This document shows, piece after piece, positions 1-64,000 of a stretch of DNA of 64,000 bases. Within the stretch, counting starts at the first letter, position 1. Each line of letters opens with the position of its first letter. The stretch is from assembly GCF_038630985.1 (NCBI RefSeq), contig NZ_CP152049.1:4731501-4795500 (forward strand). The letters run 5' to 3'. Below the pieces are notes generated by a model that saw only the letters and a program-made list of their open reading frames with translations, was not told the origin of the DNA and did no database searches. The DNA is from Paenibacillus sp. FSL H8-0548 (GTDB lineage Bacteria > Bacillota > Bacilli > Paenibacillales > Paenibacillaceae). The translations under genes were made by a program, and so were the position numbers.

Positions 1-2
1 TT

Positions 3-779
3 GCTGATTTTATCGTAAAGTCACCTGAACGCATTCCCTTCTATACCGAAGAGGATATCGCGATCAAGGCAGGCGTTAGTATCGCCACCGTATCACGATT
101 TTGGAAATCGATCGGTTATGACAATTTAAAATCATTCAAAAAATATTTACAGGAAACACAGCATTCGACCCCTGCTCGTAAAATGCAGCATGTATTGGAA
201 AAAACCGAGCGTGAGGTCGTCGTTCAGATGATTTCCTCCGCTGCGGTCAATTTGGAGGAAACTGCAAAACGAATTTCCCTTCAAGCGTTCGATAGAGCAG
301 TCGATACACTAAACACGGCGAATAAAATATTCGTTCACGGGCCAGGCTCTACCTCCTGTTTAACTGATTTGCTGCGGTTCCGACTGAATCGAATTGGAAT
401 AGAAATTAGGATTATGCCTCAGAGCGGACATGAATTACTAGAGAGTCTCGTCCACGCTGGCCCGCAGGATGTTGTTCTTTTCTTCGGCTTTGTTCGCAAA
501 TCACCTGAGGCTACTGTTATCTTGGAACAAGCCTCCGAATCCGGATATACGACCATACTAATTACTGATCTTCTGCTCTCGGACATGATCAACGAAAGCG
601 ATATTGTTATTCAAGTAGACCGGGGTGACAGAGACGCATTCCATTCCCTTGTCGCTCCCATGGCCATAGTGGAAAGTCTATCCGTATCTCTAGCCGGGCA
701 GCGTGGCGAGGCTGCGATGGACAAGCTTAAGCAGCTTCACGCCATGCGCAAGCAATATGCCGCTTTGCTGCCGAAATAA
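3..779 (+). CDS. MurR/RpiR-family transcriptional regulator, 5' end outside the window
   Basis: The reading frame is open from the first bases, so the true start lies upstream. The visible N-terminal part (Y-T-E-E-D-I-A then V-S-I-A-T-V-S-R-F) is the recognition half of an RpiR helix-turn-helix. After a linker comes a SIS sugar-phosphate binding domain (about window residues 105-230) with the phosphate-loop-like stretch FVHGPGSTS and a second loop near FFGFVRKSPEATV. RpiR proteins repress or activate sugar, amino-sugar or sugar-acid catabolic operons in response to a phosphosugar. The target cannot be told because the upstream neighbours are missing. An insertion sequence begins 70 bp downstream. 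The family call is firm; the ligand is unknown. Confidence 0.85.
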   Translation, partial: ADFIVKSPERIPFYTEEDIAIKAGVSIATVSRFWKSIGYDNLKSFKKYLQETQHSTPARKMQHVLEKTEREVVVQMISSAAVNLEETAKRISLQAFDRAVDTLNTANKIFVHGPGSTSCLTDLLRFRLNRIGIEIRIMPQSGHELLESLVHAGPQDVVLFFGFVRKSPEATVILEQASESGYTTILITDLLLSDMINESDIVIQVDRGDRDAFHSLVAPMAIVESLSVSLAGQRGEAAMDKLKQLHAMRKQYAALLPK

Positions 780-913
780 TGAAAAGTGATAAGCTCGCTG
801 TTAGTGGAGAGAAGTGGAATTTAAAGAAGATGGCGGTGCAGAAGTGATATGCTCCCCATACGGTAGACAGGTGAAATAATTAAAGCCTGTTTACTGTAGG
901 GGAGCATTTTTTT

Positions 914-1591
914 ATGCCTAGAAATAAACTGAACGCCTCGGAAAAATTGGCTATCCTTCAAGAGATCGAAGCTGGTCACATTGGAGTAAGGGCAGCTACT
1001 AAGAAGTATGGCTGTGCCATGTCTACGCTTGCAAATTGGCAACGTCGTTATCGGTTATACGGTTACGAGGGATTAGAGATCCGCACACACAATCGTAGTT
1101 ATTCCAAAGAAATTAAGCATCAAGCGGTTATGGATTATCTAAACGGGGGGTTGTCGCAGAACCAAGTCATAGATAAGTACAGGATCGCTAGTCGAGCAGC
1201 TCTCTTTCATTGGATTAATAAGTATAATGGTCATAGCAGCTTAAAAACCTATACAGGGGGAACAACAGCTATGACCACGGGACGCAAGACAACATGGCAG
1301 GAGAGGATCGACATTGTACTGTACTGCCTTGCGAATGGACAAGACTACACGAAGACAGCAAAGTATTTCCAGGTATCTTACCAGCAAGTGTACGGATGGA
1401 TGAGAAAGTATACAGAGGGCGGCCAGGATGCTTTGCAAGATGGTAGAGGGCGTACCAAGACGCCTGAAGAGTTAACCGAAGTTGATGAGCAAAAGCTCGC
1501 GATGAAGAAGCTGGGGTACGAAATCGAGCGACTCCGGGCTGAGAATGCTTTCTTAAAAAAGTTACAGGAGTTCGAAAGGGGGCGACCTTAA
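914..1591 (+). CDS. IS150-like transposase subunit OrfA (double helix-turn-helix)
   Basis: This is a 225-residue protein with two HTH_28/IS150-type DNA-binding units. One is near residues 10-55 (GVRAATKKYGCAMSTLANWQ) and the other near 125-175 (YTKTAKYFQVSYQQVYGWM). A C-terminal leucine-zipper-like stretch (MKKLGYEIERLRAENAFLKK) matches the OrfA oligomerisation helix. The start is preceded by the purine-rich GTAGGGGAG. The heptamer A-AAA-AAG at 1555-1561 near the 3' end is the usual IS3 slippery site, and a -1 slip there would fuse OrfA to OrfB into a transposase of about 518 residues. Confidence 0.9.
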   Translation: MPRNKLNASEKLAILQEIEAGHIGVRAATKKYGCAMSTLANWQRRYRLYGYEGLEIRTHNRSYSKEIKHQAVMDYLNGGLSQNQVIDKYRIASRAALFHWINKYNGHSSLKTYTGGTTAMTTGRKTTWQERIDIVLYCLANGQDYTKTAKYFQVSYQQVYGWMRKYTEGGQDALQDGRGRTKTPEELTEVDEQKLAMKKLGYEIERLRAENAFLKKLQEFERGRP

Positions 1592-2469
1592 GCCAACACC
1601 GACAAGAGAACATCTACCTTGCCATTCAAGCCATCCAGCAAACGGAGTCAATAACCATACAGCTCTTATGCAGCGTTGCTGGGATTCCGAGGTCGAGCTA
1701 TTACAAGTGGCTTAATCGAACACCTAGTACACGTGAGGTGGAGAACAGAGAGCTGACGGAGATAATGATGTCTTTGTACGAGAAGGTTGAGGGTACCTTT
1801 GGTTACCGACAATTAACGTTGCATATGCGTCGAGAATGGCCACATCCGATTAATCATAAGCGAGTGCAAAGACTGATGAGAATTAAGGGGATCCAGTCTG
1901 TCATCCGCAGAAAGAAAAAGAAGTATAATCGTTCTACGCCGCAGCAAGTAGCTGAAAACGTGCTTAACCGCAACTTTCAAGCGGAAGCGCCGAATGAAAA
2001 GTGGGTTACGGATGTCACGGAGTTTAAGTTTGGCCATAGCCAGAAGGCTTATTTAAGCGCCATCCTCGATCTTCATGATAAATCGATTGTTTCCTATGTA
2101 CTCGGTCACTCGAATAATAATCCTCTCGTCTTTCAAACGTTGGAGTTGGCTTTGCAGGCAGCACCTCATAGCAAACCTATGATTCATAGCGACCGTGGTT
2201 ACCAGTACACGTCACTGCGGTTTAAAGAAATGCTGGACAAGGCTGAAATGACGCAGAGTATGTCCCGAGTGGGCCGTTGCATTGATAACGGTCCGATGGA
2301 ATCTTTCTGGGGGACCCTGAAATGTGAAAAGTATTATTTGCATACCTATCACACATATGAGGAACTAAAGAAGGATATCGATGACTACATTCACTTTTAC
2401 AATAATGAACGGTTTCAGGCAAAACTAAACGGCCTCAGTCCCATGGAATTCAGGACAAAGGCCGCTTAA
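1561..2469 (+). CDS. IS150-like transposase OrfB (DDE integrase core), made by -1 frameshift
   Basis: The frame is open from 1543 and is entered at 1561 after -1 slippage on A-AAA-AAG. An internal ATG at 1738 lies inside the domain and is unlikely to be the natural start. An N-terminal HTH_21 region (about 60 residues, with GTFGYRQLTLHMRREW) precedes an rve/DDE core. The catalytic triad is visible as D in WVTDVTEF, D in MIHSDRGYQYTS and E in MESFWGTLKCE, with the usual spacing of about 35 residues between the last two. The frame ends just before the right inverted repeat and looks intact. Confidence 0.9.
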   Translation, partial: VTGVRKGATLSQHRQENIYLAIQAIQQTESITIQLLCSVAGIPRSSYYKWLNRTPSTREVENRELTEIMMSLYEKVEGTFGYRQLTLHMRREWPHPINHKRVQRLMRIKGIQSVIRRKKKKYNRSTPQQVAENVLNRNFQAEAPNEKWVTDVTEFKFGHSQKAYLSAILDLHDKSIVSYVLGHSNNNPLVFQTLELALQAAPHSKPMIHSDRGYQYTSLRFKEMLDKAEMTQSMSRVGRCIDNGPMESFWGTLKCEKYYLHTYHTYEELKKDIDDYIHFYNNERFQAKLNGLSPMEFRTKAA

Positions 2470-2535
2470 CTAACTTTTATTTTTTGTACTGTCTACTTGA
2501 CGGGGCGCAGTTCAAAGTCGATTCCTGCAGCGCCA

Positions 2536-2714
2536 TTTTCCTTTGTTACCTGCTTATCGCGCAAGAATGCCTGCTGCTACGTGGCATTAAGCACCTATGT
2601 GTGCTTATCCGCACGATATGACCATCTTTCGCCGATAATTCCACCTCATAAGACCATATGTGTGCTTATCCGCACGATGTGACCATCTCTCGCCGATAAT
2701 TCCACCTCATAAGT
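2536..2714. repeat. 61-bp tandem repeat, two near-identical copies plus a degenerate one
   Basis: Two copies, starting near 2596 and 2657, share ATGTGTGCTTATCCGCACGA, then ATGACCATCT or GTGACCATCT, then CGCCGATAATTCCACCTCAT. They differ at only a few positions and the period is 61 bp. A weaker third copy lies upstream at about 2536-2595 (TGCTTATCGCGCA). No credible gene covers it. It sits directly after the insertion sequence. Function is unknown. Confidence 0.7.
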
Positions 2715-2960
2715 GGCTATCCAGTCTTGAGCAATGACCTTTTTGGATACCCACTTCATCTTTTTCTATTAAATTTCTCTCAGTCAAGCTATCATAGTAT
2801 CCGCAGCCATTATTTAATCGATAAAGGATATTGTCTTTAAAACTCGATATAAATAAAAGGCACTTTCTTCGTGCGTGGTGCTTTCATTAAGAGCTTGAAT
2901 GGTTGTTTTGTGATAGATTCTTGTGATCCGCCTCGATTATTTTTTCAAAATACATCAAAG

Positions 2961-2995
2961 AAAAAAAGACCACTCCAAAGTTAGGAGTGATCTCT
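2961..2995 (-). terminator. Rho-independent terminator of the VTC/DUF4956/beta-helix operon
   Basis: Read on the minus strand, a stem ATCACTCC / GGAGTGGT with a 7-nt loop is followed by CTTTTTTTC. It lies about 35 bp beyond the stop of the lipoprotein gene. Confidence 0.8.
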
Positions 2996-3028
2996 TTGTA
3001 TAGTACATCAGCTTATTTCAATACCTTT

Positions 3029-4978
3029 TTACCTTCTGCCTCCGCCTTGGGGTCTAGTTCCCCCTCCACCTGGGCCTTGATTAGCATTGCCGGTCGTTAC
3101 CCCCGATTCGTTCAACCAAGTTACGCTGCTTGAAATCTCAAACTCCGTTACCTTTGTTCCTCCCGTATATTCTCCATCCGTGTAAAGCCCGTTCACTCCA
3201 GCACCTGTCGATGTTCCTCCTGAGTAAAGCGTGTAAGAGCTACCCTCTTTCAGATCCGGCGAGCTAATCACCACGGATTGATAATTCTTGGATGGAGCAG
3301 CGGTCATAATCGTATTGCCTTCGCTGTCTGCCAAATGAACGATCGTGCCAGCCTGCTGTGTCTGAGGAAAAGTCATGCTGACCGAGAATTGGCTCGAATT
3401 ATCAGATGGAGCTTGAGCCATTCCGGAGCTACCAGCGGCCACTAATATTCCGCCGCTCTGCTCAAAGCTTCCGTCATAATCCAATGGTCCATTGCCGCTA
3501 GTCGTTGGGCCATTCACAATGACGGTACCGCCCGTCATCACAATTGATCCATTTGAATCCAATCCGTCACCTGACGCATCAATGGTTAGTGTTCCTCCAC
3601 TAATGGTAAGCAGGTTGGTCGCAGACTCGCTAAACTGATCCTGACGGCCAGCTGCAGTAGCTTCGTCATTGCCTCCCGCAACATTTACTCCGTCATCAGA
3701 AGAAACAACATGCACTTCTCCGTCTGTAATCGTGATATTGGCTCCTTCAATTCCTTCATAGCTCTTCGTAATATTGATCGTTCCACCGTCTATTGATACT
3801 AAGGAATCTGCATGAATGCCATCGTCACCAGACATGATATTGAACTCTCCATTTGCTACACCAACATTGCTGTTACTGTGAATGGCATCATCTGCAGCAT
3901 CGATCGTGAACGTTCCGTTATTAATGTTAATATTCCCTCCGGCCTTCAGTCCTTTAGCGCTTGTTGTTTCGGTATCATCGGCTGAATTGCTGGTTTCGGA
4001 AGCACTGTTGCCTCGCGGATTTTGTCCCATCTCACCCATTTTCACTTCACCATTCTCACTGCCTCCGCCTGTAACTATTGTGTAAATCCCTCCATCAACC
4101 ACCAGTGCGTTCTCGGACTGAATGCCGTCACTTCCAGCTTGGATGTCAAACTCGCCTTCCGCAATGGCGATAAATCCTTTACCTTCATCAGTGTCGTTGG
4201 TCGATTTAATTCCGTCACCTCCAGCTACAATGGTGAACTTCCCGTCTTGAACAGCAACCAAATCTTTTCCGATCAATCCGTCATCAGCTGCTTGAATCTC
4301 AAAAGTACCGCTCATCACTTTCAAGTCATCTTTACTTGTTATTCCATCATTATAGTTACCAGTAACCGATAACTTGCCGGTTCCATTGATCGTCAGATCA
4401 GCTTTGCTAAAGATCGCTGCACTCGGTTCATCGGTAGAAGCATCAGCGAAAATATACTTGTCTCCATCTGATACGAAGTTTTCCGTTCCTTCTTGCAAAG
4501 TAATGATCACTTTTCCCGCTTCTTTAATGTAAATCGCTGCACTGTCATTGTCATGAATATTCACGCCGTTCAGCACCAATTGGACGGTCCCTTCAGCCTG
4601 TTCATCGACCACTATCTGCCCATCGCTGAGCGTCCCGCTAAGGACATAGGTTCCTGCTGCTGTAATCGACACCGTCCCATTTGTTGCTTCAGCGCCGGAA
4701 CCGCTAACCGTCGCGTTCGTTCCGTTCAGTTCAATCGCTGTTGAATTGTCCACGCTCCAAGCTGTAGCAGAGTCATCTTCGTCAAACTTTACTAGATCGG
4801 ACAGCTTAATGCTGGCTAGCTGTACAGTAGAAGTAGTTCCTGTTTCACTCTGTACCGTCGTTATCGTTGATGTAGTTACCTCATCTGCTTTTGTTCCGGT
4901 ATTCGTGCTGCAAGCCGTCATGGCAGCAGCAACCAGCAGCGCCATACCTATCTTAAAGCCTGTTAATAAATTTTTCAT
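3029..4978 (-). CDS. Carbohydrate-binding beta-helix lipoprotein, Cthe_2159 (DUF4353) family
   Basis: The protein has 649 residues. A lipoprotein signal peptide with lipobox MTACS (cysteine at about residue 23) is followed by a low-complexity Ser/Thr linker. A long right-handed beta-helix region (about 75-540) contains repeated turns such as ADDGLIGKD, GSDGIQSEN, ADDAIHSNS, GDDGIHADS and SDDGVNVAG. These Asp-rich turns are typical of the Cthe_2159 family, described as a cellulose- or pectin-binding polysaccharide-lyase-like fold. The tail is Gly-rich (GPGGGG). Predicted location is the outer face of the membrane. It is the last gene of an operon with DUF4956 and the VTC protein, 22 bp after DUF4956, with an AGGAGG site. 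The substrate is not visible from sequence. Confidence 0.85.
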   Translation of the reverse strand: MKNLLTGFKIGMALLVAAAMTACSTNTGTKADEVTTSTITTVQSETGTTSTVQLASIKLSDLVKFDEDDSATAWSVDNSTAIELNGTNATVSGSGAEATNGTVSITAAGTYVLSGTLSDGQIVVDEQAEGTVQLVLNGVNIHDNDSAAIYIKEAGKVIITLQEGTENFVSDGDKYIFADASTDEPSAAIFSKADLTINGTGKLSVTGNYNDGITSKDDLKVMSGTFEIQAADDGLIGKDLVAVQDGKFTIVAGGDGIKSTNDTDEGKGFIAIAEGEFDIQAGSDGIQSENALVVDGGIYTIVTGGGSENGEVKMGEMGQNPRGNSASETSNSADDTETTSAKGLKAGGNININNGTFTIDAADDAIHSNSNVGVANGEFNIMSGDDGIHADSLVSIDGGTINITKSYEGIEGANITITDGEVHVVSSDDGVNVAGGNDEATAAGRQDQFSESATNLLTISGGTLTIDASGDGLDSNGSIVMTGGTVIVNGPTTSGNGPLDYDGSFEQSGGILVAAGSSGMAQAPSDNSSQFSVSMTFPQTQQAGTIVHLADSEGNTIMTAAPSKNYQSVVISSPDLKEGSSYTLYSGGTSTGAGVNGLYTDGEYTGGTKVTEFEISSSVTWLNESGVTTGNANQGPGGGGTRPQGGGRR

Positions 4979-5000
4979 ATCTCATCGTTCCCTCCTTATT

Positions 5001-5684
5001 TTAATAGTCAGCTACGGTTGGACTCATCGTTAACGAAAGATCCAGATTGCCATTGCGGCAGCGAATTGCATCAAGAAATTCCTTCTGATTTGCGGATTCA
5101 TCAAGCGTGACCGTGTAGACCAGCTCATATAAACTGCCAAGTTCGGTCGTTCTAATCTTTTTAAGCTCATATCCGACTTTAAATTTGGCAAAGACTTCAG
5201 CGAAAGCATCCTCATATCCCAAGCTTTCCGGAATAGTTACTTTCAGTGTTTTCTGCAATGTTTTTCTTACGCCAAAGTTAGTACGGTTAAGGATAAACAT
5301 AAGCACACACAGAATAATCGTAAACAATGCGGCGTAGCCGAATGAACCGACTCCGCAGGCGAGTCCGGCTGCCATGGTGAACAAGACAAAGGTAATATCT
5401 TTCGGGTCGCCTGGCGCGCTTCTGAACCGAATAATGGAGAACGCTCCGGCAAGGCTGAAGGCTCTGGCTATATTGCTGCCAATGAGCAAAATAATGATCG
5501 CCACAATGACTGGCAGCAATACCATCGTTAACGTGAAGCTTTGTGAATAGCCATTTGGATTAGTCTTCATATAGGTATAGCTAATGATTCCACCGAGTAC
5601 TATCGATAAAAAAATGGTTAACAGTGCGTTAGTAAAGGTTAAGGTTGTACTTGTCAAATCTGTCGAAAATAAAGAATCAAGCAT
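5001..5684 (-). CDS. DUF4956 integral membrane protein
   Basis: The protein has 227 residues. Hydrophobic segments lie at about 15-35, 48-75, 95-112 and 115-133 (TIFLSIVLGGIISY, TMVLLPVIVAIIILLIG, FVLFTMAAGLACGVGS, LFTIILCVLMFIL). Between them is the conserved loop FSIIRFRSAPGDPKDI. A cytoplasmic C-terminal domain of about 90 residues follows. DUF4956 proteins are regularly coded beside VTC-type polyphosphate polymerases; their role is unproven, though membrane anchoring or translocation of the polymer is often supposed. The start overlaps the VTC stop by 8 bp and has AGGAG 10 nt upstream, so the two are probably translationally coupled. Confidence 0.85.
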   Translation of the reverse strand: MLDSLFSTDLTSTTLTFTNALLTIFLSIVLGGIISYTYMKTNPNGYSQSFTLTMVLLPVIVAIIILLIGSNIARAFSLAGAFSIIRFRSAPGDPKDITFVLFTMAAGLACGVGSFGYAALFTIILCVLMFILNRTNFGVRKTLQKTLKVTIPESLGYEDAFAEVFAKFKVGYELKKIRTTELGSLYELVYTVTLDESANQKEFLDAIRCRNGNLDLSLTMSPTVADY

Positions 5685-6420
5685 ATTGGATACTCTCCTG
5701 TCCTGTTTTGCTGTTCTTCAGCATTTTTTTGTATTCATTGCCGTATTTGGAGAAGCTGGTTCGGTACATTTGATGCTCCGAGAGCATTTTCGCCAACCAG
5801 ACTGGTATGGTCTTCTCGGCCTTAACTTCCATGAGCCATTGGCCCGGTTCGAGCAGTGGCTCGCCATAAGTACCGTCTTCCAGCTTAAGATCGTAGCGGC
5901 GGCTTCTTATATTGGTGTCAAATGTGATTCTCAAATCGCGGTTATTTTTACAGAACATCGCTTTTCGTTCATAAGACAGATACACTTTGGGCTGTAAATC
6001 ATACCGAGTTAAAAAGTATTTGATTTCTTCGATAACCTGCTTATTCATGTAGTCTTTGAATTCCGGCTCCATTCCCGTGCGAACAAATTCATAAGCTTCA
6101 TTTAATTTGAGTGACGTTCTTCTTTTATTGACTAGACCGAACACTTTCTTCTTTATTTCCAAATATACTTTTGCATCTTGATTCGGAATACCGTAAGCTC
6201 TTAATCGCAGCTTTTCCTTATACTTTGGTTTTGCTAGACTGTTCCGAATTAGAGCATTATGCGGGGTATCATAATACAAATTAGTTATGGAATAGAACTC
6301 ATGCTGCTTGTTGTAATCGTCCAATTCCATATATTCAAGTAATCGATTATAAAATTTGTAGTAGGCCTCGCTGTCTAGTAAGTATTTGTTCTCATACCGA
6401 TTGAACACTTCAATAGCCAT
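5677..6420 (-). CDS. VTC-domain polyphosphate polymerase
   Basis: This 247-residue protein is a single VTC domain, the fold of the triphosphate-tunnel enzymes. Charged tunnel motifs are present in order: RYENKYLLD near the start (ExK-type), KLRLRAYG, YLEIKKKVFG, KVYLSYERKAM, LRITFDTNIR and LMEVKAEK. In the yeast Vtc4 homologue these Lys/Arg/Glu residues bind ATP and the growing polyphosphate chain. All are kept here, so the enzyme is probably active. It has no SPX domain or membrane segment of its own, so membrane association presumably comes from DUF4956 coded downstream. It is the first gene of a three-gene operon, divergent from a two-component system. Confidence 0.85.
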   Translation of the reverse strand: MAIEVFNRYENKYLLDSEAYYKFYNRLLEYMELDDYNKQHEFYSITNLYYDTPHNALIRNSLAKPKYKEKLRLRAYGIPNQDAKVYLEIKKKVFGLVNKRRTSLKLNEAYEFVRTGMEPEFKDYMNKQVIEEIKYFLTRYDLQPKVYLSYERKAMFCKNNRDLRITFDTNIRSRRYDLKLEDGTYGEPLLEPGQWLMEVKAEKTIPVWLAKMLSEHQMYRTSFSKYGNEYKKMLKNSKTGQESIQYA

Positions 6421-6484
6421 ATGGGTTCAGATCCTTTCTGTTATCAATGTGTCGTGTACTTATGAATGTATCTTAGCCCCCAAA

Positions 6485-6550
6485 CCTTTAACGAATCTTA
6501 AATACAATTACATTCCCTATCTTTTTTTACAATCCCTTAACTATTCTTAA
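6485..6550. promoter_or_regulatory. Candidate response-regulator binding sites between the VTC operon and its two-component system
   Basis: Two similar 17-bp blocks, CCTTTAACGAATCTTAA (6485-6501) and CCCTTAACTATTCTTAA (6534-6550), lie 49 bp apart. Each contains a direct repeat of a TTAA-type half-site spaced about one helical turn, as OmpR/PhoB-type regulators prefer. They sit in the divergent promoter region. That the adjacent regulator binds them is inference. Confidence 0.45.
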
Positions 6551-6651
6551 TCTGCGCGCAATCATTTCATTAGTTAAGGTTGATTAAAGGTAATGTTGCT
6601 ATAATGAAGGAAGAAAACAAGCACATAATTTATGCAGAGGATGTCAAACCT

Positions 6652-7329
6652 ATGAGAATATTAATTGTAGAAGACGAGCTTCATCTTGCGGAGGCCTTAA
6701 CCCAAATATTAAAGAAGCATCATTATTCTGTAGACGCTGTCCATGATGGCAGATCGGGTCTAGATTATGCTCTAAGCGGGATTTATGATTTACTGCTGCT
6801 CGATATTATGATGCCAGAAATGGATGGAATCGCTGTGCTCAAGACCCTTCGCCAAAAAGGCGTATCTACTCCTGTTATTTTGCTTACCGCGAAGGGAGAA
6901 ATTACAGATATGGTGACAGGGCTCGACCATGGTGCCGATGATTATATAGCCAAACCCTTTTCATCGGAAGAACTATTGGCAAGAATAAGAGCAGCTTTAA
7001 GACGTAAAGGCGAGGTCATACCGGAGGATGCTATAAAGTTCGGGGATATTGAATTGAACACAGCGAACCCTAGACTCACGGTCAATGGAAAAGAGATCAA
7101 GCTGAACTTAAAGGAAAGTGAATTATTGGAGCTCCTTATATTGAGGAAACAGGCAGTAACCTCCAAAGAACAGATAATTGAGAAGCTATGGGGCTTTGAT
7201 TCGGAGGCTGAACATAATAATGTCGAGGTATACATTTCTTTTCTAAGAAAAAAACTAACCTTCCTCGGCTCGACTGTCCGCATTAGCACGATCAGAAGCG
7301 TTGGATACGTATTAGAGGTGACAACCTAA
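6652..7329 (+). CDS. OmpR/PhoB-family response regulator
   Basis: Counting from ATG 6652 the protein has 225 residues. A receiver domain begins MRILIVEDE with the acidic pair at 7-8, the phospho-acceptor Asp51 (LLLLDIMMPEMDG), the Thr switch in ILLTAK and Lys in YIAKPFS. A C-terminal winged helix (about 130-225) ends with the IRSVGYVLE beta hairpin. In-frame starts exist at 6580 (TTG) and 6604 (ATG), but they add a tail absent from the family. The start at 6652 places the receiver at residue 1 and has GCAGAGG upstream, though with a long gap, so the start is likely rather than certain. The stop overlaps the kinase start. It is divergent from the VTC operon, its probable target. Confidence 0.88.
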   Translation: MRILIVEDELHLAEALTQILKKHHYSVDAVHDGRSGLDYALSGIYDLLLLDIMMPEMDGIAVLKTLRQKGVSTPVILLTAKGEITDMVTGLDHGADDYIAKPFSSEELLARIRAALRRKGEVIPEDAIKFGDIELNTANPRLTVNGKEIKLNLKESELLELLILRKQAVTSKEQIIEKLWGFDSEAEHNNVEVYISFLRKKLTFLGSTVRISTIRSVGYVLEVTT

Positions 7330-8603
7330 TGTTCACAAGGCTCAGAAACCGGTTTCTTGTTGTTAATCTGGTTACCATCTCCATTATGATGCTAGTGGCT
7401 TTCGCCTCTATTTATGTCATTACCTATCGAAATGTGCAAAATGATATTAACATGGATCTTCACAGAATCTCGGATTCCTATCAGAAATCACAAGGTAATT
7501 CCGGGCGAAAAGGCTCTATTGAGCCAGTCTCCCCTTCAGCACCGGGAGAAAATAAACCTATGGACGATGGGAATGGACCTCAGAAGCGTTCTGTTTCATT
7601 CATGGTGCAAACGGATAAAGAGTGGAATCTTACAACTACCACCTCTCAATTCGGTATGGATGAAGATTTATATGAGCTTGCGCTGCAGAAAGCCGTCTCG
7701 ATGAATAAGAATATTGGGCAATTCACAATGGATGGGAGTCACTGGATCTTTAATACGCAGCCAACATATGAAGGATTTATGCTTGTATTTTTGGATATTA
7801 CGGCCCAGCAAAACATTTTGTCCAATTTAATCTATACGTTCGCTGTAGTGGGGGTGGTGATGCTTATTATTCTGTTCTTCGCGAGCCGCTTCTTCGCCAA
7901 TCGGTCGATTACACCGGTGAAGGAAGCTTTTGATAAACAGAAACAATTTATTGCTGATGCCTCCCATGAACTGAAAACTCCGCTGACTATAATTAACACC
8001 AATGCGGATGTTCTCTTATCCAATAGCGAGGACACCATTCACAATCAGTCGAAGTGGCTTCACTATATTAAGTCAGAAACGGAAAGAATGACACGGCTGA
8101 CCAATGACTTGCTGTACTTAACCCAAATGGATGATTCCAGAGAAAGCATGGTTTTTACAAAATTTAATGTTAGCGAAGCTGTCGAAAATATCATTTTAAC
8201 GATGGAAGCCATTATGTTTGAAAAGCATGTTTCACTTGACTATGACATTGAACCTGATTTGACTGTACAGGGCAGCAGTGAACAAATCAAACAAGTGGTC
8301 ATGATCCTCTTGGACAATGCAGTGAAATATACGAATGCTAAGGGCTCCGTAACTATTTCACTAAAAAAGCAGCATAATGATACGGTGTTATCCGTTTCAA
8401 ATACCGGCGAAGGCATTAATCCAGAGCATCTAACAAGAATATTTGACCGTTTCTACCGAACGGATGCTTCCAGAACACGCAAGCAAGGCGGCTATGGCCT
8501 GGGCCTAGCCATCGCAAAGTCCATTATAGAGCAGCATAAAGGGAGAATTTACGCCAAAAGCGTGGTCGGGGAATCTACCACCTTCTATGTTCACCTTTCT
8601 TAA
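7329..8603 (+). CDS. Sensor histidine kinase, partner of the adjacent OmpR-type regulator
   Basis: The protein has 424 residues. Membrane segments at about 10-30 and 160-182 enclose an extracytoplasmic sensor region of about 130 residues that is Pro/Ser-rich near its start. The HisKA H-box is SHELKTPLT, followed by the ATPase N-box (LLDNAVKYTN), FDRFYRTD and the G-box YGLGLAIAKS. The start overlaps the regulator stop (TAATG), so the pair is one operon. It is probably a membrane sensor of an envelope or phosphate-related signal controlling the divergent VTC operon; the stimulus is not evident. Confidence 0.88.
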   Translation: MFTRLRNRFLVVNLVTISIMMLVAFASIYVITYRNVQNDINMDLHRISDSYQKSQGNSGRKGSIEPVSPSAPGENKPMDDGNGPQKRSVSFMVQTDKEWNLTTTTSQFGMDEDLYELALQKAVSMNKNIGQFTMDGSHWIFNTQPTYEGFMLVFLDITAQQNILSNLIYTFAVVGVVMLIILFFASRFFANRSITPVKEAFDKQKQFIADASHELKTPLTIINTNADVLLSNSEDTIHNQSKWLHYIKSETERMTRLTNDLLYLTQMDDSRESMVFTKFNVSEAVENIILTMEAIMFEKHVSLDYDIEPDLTVQGSSEQIKQVVMILLDNAVKYTNAKGSVTISLKKQHNDTVLSVSNTGEGINPEHLTRIFDRFYRTDASRTRKQGGYGLGLAIAKSIIEQHKGRIYAKSVVGESTTFYVHLS

Positions 8604-8636
8604 AAAAGGAGGCTTACCCGTCCTGAAACACAGAAA

Positions 8637-8672
8637 AAAAGCTGGAAGCATTAGATGCCTCCAGCTTTTTTA
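8637..8672. terminator. Bidirectional terminator between the kinase and the SLH gene
   Basis: An 11-bp stem, AGCTGGAAGCA / TGCCTCCAGCT (one mismatch), with a short loop has A7 on its left and T5 on its right. It can therefore end transcription from both converging genes. Confidence 0.85.
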
Positions 8673-8686
8673 TTATCCATTATTGT

Positions 8687-10423
8687 TTAATTGATAAAGC
8701 TCGTATACTGCAGCAATCGTTTCAGCATAACCGCTGCTTGTGCTCTGGTTGCATTCTCTGAAGGAGCAAAGGTCGTATCCGTTTTCCCGTTAATAATGCC
8801 GCCCTCAACGGCCTCTGCTACAGCGTCCTGTGCCCAGCTGCTGATCAATGCAAGATCGGAAAACTTAGCCAAAACGCCGCTAGCTGCAGCAGAATTCGTT
8901 GTTTTGCCTGCTGCACTAATCGCTCTGGCAACCATAACCGCCATCTGCTCACGCGTAATTGTAGCATTCGGCTTAAAACTGTTGTCCTGATAGCCTGTAA
9001 CCAGATCCGCTTTCACAGCTGCTCCAACCGCTCCTGCATACCAGTCGGTTGATTTGACATCTGTGAAGGATGCGGAAGCCGCATCCACATTTAAGCCTAA
9101 AGAACGAACTAACAAAGCTGCGAATTCGGCGCGAGTAATATTACTATTGGGTACAAATGTATCACTAGTAGCTCCCGTGACGATTTGCTTGGAAGCTAAC
9201 AGCTCAATCTCTTCTTTAGCCCAATGCGTACTTACATCCGTAAACGTTTTGACTGAGTTTAGTACGGTATAAATACTATTCCCGTTTCGTTTGAATGTAA
9301 TTTTGTAAGTCCCGTCTGCTTGTTTATTGAATACAGCAGGTACGAATGAGAATGCTCCTGTAGTCGGGTCATAAAGGACGACAGTCGATGTGTCGGCACC
9401 TGATTGAAGCGTTCGGATGATCGATCTTTCAACATAGGTTGTCCCAAAGTTATTAATCTCGACCGACTTCCCATTCCCTGCAGCAGAAATCAAATATACA
9501 ATCGCACTGCCTGCTTGGGAGGTGTTAATTCCTTTCGCACTTTCTTGGATCTTAGCGTTCAGGTCTATATCTACGGTCGAGATATTGATTTGGATGCTGA
9601 TGTTGGCCTCGCCTGTTGCTAAGCTCTCTGCAAGTACAGCAAAATTGATTAGACTAATGGGCAAGGAATACTGGCCATCATTCGTTTGAAGTGAGATGAT
9701 TGTGTTAGGCGCTAGTTTCGCTGCATCGGCTAGAACTGAGGCAGGTAGATTAAACGTTACGCCTTCTCCGGCCTTATTACTGAAGGAAAGAGCTATGATG
9801 GGAGCAGCACCTTGGTTATCTTGACCTGCTGCTTTCGCTAATGCTTCGGCAAGTGCGTTCGCATCTGGCGTAACATTATTTGTCACGTGACCATTCGCTG
9901 CTGCCCCCTGCGTTACTGTATTCTTGCTTGCATCCACATTCACAATATTCGCATTCGTTTGCGGTGGAGTTACTAGATTGTTTGCTTCCACTGCCGTTTC
10001 ATTTGGTGCAGTAATAACAGAATCAATAGGTGGAGTAATAACAGAATCAATAGGTGGAGCTGGCGGTACGATAACATCGGATTGCGTAACAACCAGATCC
10101 TTCGTATCCACAATAGTGCCTTGACCGGCAATAATCTTATAGGTTCCTGCAGCCTCTGAGCTCAGTAAAGAAAATGAGCTTGAGAATTCACCGCCAACTA
10201 CCTTCGTAATGTCATAATAAACCGTACTGGTATTACCAGGACGCAGCACTTGAATAATTACTTCATCTAAAGTAGATGTGCCCGAAATGGTTACAGAACC
10301 GCCCTGCTTGATGGAAGCCACCTGATTCAATATAACAGCCGGATTAGCAGCAAATGCACTTATCGGCACCAGCGACAAACAAATCGCGAATATTAACATC
10401 ATACTTAACTTGCGAAATTTCAC
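8687..10423 (-). CDS. Secreted S-layer-anchored protein with three SLH domains
   Basis: I place the start at GTG 10423, where GAAAGTGAGG precedes it by 9 nt; an in-frame GTG at 10438 is possible but has no site. A signal peptide (MMLIFAICLSLVPISAFA) precedes a beta-rich N-terminal domain, a linker with PPIDSVIT twice in tandem and a mid-region of about 250 residues of unknown fold. Three C-terminal SLH domains follow (about residues 395-575): FTDVSTHWAKEEI, FTDVKSTDWYAGAV and FSDLALISSWAQDAV, each with a TRAE/TRE/TRA motif. SLH triplets bind pyruvylated secondary cell-wall polymers. Specific function is unknown. The upstream 699-residue secreted protein may share its transcript. Confidence 0.85.
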   Translation of the reverse strand: MKFRKLSMMLIFAICLSLVPISAFAANPAVILNQVASIKQGGSVTISGTSTLDEVIIQVLRPGNTSTVYYDITKVVGGEFSSSFSLLSSEAAGTYKIIAGQGTIVDTKDLVVTQSDVIVPPAPPIDSVITPPIDSVITAPNETAVEANNLVTPPQTNANIVNVDASKNTVTQGAAANGHVTNNVTPDANALAEALAKAAGQDNQGAAPIIALSFSNKAGEGVTFNLPASVLADAAKLAPNTIISLQTNDGQYSLPISLINFAVLAESLATGEANISIQINISTVDIDLNAKIQESAKGINTSQAGSAIVYLISAAGNGKSVEINNFGTTYVERSIIRTLQSGADTSTVVLYDPTTGAFSFVPAVFNKQADGTYKITFKRNGNSIYTVLNSVKTFTDVSTHWAKEEIELLASKQIVTGATSDTFVPNSNITRAEFAALLVRSLGLNVDAASASFTDVKSTDWYAGAVGAAVKADLVTGYQDNSFKPNATITREQMAVMVARAISAAGKTTNSAAASGVLAKFSDLALISSWAQDAVAEAVEGGIINGKTDTTFAPSENATRAQAAVMLKRLLQYTSFIN

Positions 10424-10479
10424 TTTGACATTCCTCACTTTCAGTTGTACATTTTAAGCTTTCCTACGATTCTCAACTA

Positions 10480-12579
10480 TTATCTATCATCCTGATCTTT
10501 TCTATAATCCGACTCAATTTGTTTCAAATCGAATTCTGCTTGAGTCACTTGTGTCGCCATATTAATTCCTACATTTGTAAAATCCATATTGAATTTATTA
10601 ATAATAAATGCCTTAACCGTATAATTAGCATTTGTAGCCGCGTCCGAAACATTGAAATGAGCGGAATACGTTCCTGTACCTATTTTTAAATTAGCCGTTA
10701 CTATACTCACAGGTGTTGTTCCATTCATTAATTGAAATAGAACCGTTTGGTTGCCTGTCAAATTATTATAATATTCATCATTATAATTTGTGTATGGTTT
10801 CAATACGCTTATAGATGCATTAATTCCGTTTTCTTTCGTTAATACCGGCGTAGTCATATAAAATAGTTCAGAGGATGCTTTAGCTATTCCTTCTATATAC
10901 TTACTGCTATAGCCTTCTGCATTAATAAAGATTTCATTGTATTTATTTTTTTGAAAAACACCTGAATTAATCGTAAGCTTACCTGCAGTTAGTGTGTATT
11001 CAGTATTATTCAATGGTCTCTGACCGCTTACCTCATTCCAAACGAGAACTTCATTTACTTTACTTCTCCAGTCCTCATTATCTTTGAACAAAAACTCACT
11101 TGCCGTATTGCTTAAGAAATATCCTGTAATATCAGGTGTATTGTAAGCAAACTCTCGTTCGAATACTTTATTTGTAATAGTTTTATATAAATCACTTAAT
11201 GCGTCAGCTTCAATTTTCACCTTAACAGTACCGCTCTTCACCGGATCATGAAATTGAACGACTAATCGCTTTCCAGAAATGTACACAACATCCTGTTCAC
11301 CTAGCGCGGAGTAAGTTATTCCTCTATTAAGTGAAATCATAATCTTCTCTTTCAAATTAGAAATCCCATCAACAAGAGTATTATCTGCAATTTTTTTGTT
11401 GAAATCCAGATTCAACCACTGACCGCTATGAGAAAAGTATCCAGATTCAAAATCAAGTTGTTCAATCCGATACATATAGTCTACATAAACATCCGATTGA
11501 ATAACATTGCCTGATGAATCTTTAATGGTATTCCCTTCAAAACTAACCCTAGTTTGTTGATTATTTCCAGTGAACAGTGGTGAATTAAAATGAATAATGA
11601 TTTTTTTCCCCGAGAAGGTAACTGTTGAATCTACAGGAATGTTCTCCCAGTAGTAAGTAGCTGGATTAATATATTTTATGTGAGCCTTCAAACTCTCTTC
11701 TGTATCCTTATTGCTAAGCACCTCTTCATCAAAAACAACTACGATATCCTGGTTGTTATTTGAAAGATAAGAGTCTAGAAATATAGGAGCAGTATTATCA
11801 GTCGGAATAGGTTCTTCGTCTCCTGAGTTAATTAGAATAAACGGAGTTGAAACTGAGTTTCCTTCGATATTCCCGTAACTGTCCGTAAAGGCCCATCCAT
11901 CGATAATGACTCGATTATTCGCTCCTGTGAGAGCCTTTTCAAAATGGAGGATAAGCTTTCCTGACTCAATGGAAACCGTATCTCCCTCAGCCCAATTTAC
12001 TTGATCATTATTTTTCAGTAAATAAATGTAATCCTTTAATTCATTACCTGTAATCTCAATGACCTCCTCGTGGAAGGTAATCGTCACATCGTGATTGTCA
12101 TTGCTTATTTCAGTACTCTGTAATACTGGGGGCGTTACATCTAAAATCATTTCCTCATTGAGGTTCCCAGCAGCATCCTTTAATGTACCGCTTGCGATTT
12201 TTATAAGTGTTTTCGTTCCTGATATGACTTTCAATTCATCATAGTAAGTGAGATATATTTGTTTCGAATAACTTAGTTGTATAGCACCCCGACCATATAA
12301 AGGTATAAAATTAATGCCATCTGTCGCAATACTCATTTGACTTCTCAAATAAGTATTAGCATCTACATCACCTGAATTAATCGTGATAGCTTCATCAAAA
12401 TTCAATCTCACGTTATTTCCACTATAAGAGCTTGATCCAACATAGGCAGGAGGCGTAATATCCTCTTGCATGGCTGATACAGATGTGGAAAACGAAAACG
12501 AGGTAAAAACCATCAAACCCAATAATAAACTAATGAAAACCTTTTTCTGCAGTAGTACCTTTATACTTGTTGCATGCAT
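10480..12579 (-). CDS. Large secreted protein with repeated SwmB/Ig-like domains
   Basis: The start is set at ATG 12579, immediately before a good signal peptide (VFISLLLGLMVFTSFSFSTSVSA); AAGAGGAG lies upstream. An in-frame ATG at 12642 would put 21 hydrophilic residues ahead of the signal. The mature 660 residues contain at least four units of about 110 residues, each beginning DxTPP or TAPIF and with a D-I/V-x-V-x-F-x-E-x-V strand (DVTITFHEEV, DIVVVFDEEV). This resembles the SwmB/Ig-like domains of cell-surface proteins. No SLH or sortase motif is seen. The next gene downstream (37 bp from stop to stop-side start) carries SLH domains, so the two may be partners. The ligand is unknown. Confidence 0.7.
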   Translation of the reverse strand: MHATSIKVLLQKKVFISLLLGLMVFTSFSFSTSVSAMQEDITPPAYVGSSSYSGNNVRLNFDEAITINSGDVDANTYLRSQMSIATDGINFIPLYGRGAIQLSYSKQIYLTYYDELKVISGTKTLIKIASGTLKDAAGNLNEEMILDVTPPVLQSTEISNDNHDVTITFHEEVIEITGNELKDYIYLLKNNDQVNWAEGDTVSIESGKLILHFEKALTGANNRVIIDGWAFTDSYGNIEGNSVSTPFILINSGDEEPIPTDNTAPIFLDSYLSNNNQDIVVVFDEEVLSNKDTEESLKAHIKYINPATYYWENIPVDSTVTFSGKKIIIHFNSPLFTGNNQQTRVSFEGNTIKDSSGNVIQSDVYVDYMYRIEQLDFESGYFSHSGQWLNLDFNKKIADNTLVDGISNLKEKIMISLNRGITYSALGEQDVVYISGKRLVVQFHDPVKSGTVKVKIEADALSDLYKTITNKVFEREFAYNTPDITGYFLSNTASEFLFKDNEDWRSKVNEVLVWNEVSGQRPLNNTEYTLTAGKLTINSGVFQKNKYNEIFINAEGYSSKYIEGIAKASSELFYMTTPVLTKENGINASISVLKPYTNYNDEYYNNLTGNQTVLFQLMNGTTPVSIVTANLKIGTGTYSAHFNVSDAATNANYTVKAFIINKFNMDFTNVGINMATQVTQAEFDLKQIESDYRKDQDDR

Positions 12580-12687
12580 AGTACTTCTTTCACTCCTCTT
12601 AATCGTTTTATTTGTCGAATTTATACCAATTAAACCTATCATTCGACTTTTTTCATGACATTCACTACTATAATCCTATTTCAAAAA

Positions 12688-12712
12688 CAAAAACATCCCC
12701 CATTTGGGGGAT
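12688..12712 (-). terminator. Terminator of the LuxR/MalT-like gene
   Basis: On the minus strand, ATCCCCCAAATGGGGGAT (7-bp GC stem) is followed by GTTTTTGTTTTTG. It is preceded by a second C/G-rich tract at 12722-12736. Confidence 0.75.
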
Positions 12713-12739
12713 ATAGATGTATGGGGATTACCCCCCTAT

Positions 12740-15301
12740 TTATATTAAAAGCTCAAATTCTTTAGCTCGCTGTAGAACTTTTACGCGATTGTTCACTCCA
12801 AGCTTTCGATATATACTTTTAATATGGGACTTTACGGTTTCTCCCGAGATGTGGAATTGAAAGGCAATTTCCTTATTCGACATTCCCTGATTAATCAATT
12901 GCAGTACTCTAGTTTCTTGCTCGGTCAGGAGGATTTCAAACAACAAAGTTTGATCTGGTGTCGTACTCCAAGCTTGAAGCAGCTGCTTAACATAAACGAT
13001 AGAAACCGCAGAAGTACTACTCGCATAACTATAACTACCTTGCTTAGACTTCAAATAAGCGGTTAACAGCTCCTGCATCAAGCTTCCTTCGTCAATGAAA
13101 CTGCGAATATACCCTTCTGGCTCCCCTAACATTAATGCAGTCTCCAATGGAACGAGAGCTGCCTCTAATTGACCCAAGCGCTGCATCGCCATACTTTGCA
13201 AAATTAATACCTTAATGCGATCCCTAAGATGATCTTCCTTAACTAGTAAAAGGTAGAGCTTCTCTAATAGATACAGCGCTTCTTCCAGCTGTTCACATGC
13301 AATAAGCACTCTTGCCAAAACGAGATAATCTGCCATACGATTGAGTGAAACCGCATCTGTGTGAGACAGTCCGAACTTTTGCAGCCAATCCATAGCACCA
13401 CTAGTGGAGCCCTGCTGCAAAGATAAACAAGCTTGCTGTCCTTCAATTTCTAGCATAAATTGTTCTTGATCTGGGGAATTTATTTGCCATTTCAACTGCT
13501 CCAGCAGCTCTGCTGCTCGGCGCGGATGGCCAGCCGCCTGTTGAATGCGAGAAGCACTAATGACAATACGAATCAATATCCGCGCAAAGGGCTTTACATC
13601 GTCCCGGGCCAGTCCCTGACTCACATAAAGCTCTGCCTCCTCCAAGCGGTTCCATTCAAACAGCAATTGACTATAAGAGGCATAAAAATAACCGACAAAA
13701 GGGTATTCCTTTTTATTTCCCCATGCTTTTATCCATTTCAACAAGAACTTGCCGGCTTCATGAAGATTGTTGATAAAAGCTAGGTGATCATCGAACGAGC
13801 TATATCCTTGATAGCGGTTTCGTCCCATTGTTTGGAAGAAGCTTCCTTCCGGCATATATTGTTCAACCAATTCGAAGTATTCGTTCGTTTGGTGAAGGTT
13901 TTTTTGAAGATAGGCTTTAACCGCATTAAAAAAATGAATATTGCCCATGACTTGATTCCAGTCTCTGTCTGCCATTTTTCCTTGCAGCGCTTGAAACCGC
14001 ATTTCCGCTTGCTCCATACGACTAAAAGACGCTTTCCATTCCCCGATACCAAGTAATACTGCGGAATAAAAAATTTCAATGTTAGGTTTATCGGCAAAGG
14101 TCGCTTCCGGTAAAACAGACAACCATCTGTTCAGGGCAGCACTCCTTGATTGCATCAAAATAAAGAGATTTTTCTCGATTAAACGAACAGCATCTCCGTA
14201 CTGTTTCCCCTCTATATAATGCTCCACCGCTTCGACATCAAATCCACTATTCTCAAGCCAAAGCGCTGCCTTTATATGTGCTTGCTCCCATTTTTCCGAA
14301 TCTTTTCTAAACATTTTTTGCAAAAAACCAGAGAGCAAATGATGATATCGATACCAATTCCTTTGGCTATCCAAAGGGATAATAAACAGATTCAGCTGCT
14401 CTAGCTTCTCTAATTGTTCTTGACCGTTCATTTTCCCTGTTACGGCGTTGCACAAGGAATCGTTCATACGACCTAAAATAGACGTTTCCAATAAAAAAGC
14501 GCGCTTTTCGTCCGATAAATGATGGAACACTTCATCCAATAAATAATCGGATAAATGATGCTGATGTCCATTAAATTGATTGATGGATTCGGTAATATTA
14601 TAACTGTGCTTTAGAGAAATCGCTGCAAGCTGCAGCCCGCTAATCCAGCCTTCTGTCTGATTGATCAGCTGTTTCACTTGTTCCTTCGTTAGCAATAAAT
14701 TTGTCGTATCTCGGAAAAAGACAAGTCCCTCTTCCAATTGAAATTGCAAATCCTGCATAACGATTGTATGTAATTCCCCTTTTGCCAAAAGCCTAGTCGT
14801 CGGTATCGATAGATCAGTACGGCTGGCTATATAAATATGAATATGTACAGGCAAATGCTCCAACAGATAAACCAACGAACGATGTATAGCAGGCAGCTCA
14901 ATGAACTGATAATCGTCAAGAATGATTACCAGTTCGCTGGTTATCGCATTTAATTCGTTAAGCAGCGCTATAAGTGTGGGTACTGAAGAAACCGAGTGCC
15001 CCTTCTCTAGTTCAAGCCAGACCGATTTTCCGAAATCAGGTATCTTCTGCTCAATGGATGCTGTTACGTAACTCCAAAACTGAACCCAATCATTATCCAG
15101 CTGATCTATCGAAATCCAAGCAGCAGGTACGCTGCTTTGTTTCACCCATTCACTTAACGCCGTTGTCTTTCCGTAACCAGCCTGCGCAGAAATAAATGTC
15201 AATTTAGCCTTCAAACCTGCATTAAACTTTTCAATCAAACTAGGCCGCGAAACTAAGGAGATGCGAGCTTGTGGGATGTGAAGTTTGGTGCTTAAAATCA
15301 C
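12740..15301 (-). CDS. MalT-like LuxR-family ATP-dependent transcriptional activator (LAL)
   Basis: The protein has 853 residues. An N-terminal STAND NTPase carries Walker A AGYGKTT at about 40-47 and a Walker B-like region VIILDDYQF. A long helical TPR-like region (about 370-770) follows, then a C-terminal LuxR helix-turn-helix (about 785-850: LTEQETRVLQLINQGMSNKE with ISGETVKSHIKSIYRKLG). MalT and related LALs are inducer-activated, oligomerising activators. It is divergent from the VOC dioxygenase gene, with 297 bp between. Whether it controls that gene or a more distant one cannot be told. The length is normal for the family and the gene looks intact. Confidence 0.88.
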   Translation of the reverse strand: MILSTKLHIPQARISLVSRPSLIEKFNAGLKAKLTFISAQAGYGKTTALSEWVKQSSVPAAWISIDQLDNDWVQFWSYVTASIEQKIPDFGKSVWLELEKGHSVSSVPTLIALLNELNAITSELVIILDDYQFIELPAIHRSLVYLLEHLPVHIHIYIASRTDLSIPTTRLLAKGELHTIVMQDLQFQLEEGLVFFRDTTNLLLTKEQVKQLINQTEGWISGLQLAAISLKHSYNITESINQFNGHQHHLSDYLLDEVFHHLSDEKRAFLLETSILGRMNDSLCNAVTGKMNGQEQLEKLEQLNLFIIPLDSQRNWYRYHHLLSGFLQKMFRKDSEKWEQAHIKAALWLENSGFDVEAVEHYIEGKQYGDAVRLIEKNLFILMQSRSAALNRWLSVLPEATFADKPNIEIFYSAVLLGIGEWKASFSRMEQAEMRFQALQGKMADRDWNQVMGNIHFFNAVKAYLQKNLHQTNEYFELVEQYMPEGSFFQTMGRNRYQGYSSFDDHLAFINNLHEAGKFLLKWIKAWGNKKEYPFVGYFYASYSQLLFEWNRLEEAELYVSQGLARDDVKPFARILIRIVISASRIQQAAGHPRRAAELLEQLKWQINSPDQEQFMLEIEGQQACLSLQQGSTSGAMDWLQKFGLSHTDAVSLNRMADYLVLARVLIACEQLEEALYLLEKLYLLLVKEDHLRDRIKVLILQSMAMQRLGQLEAALVPLETALMLGEPEGYIRSFIDEGSLMQELLTAYLKSKQGSYSYASSTSAVSIVYVKQLLQAWSTTPDQTLLFEILLTEQETRVLQLINQGMSNKEIAFQFHISGETVKSHIKSIYRKLGVNNRVKVLQRAKEFELLI

Positions 15302-15598
15302 AAGAATCAGCTCCGTATGTTTACAATATGTATCTATTACGTATTTTAACAGAAATCACTATAATACTTCACCGTTTTTTCCTGCGAAAATTCACCGTTT
15401 ACCTCTTACTTTTTGTACGAATCATAATTGTCTTTATAGACGATAAATGATATCGAGGTGTAATATCAGAGGTATTAAATAATGAAGAACAGCAAACATT
15501 ATATTATCTCCTAACGCGTCTGCGATTTCCACTCACCTGTAAGGTGATTTTGTTCTTCTATCATTTGACTAATCAAGTTATAAAGAGGAGGAAATATC
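15302..15598. promoter_or_regulatory. Divergent intergenic region between the MalT-like activator and the VOC dioxygenase
   Basis: No gene is seen. The region is AT-rich, with a near-palindrome TCACCTGTAAGGTGA at about 15534-15548 and the ribosome binding site AAAGAGGAGG just before the ATG at 15599. No convincing LAL operator could be picked out. Confidence 0.35.
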
Positions 15599-16540
15599 AT
15601 GCCTATCATTTCTGGACACCATCACATTTCGATGCTTACAAAAAATGCTCAAATAAACAATCATTTTTATCAACAAATACTAGGGCTGCGTAGAGTGAAA
15701 AAGACGGTCAATCAAGATAATCCTTTCATGTATCACCTCTTTTACGGGGATTTAACGGGCAGCGCAGGAACAGAGCTTTCTTTTTTTGAAATGCCTATGG
15801 CAGGAAGTACCGTTCGCGGCACAAATGCAATTACACAAATTGGTTTGCTAGTTCCGTCCATAGAAAGTCTCACCTATTGGAAAAAACGCTTTGAGGCATT
15901 AGATGTAAAGCATGATGAACTCACAAGTTATGCCGACCGGGATGCTTTGCACTTTGAAGACTCCGAAGGCTTGCGAATGATTCTGTTAAATAATAACGGT
16001 GACGTGGTTCCTGAAAACTGGTCAGCTTGGGAACAATCCACTGCTCCGCAAAAGCACCGAATACTAGGAATGGGTCCAGTCGAAATGACCGTTCACTCTT
16101 TAGAGAGCTTAGCGAATACGCTAAAAGATATGTTTGGTTATGTAGAAGCTTCCCGCACGGATAAAGAAGCCATTTATCAGTCCGTTGCCGGACAGTCATT
16201 TGGGGAGATTGTCATCAAGCAAGAGGAAGGTCCTAATGAGAAGCCAGGAAAAGGCAGTATTCATCATTTAGCAATCCGTGTTAAAAACGAAACCGAGCTG
16301 CGCTATTGGGATGAAGCAGTAAAAAAACATGGCTTTCACTCCACAGGGATTGTGGAGCGGTTTTACTTTCAAAGCTTATATTTCCGTGAGTCAAACGGTA
16401 TTTTATTTGAAATAGCGACAGATGGCCCTGGCTTTACAGCAGATTCAACGGTCGAGGAGCTCGGTAAAGCACTGGATTTGCCACCGTTTTTAGAAGAACG
16501 GCGTGCAGAAATTGAAGCAAGACTAACACCTCTTGACTAA
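15599..16540 (+). CDS. Ring-cleaving dioxygenase, two-domain VOC superfamily (MhqA/MhqO-like)
   Basis: The protein has 313 residues made of two glyoxalase/VOC modules (about 5-140 and 150-290). Candidate metal ligands are His in GHHHISML near the start, His in GSIHHLAIRV (about 217) and Glu in ILFEIATDGPGF (about 265). The segment LRRVKKTVNQDNP is characteristic of the Bacillus hydroquinone/catechol dioxygenase group (MhqA, MhqE, MhqO), which opens thiol-reactive quinols. Length matches that group. The AAAGAGGAGG site is strong. No MhqR-like MarR regulator is adjacent. Substrate assignment rests on family alone. Confidence 0.82.
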   Translation: MPIISGHHHISMLTKNAQINNHFYQQILGLRRVKKTVNQDNPFMYHLFYGDLTGSAGTELSFFEMPMAGSTVRGTNAITQIGLLVPSIESLTYWKKRFEALDVKHDELTSYADRDALHFEDSEGLRMILLNNNGDVVPENWSAWEQSTAPQKHRILGMGPVEMTVHSLESLANTLKDMFGYVEASRTDKEAIYQSVAGQSFGEIVIKQEEGPNEKPGKGSIHHLAIRVKNETELRYWDEAVKKHGFHSTGIVERFYFQSLYFRESNGILFEIATDGPGFTADSTVEELGKALDLPPFLEERRAEIEARLTPLD

Positions 16541-16661
16541 TTGATAAAAAAGAACATTTAAATTAACATGAACAAAATTAGCTTTCTGCGAGTAAACCAA
16601 GATAATGCTATAATATGAAATGTTAAGTCTATTTAATAATTGCTCAAAGGGGATTAAAAAC

Positions 16662-17351
16662 ATGAATCTTATTTATTCAGGAAAAACAAAAGATGTATAT
16701 GAGCTGGAAAATGGCGATTACCTGCTGAAGTTTAAGGATGATGTTACAGGAGAGAATGGTGTATTTGATCCAGGCGCTAACACAGTCGGTTTAGTGATGG
16801 AAGGTGCTGGCCGTGCGGGACTAAGCTTAACGAAGTTCTTTTTCGAGAAGCTGAAGACTGCGGGTATTCCCACTCATTACATAGATGCTAATATTGAGGA
16901 AGCAACCATGACTGTAGCTCCTGCTACTGTATTCGGAAAAGGCCTTGAAGTCATATGTCGTTATCGGGCAGTAGGCAGCTTCCTACGTCGATATGGCTTA
17001 TATGCACAAGAAGGACAATCGTTGGATGCATTCGTAGAAGTGACGCTTAAGGACGACGATCGACTTGATCCGCCAATTAGTAAGTCTGCCCTTGAGATGC
17101 TGGGTATATTGTCAGCAGAGGAGTATGCTACGCTTGAGAAGCTAACGAAGGAAATTAGTCAGGTCGTGAAGGACGAGCTCGCTAAGAAGGGTATCGAGCT
17201 TTATGATATTAAATTGGAATTTGGCCGGATTAATAAAGATGGACAGGTTGTACTTATTGATGAAATTTCTGGCGGTAATATGAGAGCATACAAGGACGGA
17301 GTCTACATTGAACCGCTAGCTTTGGAGAAACTGATGTTGGCGGCTGACTGA
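16662..17351 (+). CDS. purC: PurC-like SAICAR synthetase, stand-alone and divergent
   Basis: The start at ATG 16662 is preceded by AAAGGGG 9 nt upstream and begins MNLIYSGKTKDVYEL, the nucleotide-binding beginning of SAICAR synthetases. An earlier in-frame ATG at 16620 lacks a site. The 229-residue protein keeps KFKDDVTGENG, RYRAVGSFLRRYG, DDDRLDPP and the acidic DEISGGNMR. Standard PurC ligates aspartate to CAIR in purine synthesis. Canonical enzymes read DEISPDT(C/S)R at the last motif, and no other pur genes are nearby, so this may be a second, specialised paralogue rather than the housekeeping enzyme. A strong terminator follows. Confidence 0.75.
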   Translation: MNLIYSGKTKDVYELENGDYLLKFKDDVTGENGVFDPGANTVGLVMEGAGRAGLSLTKFFFEKLKTAGIPTHYIDANIEEATMTVAPATVFGKGLEVICRYRAVGSFLRRYGLYAQEGQSLDAFVEVTLKDDDRLDPPISKSALEMLGILSAEEYATLEKLTKEISQVVKDELAKKGIELYDIKLEFGRINKDGQVVLIDEISGGNMRAYKDGVYIEPLALEKLMLAAD

Positions 17352-17383
17352 ATCATTTGAAATGATGACGATACCTAATAAAG

Positions 17384-17420
17384 TAATTTAAGGGCACCCA
17401 ATTGGGTGCCCTTTCATTAG
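17384..17420 (+). terminator. Terminator after the PurC-like gene
   Basis: AGGGCACCCAATTGGGTGCCCT is a 10-bp perfect GC-rich stem followed by TTTCATT. A smaller 7-bp inverted repeat (GCTAACA / TGTTAGC) lies at 17475-17493, towards the opposing DUF4180 gene. Confidence 0.85.
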
Positions 17421-17532
17421 CATCGAATATCTGTATGATGAAAATAAAATTATAGACTGTCGCTGTTTTATTGAGCTAACATAATCTGTTAGCGTAATGA
17501 CAAATGATATGGTTCACTATTATTAATCGGAA

Positions 17533-17904
17533 TTAATTGATACTGTGAAGAGCGTGAAGTGCATCCTGTTTATCTGCTAAAAAGAATACCTGCTTGCCGT
17601 TGTTGCACTCATAAATAAAATCCTTCAAACTCTTGCTGTTATGCTCAACGAAATCTCCAACAATAGCGAGCTTAACATTGTAGTTCGCATATTTCTGCAG
17701 TACATCACCTGCAAGTCTGGTTTTTAGCTCGAAGAAATCCTTAGTTATGTTCGATTTGTTAATCATTATTTTATAGCATCCATTGTAGTTGTAGCTAATA
17801 GAAGCCATTAAATCCAGTGCATCTTGAACATCATGTATTATGATGTCAGAGCTATCTACAATTGCGACCTTAGAATTACCGACTTGGTCGATAAATATAT
17901 TCAT
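17533..17904 (-). CDS. DUF4180 protein
   Basis: The protein has 123 residues and no signal peptide or membrane segment. It has the DUF4180 pattern: an N-terminal VAIVDSSDIIIHDVQDALDL, the central block INKSNITKDFFELKTRLAGD with LQKYANYNVKLAIVGDF, and a C-terminal SKSLKDFIYECNNGKQVFF. The fold is probably a small cytoplasmic alpha/beta (STAS-like) domain. The biochemical role is unknown. It is monocistronic. Confidence 0.8.
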   Translation of the reverse strand: MNIFIDQVGNSKVAIVDSSDIIIHDVQDALDLMASISYNYNGCYKIMINKSNITKDFFELKTRLAGDVLQKYANYNVKLAIVGDFVEHNSKSLKDFIYECNNGKQVFFLADKQDALHALHSIN

Positions 17905-18031
17905 ATATATACCACCTTCCGTTGATAATATGCTTTAATTTAACAATTCTATCACATTATTCACATTTTTAGTTCAGCGTATCATGATTAAACTAATCTG
18001 CTAGTTAGCCTTTTGCACCTCTAAATAACAA

Positions 18032-19159
18032 TCACCGATATTGTTCATATATCTGATGAAAATTCGGCGTAGGCTGGAGACCGAGCTCTTGAAGCAGCGA
18101 TTGCGTATAGTGCTCGTAATAGTTATGTAGAGATTGTCGATCACCCATCGCACCTAATATATTCAGCAGAAGCAGATTCGACTCTTCTTCAAATTCATTA
18201 CGGGATACAATTCTTGTCGCAATTTGTACTGCTTCTCTAAATCGCTTCTGAGCAAGAAGCCAACTTGCAAGTCTTTTGGCAAAGATATCGTATAAAATCG
18301 CTAAAAACTCTCGTTCCGCTGTTGCCCATACAAAAGATTTTTCCTCGAATAGCTCGCCAGAAAATGTTTTCTCCAAATCGATTGCCCTTGCTTCATTTGC
18401 TGCGTCGATTTCGGATAACTCCTCCACTCCTTGTTCAAAATGAATGAAATCGACATCTACTTGATCTAAATCTACCCGATACTGCTCTTGCGATGAAATG
18501 ACCATCTCCTTAAACCCATGCAGTGACAACGCTTTCCTAAGCTGATACACCGCCGTATTAAGGTAGGTTTCCGCATTCTTGAGAGGCATGTCCGGGAAAA
18601 TATCCTCCAAAATTCGAATTTTGGCTACACTGCGTCCTCGATTAAAAAGCAAATAGGCGAATAACTCCTTACTTTTTTTGGATATCCATTTCACCGTACC
18701 CGCTTGCATGCTGCTAGCTTCGAAACAGCCAAGCGCCCTAACTGTCAGTTTATTAGGTGTGAGATCAACAGCAACAGCAACAGCAGCTTCAGCAGTTGCA
18801 CTGTGTCTACTAGCCGCTCTAGTAATGGTCTGGGCAAGACGCTTTCTGGAAATCGGCTTAACCATATAGTCGAGTGGATAAACATCATAAGCATCCATCG
18901 CAAATTCTGAATGGGAGGTTGTAAACACGATGTCAAGTTTAGAACGAATCAAGCGCAAGCTGCGTGCTAGCTCTAATCCATCGTCCTTAGCGATTTTAAT
19001 ATCTAAAAATGCGAGATCTACTTCCCTGTCCCGAACGAAGTCTAGAGCCTCTGCTGCATTTCGGAAGCTTCCGACAAGCTCCACATCTTCCATATTTGAA
19101 AGCAGCCGCTTCATAGCGAGCAGCATAGCAGGCTCATCATCTACGATGAGAACTTTCAT
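18032..19159 (-). CDS. Response regulator with winged helix and BTAD (SARP-type) domain
   Basis: The protein has 375 residues. The receiver domain has acidic Asp7/Asp8/Glu9, phospho-acceptor Asp53 (LAFLDIKI), FTTSHSEFA and Lys in DYMVKPIS. A winged-helix DNA-binding domain (about 140-225) and a bacterial transcriptional activation domain (about 230-372) end in RILEDIF...YRVDLDQV and LQELGLQPTPNF. SARP-like regulators of this build are common in Paenibacillaceae. No kinase gene is adjacent. Its promoter block (19213-19265) closely matches that of the 7TM-PAS kinase at 32172-33905, which suggests that kinase as partner or co-regulated gene. Confidence 0.85.
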   Translation of the reverse strand: MKVLIVDDEPAMLLAMKRLLSNMEDVELVGSFRNAAEALDFVRDREVDLAFLDIKIAKDDGLELARSLRLIRSKLDIVFTTSHSEFAMDAYDVYPLDYMVKPISRKRLAQTITRAASRHSATAEAAVAVAVDLTPNKLTVRALGCFEASSMQAGTVKWISKKSKELFAYLLFNRGRSVAKIRILEDIFPDMPLKNAETYLNTAVYQLRKALSLHGFKEMVISSQEQYRVDLDQVDVDFIHFEQGVEELSEIDAANEARAIDLEKTFSGELFEEKSFVWATAEREFLAILYDIFAKRLASWLLAQKRFREAVQIATRIVSRNEFEEESNLLLLNILGAMGDRQSLHNYYEHYTQSLLQELGLQPTPNFHQIYEQYR

Positions 19160-19212
19160 TACTCTATTCCGCCTCTCTAAAAAATAGATTAGCCTTTTAC
19201 TTGTTTCTCTTC

Positions 19213-19265
19213 ATAATAGTCTACGAAGCTATAGTGTGCAAGACAAGACATCTCAGATTTCGACA
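19213..19265 (-). promoter_or_regulatory. Promoter of the BTAD response regulator with an upstream motif shared with the kinase gene
   Basis: On the minus strand, TTGCAC, a 17-bp spacer, then TATTAT. The 30 bp from the -35 outward (19236-19265) match 33989-34018 upstream of the 7TM kinase at 22 of 30 positions without gaps, including CGACA at the far end. The same motif in front of two regulator genes suggests one shared activator site. Confidence 0.6.
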
Positions 19266-19311
19266 AAAAAGACTGACCCATGAAGTCATTAAGAATGACA
19301 TTCTAGGCCAG
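19264..19311 (-). terminator. Terminator of the rpiR gene
   Basis: An imperfect stem (CTGGCCTAGAATGTCATT pairing with AATGACTTCATGGGTCAG) is followed on the minus strand by CTTTTTT. It overlaps the edge of the next promoter motif. Confidence 0.6.
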
Positions 19312-19372
19312 CCTGGAATCAGCTTTCGAATCGTATCTCTTATTTCAGAAGACAGTTCAACAGTCGCAAAGC

Positions 19373-20227
19373 TTAAAGCATTTTTACAGTAACCGATGCC
19401 GCGGTTTGCTCCTTATTCGTTATAGATTCTTGATAAGTTCTTTTAAAATATTCAACATATAACACATCCAGCAAATAGAGCTGTGATATCTTCGCAGATA
19501 ATGAACCGCCCTGCAAAGGGCCTTCATTAGCACCGCAAAGCAGCGTAAGATCAGAATATGAGGTAAGTGGCGACTTTACGAATCGGGTAATTGAAATGAC
19601 GGCAGCTCCACATTCTTTTGCTTTCTTTGCCACTTCAATCGTATCCTTAGTCGAGCCTGAATAAGAAATTATGACTGCGACATCCCGATTTGTCATCAGA
19701 GCCGCGGACATCATCTGGAGATGAGAATCAATCGTACATTCTGTTTTGTTCGTGATACGCATAAATTTATTTTTTGCTTCCATAGCTGTCATTAATGAAG
19801 AACCCACGCCAAAAAATATGACTCGTTCTGCTTGAACAAAATAGTCAATCGCTTGATCCATTTTGTCATGATCGATTAAATTAAACGTTTCGTTCAACGC
19901 ACTGATGTTCGACGCCAGCACTTTGGAAGTTACTTGATCCATCGTATCATTCATCAGAATCTTGTCTGTGAGCTGCGGTATTTCATTCTCTACCGTAATG
20001 CTATGCGCCAGTGCAATCTTAAAATCCTGGTACCCCTTGTAGCTCAACGCTTTGCAAAACCTGAATATGCTAGATTCTCCTACATCACAAACATCTGCAA
20101 GGTCGGTAATCGACATGTATACGACATCTTTCGCGTTATCCAGAACATAGTTGGCTACTTTTACTTCTGCATTAGTCAGGTTATTGTACTTGGAATGAAT
20201 GGTTGTAAAAATATTCATTGCACGCAA
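19373..20227 (-). CDS. MurR/RpiR-family transcriptional regulator
   Basis: The protein has 284 residues. An N-terminal HTH_6 domain (ITDLADVCDVGESSIFRFCK, about 37-57) is followed by a SIS domain (about 120-260) with FFGVGSSL, VIISYSGSTKDT and a C-terminal HAS-type pair. A TTG start at 20227 has GGAGG 7-8 nt upstream; ATG 20218 is the alternative. It is 18 bp downstream of the ROK kinase stop, so the two form an operon. A sugar-phosphate-responsive regulator together with a ROK kinase suggests an amino-sugar or glycoside pathway whose transporter and enzymes are not in this window. Confidence 0.87.
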   Translation of the reverse strand: MRAMNIFTTIHSKYNNLTNAEVKVANYVLDNAKDVVYMSITDLADVCDVGESSIFRFCKALSYKGYQDFKIALAHSITVENEIPQLTDKILMNDTMDQVTSKVLASNISALNETFNLIDHDKMDQAIDYFVQAERVIFFGVGSSLMTAMEAKNKFMRITNKTECTIDSHLQMMSAALMTNRDVAVIISYSGSTKDTIEVAKKAKECGAAVISITRFVKSPLTSYSDLTLLCGANEGPLQGGSLSAKISQLYLLDVLYVEYFKRTYQESITNKEQTAASVTVKML

Positions 20228-20245
20228 CTCATCACCTCCACTTAT

Positions 20246-21139
20246 TCAATCCGTTCCGCGTAAAAATAAAGATGCCGCGCCTAATAGACCTGCTTTATTC
20301 CCAAGGGCTGCTTTAAGAATTTTCACATCCGCAAAGCTTGGCATAATCAAATCCTTTGTCTGTTTCCTGACTAACTCAACTAAATCATCCCGCTCCATTA
20401 CTCCGCCCCCTACAATGACAGCCGGCGGGTTGAAAATATGAATGAGCGAAGCCAACCCTGCTGATACTTCAGTAACCCATGAATGCAGAACTTGACTCAG
20501 TTTATCGTTTCCTATGCCTACTTTATCAAAAAAAACTTTCCCATCCACAACTTCCGGATCAGCTTGTTGAGCCATCCGGACCAATGCTGTCGTCGAGGCA
20601 AAGGTTTCATAGTAAGGCGTTCTCGATCCACTATTCATCTGCGATAGCGAATGGGTAAAGATATGACCGAATTCGGCCGCCGAACCATTAGCTCCTCGAT
20701 AGATCTTATGATTGATTACGATAGCGCCGCCGATCCCTGTACCAAAGGTAAGACATAAGAAATCATGATACGCTGCGGCTGCACCGAAGTAGGCTTCTCC
20801 TAGCGCAGCCGCATTAACATCGTTCTCAACCTGAACAGGCCTTTGAAATCTTTTCTCCAGTATCCCCCTAATGTTCATTCCAGTGTAGTTTGGAATATTC
20901 TCATTAGCATAAGAAATATAACCTTCCTCCGCATTCACTTGACCGGCTGTACTGATTGCAATCGCATCGAAATTATTATACGCTTCCATCTGGGCCATTA
21001 ATCTATCCATTAGATGAGGTCCACCTAAATTCGCTTCAGTTGAATATTCCTTAAATTGATCGATATTTCCCTGTTTGTCGCAGATGCCCATCTTCGTGTT
21101 TGTACCGCCGATATCTACGGCTAAAATGTTGATACTCAT
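20246..21139 (-). CDS. ROK-family sugar kinase lacking the zinc-binding cysteines
   Basis: The protein has 297 residues. It opens with the ATP-binding loop LAVDIGGTNTKMG and has the catalytic block VENDVNAAALGE (Asp is the general base), GTGIGGAIV, and AAEFGH, whose His is a zinc ligand in other ROK proteins. The usual CxCGxxGC segment is replaced by a stretch near 130-145 with no cysteine (HSLSQMNSGSRTPYYETFAS), as in some beta-glucoside or N-acetylmannosamine-type kinases. The substrate is undetermined. No good ribosome binding site precedes the ATG; it starts 4 nt after the stop of a gene fragment, which suggests it was once translationally coupled. Confidence 0.82.
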   Translation of the reverse strand: MSINILAVDIGGTNTKMGICDKQGNIDQFKEYSTEANLGGPHLMDRLMAQMEAYNNFDAIAISTAGQVNAEEGYISYANENIPNYTGMNIRGILEKRFQRPVQVENDVNAAALGEAYFGAAAAYHDFLCLTFGTGIGGAIVINHKIYRGANGSAAEFGHIFTHSLSQMNSGSRTPYYETFASTTALVRMAQQADPEVVDGKVFFDKVGIGNDKLSQVLHSWVTEVSAGLASLIHIFNPPAVIVGGGVMERDDLVELVRKQTKDLIMPSFADVKILKAALGNKAGLLGAASLFLRGTD

Positions 21140-21142
21140 AGG

Positions 21143-21235
21143 TTATTCAACAACCTCTACAAATTTTTTATTATATTCCTTGGCCTCGTTACGAGCCGTC
21201 GCGTCCATTGCGACAATCCCTCTTGAGCTCTGCAG
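21143..21235 (-). pseudogene. Possible 3' remnant of a gene formerly upstream of the ROK kinase
   Basis: About 28 codons ending at TAA 21143 read SSRGIVAMDATARNEAKEYN and a short tail, with protein-like composition, and stop just before the kinase ATG. No start or recognisable domain lies upstream; the DNA quickly becomes AT-rich. I cannot name the family. Confidence 0.3.
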
Positions 21236-21505
21236 TATTAGGCAAAAACAACATAACATATATTTTAGATGTTGTGAATTGTTTTCTCCATTTTTTTAAA
21301 TTATGAAAAATATTTTCACCAAAATTGAAAATTGATTTTTATTTTCGAAAAAGAGACTCTTCTTTTGAAATCCTGTCTGCAGCTAAGCCTATGAAGCGAA
21401 TGCTCTACATGTTCAATATGAAGTTGGCTGCATCAAGGTGAAACGGCTGTCGCCGTCTTTTGGCGGAGATGAATGTGAAACTTATACTCTCCTATATTTC
21501 AAAAT
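21236..21505. repeat. Non-coding AT-rich stretch with a dispersed hairpin repeat
   Basis: About 21236-21400 is AT-rich and holds no gene. At about 21434-21500, CAAGGTGAAACGGCTGTCGC followed by CGTCTTTTGGCGG and a later TATACTCTCCTATATTTC matches a second copy at 43573-43640. The CGGC...GCCG parts can form a hairpin, like REP-type intergenic palindromes. Confidence 0.5.
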
Positions 21506-21534
21506 AAGGTTAACCAGACTTAACTGGTTAACCT
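21506..21534 (-). terminator. Terminator of the metallophore operon
   Basis: GGTTAACCAG and CTGGTTAACC form a perfect 10-bp stem with a 6-nt loop. On the minus strand it is followed by TTATTTT. It lies about 45 bp beyond the MFS stop. Confidence 0.75.
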
Positions 21535-21576
21535 CCAAGTATCATGAACTAAAGTACCTGCTAGTTTAGCATAGGT

Positions 21577-22860
21577 TCAGCTCCTTGCTTCACTCCTCCA
21601 TTTTGATCGACCCTCTCCGAGAGTTAATCGCTTTTGATAAACGACAACAAAGCAGGCCGTCATCAAAACTAAGGCTGCACATACCGTATAAACCCCAGAG
21701 TAAGAGATTTGATCGGCGATCGGCCCCATTGCAATGCCGCCCAACGAGATGCCGAGATCAGCTGATGCAATAAATAGACCGATTAACACATTGCGCGAAG
21801 AACTAGGCAGAACAAAAGTTAAATAGGTCATCAAGGTTGGATATAACAGCGCCTGGGCAATACCCATTAAAATAGCAGCTGCATATAACAATAGAGCCCC
21901 TTTGGATTCAGAAAATGACAGCAGCAGTGATGCGGCAGCGGCCAATAGCAAAACACCGATAATAAATAGAGAGTGCCATTTTCCGTCTGAAGGAACCCGC
22001 TTGCGAAGCAAGAACCGCGCCAAAACGATCACGGCAGCTTGGATCATTAAATAAACGCCTGCATTCCCGTATTCAATATGATTGGCATACAGCGGAATAA
22101 AAACGACCACCGAACCAAAAACAACTGAAGCAGCAAGCATAACTACACTACAGAGGAGAAAGGAAGGATGCGACACCATTTGACGTATATTTTTTGACAT
22201 CCCTTTAGCATGCTGCTCCTCCCCTTTCTCTTGAGAAACGTTCTGTATGGACGTACTGTATCCAAATAGACCCGTAATGATTACGATTCCGATAACCACT
22301 GCCGTGAAGGAATTCATTCCTCCCCAGTCCCAAATTCCAAAAGCAATTAACGGCCCCACGATTGAGGGCATATAGGTGAAAAGAGAGTACAATGAGACAC
22401 CCTGAGATCGCTCCTTCTCTGATAGAGAATCAATGATCCCCATTTGCAGTGCCATGGAGAAAAATGCGGTGCATATGCCTTGCATTAACCGGGCAACAAA
22501 GAAGCCTTCCCATGCTGTAACGGTATAAAGCAATAGCGCAATCCCATTCACGATTAGCAAGACGCGCAGTACCTTGACAGGGCCATACTTATACACGTAA
22601 TGACCTGCCCACGGACGAAAAAACATGCAAGTCAGCATATAGGTGCCCATAATCAAACCGATCATCGTATTGCTCGCACCCATCGCTTCACTTCTAAGCG
22701 GTATGATCACATTCAAGATGGAATTTGCACTAAAGAAGAGAAACGCAAGCGTATAAAGACGGATAAATGGCCATGAAGTGGCTTGTTGAGTACCCAAATG
22801 CAGACAACTCCCGAAAACATAATGCTTAATCCATAAAAATGGAACTGTTTTGTTCAACAA
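21577..22860 (-). CDS. MFS transporter, probable metallophore exporter (CntE-like position)
   Basis: The protein has up to 427 residues and about 12 membrane segments. The MFS signature lies between segments 2 and 3 (FFRPWAGHYVYKYGP), with long loop 6-7 (STSIQNVSQEKGEE). It is the last gene of the operon and overlaps the SbnA-like gene. The coordinate given assumes a TTG at 22860. A TTG at 22797 with GGGAG 10 nt upstream would give a more usual N-terminus. In staphylopine and staphyloferrin loci an MFS gene at the end of the operon exports the product; the same role is inferred here from position. Confidence 0.8.
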   Translation of the reverse strand: MLNKTVPFLWIKHYVFGSCLHLGTQQATSWPFIRLYTLAFLFFSANSILNVIIPLRSEAMGASNTMIGLIMGTYMLTCMFFRPWAGHYVYKYGPVKVLRVLLIVNGIALLLYTVTAWEGFFVARLMQGICTAFFSMALQMGIIDSLSEKERSQGVSLYSLFTYMPSIVGPLIAFGIWDWGGMNSFTAVVIGIVIITGLFGYSTSIQNVSQEKGEEQHAKGMSKNIRQMVSHPSFLLCSVVMLAASVVFGSVVVFIPLYANHIEYGNAGVYLMIQAAVIVLARFLLRKRVPSDGKWHSLFIIGVLLLAAAASLLLSFSESKGALLLYAAAILMGIAQALLYPTLMTYLTFVLPSSSRNVLIGLFIASADLGISLGGIAMGPIADQISYSGVYTVCAALVLMTACFVVVYQKRLTLGEGRSKWRSEARS

Positions 22861-23965
22861 AATCTCGGGCCAGCAACTCGGAGTTCATACGCAGCGTAGA
22901 TTCTGGCACTTCCAAGCTCTGGGTTAGATCCGTTCTATAATTCGCTGTAGTAGAGGGACAAACGCTCCAGGGCTGGAGCTGTCGTGCCATCCCCCGAATG
23001 GCCTCCATATCTATATTCGTGGGAAAGCCCTGCTGCTCCATCCATTCATCATTGAATAAGGTTGGAATATAGCGTTCACCACCGTCGGCAACCATGCAAA
23101 CAATTCGTTCCTCCGGTTGAAGCGCTTGCGCTAATTTGAGAGCAACCAGCGCACATGCCCCGCTTGAGGGCCCCATCAATATACCTTCATTACGGGCAAA
23201 CGCCCTCGCAGTGAGGAAGGCTTGCTCGTCTGATATTTTATAGGCACGGTCGACATGAGCCATATTCAAATTAGAAGGCGTCCAGCCGAGGCCAATGCCG
23301 GGTATGCGATAGGAATCCGATTGTCCTCCAAATATAGCAGAGCCTACAGCATCCACACCGATAATCTGCACCTCCGGCGCAAAGGTTTTTAAATACTTGG
23401 AGATGCCACCCAGCTGTCCGCCGGTACTAACTGCAGTTATGAAGACCGTAATTTTGTTGGAGCAATCTGCCATGATCTCGCGGGCCGTGCTTTTATAATG
23501 AGCTTCACTATTCAGCAGATTAAAGCACTGGTCTGGGCGGTACGAGTTATCAATCTCCTGCGCTAGCTTGTTGGCTAACGAAATTCTTGTTTTATGATAG
23601 CTGCCGCAATCGTCTTTTTCCGTCACCACAATAACCTCTGCCCCAAAACATTTTAAGAGCGCCAAATTCGCGCTGGTCGTTTTAGGATCTACTAAAATGA
23701 TGACTCGATAGCCTTTGGCCGCACCGATCATCGCCAGGGAGATGCCGAAGTTTCCGCTTGAAGATTCAATAATTGTGCCTCCCGGCTTAAGTAAACCTCT
23801 ACGCTCCGCTTCCTCAACGAGGTAAATAGCAGCGCGGTCCTTAATGCTTCCTCCAGGATTGTATCGTTCATATTTAAACAAAACTTGCCCTTCATTTGCC
23901 CTGTTGCTATTCGGTATCGTAATGAGCGGCGTATTGCCGATGGTCTCTAGTATGCTAGCTATCAT
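22826..23965 (-). CDS. SbnA-like PLP-dependent synthase (cysteine synthase fold)
   Basis: The start at ATG 23965 has GGGAGG 11 nt upstream and begins MIASILETIGNTPLI; it overlaps the ABC ATPase stop by 11 bp. The protein has 379 residues. The PLP lysine is in NPGGSIKDRAA, the substrate loop in SSSGNFGIS, the phosphate-binding loop in VSTGGQLGG, and GPSSGACA follows. SbnA and AesA homologues make N-(1-amino-1-carboxy-2-ethyl)-glutamate-type precursors of diaminopropionate from O-phosphoserine. SbnA proteins are about 325 residues; this one has an extra C-terminal segment of about 55 residues (from EAIRGMARQLQPWS). No SbnB partner is coded nearby, so the product is probably not free diaminopropionate. 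The exact reaction is inferred. Confidence 0.82.
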   Translation of the reverse strand: MIASILETIGNTPLITIPNSNRANEGQVLFKYERYNPGGSIKDRAAIYLVEEAERRGLLKPGGTIIESSSGNFGISLAMIGAAKGYRVIILVDPKTTSANLALLKCFGAEVIVVTEKDDCGSYHKTRISLANKLAQEIDNSYRPDQCFNLLNSEAHYKSTAREIMADCSNKITVFITAVSTGGQLGGISKYLKTFAPEVQIIGVDAVGSAIFGGQSDSYRIPGIGLGWTPSNLNMAHVDRAYKISDEQAFLTARAFARNEGILMGPSSGACALVALKLAQALQPEERIVCMVADGGERYIPTLFNDEWMEQQGFPTNIDMEAIRGMARQLQPWSVCPSTTANYRTDLTQSLEVPESTLRMNSELLARDFVEQNSSIFMD

Positions 23966-25613
23966 AGGTACCCGTTCCTCCCGCTGTAACATAGTGTACT
24001 CGGCTTTGTTCCAATAACCCCTCTTCCATATCGTTCGCGCATTGGAGCAGCAACTGCGTATAAGGCTGCTCGCTTTCATAGAGGTGCGCCACGGGCTTAA
24101 TTTCACAAAAGCTTCCATTGTGCATAACCGCAATTTGATGGCAAAAGGAATGCAGTACTCTAATATCGTGCGAAATCATGAGGATCGAAAACCCAAATTG
24201 TTTATTTAGACGCTGCAGCAAGTGCAATATTTGTGCTTGAACGCTCATATCCAAGGCTGATACTGCTTCATCACAAATTAGAATATCGGGCTCCAGCACC
24301 AGTGCTCTCGCAATCGCTATTCGTTGACATTGCCCCGAGCTAAGCTGAGGTGGTCTCCTATGCTGCGCTTCGTCATGGATTCCTACCTCACGGAGATAAA
24401 ATCTCGCCCGCATCTCCCGCTCCTTACTCTCTCCAATCTGCAAATATTGAAGCGGCTCTTGGACCAATTGCAAAGCTGTACGCCGGGGGTTAAGACTTGC
24501 TCTGGCATCTTGGAACACGAATTGAATATGCTTACATATTTCGCGTCTGGCCTTCCCACGCAAACGGCTAATTTCTGTACCGCGATACAGAATACGACCT
24601 CCGCTGGGTTTCTCCAAACCGGTAAGACACCGGGCTAATGTGGATTTTCCGCAGCCGCTTTGCCCAAGAATCCCTACGATCTCCCCTTCTGCTAATGTAA
24701 GATTTACATCCTGTAAAACAGACCTTTCCTTAAACGTTTTCTTCAGTCCGCTAATTTCAAGCAAAGGCTGATTACGAGGCAGCACTCGATCTGTCGGTGA
24801 GGTTTGGGTTAATCGAGAGCGGGAAGCAAGCAAATGACGCGTATAGGCAGCTTGTGGATCGGAGAATACCTGCTTGGTATCCCCCTCTTCTTCAATCGCG
24901 CCTCTGTTTAATACAATGACTCTATTGCTTATGGCGTTCGCTACGGCAATATCATGGGTAATCAGAAGAACTGTCAATCCAAACTCTTCCTGCATTCTTT
25001 TAAGCAAATCAAGCACCTCTCGCTGACTCACCGTATCTAATGCCGATGTTGGCTCATCAGCAATCAGCACCGCTGGTTTGAGACACAACGCTAGCGCAAG
25101 ACAAATACGCTGACACATGCCTCCACTGAGTTGATAAGGATAACGTTCTAAAACGCTTTCCGTATCCGAAAAATTGAGCATGCTCAGCAATTTGTTCGTT
25201 ATCGGCATAACTTCCTCAGCAGACGCCATGTTGTGATAAAGAAGAACTTCTTTAAAATTCTCTTTTATTTTCAGCACGGGATTTAAGGCCAGCTGCGCAT
25301 CTTGGAAGAGCAAGGCAAGCTGCTTTCCTCTCACGAGGTTCCATTCGATACCTTTTCCGGCAAGATCAGCAGTAAAACCTGAGCCAAGCTGCAGGATTCC
25401 ACTCCCTATATGAGCAGAGGGGGGCAAAAGTCCAGTAATCGCCTTTGCAATGGTTGACTTTCCAGAGCCGCTTTCCCCTAACAAAGCAACGATTTCACCC
25501 TTCTTCATCTCAAAAGCAAGGTTTTTCAGGATGATGGCTGAGCTGTTATTTTGCTTATATTTCACCTGCAAGTCTTTGACTTCCAGCACCTTGTCGCTTT
25601 TCTTAGTCCGCAT
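23955..25613 (-). CDS. Fused double ATPase of a nickel/peptide/opine-type ABC importer
   Basis: The protein has 552 residues with two complete ABC modules in one chain. The first has Walker A GESGSGKST (about 50), signature LSGGMCQRI and Walker B AVLIADEPTSALD. The second has Walker A GQSGCGKST (about 320), signature LSSGQCQRI and Walker B DILICDEAVSALD. In Nik, Cnt and Opp systems these are usually separate D and F proteins, so this is a fusion. The gene lies between the NikC-like permease (11 bp) and the SbnA-like synthase (overlap). Confidence 0.9.
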   Translation of the reverse strand: MRTKKSDKVLEVKDLQVKYKQNNSSAIILKNLAFEMKKGEIVALLGESGSGKSTIAKAITGLLPPSAHIGSGILQLGSGFTADLAGKGIEWNLVRGKQLALLFQDAQLALNPVLKIKENFKEVLLYHNMASAEEVMPITNKLLSMLNFSDTESVLERYPYQLSGGMCQRICLALALCLKPAVLIADEPTSALDTVSQREVLDLLKRMQEEFGLTVLLITHDIAVANAISNRVIVLNRGAIEEEGDTKQVFSDPQAAYTRHLLASRSRLTQTSPTDRVLPRNQPLLEISGLKKTFKERSVLQDVNLTLAEGEIVGILGQSGCGKSTLARCLTGLEKPSGGRILYRGTEISRLRGKARREICKHIQFVFQDARASLNPRRTALQLVQEPLQYLQIGESKEREMRARFYLREVGIHDEAQHRRPPQLSSGQCQRIAIARALVLEPDILICDEAVSALDMSVQAQILHLLQRLNKQFGFSILMISHDIRVLHSFCHQIAVMHNGSFCEIKPVAHLYESEQPYTQLLLQCANDMEEGLLEQSRVHYVTAGGTGTYDS

Positions 25614-25624
25614 CCTGCATTCTC

Positions 25625-26461
25625 CTAAAGTCCTGTCATTTCATAAGGATCAAGCCGGTCCCGTAGTCCCTCACCAATCAAATTAAACGCTAATACGGTC
25701 AAAACAATACATACCGTAGGTCCCAACAAAATGTGCGGAGCCTGCAGAAAGTGATCTCGCCCATCCGCTAGCATACTGCCCCATTCAGGATTGGGAGGCT
25801 GCGCGCCTAAACCAAGGAACGAGAGGGCTGAGATAGACAGAATTAAGCTGCCCAGCTCGAAAGTCGCTAAGATGAGCACAGGGCTCAGCGCTTTTGGAAG
25901 CAGCTCTCGTACCATCATTACACTGCTCTTCGCCCCCAATACTTTTGCTGCAGCAAAAGAGGATTCGTGCTTCGCTTGCAAGACTACACTGCGGGTTAAG
26001 CGCGCAAAGGATACCCACCAAACAGAGACGATAGCAATGAGCAGATGGATAAAGCCTGTGCCGAATAGCCCTGCAATGACCATTGCAAATACCATAACAG
26101 GAAAAGCCAACAGCACATCAATGAGACGCATCAAGATAACATCAAATATAGATTTATGAAACATGCCAGCCAATAATCCAGCTAAAAGTCCAATAAACAG
26201 AGCTGTGCTCAGAGCAAGAATGGACGATAGCAATGTCGTTTTCCCTCCATGGAGCGTTCGTGAGAGAACATCCCTTCCGAATCGATCTGTGCCCAGCGGA
26301 TGCTTAGCGCTTGGTTTCTCCAAACGCTCGGATGACTTCTGCTCCAACGGATCATAAGAAGTAAATAATGGCGCACCTAGGATGAGAACGGCAATGATAC
26401 TAAAAATGGCGATACCGGCCACAAAGCTGATCGAAAGTTTAGTTTGGCGTATCCTATTCAA
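25625..26461 (-). CDS. ABC importer permease, NikC/CntC-like
   Basis: I choose the TTG start at 26461: it follows the NikB-like stop directly (TGAGTTG) and has AAAGGAG 9 nt upstream. An in-frame ATG at 26518 would lie inside the upstream gene. The protein has about 278 residues and 5-6 membrane segments. It has HPLGTDRFGRDVLSRTLHG at the periplasmic end of segment 1, the cytoplasmic EAA-like loop around AAKVLGAKSSVMMVRELLPK, and NPEWGSMLADGRDHF near the C-terminus, all typical of DppC/NikC proteins. It pairs with the gene upstream. Confidence 0.88.
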   Translation of the reverse strand: MNRIRQTKLSISFVAGIAIFSIIAVLILGAPLFTSYDPLEQKSSERLEKPSAKHPLGTDRFGRDVLSRTLHGGKTTLLSSILALSTALFIGLLAGLLAGMFHKSIFDVILMRLIDVLLAFPVMVFAMVIAGLFGTGFIHLLIAIVSVWWVSFARLTRSVVLQAKHESSFAAAKVLGAKSSVMMVRELLPKALSPVLILATFELGSLILSISALSFLGLGAQPPNPEWGSMLADGRDHFLQAPHILLGPTVCIVLTVLAFNLIGEGLRDRLDPYEMTGL

Positions 26462-26462
26462 C

Positions 26463-27416
26463 TCATGCTTCTCCTTTACTGCGGATTCGGGGATCCATTG
26501 CCGCATACACTGCATCAATAACTAAGTTCGTGAACACGACGACCGACACCATGACAAAAGCGTAGCCTTGAATGACTGGATAATCCTTAAGCAAAATACT
26601 ATCGAGGGCATACTTCCCAATGCCAGGCCAAGAAAAAATACTTTCGATGACTACTGCCCCGCTAATGAGCGTCGTAAAAGATAGAGCTACCATGGTAACG
26701 ACGGGAAGCAGAACATTTCTGATTACATGCTTGACGATAAGCTTGATCGCCAAGCCTCTTGAGAGCGCAGCCGTCACATAGATTTGACCAAATTCCGATA
26801 GCATATTAGCTCTGACAACTCGTATAATTTGCGGTGCACCTATTAAGCCTAATGTTACAGCGGGAAGCCACAGCCTTGTCAGGCCTGCATGACTGCTAAT
26901 CTCATAGGCGTTGAACTTTACTGCGAACAAGGATAGCAAGACCAAGCCGATTACAAATCCCGGAATGGAAGCCAGCGCTACACAGATGAACCTAATGATA
27001 TTATCGGAAACCTTTCCTGCACGGAGTGCAGAGACTGTTCCAAGCCATAATCCCAGTACGATTTGAATGAAGAGCGCTGCTATTGACAGCATGATGGTTG
27101 CCGGAAGCCTTTCCGCAATTTCGGAGCTGACGAGTCTGCCAGTATGAATAGAGCTTCCTAAGTCAAAGTGAAGGAGTCGGTTGATCCAATATCCATACTG
27201 CACGACGATGTTTTGATCAAGGCCCCATTGCTCGCGCAGCTCTGCCGCCTTCACCTGATAAGCCTCTGAATCACTCCTGGCAACTTCGATCTGTTTGTTT
27301 AGCAGCATTTGAACAGGATCACCAGGAGCCAAATGCGTCAATACAAATATAATAAGTGTCGCGCAAAATAACGTAATAAACGTTTCGAGTCCTTTACGGA
27401 GGATGGCCTTATACAT
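26463..27416 (-). CDS. ABC importer permease, NikB/CntB-like
   Basis: The protein has 317 residues and six predicted membrane segments. It has the DppB/NikB opening FVLTHLAPGDPVQMLL, the EAA loop TAALSRGLAIKLIVKHVIRN and the C-terminal IFSWPGIGKYALDSILLKDYP. It starts 9 bp after the binding-protein stop and joins the NikC-like permease directly. Together with the fused ATPase and the lipoprotein it makes a complete importer for a metal complex or small peptide. Confidence 0.9.
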   Translation of the reverse strand: MYKAILRKGLETFITLFCATLIIFVLTHLAPGDPVQMLLNKQIEVARSDSEAYQVKAAELREQWGLDQNIVVQYGYWINRLLHFDLGSSIHTGRLVSSEIAERLPATIMLSIAALFIQIVLGLWLGTVSALRAGKVSDNIIRFICVALASIPGFVIGLVLLSLFAVKFNAYEISSHAGLTRLWLPAVTLGLIGAPQIIRVVRANMLSEFGQIYVTAALSRGLAIKLIVKHVIRNVLLPVVTMVALSFTTLISGAVVIESIFSWPGIGKYALDSILLKDYPVIQGYAFVMVSVVVFTNLVIDAVYAAMDPRIRSKGEA

Positions 27417-27425
27417 GACATGTTC

Positions 27426-28982
27426 CTATTTCTGTCCGGCTGCGCTGAATGACAAGTCCGCATTCACTGTATTTTCAAATTGTCTAAAATGCTCTTCAAA
27501 TCCTTGCAGCTCTGCGCTTACCGCAGTAATTTGCGGACGTGGGAATAAAGAAATGATTGGTGCTTGCTGTGCAACCCTCTCATTTATTTGAAGAGCCAGT
27601 TCATGGCGTGCCTCAGCGTCGGACTCCCCTTTCATGCGTGCAAGCAGCTGATTGGTTTCTTCATCGTTAAAACCGCCATAATTTGCGCTTCCTTCCGGTG
27701 AAAACTGGCCTGATAATAAGGTGAATGTGTCACCGAAGGTGTTCCATGCTTCGATCAAGGCATCCCAATCCCCTTTTTCACGGGCAACCTCAATTAAGCT
27801 GTAATCACCATGCTGAACCTCCACCTTCACCCCAATTTGCGTCCATTGGTTTTGAAGAGCTTCCCCCAATGCTTTCTCGCCGCCCCAAGTCATCAATCGA
27901 AGCGTTAACGGCGTTCCATCCTTGTACCGAATATCATCATCACCCTTTATCCATCCTGCTTCATCTAATAGCTGATTGGCTTTAGCTTGATCAGCCTTGG
28001 TATATACGGCATTTCTTGCTTCAGCAAATTCGGGGTTAGAGCCGAGCCAGGTAGAGACGGGGATGCTCTGCCCTTCTGCCGCTAGAACGACCAGCTCCTC
28101 ACGGTCAAGTGCCCAAGATAGCGCTTGCCTTACTCTGGCATCTTCCAATTGGGGTCTGCGCTGATTCATATAAATCGTTTGTGTGTTTGCAACCGGCGCA
28201 GCAGACAATCTGGCCACTTTGCTGTCTTTAAATTGCTCCAAGCTTGTTACAGGTATATTTAATGCAATTTGGCTTCGTCCACTTAATACCGAAAGCACTC
28301 GTGTCTGTCCGTCCGTAATTTCTTCATACACTACCCTTTTAATTTTTGGTTTCGAACCCCAGTAGCTCTCATTGCTTTCCAATACCATTTTTTGTTTGGG
28401 AACAAACTCAACCATTTTATACATGCCCGTGAGATCCATCGTGTCCACAGCATCCTGCTTGGCATCGGCATTATGGATAACGGTCTGATAATAGGAAAGG
28501 TTTAAAGGCACTGGCAGATGTTCGCTGCTTGTTTTGACTTGAAGCGTATAATCATCGAGCTTAGTGAATGCCAGATCAGCTAAAAATGGCTGAGCTTGCA
28601 GATCCTTCTCTCTGGAACGCTCCAAAGAGGCGATTACCGCGCTAGCATCAATGGCCTTGCCGCTCCAAAAGGTCGCATTAGCCCTTAACTTAATTTCCCA
28701 TGTCGTTGAATCTACTTCCTTGACGCTTTCCGCCAAATCCGGCTCTACTTTCCCTTCTGCGTTGACTTTAAATAGCGCTTCCGCTGCCCCGCTATTTCTT
28801 AAATAACTGGAAGTAAGAGGCTGGACTGGATCTAAACTTGCGGCAATTTCTTGCCCTACAATAACGAGCTCTTGATCTTCTATGCTGTCTGATTGCACAT
28901 TCGTTGTAGCCGCGTTGTTTCCACAGCCTGCTGCCATGATGATTACGAATAAAAAGGTGATTAAGAAAATTAACTTCTTCAT
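27426..28982 (-). CDS. Substrate-binding lipoprotein of the importer, NikA/CntA-like (SBP_bac_5)
   Basis: The start at ATG 28982 opens a lipoprotein signal peptide (MKKLIFLITFLFVIIMAAGC; lipobox Cys about 20). An upstream in-frame ATG at 29093 would spoil the signal and overlap the methyltransferase. The mature part (about 498 residues) is the SBP_bac_5 fold, with PDLAESVKEVDSTTWEIKLR near 75, RQALSWALDREELV near 290 and NYGGFNDEETNQLL near 430. CntA and NikA bind metal-opine or metal-histidine complexes; here the ligand is presumed to be the metal chelate made by the same operon. Confidence 0.87.
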   Translation of the reverse strand: MKKLIFLITFLFVIIMAAGCGNNAATTNVQSDSIEDQELVIVGQEIAASLDPVQPLTSSYLRNSGAAEALFKVNAEGKVEPDLAESVKEVDSTTWEIKLRANATFWSGKAIDASAVIASLERSREKDLQAQPFLADLAFTKLDDYTLQVKTSSEHLPVPLNLSYYQTVIHNADAKQDAVDTMDLTGMYKMVEFVPKQKMVLESNESYWGSKPKIKRVVYEEITDGQTRVLSVLSGRSQIALNIPVTSLEQFKDSKVARLSAAPVANTQTIYMNQRRPQLEDARVRQALSWALDREELVVLAAEGQSIPVSTWLGSNPEFAEARNAVYTKADQAKANQLLDEAGWIKGDDDIRYKDGTPLTLRLMTWGGEKALGEALQNQWTQIGVKVEVQHGDYSLIEVAREKGDWDALIEAWNTFGDTFTLLSGQFSPEGSANYGGFNDEETNQLLARMKGESDAEARHELALQINERVAQQAPIISLFPRPQITAVSAELQGFEEHFRQFENTVNADLSFSAAGQK

Positions 28983-29046
28983 GATTGGCCCCCATTTTTC
29001 ACGATATCCAATGATTGGATTTGATTTGTTCTTTTTTTTCCTATAC

Positions 29047-29850
29047 CTATATGGCTTGTGCAATAACCTGCATGCGTGTGCCGAGCAGGTCATGGCTATA
29101 AATCAGAGAATCCTGCAGATCATATTTGTGAACATGAGGAGCTGGCTTATCGAACAGCTGCAGAAGCCGAAAACCACTTAAAGCAAGATAATGAGCCAGC
29201 TCCTGCGGAAATAGTAGACGGTGCTTTAAATGTTCGACTACCGGCTTCATACCTTTGACTGTCCAGCAATAATCCCGCTCCAATAGTTGATTAGCCAAGT
29301 CAATACTAAATCGCGTCTGAAGAGAAATGACCGTTTCATTAACGATTCTCTGTTCAACCAGTTCTTCCGTAAGCCAGCGCTGTCCCTCTTTTGTCAGGAA
29401 GAAAGCAGCATTTCGCATATCCAGATAGAGAAGCCCGCCGCTTTGAAGATGTTTGCGAAAGCACTGCAAGCTGGAGAGAACTGCTTCATTGGAAAAGTTG
29501 TATAAGAACGTGCTGCCTGCACAATACACCGCATCAAATCGTTGATTTATCGAAAAATCGGATTGATCCCCATACACAAATGGCAGTTCAGGATAATGCT
29601 CTTTCGCCCATGACAGCATTTCCTTAGAATTGTCCAGACCAGTGACCGCATAGCCCCTCTCGGTTAGATAAGCCGCTTCGCGGCCCGGACCCGAACCTAC
29701 GTCCAGCACATTTTGGCCAACGTTGTATTCAATAAACAGCTTATGTATGAACTGAGCCATGCTCTGGTCATGCTCCCCGTTAAATGCCAAGTAGAGTGAG
29801 GGATTGGTATGCAGAAAATTATCTGTATCCAGCTTTATATTCATTGACAT
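29047..29850 (-). CDS. Class I SAM-dependent methyltransferase
   Basis: The ATG at 29850 has AGAGGAG 6 nt upstream and overlaps the DUF364 stop by 32 bp; earlier in-frame codons add an arginine-rich tail. The protein has 267 residues with a Rossmann methyltransferase core. Motif I is VLDVGSGPGREA (about 47), the acidic end of beta-2 is GLDNSKEM, motif II-like FDAVYCAGS, and LYLDMRN follows. This matches small-molecule N- or O-methyltransferases. Within a predicted metallophore operon it would methylate an amine or carboxylate of the product; this is inference. Confidence 0.8.
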   Translation of the reverse strand: MSMNIKLDTDNFLHTNPSLYLAFNGEHDQSMAQFIHKLFIEYNVGQNVLDVGSGPGREAAYLTERGYAVTGLDNSKEMLSWAKEHYPELPFVYGDQSDFSINQRFDAVYCAGSTFLYNFSNEAVLSSLQCFRKHLQSGGLLYLDMRNAAFFLTKEGQRWLTEELVEQRIVNETVISLQTRFSIDLANQLLERDYCWTVKGMKPVVEHLKHRLLFPQELAHYLALSGFRLLQLFDKPAPHVHKYDLQDSLIYSHDLLGTRMQVIAQAI

Positions 29851-30682
29851 GCTGCTGCTCCTCTCTGCTTGAATAGCAATAGAGCTGTGATGCGGTTGCA
29901 CTAAATTGGGTGAACGGGAATGGCTCCGCAACTAGCGAAGTGACGCCCTGCTTCACAAATTGGGCAATAACCGCACTACCTGTTTGGGCATAAACGGTTA
30001 AAGGAATCTTTCTTTCCCTGACTCTCGATAAAATATGATCAAAGCTTCCATTACTCAAAGTCATACCTGTGCAAATGACACGATTCGCTTGATCAAGCAC
30101 GATGTCCATATCCTTCTCCACCGTTTCTCCCCACTGGGTTTCTTTAAGGTGCAAATCACAAGGCAGACAAGTTCCTCCGCTTTGTTTGATCGCTTCCACT
30201 AATGGATTGACTACACCAATTAAAGCAACCTTCTCTCCTGCTTGAATAGTTGCAGTATTCGCAATCAACATATCACGCTGCTTCGCTTTCTGAATGGGAG
30301 TGCCCCCAGCCACTTCGATGATGCTGGAGCAGCACTCCGGATGCGGAAAAACAGCACCGAGATAAGCATCCATGGCGGCAATTTGCACAGGCAGCCGTTT
30401 ATCCCGCAGCACCTCATCCAGAGGAAGTCCTGAGAACTCGGCTCCAGATTCCATATTCAATTGATCAGATGTATGTGAGCATGCACCGAAGGACGCTTCC
30501 ACTCTTAATAACAAATAATAATTATGATATTTGGTCGTAGAGGACGGGAACTGCGTCGTTTGATAGACATTGGATGCCCCTGTGACGATCAGTGTTTCTG
30601 GCTTAGGACCCAGATTTCCTTCCAATATGCCATCCAACAATTCAGCCACCGAGCTAAAATCATTTTGTTTCGTTTGGATCAT
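29819..30682 (-). CDS. DUF4213/DUF364 protein (putative heavy-metal-chelation family)
   Basis: The protein has 287 residues. The N-terminal part (about 1-95) resembles DUF4213 and the C-terminal part (about 105-270) the Rossmann-like DUF364 domain: EKVALIGVVNPLVEAIKQSG, ANRVICTGMTLSNGSFDHIL and a final TSLVAEPFPFTQFSATASQL. A conserved histidine/cysteine patch is visible around VFPHPECCSSI and CLPCDLHL. Pfam labels DUF364 'putative heavy-metal chelation'; no reaction is established. ATGA overlap with the upstream ATP-grasp gene and a 32-bp overlap with the methyltransferase make it an integral operon member. It could be a biosynthetic enzyme or a metal-handling protein. Confidence 0.8.
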   Translation of the reverse strand: MIQTKQNDFSSVAELLDGILEGNLGPKPETLIVTGASNVYQTTQFPSSTTKYHNYYLLLRVEASFGACSHTSDQLNMESGAEFSGLPLDEVLRDKRLPVQIAAMDAYLGAVFPHPECCSSIIEVAGGTPIQKAKQRDMLIANTATIQAGEKVALIGVVNPLVEAIKQSGGTCLPCDLHLKETQWGETVEKDMDIVLDQANRVICTGMTLSNGSFDHILSRVRERKIPLTVYAQTGSAVIAQFVKQGVTSLVAEPFPFTQFSATASQLYCYSSREEQQHVNEYKAGYR

Positions 30683-31938
30683 ACCGTTGCCTCATGGTTA
30701 TCGAAGCTAACGATAATGCGCTTAAGCGCTTCTTCTGCATACCATCTGGCTTGTTGTCCTACCGTATCCTCAGTGATAACGTAGCCAAGGTAGCAGGCGT
30801 TATCAATAGGAGGCGAAACATATTGCCCCTCACAGCTCTCAAGCTTGTATCGGGCGACGTGTCTATCCGTTTCTAGTGACCCCAGCCCCTTCAGTTGGGT
30901 AATCGTACCTCCTTGAGAAGGAACGAGGAACATCACGGCAGCACTGACAATTCCGTTATCCTTAGAAACAAGCACAGGCTTGATCCCTAAGGAGAGATCG
31001 ATAAAAGCATGGAGCAAATCAATGTCTGTCACCCGTTGGATGAGCTCTACGATGTAATTGCCGGCCGTTCTTGGATTAATTTCAATTAAACGCGGACCAT
31101 TAGCCGTAATTTTCACTTCCGTATGAGCAATGCCGTGGTCGTAGCCTACAGCTCCCAGCGCTTCTCTAACAAATTGAGTGACTTCAGATTGCGTTTCTTC
31201 ACTTAGCTTTGCCGGGAACATATGGCCATTTTCTATGAAAAAAGGAGTCCCGGTAATCGATTTATCTGTAATGCCCAATATCGTGATTTCGCCATTAAAT
31301 GAGACGCTCTCTACGCTAACCTCATCGCCTTCGATGAACTCTTCAATAAGACATATGCTGTCTCTTTCCTGATCCCGGAAATTAAGCGGAAAGTCTTCAA
31401 GAGCCTGATAAGCGTCCTGCAATTCATTTTTATTTTGAATGAAGCTCACAAAGGCACTGGATGCCAGATCGACCGGCTTGATCACCAATGGATAACCGAT
31501 TTCCTCTGCAGCCAGCTCCGCAGCCTCCAAGCTGCGTGCGAGTCGATATTTCGGATTGGCTAGTCCCGCACGGTCCAACGCCTGCCGCATGAGATGTTTA
31601 TGCCGCACAGTGTTTACAGTCTCCGGAAACGGACAAGGCAGATCAAACGCTTTGGCAACCTCTCTCACGGCGTCAATATAGTAATCACAAACGGTAATAA
31701 CCCCGTCAAAAGAGTAAGGCCGTAGAAACTCGATTAAGCTGGCATAATCATTTGTTTCCGTAACCAGAACAGAATCTGCATGCTGCACCACTGGATGTTT
31801 CTCCGGACGTATCGCACTCTGGTAATGCTCAAGCTTACGTGTAACAAAGGTGTACGTGTGACCTAGTGACTTCAGGAGCGGAGGCAGCAGATTACCGCTT
31901 GCTCCAACCCAGCTCTCAATCATTAAAAGATGTGCCAT
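30679..31938 (-). CDS. ATP-grasp carboxylate-amine ligase, first gene of the predicted metallophore operon
   Basis: The protein has 419 residues with a preATP-grasp N-terminal domain (1-110). The ATP-grasp core has the ATP-binding lysine in YPLVIKPVDLASS, EEFIEGDEVSVE, and the Mg-binding HTEVKITANGPRLIEINPR (Glu, Asn). This arrangement fits L-amino-acid ligases that join a carboxylate to an amino group through an acyl phosphate. It is the promoter-proximal gene, with GGAGG 6 nt before the ATG and the Zur-box-like operator just upstream. It would couple two amino-acid units of the chelator; the substrates are unknown. Confidence 0.85.
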   Translation of the reverse strand: MAHLLMIESWVGASGNLLPPLLKSLGHTYTFVTRKLEHYQSAIRPEKHPVVQHADSVLVTETNDYASLIEFLRPYSFDGVITVCDYYIDAVREVAKAFDLPCPFPETVNTVRHKHLMRQALDRAGLANPKYRLARSLEAAELAAEEIGYPLVIKPVDLASSAFVSFIQNKNELQDAYQALEDFPLNFRDQERDSICLIEEFIEGDEVSVESVSFNGEITILGITDKSITGTPFFIENGHMFPAKLSEETQSEVTQFVREALGAVGYDHGIAHTEVKITANGPRLIEINPRTAGNYIVELIQRVTDIDLLHAFIDLSLGIKPVLVSKDNGIVSAAVMFLVPSQGGTITQLKGLGSLETDRHVARYKLESCEGQYVSPPIDNACYLGYVITEDTVGQQARWYAEEALKRIIVSFDNHEATV

Positions 31939-31951
31939 AATGAACCTCCAT

Positions 31952-32008
31952 AAATCGTAATGATTACTATTAGTTGCGAGTATACTATACAGGATTTTAC
32001 ATTGTCAA
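31952..32008 (-). promoter_or_regulatory. Sigma-A promoter with overlapping Zur-box-like operator
   Basis: On the minus strand, TTGACA (32003-32008), an 18-bp spacer and TATACT (31979-31984) form a near-consensus promoter. At 31952-31972, just downstream of the -10, the plus strand reads AAATCGTAAT, then G, then ATTACTATTA. The Bacillus Zur box is AAATCGTAAT-N-ATTACGATTT, so the left half is exact and the right half keeps ATTAC and differs at three positions. A repressor there would block initiation. The ATP-grasp ATG follows 14 bp later. Confidence 0.75.
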
Positions 32009-32033
32009 TCCTTTAACGCGAATAATATTGTTA

Positions 32034-32076
32034 CAAACAAAAAAAAGCGAGTTCTGCGCAGACACGCAAACCCGCC
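32034..32076 (-). terminator. Terminator of the 7TM histidine kinase gene
   Basis: On the minus strand a stem GCGGGTT / GAACTCGC with GCGTGTCTGCGC between is followed by eight T residues. It lies about 95 bp beyond the kinase stop and 40 bp ahead of the metallophore promoter. Confidence 0.7.
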
Positions 32077-32171
32077 AAAGATCAACCTTGGAAAAACACG
32101 TATGATTCCAACTCGAGCACAGTACACCAAAAGTCCGACATGAAATATGAGCCTTGATACATTAAGAATTT

Positions 32172-33905
32172 TCATCCCGCTGTTCCGTCTCTCATGGTGA
32201 AGTGAACTGTGCTTCCTTGCCCTGCTATGCTTTCCACCCATATTCTCCCGCCGCTCAGTTGTATGAACTGTCGGCTGACAAGCAGTCCAAGACCCGATCC
32301 CTTCTCTCCGAGTGTGCCTGACGATGAATTGAGCTGTTTCTCAGCAAATAACTGATGAACCTGCTCCTCTTCCATACCCAACCCGTTATCGCGAACGGAA
32401 ACGATCACCATATCGCCGGATAGCTGGGCATCCACCTGGACTGACCCGCCCAGTCCCGTAAACTTGATCGCGTTGGATAATAAATTACGGATAATTAGTC
32501 CAAGTGCTTCTCGGTCAGCATACACCCGGGTGCCTAAAGCAATCGTATGATTTACACTTATATGTTTGGCCTCGCTTGTAATATGCAGCATATGACAGCA
32601 ATCCTCTACAACCTCAGAAAGCTCGATTACCTGTGGACGAAGTACCATATCATCCCGCTGGCTGCGGAACCACTCTAATAGATTATTCGCCATCCCGAGT
32701 GTATTGCGAATTTGGTCACCAAGCGTCTCAATGATCTCCCGATGCTCAGGATCGAAGCTGTGCCTGTCTTCTTCCAGTAATTCAACGAGCTGATACTGCA
32801 ATGCCAGTGGACTGCGAATATCGTGCGACACGATCGTAAACAACTGATCCTTCAATCGGCTCAGCTGTGCAATCTGCTCCAGATGCTGCTCCTTCTCCGT
32901 AATGTCAACGATAAGAGATATGCTGCCCTGTCCCTGTTTACGCAGTATATGCAACGGATAGACATTCACGCTGTATATTTTTCTTTCTCCACCCAGCCAG
33001 ATAGCAATTTCTGCACGGCCCAGTTGCATAGACTTGCATAGCTCGTGCCATTCCGGCCAAGGCTCCAATAGTTCCGCCATATTCCGACCATGAATAGCCG
33101 CATAACCCATCTCCGAAAACCATTTGGATGCCTGTTTATTGCTGTCAATGATCTTACCTGAAGCATTCGCTATCACAATACTTTCCTGAAGCGTATCAAG
33201 CACAATATTCCTTGCAATCGGAACCGTTGAGAAAAATTTAATCCGGAATGTAATAACCAGCATCAATGTACCTGTAAATCCACAATAAACCGATAATGGA
33301 AGCAACCAAGACGACCATTCAGGATTCATAAGTTTGATAATTTCAAGAACAAGCGGAAATGAACTGAGAAAAAGAATCCACATCCCCGGCTTACGAAAAT
33401 CGTTACGGATGTTCCGAATATACTGAAAGAGAAAATAAAGACATGCAGCCATAATACAGTAACAAATGACCGAGAAAGCTATTGAATAGATGGTCCTCGA
33501 CGTCATTAAATATCCGTTATTAAGCTCTATCGTTCGATAGATCATATGAAGCACGGGATTGAACCACGACAGCAGCGACCAAAGCGCGAATACCGTGAGC
33601 AACATGATCTTCCATCGAAGCCTTAGCAATTTGTCGCGACCGATCAACTGATATACGAATAGGAGAAAGAAAGGTACGATTAAATTAAGCGCTGTACTCT
33701 GAATATTGCGAAAAATCATCTTTTCCATTAATAAATGGCTGCTTTTCTCCAAAATGATACTGCTTGAGTAAATCATCCGGCACACGATCAAGCCGATGAG
33801 ATAACCTACTCCGCGTTCTTTTCTAAACCCATATACAAAGAATAAAATGATGCCCGTCATGATGACTGAAGCAATCATCAAGACAAGCTCTACTGTGGCA
33901 TTCAT
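32172..33905 (-). CDS. Histidine kinase with seven-helix membrane sensor and PAS domain
   Basis: The protein has 577 residues. The N-terminal 220 are seven hydrophobic helices (His_kinase_N 7TM type: LVLMIASVIMTGIILFFVYG, IVPFFLLFVYQLIG, MLLTVFALWSLLSWF and others). A PAS domain (about 230-340) is followed by HisKA with TIVSHDIRSPLA and HATPase_c (LLSNAIKFTG, GLGMEEEQV, KGSGLGLLVSR). Its stimulus is unknown; 7TM modules often sense lipophilic ligands or membrane state. No response regulator is adjacent, but its promoter carries the same 30-bp block as the BTAD regulator at 18032-19159. Confidence 0.87.
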   Translation of the reverse strand: MNATVELVLMIASVIMTGIILFFVYGFRKERGVGYLIGLIVCRMIYSSSIILEKSSHLLMEKMIFRNIQSTALNLIVPFFLLFVYQLIGRDKLLRLRWKIMLLTVFALWSLLSWFNPVLHMIYRTIELNNGYLMTSRTIYSIAFSVICYCIMAACLYFLFQYIRNIRNDFRKPGMWILFLSSFPLVLEIIKLMNPEWSSWLLPLSVYCGFTGTLMLVITFRIKFFSTVPIARNIVLDTLQESIVIANASGKIIDSNKQASKWFSEMGYAAIHGRNMAELLEPWPEWHELCKSMQLGRAEIAIWLGGERKIYSVNVYPLHILRKQGQGSISLIVDITEKEQHLEQIAQLSRLKDQLFTIVSHDIRSPLALQYQLVELLEEDRHSFDPEHREIIETLGDQIRNTLGMANNLLEWFRSQRDDMVLRPQVIELSEVVEDCCHMLHITSEAKHISVNHTIALGTRVYADREALGLIIRNLLSNAIKFTGLGGSVQVDAQLSGDMVIVSVRDNGLGMEEEQVHQLFAEKQLNSSSGTLGEKGSGLGLLVSRQFIQLSGGRIWVESIAGQGSTVHFTMRDGTAG

Positions 33906-33965
33906 GACAATTTCCTTTATGTTTGACGTAAGAAGATGACTAGCTTTATTCGTTCCTCTCCATTG

Positions 33966-34018
33966 AATATAGTATATGAAAGCATAGGGTGCAAGACGTA
34001 ATATGCCAAATTCCGACA
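33966..34018 (-). promoter_or_regulatory. Kinase promoter with the motif shared with the BTAD regulator
   Basis: On the minus strand, TTGCAC (33989-33994), a 17-bp spacer and TATATT (33966-33971). The 30-bp block 33989-34018 aligns without gaps to 19236-19265. In both, CGACA marks the far end and GTGCAAGAC the near end (plus-strand reading). Confidence 0.6.
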
Positions 34019-34039
34019 GATCCTATTCCATAACGGAAT

Positions 34040-34474
34040 TTATAGCAAAACCCTATTTTCCAGTATATTTTTCAAACTAATATGTGACTTTGAAGGCCCG
34101 AACTTTATAAGAGAATCTTGAAATTCAGCAAGTTCCTCAATAGAAGCGGTTTGCACCTTAATGAGATAATTGTATTCCCCACTAATGCGAAATAAATCAG
34201 TTACTTCCATAGCGTTCTGACAAAAATCAGTGATCTCTTGGCAATGTTCTGTTTTTAATAGAATAAAAGTGGTCGTACCTCGATTCAGATCCCGTAAATT
34301 AAAAGCAGTATTATACCCAGAAATGATGTTTTTTTCTTCCAATTTGATCATTCTTTCTTTTACGGATGGTTGTGACATCGAAACCTCTTTACTGATTTGA
34401 GCAATGGACATTCGTGCATTGTACTGAAGTAATGCCATGATCTTTTTATCAATATCATCCATATGATATTCCAT
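34040..34474 (-). CDS. Lrp/AsnC-family transcriptional regulator
   Basis: The protein has 144 residues. An N-terminal HTH (DDIDKKIMALLQYNARMSIA, then SMSQPSVKERMIKLE) precedes an AsnC/RAM effector domain (about 65-140) with FRISGEYNYLIKV. It is divergent from the small VOC gene at 34636 and probably controls it and itself. The ATG at 34474 is preceded by AGGGGG; ATG 34462 is an alternative. The effector is likely an amino acid but is not identifiable. Confidence 0.88.
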   Translation of the reverse strand: MEYHMDDIDKKIMALLQYNARMSIAQISKEVSMSQPSVKERMIKLEEKNIISGYNTAFNLRDLNRGTTTFILLKTEHCQEITDFCQNAMEVTDLFRISGEYNYLIKVQTASIEELAEFQDSLIKFGPSKSHISLKNILENRVLL

Positions 34475-34635
34475 ATTAAAAAGCCCCCTGACCCAATTTA
34501 ATTAATGAAACCAATTCGACTTAAATACCTTATATTCAATAACTATATTACGTTAAAACCCTTACTTTATATATGTATTTTACATTTTAATGCAACTATA
34601 ATAAATATATATTATTAATAAGGGAGCGATTATAA

Positions 34636-35097
34636 ATGAGTGTAAAAGGTCTATCACATGTAGCGATCCAAGCCAGAGATTATGAAGCAACGATTACATT
34701 TTATATTGAGGTTTTAGGGTTCAAGCTAGGCCATCATTGGAGTCTACCATTATTTCAAATCAAAGAAGCCTGCATGCTGATTTCACCTGACCAAAGAACC
34801 TGCATTGAAATCTTTGACAACGATGCAGTCATTCCCGCTCAAGGGAAGAAAGCATTATCTGAAGAAGATATAGCTCACGGCGCGTTATTGCATTTAGCCT
34901 TCTACGTGGATAATGTAGATGAAATGTATCGAAAAGCCCTTGCTCATGGAGCAAAGGCTTTTATAGAACCGGATTACCTTTCTCTTGGCGAACCGCCTCT
35001 TCTAATAAAAAACGCGATCATTCATAGTCCCAATGGGGAAATTATCGAATTCATTGAAGATGTTGATTTTGATATTTCCGCCAAACCCCACGAGTGA
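34636..35097 (+). CDS. Single-domain VOC (glyoxalase/bleomycin-resistance fold) protein
   Basis: The protein has 153 residues with one VOC domain: GLSHVAIQARDYEATITFYI at the start (possible His ligand), LLHLAFYVDNVDEMY (His at about 96) and NGEIIEFIEDVDF (Glu at about 139). The three positions match a glyoxalase-type metal site. AAGGGAG precedes the ATG. It is divergent from the Lrp/AsnC gene, so its substrate may be linked to amino-acid metabolism. Substrate unknown. Confidence 0.8.
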   Translation: MSVKGLSHVAIQARDYEATITFYIEVLGFKLGHHWSLPLFQIKEACMLISPDQRTCIEIFDNDAVIPAQGKKALSEEDIAHGALLHLAFYVDNVDEMYRKALAHGAKAFIEPDYLSLGEPPLLIKNAIIHSPNGEIIEFIEDVDFDISAKPHE

Positions 35098-35168
35098 ATT
35101 AAGATTCCCCAAAAAAACTTGCCACCGCTTAGGATACGGTTAACCGTGTCACTCCAACGACGAAATAC

Positions 35169-35600
35169 TTATTTATCTTTAATTATTTCCTTAAAGGTTT
35201 TCAATTTAGCTTGAGCTCGTCGATACATCATATAATCAACTAGATTTGCTATACATATAATGCCCAGCACGATCAATAATATCGGCATAAACTGCTGCTC
35301 TTTCTTCATCTCACTGCTTGTCATCATTAATAAGGCTGCCATAATGAATGTAGTAACTAATAATGCAATAAGGTTGTTGATAAAGAAGTACATCCGAGCA
35401 TTTGCCATACTAATCGGGAGTATTGATGTTAGCCATTCTGTAATAAAACCAATAAAGAACCCTATGCTTCCGCTGGCTAATACCGTTAAAACCTTATAGC
35501 TGAATAGCCCATCTGCATTGTCATAAAACTGTAGTATAATGCCCATGAAGATACCGAGAAAAAAGGATTTTATAATATTTTCCAAATTAACATTTTCCAT
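35169..35600 (-). CDS. DUF3021 membrane protein
   Basis: The protein has 143 residues with four predicted helices (about 10-28, 38-58, 72-93 and 103-125). It matches the DUF3021 family, small four-helix proteins coded next to LytTR regulators. In LytTR regulatory systems the membrane partner restrains the DNA-binding protein. It starts 10 bp after the LytTR stop in the same operon. Confidence 0.82.
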   Translation of the reverse strand: MENVNLENIIKSFFLGIFMGIILQFYDNADGLFSYKVLTVLASGSIGFFIGFITEWLTSILPISMANARMYFFINNLIALLVTTFIMAALLMMTSSEMKKEQQFMPILLIVLGIICIANLVDYMMYRRAQAKLKTFKEIIKDK

Positions 35601-35610
35601 TATGGTGCTC

Positions 35611-36153
35611 CTACATCTTGAGTGTATTTCTCAGCTTTTTTGAGAACATTTTTGATACTTCTAATTCAGCGTGATTATCCATTCTAAGTACATATCGGGA
35701 GTTAAACCAAGGAATAATTTCTTTTACATGCAGCAAATTGACGAGTTGTGATTTATTAATTCGTATAAATCCTTTTGCTGCCCATATGTTCTCATAATAT
35801 TGCAAGGTTTCTTTGATGCTATAGTGATTAGACTTTGTATAGGCCATCATTCCTTCTGGACCTGCTTCTAGATATAACACATCCCGTGGTTCAATAACAG
35901 CAAACTTATTATCGCTTAACCCTGTAAGAGTATTCATAAAATGCACGTTTTCTCGAACGCCAGAAACCAATAGCTTGATTACATCCATGTAATCAATAGC
36001 ATCAAATACAACACTCAGCTTTCCACTTGGTATATCATATCCTTTTTCAACGAGCACCAACTCACTGTCTTGCTTAATTTCTATTTGGTATTTGGATAAT
36101 TCTTGTTTCAATTTTTCATAAACTTTAGTTGAACACAATAATTGAACCATCAT
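35611..36153 (-). CDS. LytTR DNA-binding regulator without receiver domain
   Basis: The protein has 180 residues. The N-terminal 85 residues are not a receiver domain; no phospho-acceptor pattern is present. The C-terminal 95 form a LytTR domain (VIEPRDVLYLEAGPEGMMAY, ESL-like KETLQYYENIW, FIRINKSQLVNLLHVKEI, and NSRYVLRMDNHAELEVS). Together with DUF3021 downstream and a serine hydrolase upstream (26 bp) it looks like a LytTR regulatory system that may control its own operon. Confidence 0.87.
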   Translation of the reverse strand: MMVQLLCSTKVYEKLKQELSKYQIEIKQDSELVLVEKGYDIPSGKLSVVFDAIDYMDVIKLLVSGVRENVHFMNTLTGLSDNKFAVIEPRDVLYLEAGPEGMMAYTKSNHYSIKETLQYYENIWAAKGFIRINKSQLVNLLHVKEIIPWFNSRYVLRMDNHAELEVSKMFSKKLRNTLKM

Positions 36154-36179
36154 ATCTCCTAATGACCATTATTAAACTA

Positions 36180-37361
36180 CTATTCAACTATCATCCTATC
36201 ATAAATCATTCTTATTTTTACTAATTCTTCTATCCCTTTTTCCGCAAAATCAAGTGAACCAAAATTAGCAATAAAAAAGGTATCCTTTTCCTTATCATAT
36301 AAGATATAAGTCCCTGTTGCTCCGACACCACCATAAACGTCTGTCATTGAGCCAAGCAGGAATGACAACTCACTAAAGTCAAAATACATCATGCCCATAC
36401 CGTAATAAATACCCTTTTCATAGCGATGCTTAAAGTCAGTCATCTGTCTATAAACTTCATCAGACAGTAAAACCCCATTTTCTAAAGCCCTCATGAAATT
36501 TAACAAATCATTCATAGTAGTCACAACACCACCGCCTGACCAGTCGATCGATAATGCGTTTTTGTCGCTATAATCAATGCCATTCAAATAAACCCCAACA
36601 ATATCAGCCGGTGCATCATTATAAAACATTAAATAACTATCATTCATACCCAAAGGCTCAAATATTTTTTCTGCTAAAATATCCGAATATGGCTTTTCCT
36701 CGATCGCCTCCAGAATAAGTCCAAGCAAAATATACCCCGTATCCGAATAATAAAATTGCTGTCCTGGTTTTCCTATAGGATTCTGGTTTTCTCTAGTAAA
36801 CGCAATCAACTGATCTGGAGTAAATGAAAGATCCGGATGAGATGAAATCATTTCTATTATAGGTTTCCCGCTTTTTACTGGCCCTTCAAAATAATCCCCC
36901 ACTCCTGATGTATGACTCAGTAAGTGTCTTAATGTTATCTGATCACGATAATCTATGCTGTCTATTACAAATAATCCCTTAAGGATGTCCTCGTCTAGCC
37001 AAGAACTAATCTTATCGTCATAGCTGATTTTACCTTCGTCTACTAATATGCCATAAACGGCAGCACACATGGTTTTACCAATGCTGGCTGCATGATATTG
37101 ACTATCCGTTTGAACAGGTTGATCTGAGATTTGATTTTTAGTACCTACTGCAAATTGTTCAAAGTACCCTGACTGGTTAGAGTAAATGGTCAACAATACG
37201 CTAGATAACGAATCATTTTTTTTCAGTACTTTTGTTAAGTGTGTTTTAATTTTTTCATTAACTGCCGCTTCAGATATTGGCCTATTGATAAAGGTTAATA
37301 ATCCAAATCCAATTACAACTACGATGATTGCGCCAAGCAATATTTTAATTCCTTTTTTCAT
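36180..37361 (-). CDS. Membrane-anchored serine hydrolase, beta-lactamase (class C/PBP4*) fold
   Basis: The ATG at 37361 has AAAGGTGG 5 nt upstream and begins a signal anchor (MKKGIKILLGAIIVVVIGFG); an earlier ATG adds 12 residues without a site. The protein has 393 residues. The catalytic SxxK is HAASIGKTM (about 104) and the tyrosine block is YSDTGYILLG, where Asp replaces the usual Asn of YxN. A late GGVGATGTY fits the KTG-equivalent region. These proteins are D-amino-acid peptidases, esterases or penicillin-binding-related. It is first in an operon with LytTR and DUF3021. Confidence 0.82.
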   Translation of the reverse strand: MKKGIKILLGAIIVVVIGFGLLTFINRPISEAAVNEKIKTHLTKVLKKNDSLSSVLLTIYSNQSGYFEQFAVGTKNQISDQPVQTDSQYHAASIGKTMCAAVYGILVDEGKISYDDKISSWLDEDILKGLFVIDSIDYRDQITLRHLLSHTSGVGDYFEGPVKSGKPIIEMISSHPDLSFTPDQLIAFTRENQNPIGKPGQQFYYSDTGYILLGLILEAIEEKPYSDILAEKIFEPLGMNDSYLMFYNDAPADIVGVYLNGIDYSDKNALSIDWSGGGVVTTMNDLLNFMRALENGVLLSDEVYRQMTDFKHRYEKGIYYGMGMMYFDFSELSFLLGSMTDVYGGVGATGTYILYDKEKDTFFIANFGSLDFAEKGIEELVKIRMIYDRMIVE

Positions 37362-37526
37362 ATGAACCACCTTTCGCTTCATGTACTTGTCATACATTAA
37401 TCTAATCGATGGCTTAAGATTTAGAAATGCATTTACCGTAAGCGGTCAAAATTCAAGGTTAAGACGACTTTTTTGCAACCTATAAAAATCCACCTGTCCA
37501 CAGCGTTTATAGAACGAAAATCCAAA

Positions 37527-37560
37527 TAACCCTCCACAGAAAACTCTGTGGAGGGTTTTA
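37527..37560. terminator. Terminator between the RCC1/SLH gene and the serine hydrolase operon
   Basis: CCCTCCACAGA / TCTGTGGAGGG forms an 11-bp stem with a 4-nt loop and is followed on the plus strand by TTTTA. It lies about 30 bp beyond the RCC1/SLH stop on the minus strand, where it is followed by TTATTTGG. Confidence 0.75.
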
Positions 37561-37589
37561 CACTTCATATGCATTGCTTGGTTTGAGTA

Positions 37590-40500
37590 CTAATGAAGAA
37601 CTTTCCAAAGCCGTACAAGTGCGACAGCAGCTTCAGCTCTCGTAGTTAATCCATACGGTACAAATTGATTGCCGCTTCGTCCTACTAGAATTCCGTGCTC
37701 ACTGACAGCTTCTATATCAGCCTTAGCCCAGGCTGGGATGCTTGCATCATCAGAGAAGAATGGACTTTCTGTACTGCCAGCATTCCATTTCATTGACCTT
37801 GAGATCATCGCAGCCATTTCTGACCGGTTTACCGATTGCATTGGCCGTAACTTACCGTCGGAATACCCCTCTAGGATTCCTTCATCTACTGCTGTCGGAA
37901 TCATCAATCGCGCCCATTCAGGTATACTGTCCTTGTCGCTGAACGGCAAATCCTTTTTATCATTACTGATATTGATTTGGAGGGTCCGCATCAGCATAGC
38001 CGCAAACTCCGTTCTTGTAACGTAGTGATCGGACACAAAGGAATGTACTGAAACTCCCTCAACGATTCCCAGGCTTGCCGCTTCACAAATATCAGATTTT
38101 GCCCAGTGATTCTCAACATCTGTAAATAGACATGCAAAATCAGTTGAGCCTGTATCCTTATTCGCAATACGATTAATCGATACGGTATAAGTTCTAGAGG
38201 CACCATTCTGGGCTTGGACTATAATCCTAAGCACATTGGCTCCCAGCGCCAACTGCACGTTTGTCGTCTCACTAATGCGATTGCCATTCAGTTTGACAAT
38301 TGCCTTAGAATCAGAAGAAGTCAATTGCAGTTCTACTTGGTCCACGTCTGTCTCTACGTTATATTCCTTAATCCCAGGCGTGAAGGCAGACGATAAAATG
38401 AGTTCCTTGCCAGCTACAATTACCTTTAATGCAGCTAAATCGGCATTACTTGATCCATTACTTGATTCCGTTGATGATGATACCTTGTACAACACACTAA
38501 CCGCAGCGGATTGGCCTGCCACCTCTACTCCGTTTAGATAAATCGTTAATAGATGGGTTTTAACCGCTTGAGTCGTGTTTGATGGAAGTGTTACCGTGGC
38601 TTCCGCGCTCGTCTCACTTCCCACATTGGCCGCAGCAGTTTCGACTCCATCTACATAGATCTGGATGGTCTGACCGATCAGATTGCTGCCTGCTATTGTA
38701 GCTATAATGCTGCCTCCCGAACTTTCCACGCTGGCTGGATGAGCGGAAATACCCGTGATCACAGGCACATCCACGGTAAAGCTCGCACTTGCTGCGTCCA
38801 GCTCATTATGATTGGCGTTTCTGACCACATTTCCAGCAACATGCAACTCATAATCCCCATCTTTCAACAGGTCATTAAAACTTAAGGTAAAAGTGTGTGA
38901 GAGCTCATCATAGCTTGTTGTATAGGCTGAGAATACCTCTCCATCCTTCTGCATGCTGATGAGCTGCAGTGCATCCCCTCCATGTAACTGGGCTCCACCG
39001 GCAATCCAATATACCGCTTCGGAAACCGAAACCGTAACCTCTGTAGGTTGAACAATAAACCGTTGTTTATCTGTAAAGTTTCCAAATGTGACAACCGGCT
39101 TGGTTGTATCATATTGTAACAGCAGCGTATTGGATATCGTATTAAGATTGCCTGCCGCATCCGTTACAGTTCCGGCAGCCACCGTTATCTTCACAGCTTG
39201 TCCGCTAGTCGTCGGGCTAACGGTAGCCTTATACGTCGAGGAGGTCACGGCAACTAAATCCGATACGGTTCCATTCTCAATCACCATATCATTCTCTGTG
39301 AAGCCATGGATAGGTTCACTAAAGGAGATTGTCACAGGGAAAGAAGCGTTGACCGTACTGCCTGACGAGCTGGAAACGACTGCAGTCGGGGCAGTGTTAT
39401 CCAGAACAAAAGGATTGGAAACCTTATCGACCACATTGCCGACTTTGTCTGTGGCTCGAATGTGTAAATACCAATTGCCAGTACCACTGGCTTGACTTAG
39501 CGTATCTCCATCACTGAAGTCCGTCCATCCGCTGGAAGGGACAGTGGTGCTTTGTGTCCACGCATATTTCAAGGAAGCAGAGTCGATGCCGCTCTGCGTA
39601 TCGCTCACCGTCACCAAACTAGCTGCGGACGTCGATGCCGCCGCACCGCCATTGGTGCTGAATTGCACGACCGGAGCCGTTGAATCAATCGATAGCGTAA
39701 TCGTATAGGTTTTACTCAGCTGTAAATATGGTTCGACTCGGACAAGTACATCCATGTCCGAGATCACTCCCGCAATGTTGATCGCCTTCGTACTGCCGCT
39801 CGTCACCAGCTCATTATTCACATACAACTGCGAGTAGGTCGTATCCTCAAGTGTCGGTGTCACATGGATACTAGGCAGCGATTGTCCGTCATAATAATAG
39901 GTGTAGGCTGTCACGGTAGGATCAAAGGACTGCGTGAATCCCCCTTCCTGCAACATTAAGCTGCTCAAATTGGTATTACCGGGTACGGTCGTTTCGCCGT
40001 CGGAATTCCGCCCCCAAGCGATGACCGTTCCATCCGCTTGTAATGCGAGCGAATGATAATTCCCCCCAGCAATCGATACGACATCATTTAAGCCGTCCGG
40101 TACGCTGCGCTGATTATAATTATTTAGTCCCCATGCAACCAACGTGCCGTCCGACTTTAGTGCAAGTGAATGGTTTGCTCCCGCAGCAATCGCTACGACA
40201 TCACTTAATCCCGCAGGGACGCTGCTTTGACCATAAACATTATTTCCCCATCCGACTATAGTGCCGTCTACCTTCAGCGCAAGCGAATGAAATTCGCCTG
40301 CAGCGATCGATACCACATCGGTTAATCCTGCTGGTACGGTCGTATCACCATAAATAGTGCTACCCCATGTCACCACCGTACCGTTCGATTTTAATGCCAT
40401 TGAATGAAAATAACCTGCAGCAATCGATACGACATCGCTTAAGCCCGCAGGTACGCTGCTTTGACCATATAAATCATGTCCCCATCCGATGACAGTACCG

Positions 40501-41768
40501 TCCGATTTCAGCACGAGCGAATGAAGTGCTCCAGCGGCGATCGATACCACTTTGGTTATTCCAGCCGGCATGATTGTTTGATTATAATCGTTGTTTCCCC
40601 ACCCAACCACAGTACCGTCCGATTTTAGCACCAGAGTATGATAGTCACCGGCGGCGATCGATACGACGCCGCTCAAGCCTACCGGTAGTTCTCTTTCTCC
40701 AGACGCATTCCTTCCCCATCCAACGACAGTGCTGTCCGCTTTTATCGCTAGGGAGAAGCTTCCTCCAGCGACGATCCGGTTACCTTTCACAGGCAAATCC
40801 AGCCCTGTTGGTACGGATGTTTGACCTTTACTGTTATCTCCAAACGCAAGGATCGTGCCATCCACTTTTAGCACCAGCGAATGTTTTTCTCCTCCCGCGA
40901 TCGACATCACTCCGGTTAGTCCTGCCGGAATGCTCGTTTGACCATTACCATTGAGGCCCCATCCGACTAAGGTTCCATTCGATATTAGTGCGAGAGAATG
41001 AAGTCCTCCCCCAGCGATCGACGTCACTCCGGTTAGTCCTACCGGAACGCTCGTTTGACCATTACCGTTGAGCCCCCATCCGACAACAGTGCCGTCTGAT
41101 TTGAATGCGAGCGAATGAGCCTCTCCCGCGGCGATTGACACCACTCCGGTTAGTCCAATCGGCACGCTCGATTGGCTAAAATCGTTGTAACCCCATGCGA
41201 CGACGGTGCCGTCCGATTTTAGAGCCAGCGAATGATATCCTCCCCCAGCGATTGCCACCACATTCGACAGTCCAGCTGGAATACTCGTTTGACCATAATC
41301 ATTGAGACCCCATGCGATTATAGTTCCGTCCGATTTTAGCGCCAGTGAATGACCGTATCCCGCGGCGACCGACGCCACGTCGGACAATCCTGCCGGCACG
41401 GTCGTTTGACCGTGATTGTTTTCTCCCCATGCGACAACAGTACCATCTGCTTTTAAAGCGAGTGAATGATTGTATCCCGCGGCAATCGAGGCTACATCTG
41501 ACAATCCTTCTGGCACGGTCGTTTGACCAAGACTATTGTCACCCCATACAACAACAGTGCCATCCGCTTTTAATGCGAGCGAATGAAAACCTCCCGCAGA
41601 GATCCGTACCATTTGCCGACTCTCAGTCACTATCTGAGCTGCATCTGCCGTATAGAGATTGAATGGAACGATCAAGCTGAACAACAATACAAACACCAAA
41701 GAACGGCGAACAGTCTTTCTCCATTTAATAGATAACAATTTTTCACCCGCTCCTTCATCCATATTCAT
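37590..41768 (-). CDS. Giant secreted RCC1-repeat protein with SLH anchor
   Basis: The protein has about 1,392 residues. The start is put at ATG 41768 (GGAGGG 14 nt upstream); a TTG at 41738 with AAGGAG is also possible. A signal peptide (LVFVLLFSLIVPFNLYTADA) is followed by 14 RCC1-like repeats of 39 residues (pattern SIAAGxxHSLALKxDGTVVxWG then GQTxVPxGLxxV). Seven come before and seven after a short linker (DLPVKGN), enough for two seven-bladed propellers. Then come a cadherin-like beta-sandwich (LSSLMLQEGGFTQSFDPTVT), Ig-like and Big-type domains, a second cadherin-like unit and three SLH domains at the C-terminus. It is probably an S-layer-attached adhesin or binding protein. Ligand unknown. 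Confidence 0.85.
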   Translation of the reverse strand: MNMDEGAGEKLLSIKWRKTVRRSLVFVLLFSLIVPFNLYTADAAQIVTESRQMVRISAGGFHSLALKADGTVVVWGDNSLGQTTVPEGLSDVASIAAGYNHSLALKADGTVVAWGENNHGQTTVPAGLSDVASVAAGYGHSLALKSDGTIIAWGLNDYGQTSIPAGLSNVVAIAGGGYHSLALKSDGTVVAWGYNDFSQSSVPIGLTGVVSIAAGEAHSLAFKSDGTVVGWGLNGNGQTSVPVGLTGVTSIAGGGLHSLALISNGTLVGWGLNGNGQTSIPAGLTGVMSIAGGEKHSLVLKVDGTILAFGDNSKGQTSVPTGLDLPVKGNRIVAGGSFSLAIKADSTVVGWGRNASGERELPVGLSGVVSIAAGDYHTLVLKSDGTVVGWGNNDYNQTIMPAGITKVVSIAAGALHSLVLKSDGTVIGWGHDLYGQSSVPAGLSDVVSIAAGYFHSMALKSNGTVVTWGSTIYGDTTVPAGLTDVVSIAAGEFHSLALKVDGTIVGWGNNVYGQSSVPAGLSDVVAIAAGANHSLALKSDGTLVAWGLNNYNQRSVPDGLNDVVSIAGGNYHSLALQADGTVIAWGRNSDGETTVPGNTNLSSLMLQEGGFTQSFDPTVTAYTYYYDGQSLPSIHVTPTLEDTTYSQLYVNNELVTSGSTKAINIAGVISDMDVLVRVEPYLQLSKTYTITLSIDSTAPVVQFSTNGGAAASTSAASLVTVSDTQSGIDSASLKYAWTQSTTVPSSGWTDFSDGDTLSQASGTGNWYLHIRATDKVGNVVDKVSNPFVLDNTAPTAVVSSSSGSTVNASFPVTISFSEPIHGFTENDMVIENGTVSDLVAVTSSTYKATVSPTTSGQAVKITVAAGTVTDAAGNLNTISNTLLLQYDTTKPVVTFGNFTDKQRFIVQPTEVTVSVSEAVYWIAGGAQLHGGDALQLISMQKDGEVFSAYTTSYDELSHTFTLSFNDLLKDGDYELHVAGNVVRNANHNELDAASASFTVDVPVITGISAHPASVESSGGSIIATIAGSNLIGQTIQIYVDGVETAAANVGSETSAEATVTLPSNTTQAVKTHLLTIYLNGVEVAGQSAAVSVLYKVSSSTESSNGSSNADLAALKVIVAGKELILSSAFTPGIKEYNVETDVDQVELQLTSSDSKAIVKLNGNRISETTNVQLALGANVLRIIVQAQNGASRTYTVSINRIANKDTGSTDFACLFTDVENHWAKSDICEAASLGIVEGVSVHSFVSDHYVTRTEFAAMLMRTLQINISNDKKDLPFSDKDSIPEWARLMIPTAVDEGILEGYSDGKLRPMQSVNRSEMAAMISRSMKWNAGSTESPFFSDDASIPAWAKADIEAVSEHGILVGRSGNQFVPYGLTTRAEAAVALVRLWKVLH
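39980..41621 (-). repeat. Coding tandem repeat: 14 RCC1 units of 117 bp
   Basis: The DNA repeats at 117-bp spacing within the surface-protein gene, with the seventh and eighth units separated by a shorter linker. Units 2-6 and 9-13 are the most alike. Such an array can change copy number by recombination. Confidence 0.8.
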
Positions 41769-41804
41769 TATTAATACGAAATCCCTCCAATGGAAGCATA
41801 ACAA

Positions 41805-42466
41805 AACGCTATGAAAGAATTATGAAAGAAAAGGGGGTTATATACGAAATTAAAAAAAGGGCTGGGGGATCACCCCAATTAATCATTTGCGTTTTGGGCG
41901 CTGCGCGAGTAGATCATCTAAACTCCAATGCGCAGCTATCCTTGCAGCATCCTTAGCCGTGTACGACCCGGAACTCGCTAGATCATGCACTAAAGCTTCC
42001 GCTAGATGAAGGAGAAGCGTCTACACTGCACTTCGTACAATGAAAACCTCACATGAGAGCTGATTCAGAACTCTACATTGTAATTTTGCAGGAGAATGAG
42101 CTCCAAACCAACAAATATCGCCCTAGAATAGACAATCTATTGTAAAAACTACAGTATTCGTTCCTTGTTAGGCTAGTAACGTCGATTACGTTGTACAAAC
42201 TGCAGCGTAGCCTCTTCCTATAGCACTGAACCCATCGAACTAGTACGACCATTCTAAGAGCTGGACACTTGAAATCATTGCCGCTTTTATTGAGCGCGAG
42301 TTTAATCATCGCTACTCGCTACGTTGGATGATGAGTCAGGTCAGGGGCTGGCAGGAAGATCAGCAGTATTTTGAAAATAATATTCATTGCCGCTAGATTC
42401 ATATATTATGGTAAAATATGATTAATTAAATTCACTATTGGAGTTTATAGCGGTAGGAGGAACAAA
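41805..42466. repeat. Non-coding degenerate region, left arm of an inverted-repeat pair
   Basis: No intact gene is present. From about 41880 the motif TTGGGCGCTGCGCGAGTAGA appears; copies occur inverted at 43650-43690 and near 60650. The segment 42005-42230 (with TCGATTACGTTGTACAAACT and GCAGCGTAGCCTC) is about 80% identical by eye to the reverse complement of 43335-43550. A fragment of IS630 transposase lies at 42241-42398. The reverse strand of 41883-42000 also reads as a 40-codon open stretch ending LDDLLAQRPKRK, of unknown origin. Confidence 0.6.
42241..42398 (+). pseudogene. Internal fragment of an IS630-family transposase
   Basis: The plus strand reads SWTLEIIAAFIEREFNHRYS then LRWMM, which matches the conserved WTLELLAEWVERE-x-x-x-RYS block of IS630 transposases. 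No start codon and no DDE core accompany it. The N-terminal part of a similar transposase lies 800 bp further on at 43191, so the pieces are out of order. Confidence 0.7.
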
Positions 42467-42811
42467 ATGGACGAAGTATTGTGGGAAGGAAAGCCCTTCA
42501 ATTTTGGATTTCCTAGCTTTACAAAATATCAGATTACAGAATCAAGAATTATAGTGGAAAAGGGAATCTTAACAAAGAGACGTGATGAAATCCGCCTCTA
42601 CCGGATCAGAGATATTACTTCAAAACGAAGCTTATGGGAACGGATCCTCAGAATAGGAGATATCACGGTATTTTCATCCGATACAAGCCATTCCGAATTT
42701 AAGCTTCTCAATATAAGAAAACCTACTGAAGTAGCAGACTTGCTAGGATCCGCAGTTGAAAAATCACGTATTAAGCATCGATCACTAGAGATTGCCGGTA
42801 CTATGGAATAG
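42467..42811 (+). CDS. Bacterial PH-domain (YdbS/bPH2-like) protein
   Basis: The protein has 114 residues and a strong GGAGG site 7 nt before the ATG. It has the bPH2 pattern: YQITESRIIVEKGILTKRRD, then EIRLYRIRDITSKRSLWERI, and GDITVFSSDTSHSEFKLLNI. No membrane segment is present, unlike many family members. It is presumably cytoplasmic with a scaffold or binding role; function unknown. It is the only intact gene inside the inverted-repeat region and has its own downstream terminator. Confidence 0.8.
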   Translation: MDEVLWEGKPFNFGFPSFTKYQITESRIIVEKGILTKRRDEIRLYRIRDITSKRSLWERILRIGDITVFSSDTSHSEFKLLNIRKPTEVADLLGSAVEKSRIKHRSLEIAGTME

Positions 42812-42815
42812 ACAG

Positions 42816-42955
42816 CTATATGGCTTTGCTGACCTCCCTTTCTCCTGCTACAAAGAGAGGTGCCGCAGCAGCCATCAATGTGGACTGACCCCTAGCTGTC
42901 ACCCAAAAACCCTTAGCAAAGTTAACATTTACGTCTATACTCAGTGAATCTCGCT
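42816..42955 (-). pseudogene. Short coding-like remnant, family not recognised
   Basis: A minus-strand frame ending at 42816 reads AKGFWVTARGQSTLMAAAAP then LFVAGEREVSKAI and stop. Composition is protein-like, but upstream the frame meets stops within about 45 codons and has no start. It could be the 3' end of a lost gene. I could not identify it. Confidence 0.3.
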
Positions 42956-42966
42956 ATCAATGGGAA

Positions 42967-43014
42967 TGAAAGAAGATGGCTCCTGACGAATTCAGGAGCC
43001 ATCTTCTTTTTACT
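42967..43014 (+). terminator. Strong terminator downstream of the PH-domain gene
   Basis: AAGATGGCTCCTGA and TCAGGAGCCATCTT form a 14-bp perfect stem with a 4-nt loop, followed by CTTTTTA. It lies 160 bp beyond the stop, or could end a minus-strand transcript instead. Confidence 0.8.
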
Positions 43015-43190
43015 TAACACATCTTATTGAGTGTCCAGACATTGGCTGATTCTCATTAAACGATTCATTCCTTACAGCCTTTCTATCAAAGCTAGTACAG
43101 GTTCTTTCACCTGTGCTTTTTCTTCCTGTCTCTGGCTATATAAGTTGAACTTAAGTTTTAGAAACCTATGGTAGGGAAATAACGACCTGC

Positions 43191-43320
43191 ATGTCGAATA
43201 AGAAAGAAATTAATTTGAACAGGCAGGTATGAACATTATCAAGCGTTGTATGTAGATCTTAAAGGAAAATCAGTCAAGGACATCGCCGATTTCTTTGGTT
43301 CAACTGATAGAGTTGGGTTA
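43191..43320 (+). pseudogene. N-terminal fragment of an IS630-family transposase, frameshifted
   Basis: From ATG 43191 the frame reads MSNKKEINLNRQ. After a frameshift it continues YEHYQALYVDLKGKSVKDIA then DFFGST, the helix-turn-helix start of IS630 transposases. It then runs into the right inverted-repeat arm. It is inactive. Confidence 0.75.
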
Positions 43321-43334
43321 GTTCGTTTAGGAAA

Positions 43335-43690
43335 TAGCGCGATAGGACGAGGCTACGCTGCAGTTTGTATAATGTAATCGACGTTACTTGCCTGACTCGA
43401 TACGTACACTGTAGTTTGTGCAATAGATGGCCTATTCTAGGGCGATATTCGTTGGTTTGGAGTTAATTCTACTGCATAATTACAATGTAGCCATCTGAAA
43501 CGGCTCTCATGTGAGGTTTCTAGTGTACAAAGTGCAGGCTAGGCTGCTTCTCATTAAACGATATACCTTGAACCAAGGTGAAACGGCTATCGCCGTCCTT
43601 CGGCGGCGCCAGCGCGTTTCATTCCGGAGAAATATAGAGAAAGTATGGTGAAATGATCTACTCGCGCAGCGACCAAAACGTAAATGTTTA
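43335..43690. repeat. Right arm of the inverted-repeat pair plus dispersed hairpin repeat
   Basis: 43335-43550 is the inverted partner of 42005-42230. At 43573-43620 lies the hairpin CAAGGTGAAACGGCTATCGC / CGTCCTTCGGCGGCG, a copy of that at 21434. 43650-43690 holds the inverted copy of the TGCGCGAGTAGA motif. Within the arm, TGCAGTTTGTATAATGTAAT and TGTAGTTTGTGCAATAGATG are sub-repeats about 55 bp apart. No gene is present. Confidence 0.6.
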
Positions 43691-43784
43691 GTTCAACTTA
43701 TATAGATGTCAACTGATTACGTTCAATTTTATCCATTGCTTTCGGTGCTTCCTTCTTTTAAATCTAAATTTCCTGCTTCAAAAC

Positions 43785-43812
43785 TTGTATAACGAGGTAG
43801 TGTGTTATACAA
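43785..43812. promoter_or_regulatory. Palindromic operator upstream of padR
   Basis: TTGTATAAC and GTTATACAA are perfect 9-bp inverted arms separated by 10 bp, 26 bp before the padR ATG. Size, position and AT-rich arms suit autorepression by the PadR protein. Confidence 0.6.
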
Positions 43813-43838
43813 TGTCAATTAATGGAGGTGCATTTGAA

Positions 43839-44165
43839 ATGGATAAGGAACTAATGAAAGGCAGCATCGATATTCTGATATTGTCCGTGATCTCAAGACA
43901 GGATACCTACGGATATGCGATTATACAGCAAATAAAAAGAAATAGTGACGACGATTACAGTATGAGTGAAGGTACACTTTATCCCGCATTAAAACGGCTC
44001 GAAGGGAAAGGCTATCTTCAATCATACTGGGGAGAGTCCGATGAAGGCGGGCGTCGCAAGTTTTATCGGATAATGGAACATGGGCAAACGGTGCTTGAGC
44101 ATAAGCTGCAGGAGTGGAAGACAATCACGAAGCTAATTGGAACTGTAACGGGGGGAATGGCATGA
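43839..44165 (+). CDS. PadR-family transcriptional regulator
   Basis: I set the start at ATG 43839, 10-11 nt after GGAGG; an upstream ATG at 43785 lies inside the palindromic operator. The protein has 108 residues with a PadR winged helix: MDKELMKGSIDILILSVISR, TYGYAIIQQIK, the recognition part MSEGTLYPALKRLEGKGYL and YRIMEHGQ. It shares an ATGA overlap with the HAAS/VanZ gene, its usual partner type. Confidence 0.9.
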   Translation: MDKELMKGSIDILILSVISRQDTYGYAIIQQIKRNSDDDYSMSEGTLYPALKRLEGKGYLQSYWGESDEGGRRKFYRIMEHGQTVLEHKLQEWKTITKLIGTVTGGMA

Positions 44166-44902
44166 AGCGGCTGGAACTGTATGCTAAAAGGATTGTTAAA
44201 GGTCATGGGGTATCCGAAAAGGAAGAAGATGAACTATTTGATGAAATATTCGATCATCTGCAGCAGCTCAAGAAACAATACTTAAACATAGGCTATCGTG
44301 TAGAGGATGCAGAAAAATGTGCAATCTACGATTTTGGTGAAGAGAAGGAGCTGCGGAATAAGCTGGTGGCAGCTATAAATCCCCTCCAACGGTTATTTAA
44401 GGGACTAGCCTGGTCGGCTGCAGTTATTTACATCCTTACCGTAATTAAAATTTTATTTATTGGAACGGTTACTAGGTTGATGTATGGAGAATTCATAAAC
44501 AATGGAATTACGCTTCAATTTGGCAAGAGATATGGAGGCACTCTAAACATTATTCCCTTTAAATCGACAGCTAATTATATTATGAATTTTACCCAGTATA
44601 ATCCCGATATCATTTTTAATAATCTAGTTGGAAATATGCTATTGTTTGTTCCTTTTGGATTGCTGCTTCCTTTATTGGCAAAGAAAAAAATTACTCTGTC
44701 TCGATTTCTCTGCCTATCAGTCGTCGCAGCTGTATTGCTTGAAGGCGTTCAACTGATAACTCGGCTTGGAGTCGCAGACATCGATGATGTCATTTTATAT
44801 GCCATCGGTAGTTTGATTGGGTTCGGTTGTTTTCATTTGATGGGGAAAGGACGGCGTTATTGGAGGACCAAGCAATACGAATGGAAACGAATCGGTCAGT
44901 AA
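44162..44902 (+). CDS. HAAS-domain membrane protein with VanZ-like domain
   Basis: The protein has 246 residues, starting at the ATG overlapping the padR stop. The first 85 residues are a PadR-associated HAAS domain (YAKRIVKGHGVSEKEEDELF with two further helices). The remaining part has five membrane segments and VanZ motifs: LNIIPFKSTANY, NLVGNMLLFVPFGLLLP and DIDDVILYAIG. VanZ domains confer low-level teicoplanin resistance in enterococci; for most homologues the role is unknown. The fusion suggests PadR senses or controls envelope state through this protein. Confidence 0.85.
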   Translation: MKRLELYAKRIVKGHGVSEKEEDELFDEIFDHLQQLKKQYLNIGYRVEDAEKCAIYDFGEEKELRNKLVAAINPLQRLFKGLAWSAAVIYILTVIKILFIGTVTRLMYGEFINNGITLQFGKRYGGTLNIIPFKSTANYIMNFTQYNPDIIFNNLVGNMLLFVPFGLLLPLLAKKKITLSRFLCLSVVAAVLLEGVQLITRLGVADIDDVILYAIGSLIGFGCFHLMGKGRRYWRTKQYEWKRIGQ

Positions 44903-45110
44903 ACACCGTAGTATCATCCTCAGCGTGCGGCTTTGGATTAAAGAAGTACATTCGAAACTTAATGACTCATTCATCTGATTCTGTAACTGAGATTACAGAA
45001 TCTTTTGGATTTATTTGATAGACTATAGTCAATGCCACTCTAGCATCCTGTATAATAGAAGCAGCAGTGAGCTAAAAAATTCAAACCAAAATAGGAGGAA
45101 TTTGAAATTC

Positions 45111-46484
45111 ATGTTTAAATTTCGTACGATCTTCACACTGGCACTTTTATTGCTTTTTGTAGCTGTCCCTACGCTTGCTATGGCGGATGGTGCCGAGTCG
45201 GCAACCCCGACTAAAGTTACAACGATTAACTATCTGGCACTCGGTGATTCGCTGGCTTTCGGCATAACTCCAGAAGGACAGCCTGGAAATGGCTACCCTG
45301 ATTTTCTAGCAGCTTCATTACAATCCTTAAATCTTTTACAATCGTCTAATAAAGGCTTCTCCTATCCTGGATATGCGACAGCAGATATTTTAAAAGACTT
45401 AAAAGAAAATGTATCCAAACCTATTCTTGGAATCGGTCACCAAAATCAACAAGCTGAACTTCATCATTCCATTGCCGAAGCTAACCTTATTACCATTAGT
45501 ATTGGTTCAAATGATGTATTGCCTAACATTAAAATTGATCCAGCATCTGGAACCCCGACTTTTAATTTAGCAGATATCACTGCTGCGATTCAGAATGTAG
45601 GAGTAAACTACAGTCAGATTTTACAAGGCATTTATACGATTAATCCCACTGTTCAAATCTATGTGATGGGCTATTATAATTCATTCCCTTATCTTGCTGC
45701 AGAATACCAGCCACAACTTGGACAACTGCTGGATGGCCTAAATGGAGCTATACAGGCTGGTATGAAAGGCACTACAGCTATTTATGTGCCCACAATGGAT
45801 ATCATCTCGAAGGATTATCCAACCTACTTGCCAAACAGCTCTAATATTCATCTGAGCGAAGCTGGATATAAAGCAGTGGCAGAAGCATTTGGCAAACAGC
45901 TGCTAGCTGACAATTCAGGATCATCTGAAGGTGATGTACCCACTCCACAATTCTCAGATATCGATCAACATTGGGCGAAACCCTTTATTGAACAAGCAGT
46001 AGAAGCAGGAATTGTATTCGGTTACTCGGATGGCACATTCAAACCAGAAAAAGTATTGACACGCGCAGAAGCTACATCGCTTTTGGTACGTGCATTCGGT
46101 CTGAAAACAGACCAAGCTTCTCCATTTAAAGATATACAACAATTTAATTCAAATACTCAAGCTGAAATTGCTGCCGCTTATCAGTTCGGGATTGTTAAAG
46201 AAAATGACGGATTCTTTAAGCCAAACGAACCAATTAAGCGTGCTCATCTAGCGCTTATGGTAAAGCGTTCTTATGAACTTGCCAAAGGCGAGCTCTACTC
46301 TGCAGCTGCACTTGCTCCTTACTCCGATATTGCAAGCTTAGATACAGAAACGCAAACTGCCATCTCGATGCTTCATGAATTTGAAATTATAAGTGGAACA
46401 GACGGTAAGTTTATGCCAAATGACCCGACGACTCGTGCACAAGCTGCGAAGATATTTGTAAACTATTCTTCGTTGATGAAATAG
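45111..46484 (+). CDS. Secreted GDSL/SGNH hydrolase with three SLH domains
   Basis: The start at ATG 45111 has AGGAGG 14 nt upstream (ATAGGAGGAATTTG) and opens a signal peptide (TIFTLALLLLFVAVPTLAMA). The SGNH domain (about 35-285) has LALGDSLAFGI (nucleophile Ser), SIGSNDVL (block III) and the C-terminal NIHLSEAGY, where the catalytic His is kept but the usual Asp three residues before it is Ser. Three SLH domains follow (FSDIDQHWAKPFI with LTRAEATSL, FKDIQQF, YSDIASL with TTRAQAAKI). It is probably a cell-wall-attached esterase or lipase. Substrate unknown. Confidence 0.85.
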   Translation: MFKFRTIFTLALLLLFVAVPTLAMADGAESATPTKVTTINYLALGDSLAFGITPEGQPGNGYPDFLAASLQSLNLLQSSNKGFSYPGYATADILKDLKENVSKPILGIGHQNQQAELHHSIAEANLITISIGSNDVLPNIKIDPASGTPTFNLADITAAIQNVGVNYSQILQGIYTINPTVQIYVMGYYNSFPYLAAEYQPQLGQLLDGLNGAIQAGMKGTTAIYVPTMDIISKDYPTYLPNSSNIHLSEAGYKAVAEAFGKQLLADNSGSSEGDVPTPQFSDIDQHWAKPFIEQAVEAGIVFGYSDGTFKPEKVLTRAEATSLLVRAFGLKTDQASPFKDIQQFNSNTQAEIAAAYQFGIVKENDGFFKPNEPIKRAHLALMVKRSYELAKGELYSAAALAPYSDIASLDTETQTAISMLHEFEIISGTDGKFMPNDPTTRAQAAKIFVNYSSLMK

Positions 46485-46558
46485 GCCGTCTTCGCTTCAT
46501 TTTAAGAACATTCCTCTATACTTCCTCGCCTATGTAGGCTCATTTACTCGTTTTGTAT

Positions 46559-46592
46559 GCAATTAGGGCGGAAACTTTCCGCCCTAATTGTC
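46559..46592. terminator. Bidirectional terminator between the GDSL and LysR genes
   Basis: ATTAGGGCGGAAA / TTTCCGCCCTAAT makes a 13-bp perfect stem with almost no loop. It sits between the converging genes, 75 bp after the hydrolase stop and 95 bp after the LysR stop on the other strand. Confidence 0.75.
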
Positions 46593-46686
46593 ATATCGCA
46601 GCCACTTCTTCCCGTATCCCGAACAGCCGCGTCAGGATTCAATATGATCTGGGGTATTCGCCCCTTACCGTCAAGCAGCGGAAGCA

Positions 46687-47559
46687 TCAGGTACTAGGAA
46701 TGGAAAGTCTAGCTCGAGCAATAATTTCATCTATAAAGCAGCTGACAGTGCTGGTTAAATACGAGTCTTTGCGCCGTATAAAAATCGTCGTGATTTCACG
46801 ATAGGGCTCGGCCACAGGATGACAAAATACGGTACCACTAGCAGCCAGATCGGCAATGGATGATTCCGGAATAATCGTTATGCCTATGCCAGCAGCTACG
46901 CTGCCTATAATCGTCCCAAACGTTCCAAACTCCATAATCTGCTTAGGAATAATACCTTCCGCCTTTAGCCAGCCCTCCAGCCTTTCGCGATAACCACAGC
47001 CTTTATTGTATAACAACAAAGGCTTAGTTCTTATATCCTCCGTAGAAAAACTGCTTCCTTTAGTGACGATTACCAGCTTTTCTTGAATAACCTCAATCTG
47101 TTCAATTAACGGATGCTTGATGGGACCTGAAACAAACGCTCCGTCGAGCTTCATATCAACGACCTTATCCAGTAGAAAATCTGTTACTCCTGCTTTTAAT
47201 GATATTTCAACATTTGGATACTTGCTATGATAGGAGGATAAAATATTGGGCAAAGCAGCCACCGTCTCCACGATACCAATTTCGAGTACACCGGAAGGGG
47301 AGGATTTATCTAAAAAGCTGCTCTTCATCTTCTCCATTTTTGATAATATGTCTCTCGTATGCTCCAGCAACCGTTTTCCTTCCGTGTTTAAGATCATCCC
47401 GCGCTTGTGCCGATAAAACAGTGACGTCTGAAGCTCTTTCTCCAGCAGCTTAATTCTTGCTGTTACATTCGATTGAACGTAATTCAGCTCTAATGCAGCT
47501 TTGCTGACACTGCCATGTGCTGCAACAGTCTGAAATATTTTCAAATCATTAAACTCCAA
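46687..47559 (-). CDS. LysR-family transcriptional regulator
   Basis: The protein has 290 residues. A winged helix (MEFNDLKIFQTVAAHGSVSK, ELNYVQSNVTARIKLLEKEL) precedes a LysR substrate domain (about 88-285). It is divergent from the EamA transporter gene, a common exporter arrangement in which the regulator activates transport in response to the exported compound. The palindrome ATCATTATAAATGAT in the intergenic space is a candidate binding site. Confidence 0.9.
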   Translation of the reverse strand: MEFNDLKIFQTVAAHGSVSKAALELNYVQSNVTARIKLLEKELQTSLFYRHKRGMILNTEGKRLLEHTRDILSKMEKMKSSFLDKSSPSGVLEIGIVETVAALPNILSSYHSKYPNVEISLKAGVTDFLLDKVVDMKLDGAFVSGPIKHPLIEQIEVIQEKLVIVTKGSSFSTEDIRTKPLLLYNKGCGYRERLEGWLKAEGIIPKQIMEFGTFGTIIGSVAAGIGITIIPESSIADLAASGTVFCHPVAEPYREITTIFIRRKDSYLTSTVSCFIDEIIARARLSIPST

Positions 47560-47606
47560 TACGATCCCTCCCCCGCACTCCGATATGATGATCTCCGTTT
47601 CTTTCT

Positions 47607-47621
47607 ATCATTATAAATGAT
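47607..47621. promoter_or_regulatory. Candidate LysR binding palindrome
   Basis: ATCATT-ATA-AATGAT is a perfect 15-bp inverted repeat with the T-N11-A form preferred by LysR proteins. It lies about 48 bp from the LysR start and 100 bp from the transporter start. Confidence 0.5.
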
Positions 47622-47722
47622 GATAAACTTTATTTACAATCATTTTACTAAAGCATTATAACTCCCTATCATTAGTCTTACACCATAACACGGCAAATTT
47701 CAGCTAGGGAGAGAGAGTATTC

Positions 47723-48712
47723 ATGCTTACGAAAAAAATCATCATTGGGTCAGTGCTATGCCTCATCGCAAGTATGTCTTGGGGAGCAATGTTTCCTGTT
47801 GCACATCTTGCTTTACAACAAATTGATCCGTTCTATTTCTCGTTTATCCGCTACTTCATTGTTGGTATCATCCTCAGTGTGCTGCTTTGGTTTAAAGAGG
47901 GAAAGTCGGCATTTCGCTTGGAAGGAAGGGGCAAAGCTTTATTGTTTTATGGAACGATGGCATTTACGGTCTATAATATGTCAGTCTTTCTCGGACAGCA
48001 GCTCATGGGGGAGTCAGGTACGATAGCCGCCTCGATTATGGAAGTGCTTATGCCCATAATATCCATCATGGTCTTGTGGATTACTTATAAAACCACTCCA
48101 AAAAAATACATGTTTACGAGTACAGCTATCGCATTAGCTGGAGCGTTGCTAGTCATCACTAATGGAAAAATGACTTTTTTCATGATGGCAGGGCAGCATC
48201 TTTTTCCGCTAATGCTCATTTTCGCAGGAGTTGTCGGGTGGGTAATCTATTCCATGGGGGGAAGTCGGTTTAGAGATTGGTCGATATTGCGCTATTCTAC
48301 TTTAACCTGCTTGCTAGGAAGCGCCGTTTCTTTTGTCATTGTTGCAATCGCATCCTCCGCGAATCTGCTTCCTGTTCCAACCTGGCAAACGATACTCTCG
48401 ATCAAATACGAAATGTCCTTTATGATCCTATTGCCAGGGCTAGTGGCCTTGCTCAGCTGGAATTTAGGGATCAAGTTATTATCGCCGCTGAATGGCATAT
48501 TGTTTATCAATTTCGTTCCGATTACCACGTTTATCATTATGGCTTTTCAAGGCTACAATATCAGTGTTTATGAATTTTTCGGGACACTGCTCATTATCTT
48601 TGCACTAATACGAAACAATGCCTATCAGAGAAGCACAACCCGCCAAGATCGAGCTATCAAGCCTGATCTGACTATTCATAAGAAAGAAACTTTCAAAGAT
48701 TCATTCGTCTAA
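47723..48712 (+). CDS. DMT-superfamily (EamA) transporter
   Basis: The protein has 329 residues, ten predicted membrane helices and two EamA repeats (about 10-145 and 160-300). The first begins LIASMSWGAMFPVAHLAL, and AGVVGWVIYSMGG opens the second. Family members export amino acids, drugs or metabolites. Divergent from LysR, with ribosome binding site GGGAGAGAG. The tail after about 300 is hydrophilic. Confidence 0.87.
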   Translation: MLTKKIIIGSVLCLIASMSWGAMFPVAHLALQQIDPFYFSFIRYFIVGIILSVLLWFKEGKSAFRLEGRGKALLFYGTMAFTVYNMSVFLGQQLMGESGTIAASIMEVLMPIISIMVLWITYKTTPKKYMFTSTAIALAGALLVITNGKMTFFMMAGQHLFPLMLIFAGVVGWVIYSMGGSRFRDWSILRYSTLTCLLGSAVSFVIVAIASSANLLPVPTWQTILSIKYEMSFMILLPGLVALLSWNLGIKLLSPLNGILFINFVPITTFIIMAFQGYNISVYEFFGTLLIIFALIRNNAYQRSTTRQDRAIKPDLTIHKKETFKDSFV

Positions 48713-48829
48713 TTTGGCGGAGGATGCCAAGTCGGCATGCCTTCAGAGAAGCAAAGAAAAGAAGACCAGCTCTCCCGGAAACAGAAAGCCTGCCTCCTTG
48801 CGATAGTGTATATTTTTTAAAACCTACTC

Positions 48830-49231
48830 TTACGGCTGACTAACCAGCATATGATAAAGGCCTTTATCCATCATGAGCTGCTCATGAGTACCTGACTCTG
48901 CGATAACCCCTTGATCCAGAACGAGAATGCGATCTGCATGCCGAATGGTGCTCAGTCGATGCTCGATGATGAGAGTTGTGCGATCTTTCAGTATCGTACT
49001 CATATTCCGCTGAATCGTCTTCTCGGATTCATTGTCGAGCGCACTCGTCGCTTCATCGAAGATCAGAATTCGCGGATTTCCAATCAGTGCCCGCGCTATG
49101 GAGATGCGTTGGCGCTGCCCGCCGGATAGGCTTGCCCCCCGCTCTCCTACCTTTGTGTCGTAGCCATTCGGAAATGTCATGATGAATTCGTCGGCTCCTG
49201 CAAGCATGGCGGCCGCCATCACCTCATCCAT
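48830..49231 (-). pseudogene. C-terminal tail of a peptide-export ABC transporter ATPase
   Basis: This 133-residue frame has only the second half of an ABC ATPase: [20 protein letters not shown] (signature), [16 protein letters not shown] (Walker B, D-loop) and [15 protein letters not shown], where Glu replaces the Ala usual before the H-loop His. Walker A, the Q-loop and the membrane domain are missing. The first residues ([18 protein letters not shown]) match the region just after the Q-loop in type I and bacteriocin exporters. It follows a leader-like small peptide gene, so it looks like the end of a decayed bacteriocin or RiPP export gene joined by deletion. Confidence 0.8.
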
Positions 49232-49263
49232 CGAAGCAACGGTGATAACTTGTCCTCCTGCCC

Positions 49264-49365
49264 CTATTTCCCCGCACCGCCGGTTGTTTCTTTCATTTCC
49301 ATTTCCGTCAACGGCTTCTCCAAATCTTCAATCTTGAAATCTTTTGATTCGTTCTCATTGGACAT
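49264..49365 (-). CDS. Small leader-like peptide with double-glycine motif (possible RiPP/bacteriocin precursor remnant)
   Basis: This 33-residue frame starts at ATG 49365 with GGAGG 10 nt upstream, a strong initiation context. It is acidic and ends with ETTGGAGK. The part before GG ([20 protein letters not shown]) resembles the helical leaders of double-glycine bacteriocins and class II lanthipeptides. Only three residues follow the GG, so the core peptide is missing or very short. The remaining ABC exporter tail begins 33 bp downstream, consistent with a deletion from leader/core into the exporter. The call rests on pattern, not on a family match. Confidence 0.5.
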
Positions 49366-49517
49366 TGTTATTATTCCTCCAGTAAATTAAGTTTTTTAAT
49401 CTCGATAACACGTTTCTTACATAATTAAGATTCCCCTCTTGCTTTCGCACATTCTACTATCCGAACGTAGCAACTTAGTCGAATTCAGGTATACTTTCGT
49501 TCTCCTCACAGATAAAA

Positions 49518-49558
49518 AAAGAAGACAAGCTCTCTCCTAAGAGAAAACTTGTCTGATT
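49518..49558 (-). terminator. Hairpin downstream of the Lrp/AsnC gene
   Basis: AGACAAG and CTTGTCT pair around a 19-nt loop containing CTCTCTCCTAAGAGA, itself a short stem. On the minus strand it is followed by TTCTTTTTTTATC, a good T tract. Confidence 0.65.
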
Positions 49559-49636
49559 ATAATCATAATGTCTTTTTAATTGCTTCTTGACCGTTAGATA
49601 CCGATTCCCTAACGTTTCGTTGTTTACTATGTTCAT

Positions 49637-50095
49637 CTAACCCAGCAGGTTTAAGTTTGCTTCTTCAAGTGAAGGTATAAGAAATTTATGATCGATTGGC
49701 GATGACATCACGATTAGAATCGTATAGGTCCCGTATTTATCACATTGATTTCCGAACTCCTCGAGGGCTTTTGTGGAGTCTGTCATTACTTTTAATAAGT
49801 AGTTATGTTCCCCACTAATACGGTGACATTCGACAACATCGGGAGTTGAGCGGCAGAAATCAAGAAATGCGTTACAATCCCTCGAATGAATCAGCATATA
49901 AGCAGCAGCATGTTTTCCAATTTTTTCAGGGGAAACAATGGTGCGATACTCGCTGATGATCCCCTTCTCTTCCATACGCTTAACTCTTTCTGTTACTGCG
50001 GGTTGTGATAGGCCAACACATTTCCCTAGTTCCGTCATAGAAATTCTCGCTTGGCTTTGAAGGTGAAAAAGGATTTTCTTATCAACGTGGTCCAT
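49637..50095 (-). CDS. Lrp/AsnC-family transcriptional regulator (second copy in the window)
   Basis: The start is ATG 50095, 8 nt after AAAGGAGG; an in-frame GTG at 50104 overlaps that site. The protein has 152 residues: HTH (MDHVDKKILFHLQSQARISM, then VGLSQPAVTERVKRMEE) and AsnC domain with CHRISGEHNYLLKV. It resembles the regulator at 34040-34474 in length and motifs. It is divergent from a serine hydrolase and an MFS gene, with a 14-bp inverted repeat between them. Confidence 0.9.
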   Translation of the reverse strand: MDHVDKKILFHLQSQARISMTELGKCVGLSQPAVTERVKRMEEKGIISEYRTIVSPEKIGKHAAAYMLIHSRDCNAFLDFCRSTPDVVECHRISGEHNYLLKVMTDSTKALEEFGNQCDKYGTYTILIVMSSPIDHKFLIPSLEEANLNLLG

Positions 50096-50167
50096 CAAAA
50101 CCACCTCCTTTAAATTTAAGGTTTTCCCTTCGAACTAACTTGTCTTTACTTGTTAAAAGGCTAATTT

Positions 50168-50203
50168 AACTTAGTTGCCTTATGTAATCAAGGTAACTAA
50201 GTT
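50168..50203. promoter_or_regulatory. Inverted-repeat operator between Lrp/AsnC and serine hydrolase genes
   Basis: AACTTAGTTGCCTT and AAGGTAACTAAGTT are 14-bp arms matching at 13 of 14 positions with an 8-bp spacer. Position in the divergent promoter region suggests the Lrp protein binds here. Confidence 0.6.
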
Positions 50204-50266
50204 TATATAATATAATTACAATAGTAAAGTATTCAATGCTTTAACTATTCCGAAAGGATGAATATA

Positions 50267-51442
50267 TTGAGTATGTTGTATTCAAACAAGATTAATTCAG
50301 AATGTTTACCAGGCCGCATTGATGACGTAATAGATCGAACGCTTGCCGACAAGCGTTTGGTCGGCGCTGTTATTAAAGTGGCGATAGATGGGGTCCTGGT
50401 TTATAGCCGTGCTGCCGGTCTTGCCGACCGTGAGATGAACCTGCACATGCAAGAAGATGACTTATTCCGACTCGCCTCGGTTACCAAACCAATCGTTTCA
50501 ACGGCTGCACTAGTATTAGTTGCTCAAGGTCGCTTACAGCTGGACGACCGCGTTGATCATTGGCTTCCAGAGTTTCGGCCACGTTTGCAGAACGGCGAGT
50601 TCGCGACATTGACGATTCGTCACTTGATGACGCATACCGCGGGTCTGTCTTACGGATTTCTCCAAGAAGAAGATGGTTCCTATCAGCGAGCCGGGGTATC
50701 GGATGGCATGGATCAGTCCGGCATCACATTGGAAGAGAACCTGCGTCGTCTAGCCTCTGTACAGCTCCTCTATACGCCAGGCACTGAATGGAAATATTCC
50801 ATCGCGACTGATGTGTTGGGAGCAGTAATTGCAAAGGTAACAGAAACATCACTCAGCGAAGCCATACACTCGCTGGTGACTAAGCCACTTGGTATGAACG
50901 ACACTTGTTTTATCGCAGTCAACCCTGCACGACTGACCACTGCCTATGCCAATGCTTTTCCAGAACCACGACCTTTACATGATCCCGACAGCGTTGCCTT
51001 TGTGGAGAACACGGCAGGCTTCCGACTTGCCCCCGGGCGGGCATTTGACGGAACTGCCTATCCTTCTGGAGGGGCTGGTATGGTCGGCAGCGCCGGAGAC
51101 TTTTTGCAACTGCTGGAAACATTACGCAAGGGTGGAGCGCCCCTGCTGCCGGAGTCCCTGGTTCGCGAAATGACTACCAACCAGATCGGTGATCTACCCA
51201 TGGCCTTTTGGCCAGGGCGAGGCTTCGGCCTCGGTATTACGCTGCTAAAGAATCCTGTCGCCGCAGACACCCCGGAATCCCCAGGTACATGGCGCATGGG
51301 GGGGACCTATGGTCATTCGTGGTTCGTTGATCCTAAGCAGCGGCTCAGCGTCGTGGCGTTCACCAATACCGCACTGGAAGGCATGTCAGGTCAGTTTACC
51401 ATTGACCTTTGTGAAGCCGTTTATGAAAGAATTAAGAAATAG
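50267..51442 (+). CDS. Serine hydrolase of the beta-lactamase/class VIII esterase type
   Basis: The frame also offers ATG 50258, but AAAGG lies directly against it; TTG 50267 has proper 9-nt spacing. The protein has about 391 residues, no signal peptide. The SxxK motif is RLASVTKPIVST, the Tyr block is WKYSIATDVLG, and the C-terminal box is YGHSWFVDP. These fit cytoplasmic class VIII esterases or EstB-like enzymes. By eye the gene and the MFS downstream are richer in G and C than their neighbours. Confidence 0.82.
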   Translation: MSMLYSNKINSECLPGRIDDVIDRTLADKRLVGAVIKVAIDGVLVYSRAAGLADREMNLHMQEDDLFRLASVTKPIVSTAALVLVAQGRLQLDDRVDHWLPEFRPRLQNGEFATLTIRHLMTHTAGLSYGFLQEEDGSYQRAGVSDGMDQSGITLEENLRRLASVQLLYTPGTEWKYSIATDVLGAVIAKVTETSLSEAIHSLVTKPLGMNDTCFIAVNPARLTTAYANAFPEPRPLHDPDSVAFVENTAGFRLAPGRAFDGTAYPSGGAGMVGSAGDFLQLLETLRKGGAPLLPESLVREMTTNQIGDLPMAFWPGRGFGLGITLLKNPVAADTPESPGTWRMGGTYGHSWFVDPKQRLSVVAFTNTALEGMSGQFTIDLCEAVYERIKK

Positions 51443-51561
51443 AAAACGATCATAGAGAAATAACATTACAACATTAATACGTCACTTCATTCTATTAGCC
51501 GATTAATCGCTATGCCGTGCATCATATAATCTGCAACTTATACAAGAAAGGTGCTTCTGAA

Positions 51562-52770
51562 ATGAGCCAAAACACAACTTCTACCACACAAAGTGTCTCC
51601 AACATTCCCTCTTCTGAACGTCTCCCATGGGCTGGATTACTCGCCCTAGCTATGACGGGATTTATCTGTATTCTTACAGAAACAATTCCGGCCGGCTTGC
51701 TGCTCCAGATTGGTGAGGGTCTTGGAGTCTCAGAGGCCCTTGCGGGTCAACTCGTCACCCTGTACGCCCTAGGCTCACTATTGGCCGCGATTCCCTTGAC
51801 CACCGCGACGCGCGGGTGGCGGCGGCGACCACTGCTGCTCATATGTATCCTTGGTTTTCTCGTATTCAACACCTTCACTACATTTTCTTTCAACTATATA
51901 TTGACGCTAGTAGCTCGGTTCTTCGCGGGCGTATCCGCTGGTGTCTTATGGGGTATGCTAGCAGGCTATGCCCGCCGGATGGTGCCGGAATCACTTAAGG
52001 GACGAGCAATGGCGGTGGCGATGGTCGGGACGCCTCTCGCCCTGGCGCTCGGTGTCCCTGCTGGAACACTACTCGGTGACCTTGTAGGCTGGCGCTCTGT
52101 CTTCGGAATCATGTCGTTGCTGGCTCTAATGCTGGTTGCCTGGGTGCTTTGGAAGCTGCCCGACTATCCAGGTGAGGCCGCAGACAAACGGCTTCCTCTC
52201 CGAAAAGTCTTCCTCACCCCAGGGGTACGGCCAATACTATTTGTCGTTCTGGCTTGGGTACTGGCACATAACATCCTGTATACCTATATTGCACCGTATC
52301 TTGCCCAAGCTGGGCTTACCCAGCACGTTGACTTGGTCCTTCTTATTTTCGGCATTACAGCGCTTATTGGAATCTGGGTCATCGGTGTTTTAATCGACCG
52401 CAAATTGCGGCCATTGGTTCTGATCAGCCTCACTGCTTTCTCCTTGGCGTCCGTCGCACTAGGCATAAGTGGCAATCAGCCCATCGTGATCTATCTAGTG
52501 GTTGCTGTGTGGGGGTTGACGTTCGGTGGAGCGGCGACTTTGCTACAGACAGCAGTTGCTGAAGCCAGCGGTGAGAGTGCAGATGTGGCTCAGTCGATGC
52601 TGGTGACGTCATGGAATCTGGCCATCGGCGGCGGCGGTCTGATAGGCGGTATTCTGATCGAAACACTTGGCGTCGGCTCCTTCCCGTGGGCATTGTTTAT
52701 TCTACTGATCCTTGCGCTGCTAGTAGCGTGGCGCGCTATAGAACACGGATTTCCTTCAAAAAGGCGCTGA
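51562..52770 (+). CDS. MFS drug/metabolite efflux transporter (DHA1, AraJ-like)
   Basis: The ATG at 51562 has GAAAGGTG 9 nt upstream. The protein has about 402 residues and 12 membrane segments. Signature stretches are ATTRGWRRRPLLL after segment 2 and the motif C-like VGTPLALALGVPAGTLLGDL in segment 5. It lies 120 bp after the serine hydrolase and probably shares its transcript. A hydrolase with an exporter under Lrp control suggests handling of an ester or peptide-like toxic compound; this is inference. Confidence 0.88.
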   Translation: MSQNTTSTTQSVSNIPSSERLPWAGLLALAMTGFICILTETIPAGLLLQIGEGLGVSEALAGQLVTLYALGSLLAAIPLTTATRGWRRRPLLLICILGFLVFNTFTTFSFNYILTLVARFFAGVSAGVLWGMLAGYARRMVPESLKGRAMAVAMVGTPLALALGVPAGTLLGDLVGWRSVFGIMSLLALMLVAWVLWKLPDYPGEAADKRLPLRKVFLTPGVRPILFVVLAWVLAHNILYTYIAPYLAQAGLTQHVDLVLLIFGITALIGIWVIGVLIDRKLRPLVLISLTAFSLASVALGISGNQPIVIYLVVAVWGLTFGGAATLLQTAVAEASGESADVAQSMLVTSWNLAIGGGGLIGGILIETLGVGSFPWALFILLILALLVAWRAIEHGFPSKRR

Positions 52771-52915
52771 GGCATACAAACTTGCAATGTCATAATAATC
52801 AGCTGAATAGTCTACACAAATACAGGGATAATTAGCAAATTGATCGACATTCCATGAATGTGGGGATTTTTAGTTAAGGATGTATAATTACCAAATAGCC
52901 ATTATAGGCAATTTA

Positions 52916-52940
52916 ATAAGGCACCCCTTGGATGCCTTAG
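52916..52940 (+). terminator. Hairpin after the MFS gene
   Basis: TAAGGCA / TGCCTTA makes a 7-bp stem around CCCCTTGGA, followed by GTATTTG. It is weak. Confidence 0.45.
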
Positions 52941-53031
52941 TATTTGTTAATCGTATATCAATCTCCAATGACAATTCTTTTTCTGTTCACTGTCTTCCAT
53001 TGGATAGACGGCGACCGCTCCAATATATTAT

Positions 53032-53064
53032 AATGACCATAGTCACAAAATGACCATGGTCATT
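53032..53064. promoter_or_regulatory. Twin operators of the TetR regulator
   Basis: TGACCATAGTCA and TGACCATGGTCA lie 17 bp apart. The second sits in a perfect 16-bp palindrome (AATGACCATGGTCATT, 53049-53064). TATAAT at 53028-53033 borders the first copy, so binding would cover the promoter. The tetR ATG is 35 bp downstream. Confidence 0.7.
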
Positions 53065-53098
53065 TTACAATTAAAGTCATACTTGAAGGAGTGAGTCC

Positions 53099-53698
53099 AT
53101 GCTCAGAGAGGCTCGAAAACAAGATACAAAGGAACATATTTTTATGCGGGCGATCCAGTTGTTTAAGGAGAAAGGCTATGAGGGGGTTACCGTCCAAGAG
53201 ATAGCGGCAGCTTGCGGAATTGCGAAAGGAACGTTTTTTAATTATTTTTCGAAAAAGGAAGAACTCTTATTATATCTCGGCGAATCGCAGCTCCAACTAC
53301 TGGATCAGAGCTTGGAGAGGTATCGCGAGATCGAAGATCCGAAAACAAAAATTAGTGCTCTGCTCGGTGGATTGCTCAAGCGATACAGCGAGGGGGGTGA
53401 TCTGATGAGACTGGTCGTCGGCGAACTCGTTCGCTCGGCATTCCTCGCGGAGTTGGAATCCAATAGCGTCAGGAAACTGCAGCATATGCTGATGGACATG
53501 ATCAACGAAGCGAAGCAAACCGGAATGCTGCACAGCAAACTGGAGACGGAGCTTATTGCTTCTGCAGTGGTCGGTGCCTATTTTCATACATTGATGACAT
53601 GGACCCTGCTTGACGCTGATAGCCCAAACATCGTCGATCGATTCGAGAAACATCTGGATATCGTCTGGAATGGCATCTGCTGTAAAGCGGAGGTTTAG
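53099..53698 (+). CDS. TetR-family transcriptional regulator
   Basis: The protein has 199 residues. The N-terminal HTH is ATQ-like: FMRAIQLFKEKGYEGVTVQE, then IAAACGIAKGTFFNYFSKKEE. The C-terminal ligand domain (about 65-195) is variable. GAAGGAGTGAG precedes the ATG. It heads an operon with DUF3995 and a flavin monooxygenase, and is flanked by its probable operators, which suggests autorepression relieved by an aromatic or hydrophobic ligand. Confidence 0.9.
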   Translation: MLREARKQDTKEHIFMRAIQLFKEKGYEGVTVQEIAAACGIAKGTFFNYFSKKEELLLYLGESQLQLLDQSLERYREIEDPKTKISALLGGLLKRYSEGGDLMRLVVGELVRSAFLAELESNSVRKLQHMLMDMINEAKQTGMLHSKLETELIASAVVGAYFHTLMTWTLLDADSPNIVDRFEKHLDIVWNGICCKAEV

Positions 53699-53700
53699 TC

Positions 53701-54126
53701 ATGCCGATCGTATTCGTAGTAATTGCTGCTTGTCTTTTATTCGTCATCAGCCTATGGCATATCTATTGGGCATTCGGCGGCAAGCGGGGATTGAAAGCCG
53801 TTCTCCCGGAGCAGGAGGGGAGCCGCGCCATTGCTCCAGGAATTGCCGCAACAGTGCTTGTGGCAATATTGGTTGCTTCGGCAGCTCTACTGCTGCTTAT
53901 GGAAGCCGGTCTTATGACTGCGCTCCTCCCTTCTTTTATCGTTCGTTCGGGCGCATGGGTGTGTGCGGCCATATTTGCGCTTAGGGTGATCGGAGAGTTT
54001 GATTTTTTCGGCATTTTTAAGAAAAAGCGTGAAACGGCTTTCGCAAAAATGGATACCTACCTGTACGTACCATTATGCGCTGTTCTGTCCCTAGCATTTC
54101 TTGCTTCAATTCCAATTGGAGGGTGA
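53701..54126 (+). CDS. DUF3995 membrane protein
   Basis: The protein has 141 residues with four predicted helices (about 3-22, 44-65, 78-97 and 115-137) and an N-terminal W-H-I-Y-W motif (SLWHIYWAFGG) typical of DUF3995. GGAGG of the tetR 3' end serves as its ribosome binding site, 2 bp after the tetR stop. Its role is unknown. Confidence 0.8.
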   Translation: MPIVFVVIAACLLFVISLWHIYWAFGGKRGLKAVLPEQEGSRAIAPGIAATVLVAILVASAALLLLMEAGLMTALLPSFIVRSGAWVCAAIFALRVIGEFDFFGIFKKKRETAFAKMDTYLYVPLCAVLSLAFLASIPIGG

Positions 54127-54129
54127 GCC

Positions 54130-55119
54130 ATAGCTAAACCGATTATCATCGTAGGCGGAGGAATTGCCGGGCTGTGTGCGGGCATTGCGCTGCAGAAGCT
54201 GGGGCTTGAGGCAATTGTTTATGAAAGGAATCCAGATCCTACTGTCGTTGGAGCGGGGATTATTATCGCTCCTAACGCCTTACAAGCGCTGGGCCCATTC
54301 GGGGTCGCGGAGAAAATTATGGATGAAGGCTACGAGAGCAACGGATTTCATATGCTGACGGATCAAGGGAGTTTTATCACAAAGATGCTCGTTCCAAACG
54401 GTTTCCAATCGATGTATGCCATTCATCGGAGCGAGCTTCATCGGCATTTATTAGAAGCACTCAAGCCAGGAACAGTAAAATGGGGAAAGATATGCGATCA
54501 GATTGAACACGGCAATGAATGTGTAAAGGTTCACTTTCACGATCACAGTGCTGTGGAAGGTGCGCTCTTAATCGCGGCTGACGGTATTCATTCCCCAATC
54601 CGCAAGTCGATTTATTCTGAAAATAGGTACAGGTATGCGCTGGTGAACGCGGAGGCCAATGATCCCGTATTGGCGGCCTATTCGCCTCAGGACTTGTACG
54701 AACGGTTCCGAAATTACCACGAACCCATTCCAAGTCTACTGGAGAGCACGCTAGGCAATCGAATGATTCATCGCGATGTTGTGGATATCGAACCCATGGA
54801 ACAATTTTATGCTGATCGCATTGCTTTCATCGGCGATGCGGCGCACGCAATTACGCCAAATATGGGGCAAGGGGCCTGTCAAGCGATTGAGGAAGCGGCA
54901 AGCCGAGCAATTGTATCGCTTTACATGAATCTGAAGGGCTTGAAAGCAATCTCATTCCGGAATGGCTCGATGAGCTGGCTTTTGTCACTATATCTAGTGA
55001 CAAAAAATCGAAATACCCTTCGGCGAAATGACGGAACAACATTTATAAAAAGCAGTCCTTCTACCGTGGTGGGAGGATTCTTTCCCTTTAGGTGGGGAAG
55101 TTCCGATATTCTAATGTAA
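54130..55119 (+). pseudogene. FAD-dependent monooxygenase with ATA in place of the start codon and a scrambled C-terminus
   Basis: The frame opens at ATA 54130, 7 nt after GGAGGG and 3 bp past the DUF3995 stop, exactly where ATG would be expected (AGCCATAGCTAAACCG). The product (about 329 residues) begins with the FAD motif IIIVGGGIAGLCAGIALQKL. It continues through the substrate region with HRSELHRHLLEAL and the second FAD motif IAFIGDAAHAITPNMGQGAC. After about residue 265 the sequence no longer resembles the family (normal length about 370-400). Either ATA is used inefficiently or the gene is dead. The first good ATG is internal at 54319. Relatives hydroxylate small aromatics or antibiotics. 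Confidence 0.75.
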
Positions 55120-55215
55120 TCTCTTAGTAGGCCCTCTAAGATATTACTACGGTGTTAGCCGATCGCATAGTCCCCCGCGCTGCATTCCCTTCAGTCTTCC
55201 GACATGTTGGCAACA
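55120..55215. other. Short spacer after the monooxygenase remnant
   Basis: About 95 bp without a reading frame or repeat that I recognise. Confidence 0.4.
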
Positions 55216-55258
55216 AAAGGGGCATAGAATCTTCAAACTGATTCTATGCCCCTTATAA
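55214..55258. terminator. Strong bidirectional terminator hairpin
   Basis: AAGGGGCATAGAATC and GATTCTATGCCCCTT are perfect 15-bp arms with an 8-nt loop; on the minus strand CTTTTGTTG follows. It ends the P-II/DUF1538 transcript or the TetR operon. Confidence 0.85.
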
Positions 55259-55276
55259 TGTACAGCATAACCTGTG

Positions 55277-55414
55277 TTATCCTTCTAGCAGCAAATCATG
55301 CAGCAGCTTAATTTGTATTCTCTCTCCAGCTATAACAACTGTCATTCCCACCATCAGTTTATCTTCTGGTCCAGGATTGATCTTCTGTTTGCCCTTCTCA
55401 ACAATAACAAGGAT
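55277..55414 (-). pseudogene. TrkA_C (RCK_C) domain fragment
   Basis: A minus-strand frame bounded by an in-frame TAG upstream reads ILVIVEKGKQKINPGPEDKL then MVGMTVVIAGERIQIKLLHD and LLLEG. The NPGPEDKL...GMTVVIAG pattern is that of TrkA_C domains in potassium channels and cation transporters. The rest of the protein is missing. It lies directly behind the P-II and DUF1538 genes, so it may be the end of a third gene of a cation-transport operon. Confidence 0.65.
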
Positions 55415-55427
55415 CTATAGTTCCCAT

Positions 55428-56096
55428 CTACTTATACAGACCATAAGTTTTGTTTACTTCTTGAATGTAAATCATTCCATTACCTGGATCATCCAACTTG
55501 AGTGCAGTTCTAATCGAGTCAACAATGGCATCGGTTTTTTCACCTTCAGAGAGAATCAATACCATTTCTTTCTCTGGAACGATCTCCATCGAGAATACTT
55601 TACTTGTTTCATGGATGCCTGCGCCTCTAGCATTAATAATTGTACCGCCTCTAGAACCCGCCTTGGTTGCAGCATCAATGACATCTTCGGCTTTCCCTTT
55701 ATCCACCACCACAGTGATCGAATGATACATCGGCAGATCTCCTCCCTTACATTCTACAGATTTTTCACTTTTAAGGCTGCTAACACCGAAAATGTTCGTT
55801 ATGGATGTAGTAAATGCAATTCCGTGATTCGGTTTTTCAAAATTAAAATCATGATCGAGTAGTTGCACGAGCTGTTCGACTGCATTCTTATTAGAGACCA
55901 TGAGCACGACTTCTTTCTTAACATCAGAGAGTGCAAGCATTTTTAGAATACGGTTATTAACAGTGCCTCTGGCCAAAAAGATAGTTCCACCTTTAATCCC
56001 GCATTGCTTTGAAACATGGAGAACTTTGTTTCCTAATCCAATGTTGACGATAATACAAAGCAACTCAATATTCTCTAATTCGGTATGCTCAGTCAT
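55428..56096 (-). CDS. Tandem P-II-like (GlnB-fold) regulator
   Basis: The protein has 222 residues with two P-II-type halves. The first (about 8-105) has LLCIIVNIGLGNKVLHVSKQ, GGTIFLARG and NHGIAFTTSITNIFG. The second (about 122-220) has HSITVVVDKGKAEDVIDAAT, GGTIINARGAG and GNGMIYIQEVNKTYG. No canonical uridylylated Tyr T-loop is present. Such P-II relatives next to DUF1538 are thought to gate the transporter. The start overlaps the DUF1538 stop (ATGA), so stoichiometric coupling is likely. Confidence 0.83.
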   Translation of the reverse strand: MTEHTELENIELLCIIVNIGLGNKVLHVSKQCGIKGGTIFLARGTVNNRILKMLALSDVKKEVVLMVSNKNAVEQLVQLLDHDFNFEKPNHGIAFTTSITNIFGVSSLKSEKSVECKGGDLPMYHSITVVVDKGKAEDVIDAATKAGSRGGTIINARGAGIHETSKVFSMEIVPEKEMVLILSEGEKTDAIVDSIRTALKLDDPGNGMIYIQEVNKTYGLYK

Positions 56097-57592
56097 TTTT
56101 GTTCTAGCCCTCCTTTTTTAGATTTTATCTTAAAGATTAATCCTAGAATTTGTAAGGAAATAATTGGTGTCATTGCGACCATTGCGATTATTCCGAAACC
56201 GTCTACCAGCACATCTGCACCATCGATGGACTCGGCCGCCCCTTGCGCGAAGGCCAAAATAAATGTCGCTGTCATTGGACCCGATGCAACACCTCCAGCG
56301 TCAAATGCCATGCCCACGAACAACTTAGGAACAATATACATAAGCGCAATCGAGATCAGGTAGCCAGGCAGTAGATAATGCCATAATTCAACTTCAGGAA
56401 CGATGATCCGAACCATCGACAGCGCAACAGCAGCGCCTACTCCAATTGAGAGAGTCAAGAGTAAGATTCTACGACTTACATAACCGCTTGTCACATCTTC
56501 AACTTGCTGAGTCAGTACGTATACTGCAGGCTCTGCAAGTACTACAACTAGACCTATTAAAAGCGAGACAATAATAATATATGCCTTATTATCAAGGGCG
56601 GCCAATGTGAATCCCACTAAGCTGCCAGCATCCATAAAACCTGCGTTTACTCCCACAAGAAATAGAACAAGACCACAAAAGGTGAAGAGAACACCGATAA
56701 TTATTTTTCGAAAAGCAAACTTAGACAAATTAAATGAGATTTTGTTGAAAATAATAAAAATGATCAGGATCGGCAGCAAGGCCAACGTAATTTCACCTGC
56801 AATGATAGGCAGCTTGTGAAAGAATGGACCCATTAAAGAGCCAGCAGAAGATTCGTGATGCCCAAGACTACCAGATGCCTTGTCTTGTCTAGTAACGATG
56901 CTCATAATCATTACAGCTATTATTGCGCCAGCAGAGACGACTGCAACAAGACCGAAGCTGTCCTTCTCAGAGGCCATGCTATCTTTTTTCAATGAAGATA
57001 CACCTAAGGCGAGAGCTAGCATGAACGGTACCGTTAAGGCGCCAGTCGTTGCTCCTGAAGAATCGAAGGAGATTGCTAGAAACTCCGGTGAAGTGAATAA
57101 AGCTAGTCCAAAAATGATGAAATACAGCACGGTTAATAATTTATAAAGCGGAATATTGTATACGATTCTCGCCAGACCAACGGAGAGGAGTACCGCAATA
57201 CCAATGGATACAATAACCACGATGCCTATCTTAGATATATCTCCAGAGGTTACAAGTTCGATTTGACCCGCAAGAATATGTAAATCCGGTTCTGCAATCG
57301 AAATAAAGAAGCCAAGTGAGACACCAGCTATTAAGACAATCCAAATCTTATTCGACTTTGCTATGGCTGCGCCCATTTTACTTCCCATAGGCGTAATTCC
57401 AATTTCGACACCGAACAGAAAGACTGAGAGCCCAATAATAATGAAAACGGCTCCAATAAGAAATCTGTATAGTACCATGGGATCAAGCGGTGACAAGGTA
57501 AAATGCAAAATAATAACGATTAAGGTAATGGGTAGTACCGCGTAAAAGACTTCTTTTAACTTCTCTAATAACACATGCAAGGTATTCATCAT
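56093..57592 (-). CDS. DUF1538 membrane transporter
   Basis: The protein has 499 residues and about 12-14 hydrophobic segments in two related DUF1538 halves. The first has LFGVEIGITPMGSKMGAAIA and FFISIAEPDLHILAGQIE. The second has LFLVGVNAGFMDAGSLVG and VVLAEPAVYVLTQQVE. The paired AEP(D/A) loops and GATTGALTVPF / GGVASGPMTATF are typical. DUF1538 proteins (UmpA/UmpB in Dietzia) have been reported as Na+(K+)/H+ antiporters. With P-II and a TrkA_C fragment downstream, a regulated cation transporter is the best reading. Confidence 0.83.
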   Translation of the reverse strand: MMNTLHVLLEKLKEVFYAVLPITLIVIILHFTLSPLDPMVLYRFLIGAVFIIIGLSVFLFGVEIGITPMGSKMGAAIAKSNKIWIVLIAGVSLGFFISIAEPDLHILAGQIELVTSGDISKIGIVVIVSIGIAVLLSVGLARIVYNIPLYKLLTVLYFIIFGLALFTSPEFLAISFDSSGATTGALTVPFMLALALGVSSLKKDSMASEKDSFGLVAVVSAGAIIAVMIMSIVTRQDKASGSLGHHESSAGSLMGPFFHKLPIIAGEITLALLPILIIFIIFNKISFNLSKFAFRKIIIGVLFTFCGLVLFLVGVNAGFMDAGSLVGFTLAALDNKAYIIIVSLLIGLVVVLAEPAVYVLTQQVEDVTSGYVSRRILLLTLSIGVGAAVALSMVRIIVPEVELWHYLLPGYLISIALMYIVPKLFVGMAFDAGGVASGPMTATFILAFAQGAAESIDGADVLVDGFGIIAMVAMTPIISLQILGLIFKIKSKKGGLEQK

Positions 57593-57787
57593 CCCTTTCT
57601 CTGTTGTCCTGTATACTTAGTTTACCTGATGATTGATGTAAAAAACAGTAAATAATGAAATTATGTATCCGTTTCCACCAGATTAACACTGGTGAATACG
57701 ACCACTGCCTGCGCATATATCGTTACACCCTTGGAACTATATCTATCCTTATGTTTAGCATTCATGACGATATAACACAATCACCCC
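57593..57787. other. Intergenic space between DUF1538 and the AraC gene
   Basis: A 195-bp stretch with a 6-bp inverted repeat (CACCAG / CTGGTG, 57676-57694) and no T tract. It should hold the DUF1538 promoter. No clear operator was recognised. Confidence 0.35.
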
Positions 57788-59401
57788 TTAAGCAAGCACA
57801 CGCAGCACATCATCAATTTTCTTACCGTGGGAGAGGATACCGTAATTCATCCAACTGAGATAATCAACCTCATAAACGCGGTTATGAACGACTGCAGGCA
57901 GCGACTGCCAGATAGAAGTCATACATAGCTCCTTCTTCGCCTGCTCTGATACTTCGAAGGTCACGAACAAATGGTCAGCATCCAGCTGCGCGAGCAATTC
58001 TGGGGTCAGCTCCGCTCTTCGGACACCGCTCGTTACTTGCTCTACGAGTGGGTGTGGCGTCAGCTCTAGATCTTTATATAGAATTGGACCTGTATAGCCT
58101 TTGTCTGGACCCGCATATAATATAATGGCCTCCGAACTTATCCGCAGAAAAGCAACCGTTTGATGTCGAATTGCATAAAGCTTCTTTCGGGCTAAATCTG
58201 CTTTTCGTTCATAATGATCAATCACCTCAGTTACCTTGGTGCTGCTGCCTATTCCGATTAAATCCGCCACTGTTCGTAAAGTTTCCTGCCAACTCTCGCC
58301 AAGATCGGGCATTATGTATTGCGGTACCTTCTTCTCAAAGAGATCACAATTCCATTTTGCAGGAAAACCGTATTCCACCATAATAAAATCCAACTTGCAG
58401 GCCAAAGGAGCTTGAGGTTCATTCGTAAGTACGACAGCAGGAATATGATCGAGCCCCAAATAGGATTGTGTCCCCCATTTAGAGAACGAAACCTGTAGTG
58501 CCGGCATTATGCCGAGTGCCAAGAGAAAATCCTCCAAAAAAGGAGCAAAAACACGAATTTCCTCGCGATAATGACGACGATACTGCCCAGGTGAGAGCCC
58601 GACTGTTTGCTTAAAACGGCGATTGAAATAATATTCATTGCCAAACCCGATATTCTGGGCAATATCGTACAAACGGTCATCCGTTGCTTGCAGCAGATGC
58701 TTAGCCTGATTGATTCGGATACCTGACAAGTACTGCAGCGGAACTTCACCTGTAATTTCTTTGAATAGACGCGTGTACTGCCAGCGACCGATGTTAGCAG
58801 CTGCCGCCATACGATCCACTGTCCATAAGTCGCCATAATTGTAGTGCAGCTGCTCGATCGTAGCCTCCACAGCTTGACGGCTGTTTGCAACAAGAGAATC
58901 TGAGAGATTATGCTTAAATATATGACGAAGCAGCTCTTGAAAACGTATATGCTGATCTAATAAGCCTAACTCGTCGTTCGTTTCCGATTGATAATGATGA
59001 TAAAGCCCTTCAACCCATTCCAGCCAGTGAGAGAAAGGACCACATTCGACTTCCCCAATACAAGGAAACACAGCAGGTGACTGAAGTTCCTCACTAGGTG
59101 ATCTGAGGTTTCCAATATGAAGTACCTCAAAAGTCAACTTATACCATTCCAATCCCTGATCGCCCGCTTCGCTTGCAATCGTTAGTCCTGGCTCGGCGAT
59201 AAAGCATTTGCCGCGTTCCAGAGGATAGCCTGATTTGCCAAGAAGGAGTCTCCCTTTACCGGATATGATCACTATCATTTGATAGTTTTCATTCTTCAAC
59301 GCTTTATGCTGCTGTAAGGGGGCAATTTTCATATCGCATATTCCACATAATCGATAAAATTGGCTAGGCGAGACAGCCTTCTCTATTCCTTCTTCATTCA
59401 T
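57788..59401 (-). CDS. AraC-family regulator fused to a siderophore-binding domain (Btr-like)
   Basis: The protein has 537 residues. An N-terminal AraC-type cupin (about 20-150) is followed by two HTH_18 units (about 170-275: WTVDRMAAAANIGRWQYTRL and LYDIAQNIGFGNEYYFNRRF). A C-terminal Fe3+-siderophore binding domain (about 290-535) has AFLRISSEAIILYAGPDKGY and VFEVSEQAK. B. subtilis Btr has this build and activates feuABC when it binds Fe-bacillibactin. It is followed upstream by the receptor gene in the same direction and preceded by a Fur box. Confidence 0.88.
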   Translation of the reverse strand: MNEEGIEKAVSPSQFYRLCGICDMKIAPLQQHKALKNENYQMIVIISGKGRLLLGKSGYPLERGKCFIAEPGLTIASEAGDQGLEWYKLTFEVLHIGNLRSPSEELQSPAVFPCIGEVECGPFSHWLEWVEGLYHHYQSETNDELGLLDQHIRFQELLRHIFKHNLSDSLVANSRQAVEATIEQLHYNYGDLWTVDRMAAAANIGRWQYTRLFKEITGEVPLQYLSGIRINQAKHLLQATDDRLYDIAQNIGFGNEYYFNRRFKQTVGLSPGQYRRHYREEIRVFAPFLEDFLLALGIMPALQVSFSKWGTQSYLGLDHIPAVVLTNEPQAPLACKLDFIMVEYGFPAKWNCDLFEKKVPQYIMPDLGESWQETLRTVADLIGIGSSTKVTEVIDHYERKADLARKKLYAIRHQTVAFLRISSEAIILYAGPDKGYTGPILYKDLELTPHPLVEQVTSGVRRAELTPELLAQLDADHLFVTFEVSEQAKKELCMTSIWQSLPAVVHNRVYEVDYLSWMNYGILSHGKKIDDVLRVLA

Positions 59402-59426
59402 AGGTTAACCCGTCCCCTTTAAATAA

Positions 59427-59441
59427 TGAGAATTATTATCA
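59427..59441. promoter_or_regulatory. Fur box upstream of the Btr-like regulator
   Basis: TGAGAATTATTATCA matches the 7-1-7 consensus TGATAATNATTATCA at all but one defined position. It begins 26 bp before the ATG. Confidence 0.75.
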
Positions 59442-59455
59442 TTTAACTATTATAG

Positions 59456-59508
59456 CGAAAAGAGAGAGAGCACTTCAACTATACAGTTGAAATACTCTCT
59501 CTCCGAGT
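59456..59508 (-). terminator. Terminator of the siderophore receptor gene
   Basis: AGAGAGAG...CTCTCTCT with an inner TTCAACTATACAGTTGAA forms a long stem about 25 bp beyond the receptor stop. On the minus strand a moderate T stretch (CTTTTCGC) follows. Confidence 0.6.
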
Positions 59509-59530
59509 TTAATAAAGAAGCATATATCAT

Positions 59531-60565
59531 TTATTGCGGCAGAAACCTCTCCAAATCTTTCAGCTTGAGCTGATTGGCTGTGAAAGCTCCCGTTTGCCAG
59601 TAAGAACGATCCACTTGATATACATGACCATTCTTAACGGCCGGGACGCTTTTCCAGATCGGATTGTTCATTAAACCATCTATCGTTTCTTTATTCTCGG
59701 CGGATGACCACGTGCCATTCGAAGTAAGAATAATGATATGATCCGCTCCAAGCTCCGGCAGTACCTCCATAGAAAGGCTATCGATAAACTTGTCCATATC
59801 TGCAACCAGCTTCGGCGCGCTCAATCCCAATTCCTTGTACAAAATGGAACCAACAAATCTATTTTTGATTCCTAGTAGATTTATATCATTCTCACCGATA
59901 TTAAGTCGCAGAACGGCAACGGTTTCCTTCCCGATTGCTGCTTGCAGTTTGGTTTTCATATCGGTAATTTTAGAATCGTAATCCTTCAGCAATTCCTCTG
60001 CCTTCTCAGGCTCACCGATGAGATCCGCAATCTTACGAAGGATTTCTGTAGAGCTGCCATTTTGAATATCGTCCGTTAATCGATAGGTTGGAGCGACCTT
60101 GGAGTATTTCTCGTATATGGCCGCATCCGCGAAGCCATCAGAAATAATGAGATCGGGTTCTGCTGCAAGCAGCGCTTCTATATCACCTGTAATATCGAAT
60201 TGGGGAGCGCTTAAATTTAAGTAATCCTGTTTGCCCCAGTTCGGATGATACCACTGTACGATCGGTTCCACACCTAGAGCGACAAGATAATCCTCAAGAT
60301 AAATAGCTGCTATTCGTTTCGGCTTGACCGGGATCACTACTTCGCCAAAATGATCCTCAACGATTCGAGTTTCACTCGTGCCGGGCTGTTCGCTCTCTTT
60401 ATCCGTTGTGACTGTTTCAGTTTTTACTGTATCCCCTTGATTCGTCGATTCTGCTGCCGGCTGCTCCTCTTGAGCATTACCGCATCCAATGAGCGCTGTC
60501 ATGACAATTAGAAGAGTAATTATCCCCTTCAATACGATATTACGTGATCTTGCGAGTCTTTCCAT
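59531..60565 (-). CDS. Iron-siderophore substrate-binding lipoprotein (FeuA-like)
   Basis: The protein has 344 residues. The signal peptide ends with lipobox MTALIGCG (Cys about 28). A Gln/Glu/Ser/Thr-rich linker is followed by the Peripla_BP_2 fold: DHFGEVVIPVKPKRIAAIYL, AAEPDLIISDGFAD, TVAVLRLNIGENDINLLG and SKLKDLERFLPQ at the end. The C-terminal domain of the Btr-like regulator shares the pattern G-x-I-L-Y-K-(D/E)-L-x-L with it, so sensor and receptor probably bind the same ligand. No permease or ATPase is coded nearby. Confidence 0.87.
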   Translation of the reverse strand: MERLARSRNIVLKGIITLLIVMTALIGCGNAQEEQPAAESTNQGDTVKTETVTTDKESEQPGTSETRIVEDHFGEVVIPVKPKRIAAIYLEDYLVALGVEPIVQWYHPNWGKQDYLNLSAPQFDITGDIEALLAAEPDLIISDGFADAAIYEKYSKVAPTYRLTDDIQNGSSTEILRKIADLIGEPEKAEELLKDYDSKITDMKTKLQAAIGKETVAVLRLNIGENDINLLGIKNRFVGSILYKELGLSAPKLVADMDKFIDSLSMEVLPELGADHIIILTSNGTWSSAENKETIDGLMNNPIWKSVPAVKNGHVYQVDRSYWQTGAFTANQLKLKDLERFLPQ

Positions 60566-60635
60566 TTTCTACACACTCCTATGTAAGCGTTGAAGTAACG
60601 AAATAAAATATATAATATAATATATAAATTAAACT

Positions 60636-60665
60636 AGAAATTTACGTTGTGGGCGCTGCGCGAGT
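60636..60665. repeat. Third copy of the GCGCTGCGCGAGTAGA dispersed motif
   Basis: ATTTACGTTGTGGGCGCTGC then GCGAGTAGA matches the motif near 41885 and the inverted one near 43650. The site is followed by GATCTTCTCGC, a partial inverted repeat of its own end. Confidence 0.55.
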
Positions 60666-60723
60666 AGAACGATCTTCTCGCTTCGCTAACACTTCATTTT
60701 TAAAGTTTAAATCTATATAGTAA

Positions 60724-60738
60724 TGATTATCATTATCA
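60724..60738. promoter_or_regulatory. Fur box upstream of the siderophore receptor
   Basis: TGATTATCATTATCA matches the 7-1-7 Fur consensus at all but one position, with an overlapping ATCATTATCATT continuation. It lies about 160 bp before the receptor ATG, probably at its promoter. Confidence 0.7.
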
Positions 60739-60739
60739 T

Positions 60740-61176
60740 TTCGTTCAAAGCTAATTATATCACTCTGTTCCACTGATACAATGACCATTCGCTCACTATC
60801 ATTTTATCTAAACGCGTGATTTCAGGATTCTTCGGAACCCATGATGCTTATAGAGTAAAAATTATTATGCAACAAGATGAAACGGCAGACGCGTCAGCTC
60901 ACACTTCTAACGGAAACCAGAGACGCTAAATCGCCTTTATTTTTCGTTTCAAGATTGTAACGGAAACACGAGCCTCTATTTGTAACATATCTGCCGCATT
61001 TCGCTTTATTTCTGCGGAATAGAGTCTCTGGTTTCCGTTAAAATGTGACGCTAACCCAAAATGGAACTTTAGCGTCTCTGGTTTCCGTTAGCTTTCGTTA
61101 TACGCTCTCCGGCTTCTGGCGCAGCATCGTTATCAACAGTTTCGGAGAATCCATATTTCCCTGTATTTTAAACTAA
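60740..61176. repeat. Non-coding region with four copies of a TCTCTGGTTTCCGTTA repeat
   Basis: TAACGGAAACCAGAGACGCT (60908-60927) and a variant with ACACGAGCCTCT (60958-60977) face left. AGAGTCTCTGGTTTCCGTTA (61022-61041) and AGCGTCTCTGGTTTCCGTTA (61072-61091) face right. The first and last are perfect complements and could form a long-range hairpin. No gene is present; a partial GATGAAACGGC repeat lies near 60872. Confidence 0.65.
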
Positions 61177-61202
61177 ACAAGCCCCGCTGCCGCGGAGCTT
61201 GT
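61177..61202 (-). terminator. Terminator of the UbiD-type gene
   Basis: ACAAGCTCCGC and GCGGGGCTTGT (minus strand) pair over 11 bp with one wobble and a short loop, then TTAGTTTAAAA follows. It is 23 bp past the stop. Confidence 0.7.
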
Positions 61203-61224
61203 TCTGCACTTCTATTCCTCTAAA

Positions 61225-63063
61225 TTAAGAAATCTGAACACCGCTCAAGCTTGCCCCTTTAGCAAACAACCGCCTGATGTTTTGTTCAACATCCGGGTCT
61301 GGTATCAATGGCGGCGCCTGATGCGGCTTAATGCGGGCATCGATAATGAGATTGTCGCAAGCCCAATGCTTATTCTCATAAGAGCTGTTTACACCATAAA
61401 TATCATGTGAAGGATTGCTGCGTGTAAACGTAGCCCACAGAAAATTGTTAATGGTTGCACTCATAAATGCACTATCGTCGCAGATGATAATCATCGGACA
61501 AGCGCTAAGCGTCCCCTTATCACGAAGAGCCTTGCTTAAGCTGCTCATCTCGCGCTGTGCATCCTCGTAATTCGTAAACGCGGAGCCTTGGAGTACGACA
61601 ATACCCGGCATGACCAAACGAGCATGATCAAAACCTGCCAATCCGCCGAATTCATGTGGAACCTCTTTGCATAACTTTCTTTTTTGATCACCTGCCGCAG
61701 CAATAACAACCTTACTTCCGCTGTTTAATCCGGTCCCTGAATAATCCAGCGTATCCATAGTCGTATTCGTATAAAAATGGATGTCGCGGCGCAGATCCAA
61801 GCGCTCTAAAATATAGGTTAAAAAATGCTCGACATGATGCGTATCCAGCGGCTCGCTCTCTTCTGCCGCAATAAACAAAAACTTGGCTAAACTTAGCTGG
61901 CCCGTTCCTAAAATACGATTGGCAATGGTCAGAATCTCCGCTGGCTGCTTCACCTTCTGATAAGGCGTATAACGCTCGCTCCCAATGGCAAAGAGAAGCG
62001 GATGCACCCCAGCGGCATCAACGGCATGAACCTCTTTCACACCTGGAATCTCTTGTTTAATGGCACTGCCAGTCAGCTCATGAATCAAATCGCCAAATGC
62101 CGTATCCTCTTGCGGAGGCCGGCCTACAACTGTAAATGGAAAAATTGCATTGGATTTGGCATAAACCTTATGCACTCTCATAACAGGGAATGGATGTGTC
62201 AGACTATAATATCCGAGGTGATCGCCAAAAGGACCCTCAGGCTTCGTCTCGCCCTCATGGATTTCACCGGTTATGACAAAATCAGCATCATTGCTGACAC
62301 AAAATCCATCGAGATAGCTGTAGCGGAAACGGCGTCCGGCTAGCAATCCGGCAAAGGTAAGTTCACTCATGCCTTCCGGCAAGGGCATAACAGCAGATAA
62401 AGTATGTGCTGGAGGTCCGCCTATAAAAATACTAACCTTAAGTGGCTCTCCCTTCTTGTTCGCCTTATGCTGATGAATGCCAATGCCGCGGTGTATTTGG
62501 TAATGAACGCCTACCTCTTCATTCAGCTCATACTCATTTCCGTCCAACTGGACGCGGTACATGCCTAGGTTAGAATTCATGATACCGGGGTTTTCCGGGT
62601 CCTCCGTATACACTTGAGGCAGTGTAACAAAGGCTCCACCATCCTCCTGCCAATGCTTAATAAGCGGAAGGTCTGTGATGCTGATCTCATGCATAGCTAC
62701 GGGCATGCTGCTGGACTTCTTTAGGGGCAGAGCTGTGACAGCTGCCAGCCCAGTTCCGATATGTTTAAATGGGCTCTTCAAAGCCTTCATTGGATCATTT
62801 CGCAGACCGATTACGTTTTGGACGGAATTCCACGTACGCCGAAAAATAAACTTGCTGCGATCAATCGTTCCGAAGAGATTGGATACCGCACGAAAGCTTG
62901 AGCCTTTAACATTCTCAAATAATAAAGCCGGACCGCCTGCCTCATACACCTTCATATGGATCGCTGCCATTTCCAGATGAGGATCTACTTCTTCATGTAT
63001 ACGAACCAAATGACCATTCTTCTCTAAATCAATGATGCATTCTTCTAAATTTCGATAGATCAT
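61225..63063 (-). CDS. UbiD-family prFMN-dependent (de)carboxylase
   Basis: The protein has 612 residues, longer than average E. coli UbiD (about 497) but in the range of the menaquinone-type and uncharacterised Firmicute members. It has MNSNLGMYRVQLDG (prFMN/Mn site), IGIHQHKA, IFIGGPPAH, and the catalytic EGPFGDHLGYYS with the essential acid. Near the C-terminus is a WATFTRSNPSHDI segment. UbiD enzymes decarboxylate aromatic or alpha,beta-unsaturated acids using prenylated FMN made by UbiX, not present here. Substrate undetermined. The ECF S-component lies 82 bp upstream in the same direction. Confidence 0.85.
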   Translation of the reverse strand: MIYRNLEECIIDLEKNGHLVRIHEEVDPHLEMAAIHMKVYEAGGPALLFENVKGSSFRAVSNLFGTIDRSKFIFRRTWNSVQNVIGLRNDPMKALKSPFKHIGTGLAAVTALPLKKSSSMPVAMHEISITDLPLIKHWQEDGGAFVTLPQVYTEDPENPGIMNSNLGMYRVQLDGNEYELNEEVGVHYQIHRGIGIHQHKANKKGEPLKVSIFIGGPPAHTLSAVMPLPEGMSELTFAGLLAGRRFRYSYLDGFCVSNDADFVITGEIHEGETKPEGPFGDHLGYYSLTHPFPVMRVHKVYAKSNAIFPFTVVGRPPQEDTAFGDLIHELTGSAIKQEIPGVKEVHAVDAAGVHPLLFAIGSERYTPYQKVKQPAEILTIANRILGTGQLSLAKFLFIAAEESEPLDTHHVEHFLTYILERLDLRRDIHFYTNTTMDTLDYSGTGLNSGSKVVIAAAGDQKRKLCKEVPHEFGGLAGFDHARLVMPGIVVLQGSAFTNYEDAQREMSSLSKALRDKGTLSACPMIIICDDSAFMSATINNFLWATFTRSNPSHDIYGVNSSYENKHWACDNLIIDARIKPHQAPPLIPDPDVEQNIRRLFAKGASLSGVQIS

Positions 63064-63145
63064 TCTATTTTTCCAATCCCTCTCTTTTGCTGCGCAGTTT
63101 CCTGACTATATTTTATTATAGTGCTACGAGCAATTATAATACAAA

Positions 63146-63892
63146 TCAGCCCTTTTTAGCGCCTGGCTCAATAAGTCCATACTTCGTTTTTATCCGGTCT
63201 AGCTTCTCAAGCATCGGCCGCGCGAGTATAAAGAGGAATACAACCGTTGCAGCAGCATGCACCATATCAAACCAAAATCCAGAAATATAGATGGCTAGCA
63301 GTGCTTGCCAAGAGGACTGTGAAGTAAACATCATACTAGAGCCAAAATTAATAATTCCGCCATAAATCAAAAAGGTTGATAATCCGCCGAATATACAAAG
63401 TGAAAGCCTGGTCTTCCTCAGCAAGCCCTTTTTAAATAAAATACCTGCCAAAAAACCTATGATGCCAAAGCAGAACATTTGCCATGGCGTCCATGGACCT
63501 TGTCCAAAGAAAAAATTAGATACAAACCCGGCGGTCGCGCCTACAAGAAAACCTGCCTCCGCACCAAAGCTGACACCCGCAATAATAACGATGGCGATAA
63601 CAGGCTTGAACTGCGGCAGCATAAAAAACGCCGATCGGCCAGCTACAGCAATAGCAGCGAGCACCGCTATAACGATTAGCTCACGTGCCTGCGGCTTTCG
63701 TTGCTCAAACACGAGTGCAAAGGGAAGCATCGTATAGAAGACAATTAATAGACTAATAAAATAATATTTCCGGTCATCCAGTACAAATATCCCTAACAGA
63801 ATGGTCGCCGGAATGACAATCAAAATAAGTACAGCAGACAGCCATGTTCGGCGGCTAAGACGATGATTTGCTGCTAACGGCTTCTCTGACAT
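63146..63892 (-). CDS. ECF transporter S component
   Basis: The protein has 248 residues with six to seven membrane segments. The motif FFFGQGPWTPWQMFCFG (about 130-145) is typical of a cobalamin-type (CbrT/CblT-like) group of S components. Ligand recognition is by this subunit, while the ATPases and T component power it. Substrate is inferred at most. The start lies within the 3' end of the frame at 63874, so the genes are coupled. Confidence 0.8.
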   Translation of the reverse strand: MSEKPLAANHRLSRRTWLSAVLILIVIPATILLGIFVLDDRKYYFISLLIVFYTMLPFALVFEQRKPQARELIVIAVLAAIAVAGRSAFFMLPQFKPVIAIVIIAGVSFGAEAGFLVGATAGFVSNFFFGQGPWTPWQMFCFGIIGFLAGILFKKGLLRKTRLSLCIFGGLSTFLIYGGIINFGSSMMFTSQSSWQALLAIYISGFWFDMVHAAATVVFLFILARPMLEKLDRIKTKYGLIEPGAKKG

Positions 63893-64000
63893 AGCTCAAT
63901 CACACCTTCTATTGTTACTCCATCTTTCCATATATGCCGGGCCATCCGGTTTGCAGCCGTCGTATAAAAGCTGTTTCCTGCAAAAAACTTGTTTGTTTTG
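63874..64000 (-). CDS. C-terminal end of a gene running out of the window, possibly an ECF ATPase
   Basis: About 40 codons are visible, ending ELCQRSR with stop at 63874, and overlap the S-component start by 19 bp. They contain FFAGNSFYTTAANRMARHIW then KDGVTIEGVIEL, which I associate loosely with the C-terminus of energy-coupling ATPases that precede S components. The position supports this, but the fragment is too short to be sure. Confidence 0.45.
   Translation of the reverse strand, partial: KTNKFFAGNSFYTTAANRMARHIWKDGVTIEGVIELCQRSR

Follow-up and report, generated by a model that had tools for sequence, protein, structure and literature searches.

Which product, and which metal, does an operon serve that joins four biosynthetic-type enzymes to an importer and a metallophore exporter in a genome where neither CntL nor CntM has been found? 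This question is raised by nine genes of Paenibacillus sp. FSL H8-0548, the genome of which is a single contig of 7.35 Mb; they lie within a stretch of 64,000 nucleotides (the window, to which the coordinates of the operon refer), and an earlier note had proposed that they form a zinc-metallophore operon of unfamiliar composition. The data presented here point to a Zur-controlled metallophore system for zinc, or for a broader range of metals, a prediction drawn from sequence to which we assign a probability of about 0.78.

Organization of the Operon

The operon extends on the minus strand from the start of the ATP-grasp gene at 31938 to the stop of the MFS gene at 21577, with one promoter carrying a Zur-type operator and a strong hairpin after the last gene, and its order, 5′ to 3′, is ATP-grasp ligase, DUF364 protein, methyltransferase, substrate-binding protein (SBP), two permeases, fused double ABC ATPase, SbnA-like PLP enzyme and MFS protein. 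The nine reading frames listed in the earlier note were all recovered open in their place and strand, and Pfam and NCBI models return the families ascribed to them. Several starts called by the ORF finder are too early, and the junctions were recomputed with likelier ones, namely 29850 for the methyltransferase (29047–29850; ORF opening at 29931), 28982 for the SBP (27426–28982; ORF opening at 29093) and 23965, with a Shine-Dalgarno sequence, for the SbnA-like enzyme (22826–23965; ORF opening at 24133). With these starts, seven of the eight junctions overlap or are at most 11 bp apart, the methyltransferase and SBP genes being separated by 64 bp, which upholds the tight packing described before.

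The single promoter with a Zur-box-like operator is likewise borne out: a sigma-70-type promoter, TTGACA-18-TATACT, matches 11 of 12 consensus positions at 31979–32008 (minus strand) and ranks first among three promoter-like matches upstream of the operon (0.9 in shuffled sequences), and the candidate operator TCGTAATGATTACTA occupies 31955–31969, between this promoter and the start codon. Downstream, a terminator-like hairpin of 12 bp followed by TTATTTT (21506–21535, minus strand; −18.5 kcal/mol, z −4.6) emerges from a folding-energy test, although the pattern scan for terminators did not report it. The neighbors, judged by eye, are a ROK-type kinase gene downstream (20246–21139, 437 bp from the operon) and a histidine-kinase-like gene upstream, and neither appears to belong to the operon. 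Another terminator-like hairpin, at 32053–32070, separates the histidine-kinase-like gene from the operon promoter.

Biosynthetic Enzymes

The first gene (30679–31938) codes, by its domains, for an ATP-grasp enzyme of the L-amino acid ligase type, with ATP-grasp_4 (96.2 bits) and LAL_C2 (46.4 bits) both above the Pfam cut-off; its best PDB sequence matches are the L-amino acid ligases BL00235, the closest chain, and BacD, and by family models it weakly resembles DdaF (60 bits). The core gene (29819–30682) belongs to DUF364 (PF04016) both by Pfam score (38.5 bits against a cut-off of 23) and by its fold, with enolase-N-like and Rossmann-like parts, and the two proteins occur naturally fused as one protein of 691 residues in Massilia frigida (L097:8720-10795). 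The third product is a SAM methyltransferase with PF13649 as its best family.

Regarding the PLP enzyme, of the beta-replacement type, SbnA is the best-scoring model, at 309 bits below its cut-off of 350, with cystathionine beta-synthase at 306; the counterparts of the SbnA active-site residues Arg132 and Ser185 are present, and Tyr152 is replaced by Cys. Pfam results for the nine genes contain no SbnB, IucA/IucC or argininosuccinate-lyase domain, and a search for SbnB with PF02423 returned two matches in this genome, both outside the operon. Among DUF364-bearing relatives, PF02423 has no match in the single-contig genome G389 and three in G318. The SbnA-like enzyme, which in the earlier note pointed to an O-phosphoserine-derived diamino acid, is borne out; the hint of free diaminopropionate is weakened by the lack of SbnB in the operon and of PF02423 in G389, though G318 has three matches.

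Exporter, Importer and Absence of CntL and CntM

The last gene (21577–22860) belongs to the CntE family of MFS metallophore exporters, scoring 584.6 bits on the NCBI equivalog model NF047574 (cut-off 235; the CntE of the CntM locus L155 reaches 710), and is 58–60% identical to the best CntE in the loci of three of the 118 relatives with a CntM match. The importer comprises the SBP_bac_5 lipoprotein, NikA/Opp-like and with an MKKL...AAGC lipobox recognized by eye, a NikB/Opp2B-like permease (26463–27416) and a NikC/Opp2C-like permease (25625–26518), both assigned by Pfam and below the NCBI model cut-offs, and the ATPase (23955–25613), whose NikD-like and NikE-like halves exceed the respective cut-offs. 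Its parts are only 24–39% identical to those of the same three CntM loci, and none attains the cut-off of a Cnt model, the nearest being CntF (367 against 385); the SBP reaches 131 bits on the CntA model NF047575 (cut-off 800), on which the CntA of L155 scores 1015, and its best PDB matches are nickel-binding proteins. Thus, of the full Nik/Cnt-type transport set claimed previously, the Cnt label stands for the exporter, whereas the importer is, by its family scores, Nik/Opp2-like.

In a tree of 25 rows, one exporter from a DUF364-type locus (that of L043) clusters with those of CntM loci at a support of 99/100, so exporters seem to move between DUF364 and CntM systems. This locus, from Bacillaceae bacterium SAS-127, has its biosynthetic half divergent from its transport half and carries a Fur-type box in addition to the CntE-grouping exporter.

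The absence of CntL and CntM from the genome, also claimed before, was confirmed: a PF10100 search for CntM gives no match here and is positive in 118 of 394 Paenibacillaceae genomes (a few of them fragments), and the CntL of L155 as query finds in this genome only a partial match of 26%, elsewhere than the operon, the same query recovering orthologues at 89% in G361 and 62% in G083, with a second G361 match at 24%. DUF364 orthologues are present in 12 of the 394 genomes and none of these has CntM, against about 3.6 expected (hypergeometric P 0.013, shared ancestry being ignored).

Conservation in Other Bacteria

One profile search of genome contigs with the DUF364 alignment yielded 314 relatives, the closest named ones being Paenibacillus spp.; the best 80 were counted, with genes scored by direct BLAST at 1e-20 anywhere in loci of up to about 21 kb and neighbor family labels taken from single representatives. 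An SbnA-like enzyme is present in 74 of these best 80 loci, across several phyla, and two of the loci without it (L082 and L091) are truncated just before DUF364. The earlier note had proposed a search for co-occurrence of such genes; in Bacilli, the SbnA-like enzyme, ATP-grasp, SBP, both permeases and ABC ATPase are each found together with DUF364 in 23 of 23 loci (the SbnA-like gene of L033 being a fragment only), and the methyltransferase and CntE-type MFS in 20 each. The three Bacilli loci missing the methyltransferase, L033, L045 and L050, retain most of the other genes, and methylation therefore looks optional.

Outside Bacilli the neighborhood changes. The 16 Gram-negative and Acidobacteria loci hold the SbnA-like enzyme and ATP-grasp (15 each), an MFS protein of another family (16), a GHMP kinase (15) and a TonB receptor (12); in Herpetosiphon, the SbnA-like enzyme, ATP-grasp, methyltransferase and MFS occur in all three loci; and the 30 actinobacterial loci carry the SbnA-like enzyme (29), FecCD (26), a siderophore-type SBP (24), an MFS of a third family (23), GHMP kinase (19) and a HemK-like methyltransferase (14), with an Opp-type permease in two and ATP-grasp in one. 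In the eight other or short Bacillota loci, a group that also takes in MAG contigs of Treponema (two) and Tannerella (one), both the SbnA-like enzyme and ATP-grasp number four. The transport genes near DUF364 differ by group, being of the Opp/Nik, FecCD or TonB type, although FecCD in a flank is no proof of membership, since it is also found in two Bacilli loci and one Herpetosiphon locus. In Tissierella (L060:6362-9882) and a Treponema MAG (L047:5542-9109), a pair of ABC-type proteins of about 580–605 aa adjoins DUF364, with no ATP-grasp nearby. Many Streptomyces and Lysobacter clusters combine the SbnA-like enzyme with a GHMP-type kinase (L119:1565-2590, L067:6349-7347), which might be the source of a phospho-amino acid substrate.

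Importers of the SBP_bac_5/BPD families also transport peptides, and the presence of one in this operon would fit a system for the uptake and catabolism of peptides or amino acids that acquired biosynthetic-looking enzymes. Such an origin is, however, very improbable in view of the CntE-family export pump, a ligase of the amide-bond-forming type, the Zur-type control and the FecCD/TonB genes at homologous loci; among the annotated neighbor families, as labeled by their representatives, none ties a homologous operon to peptide catabolism.

Candidate Zur Operators

The operator TCGTAATGATTACTA matches 13 of 14 positions of the pattern TCGTAATNATTACGA and lies at about +4 to +18 relative to the expected transcription start of the promoter. 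In the whole genome, TCGTAATNATTACGA occurs at seven sites with at most one mismatch and the reversed pattern at four, so the number of sites proves little by itself and the weight falls on their locations. Three of the seven are situated 16–21 bp upstream of called genes: one precedes this operon, one a gene for a ZigA-like zinc GTPase (539 bits, family cut-off 600) and one an ArsP_1/DUF1980 gene pair, which we take to be the counterpart of ycgRQ, regulated by Zur in B. subtilis; the remaining four are inside ORFs, including the MFS gene of the operon itself. This last site, CCGTAATGATTACGA (22272–22286, one mismatch), is possibly due to chance. A shorter 13-mer pattern, with two mismatches allowed, gave no excess over its reversed control in the whole genome (488 against 586).

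Among the 23 Bacilli loci, the box ahead of ATP-grasp scores higher than every one of 200 shuffles in 15 but not in the other eight, and when 15-mers for Zur, Fur and PerR are compared, Zur is best or tied-best in 22, Fur being best only in L043, where a perfect Fur consensus, TGATAATGATTATCA, is located at about 8698–8718, at the called start of ATP-grasp. Since that locus carries it in place of a Zur box, iron may apply in some relatives. For Actinobacteria, whole loci were scanned with TGANAATNATTNTCA, which we take to be the Zur-type palindrome of that group: of the 30 loci, 20 match it at no fewer than 11 of its 12 positions and 12 of these at all of them, and where it surpassed three shuffles of the same locus, these had peaked at 8–10. 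The 8.3-Mb genome of Streptomyces sp. WAC 01529 (locus L089) contains only two TGANAATNATTNTCA sites with at most one mismatch, the perfect one at the DUF364 cluster, between the GHMP kinase and PLP enzyme genes, and the other, which deviates at one position, where a ZnuA-family gene begins. The L105 genome has two perfect sites, each of them at its cluster, and the genome of L081 has no perfect site. A candidate Zur operator at the promoter, held in common with zinc-type genes and conserved in relatives, leads us to infer that the operon is Zur-regulated.

It is conceivable that the same architecture naturally serves nickel, cobalt or iron, with zinc acting merely as the signal of the regulator or being uninvolved in some species, given that family models label the importer parts as nickel/Opp2, that the SBP finds its closest PDB match in a nickel-binding protein and that L043 has a Fur-type box. 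We consider this unlikely, since the operator of the operon itself is of the Zur type and shared with the ZigA-like gene, and the box of the Streptomyces cluster is also present at a ZnuA-family gene. Operator conservation bears as well on a quite improbable alternative, a diaminopropionate-containing dipeptide antibiotic resembling dapdiamide or bacilysin, which would be made by an SbnA-type enzyme and an L-amino acid ligase, with the MFS protein as a self-resistance pump. The similarity of the ATP-grasp enzyme to BL00235, BacD and, weakly, DdaF agrees with it, as do the SbnA-like enzyme and the MFS pump, but a dedicated importer in the same operon, the Zur-type operator conserved in Bacilli relatives, the assignment of the MFS protein to CntE and the many homologues adjoining siderophore-type importers or TonB receptors do not.

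Proposed Pathway

The metallophore reading is supported by the conserved operators in Bacilli and in many actinobacterial loci, the exchanged importers and the non-overlap with CntM. Under zinc starvation, Zur would be released and the operon derepressed; the SbnA-like enzyme might then link an activated serine, O-phosphoserine, through its beta-carbon to the amino group of another amino acid, the product being an opine-like N-(2-amino-2-carboxyethyl)-amino acid that DUF364 would convert, the ATP-grasp ligase could form an amide bond to a further amino acid, and the methyltransferase could optionally methylate the product, presumably an opine-like aminopolycarboxylate. The CntE-type MFS protein would secrete this metallophore, and the SBP/permease/ATPase importer would retrieve its metal complex, with zinc first and probably also nickel and cobalt. 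The detailed chemistry of these steps is tentative. With about even odds, DUF364 and the SbnA-like PLP enzyme constitute the core of a further zincophore class spanning phyla, in addition to CntLM opines, EDDS and NRPS compounds; DUF364 would there be a new enzyme turning an SbnA-type adduct into an opine-like chelator, and ATP-grasp, methyltransferase, kinase and importer would be exchangeable modules.

Comparison with Known Systems

The staphylopine, pseudopaline and bacillopaline systems, with CntKLM for synthesis, CntE for export and CntABCDF for import, share with this operon a CntE-family exporter above the cut-off, an importer of SBP, two permeases and ABC ATPase, and Zur-type control. 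They differ from it in that no CntM or CntL was found in the genome, in that the importer is 24–39% identical in the three CntM loci compared, and in that SbnA-like, DUF364 and ATP-grasp enzymes stand in for biosynthesis. Passages of a survey of opine zincophores report a PF13649 methyltransferase in eight opine-type clusters and indicate that zincophores independent of CntM escape the survey (PMC7438024). With the SbnA/SbnB step of staphyloferrin B, the operon has in common an SbnA-like PLP enzyme with the Arg132 and Ser185 counterparts, but the SbnA score is below the cut-off, Tyr152 is a Cys, and there is neither SbnB nor an IucA/IucC synthetase.

The nearest concepts, compared by description, are the antiSMASH aminopolycarboxylate class, as outlined in parts of PMC10320115, and the Zur-controlled [S,S]-EDDS of Amycolatopsis japonicum, presented in excerpts from PMC6103462, PMC4993170 and PMC9252823 as a zincophore made by a route that is neither NRPS nor NIS. 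The likeness to EDDS, taken from these descriptions, is that of a proposed Zur-controlled non-NRPS, non-NIS zincophore. EDDS synthesis employs an argininosuccinate-lyase-type enzyme, and the operon is without such a domain.

As for the individual enzymes, the ATP-grasp protein shares ATP-grasp_4 and LAL_C2 with the L-amino acid ligases BL00235 and BacD and differs from them by its metallophore-type operon setting. The DUF364 protein is 15% identical to Dhaf4260 (3l5o), for which passages of the 2010 structure paper favor flavin- or pterin-like products and mention no zinc operon or link to SbnA; in the literature since that paper we found no function assigned to DUF364, which now gains a testable role in a pathway. 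Among the open PMC papers listed by searches for this gene set, no title or abstract opening, and no passage of PMC2954201 or PMC7438024, gives a description of it. The predicted metallophore class would be invisible to CntM-based surveys, its compact operons are identified in culturable genera (Paenibacillus, Saccharibacillus and Streptomyces), and, if true, it would help to account for the way in which soil bacteria that lack CntLM compete for zinc. Secreted metallophore systems are already known, and on our best reading this one has a core independent of CntL and CntM.
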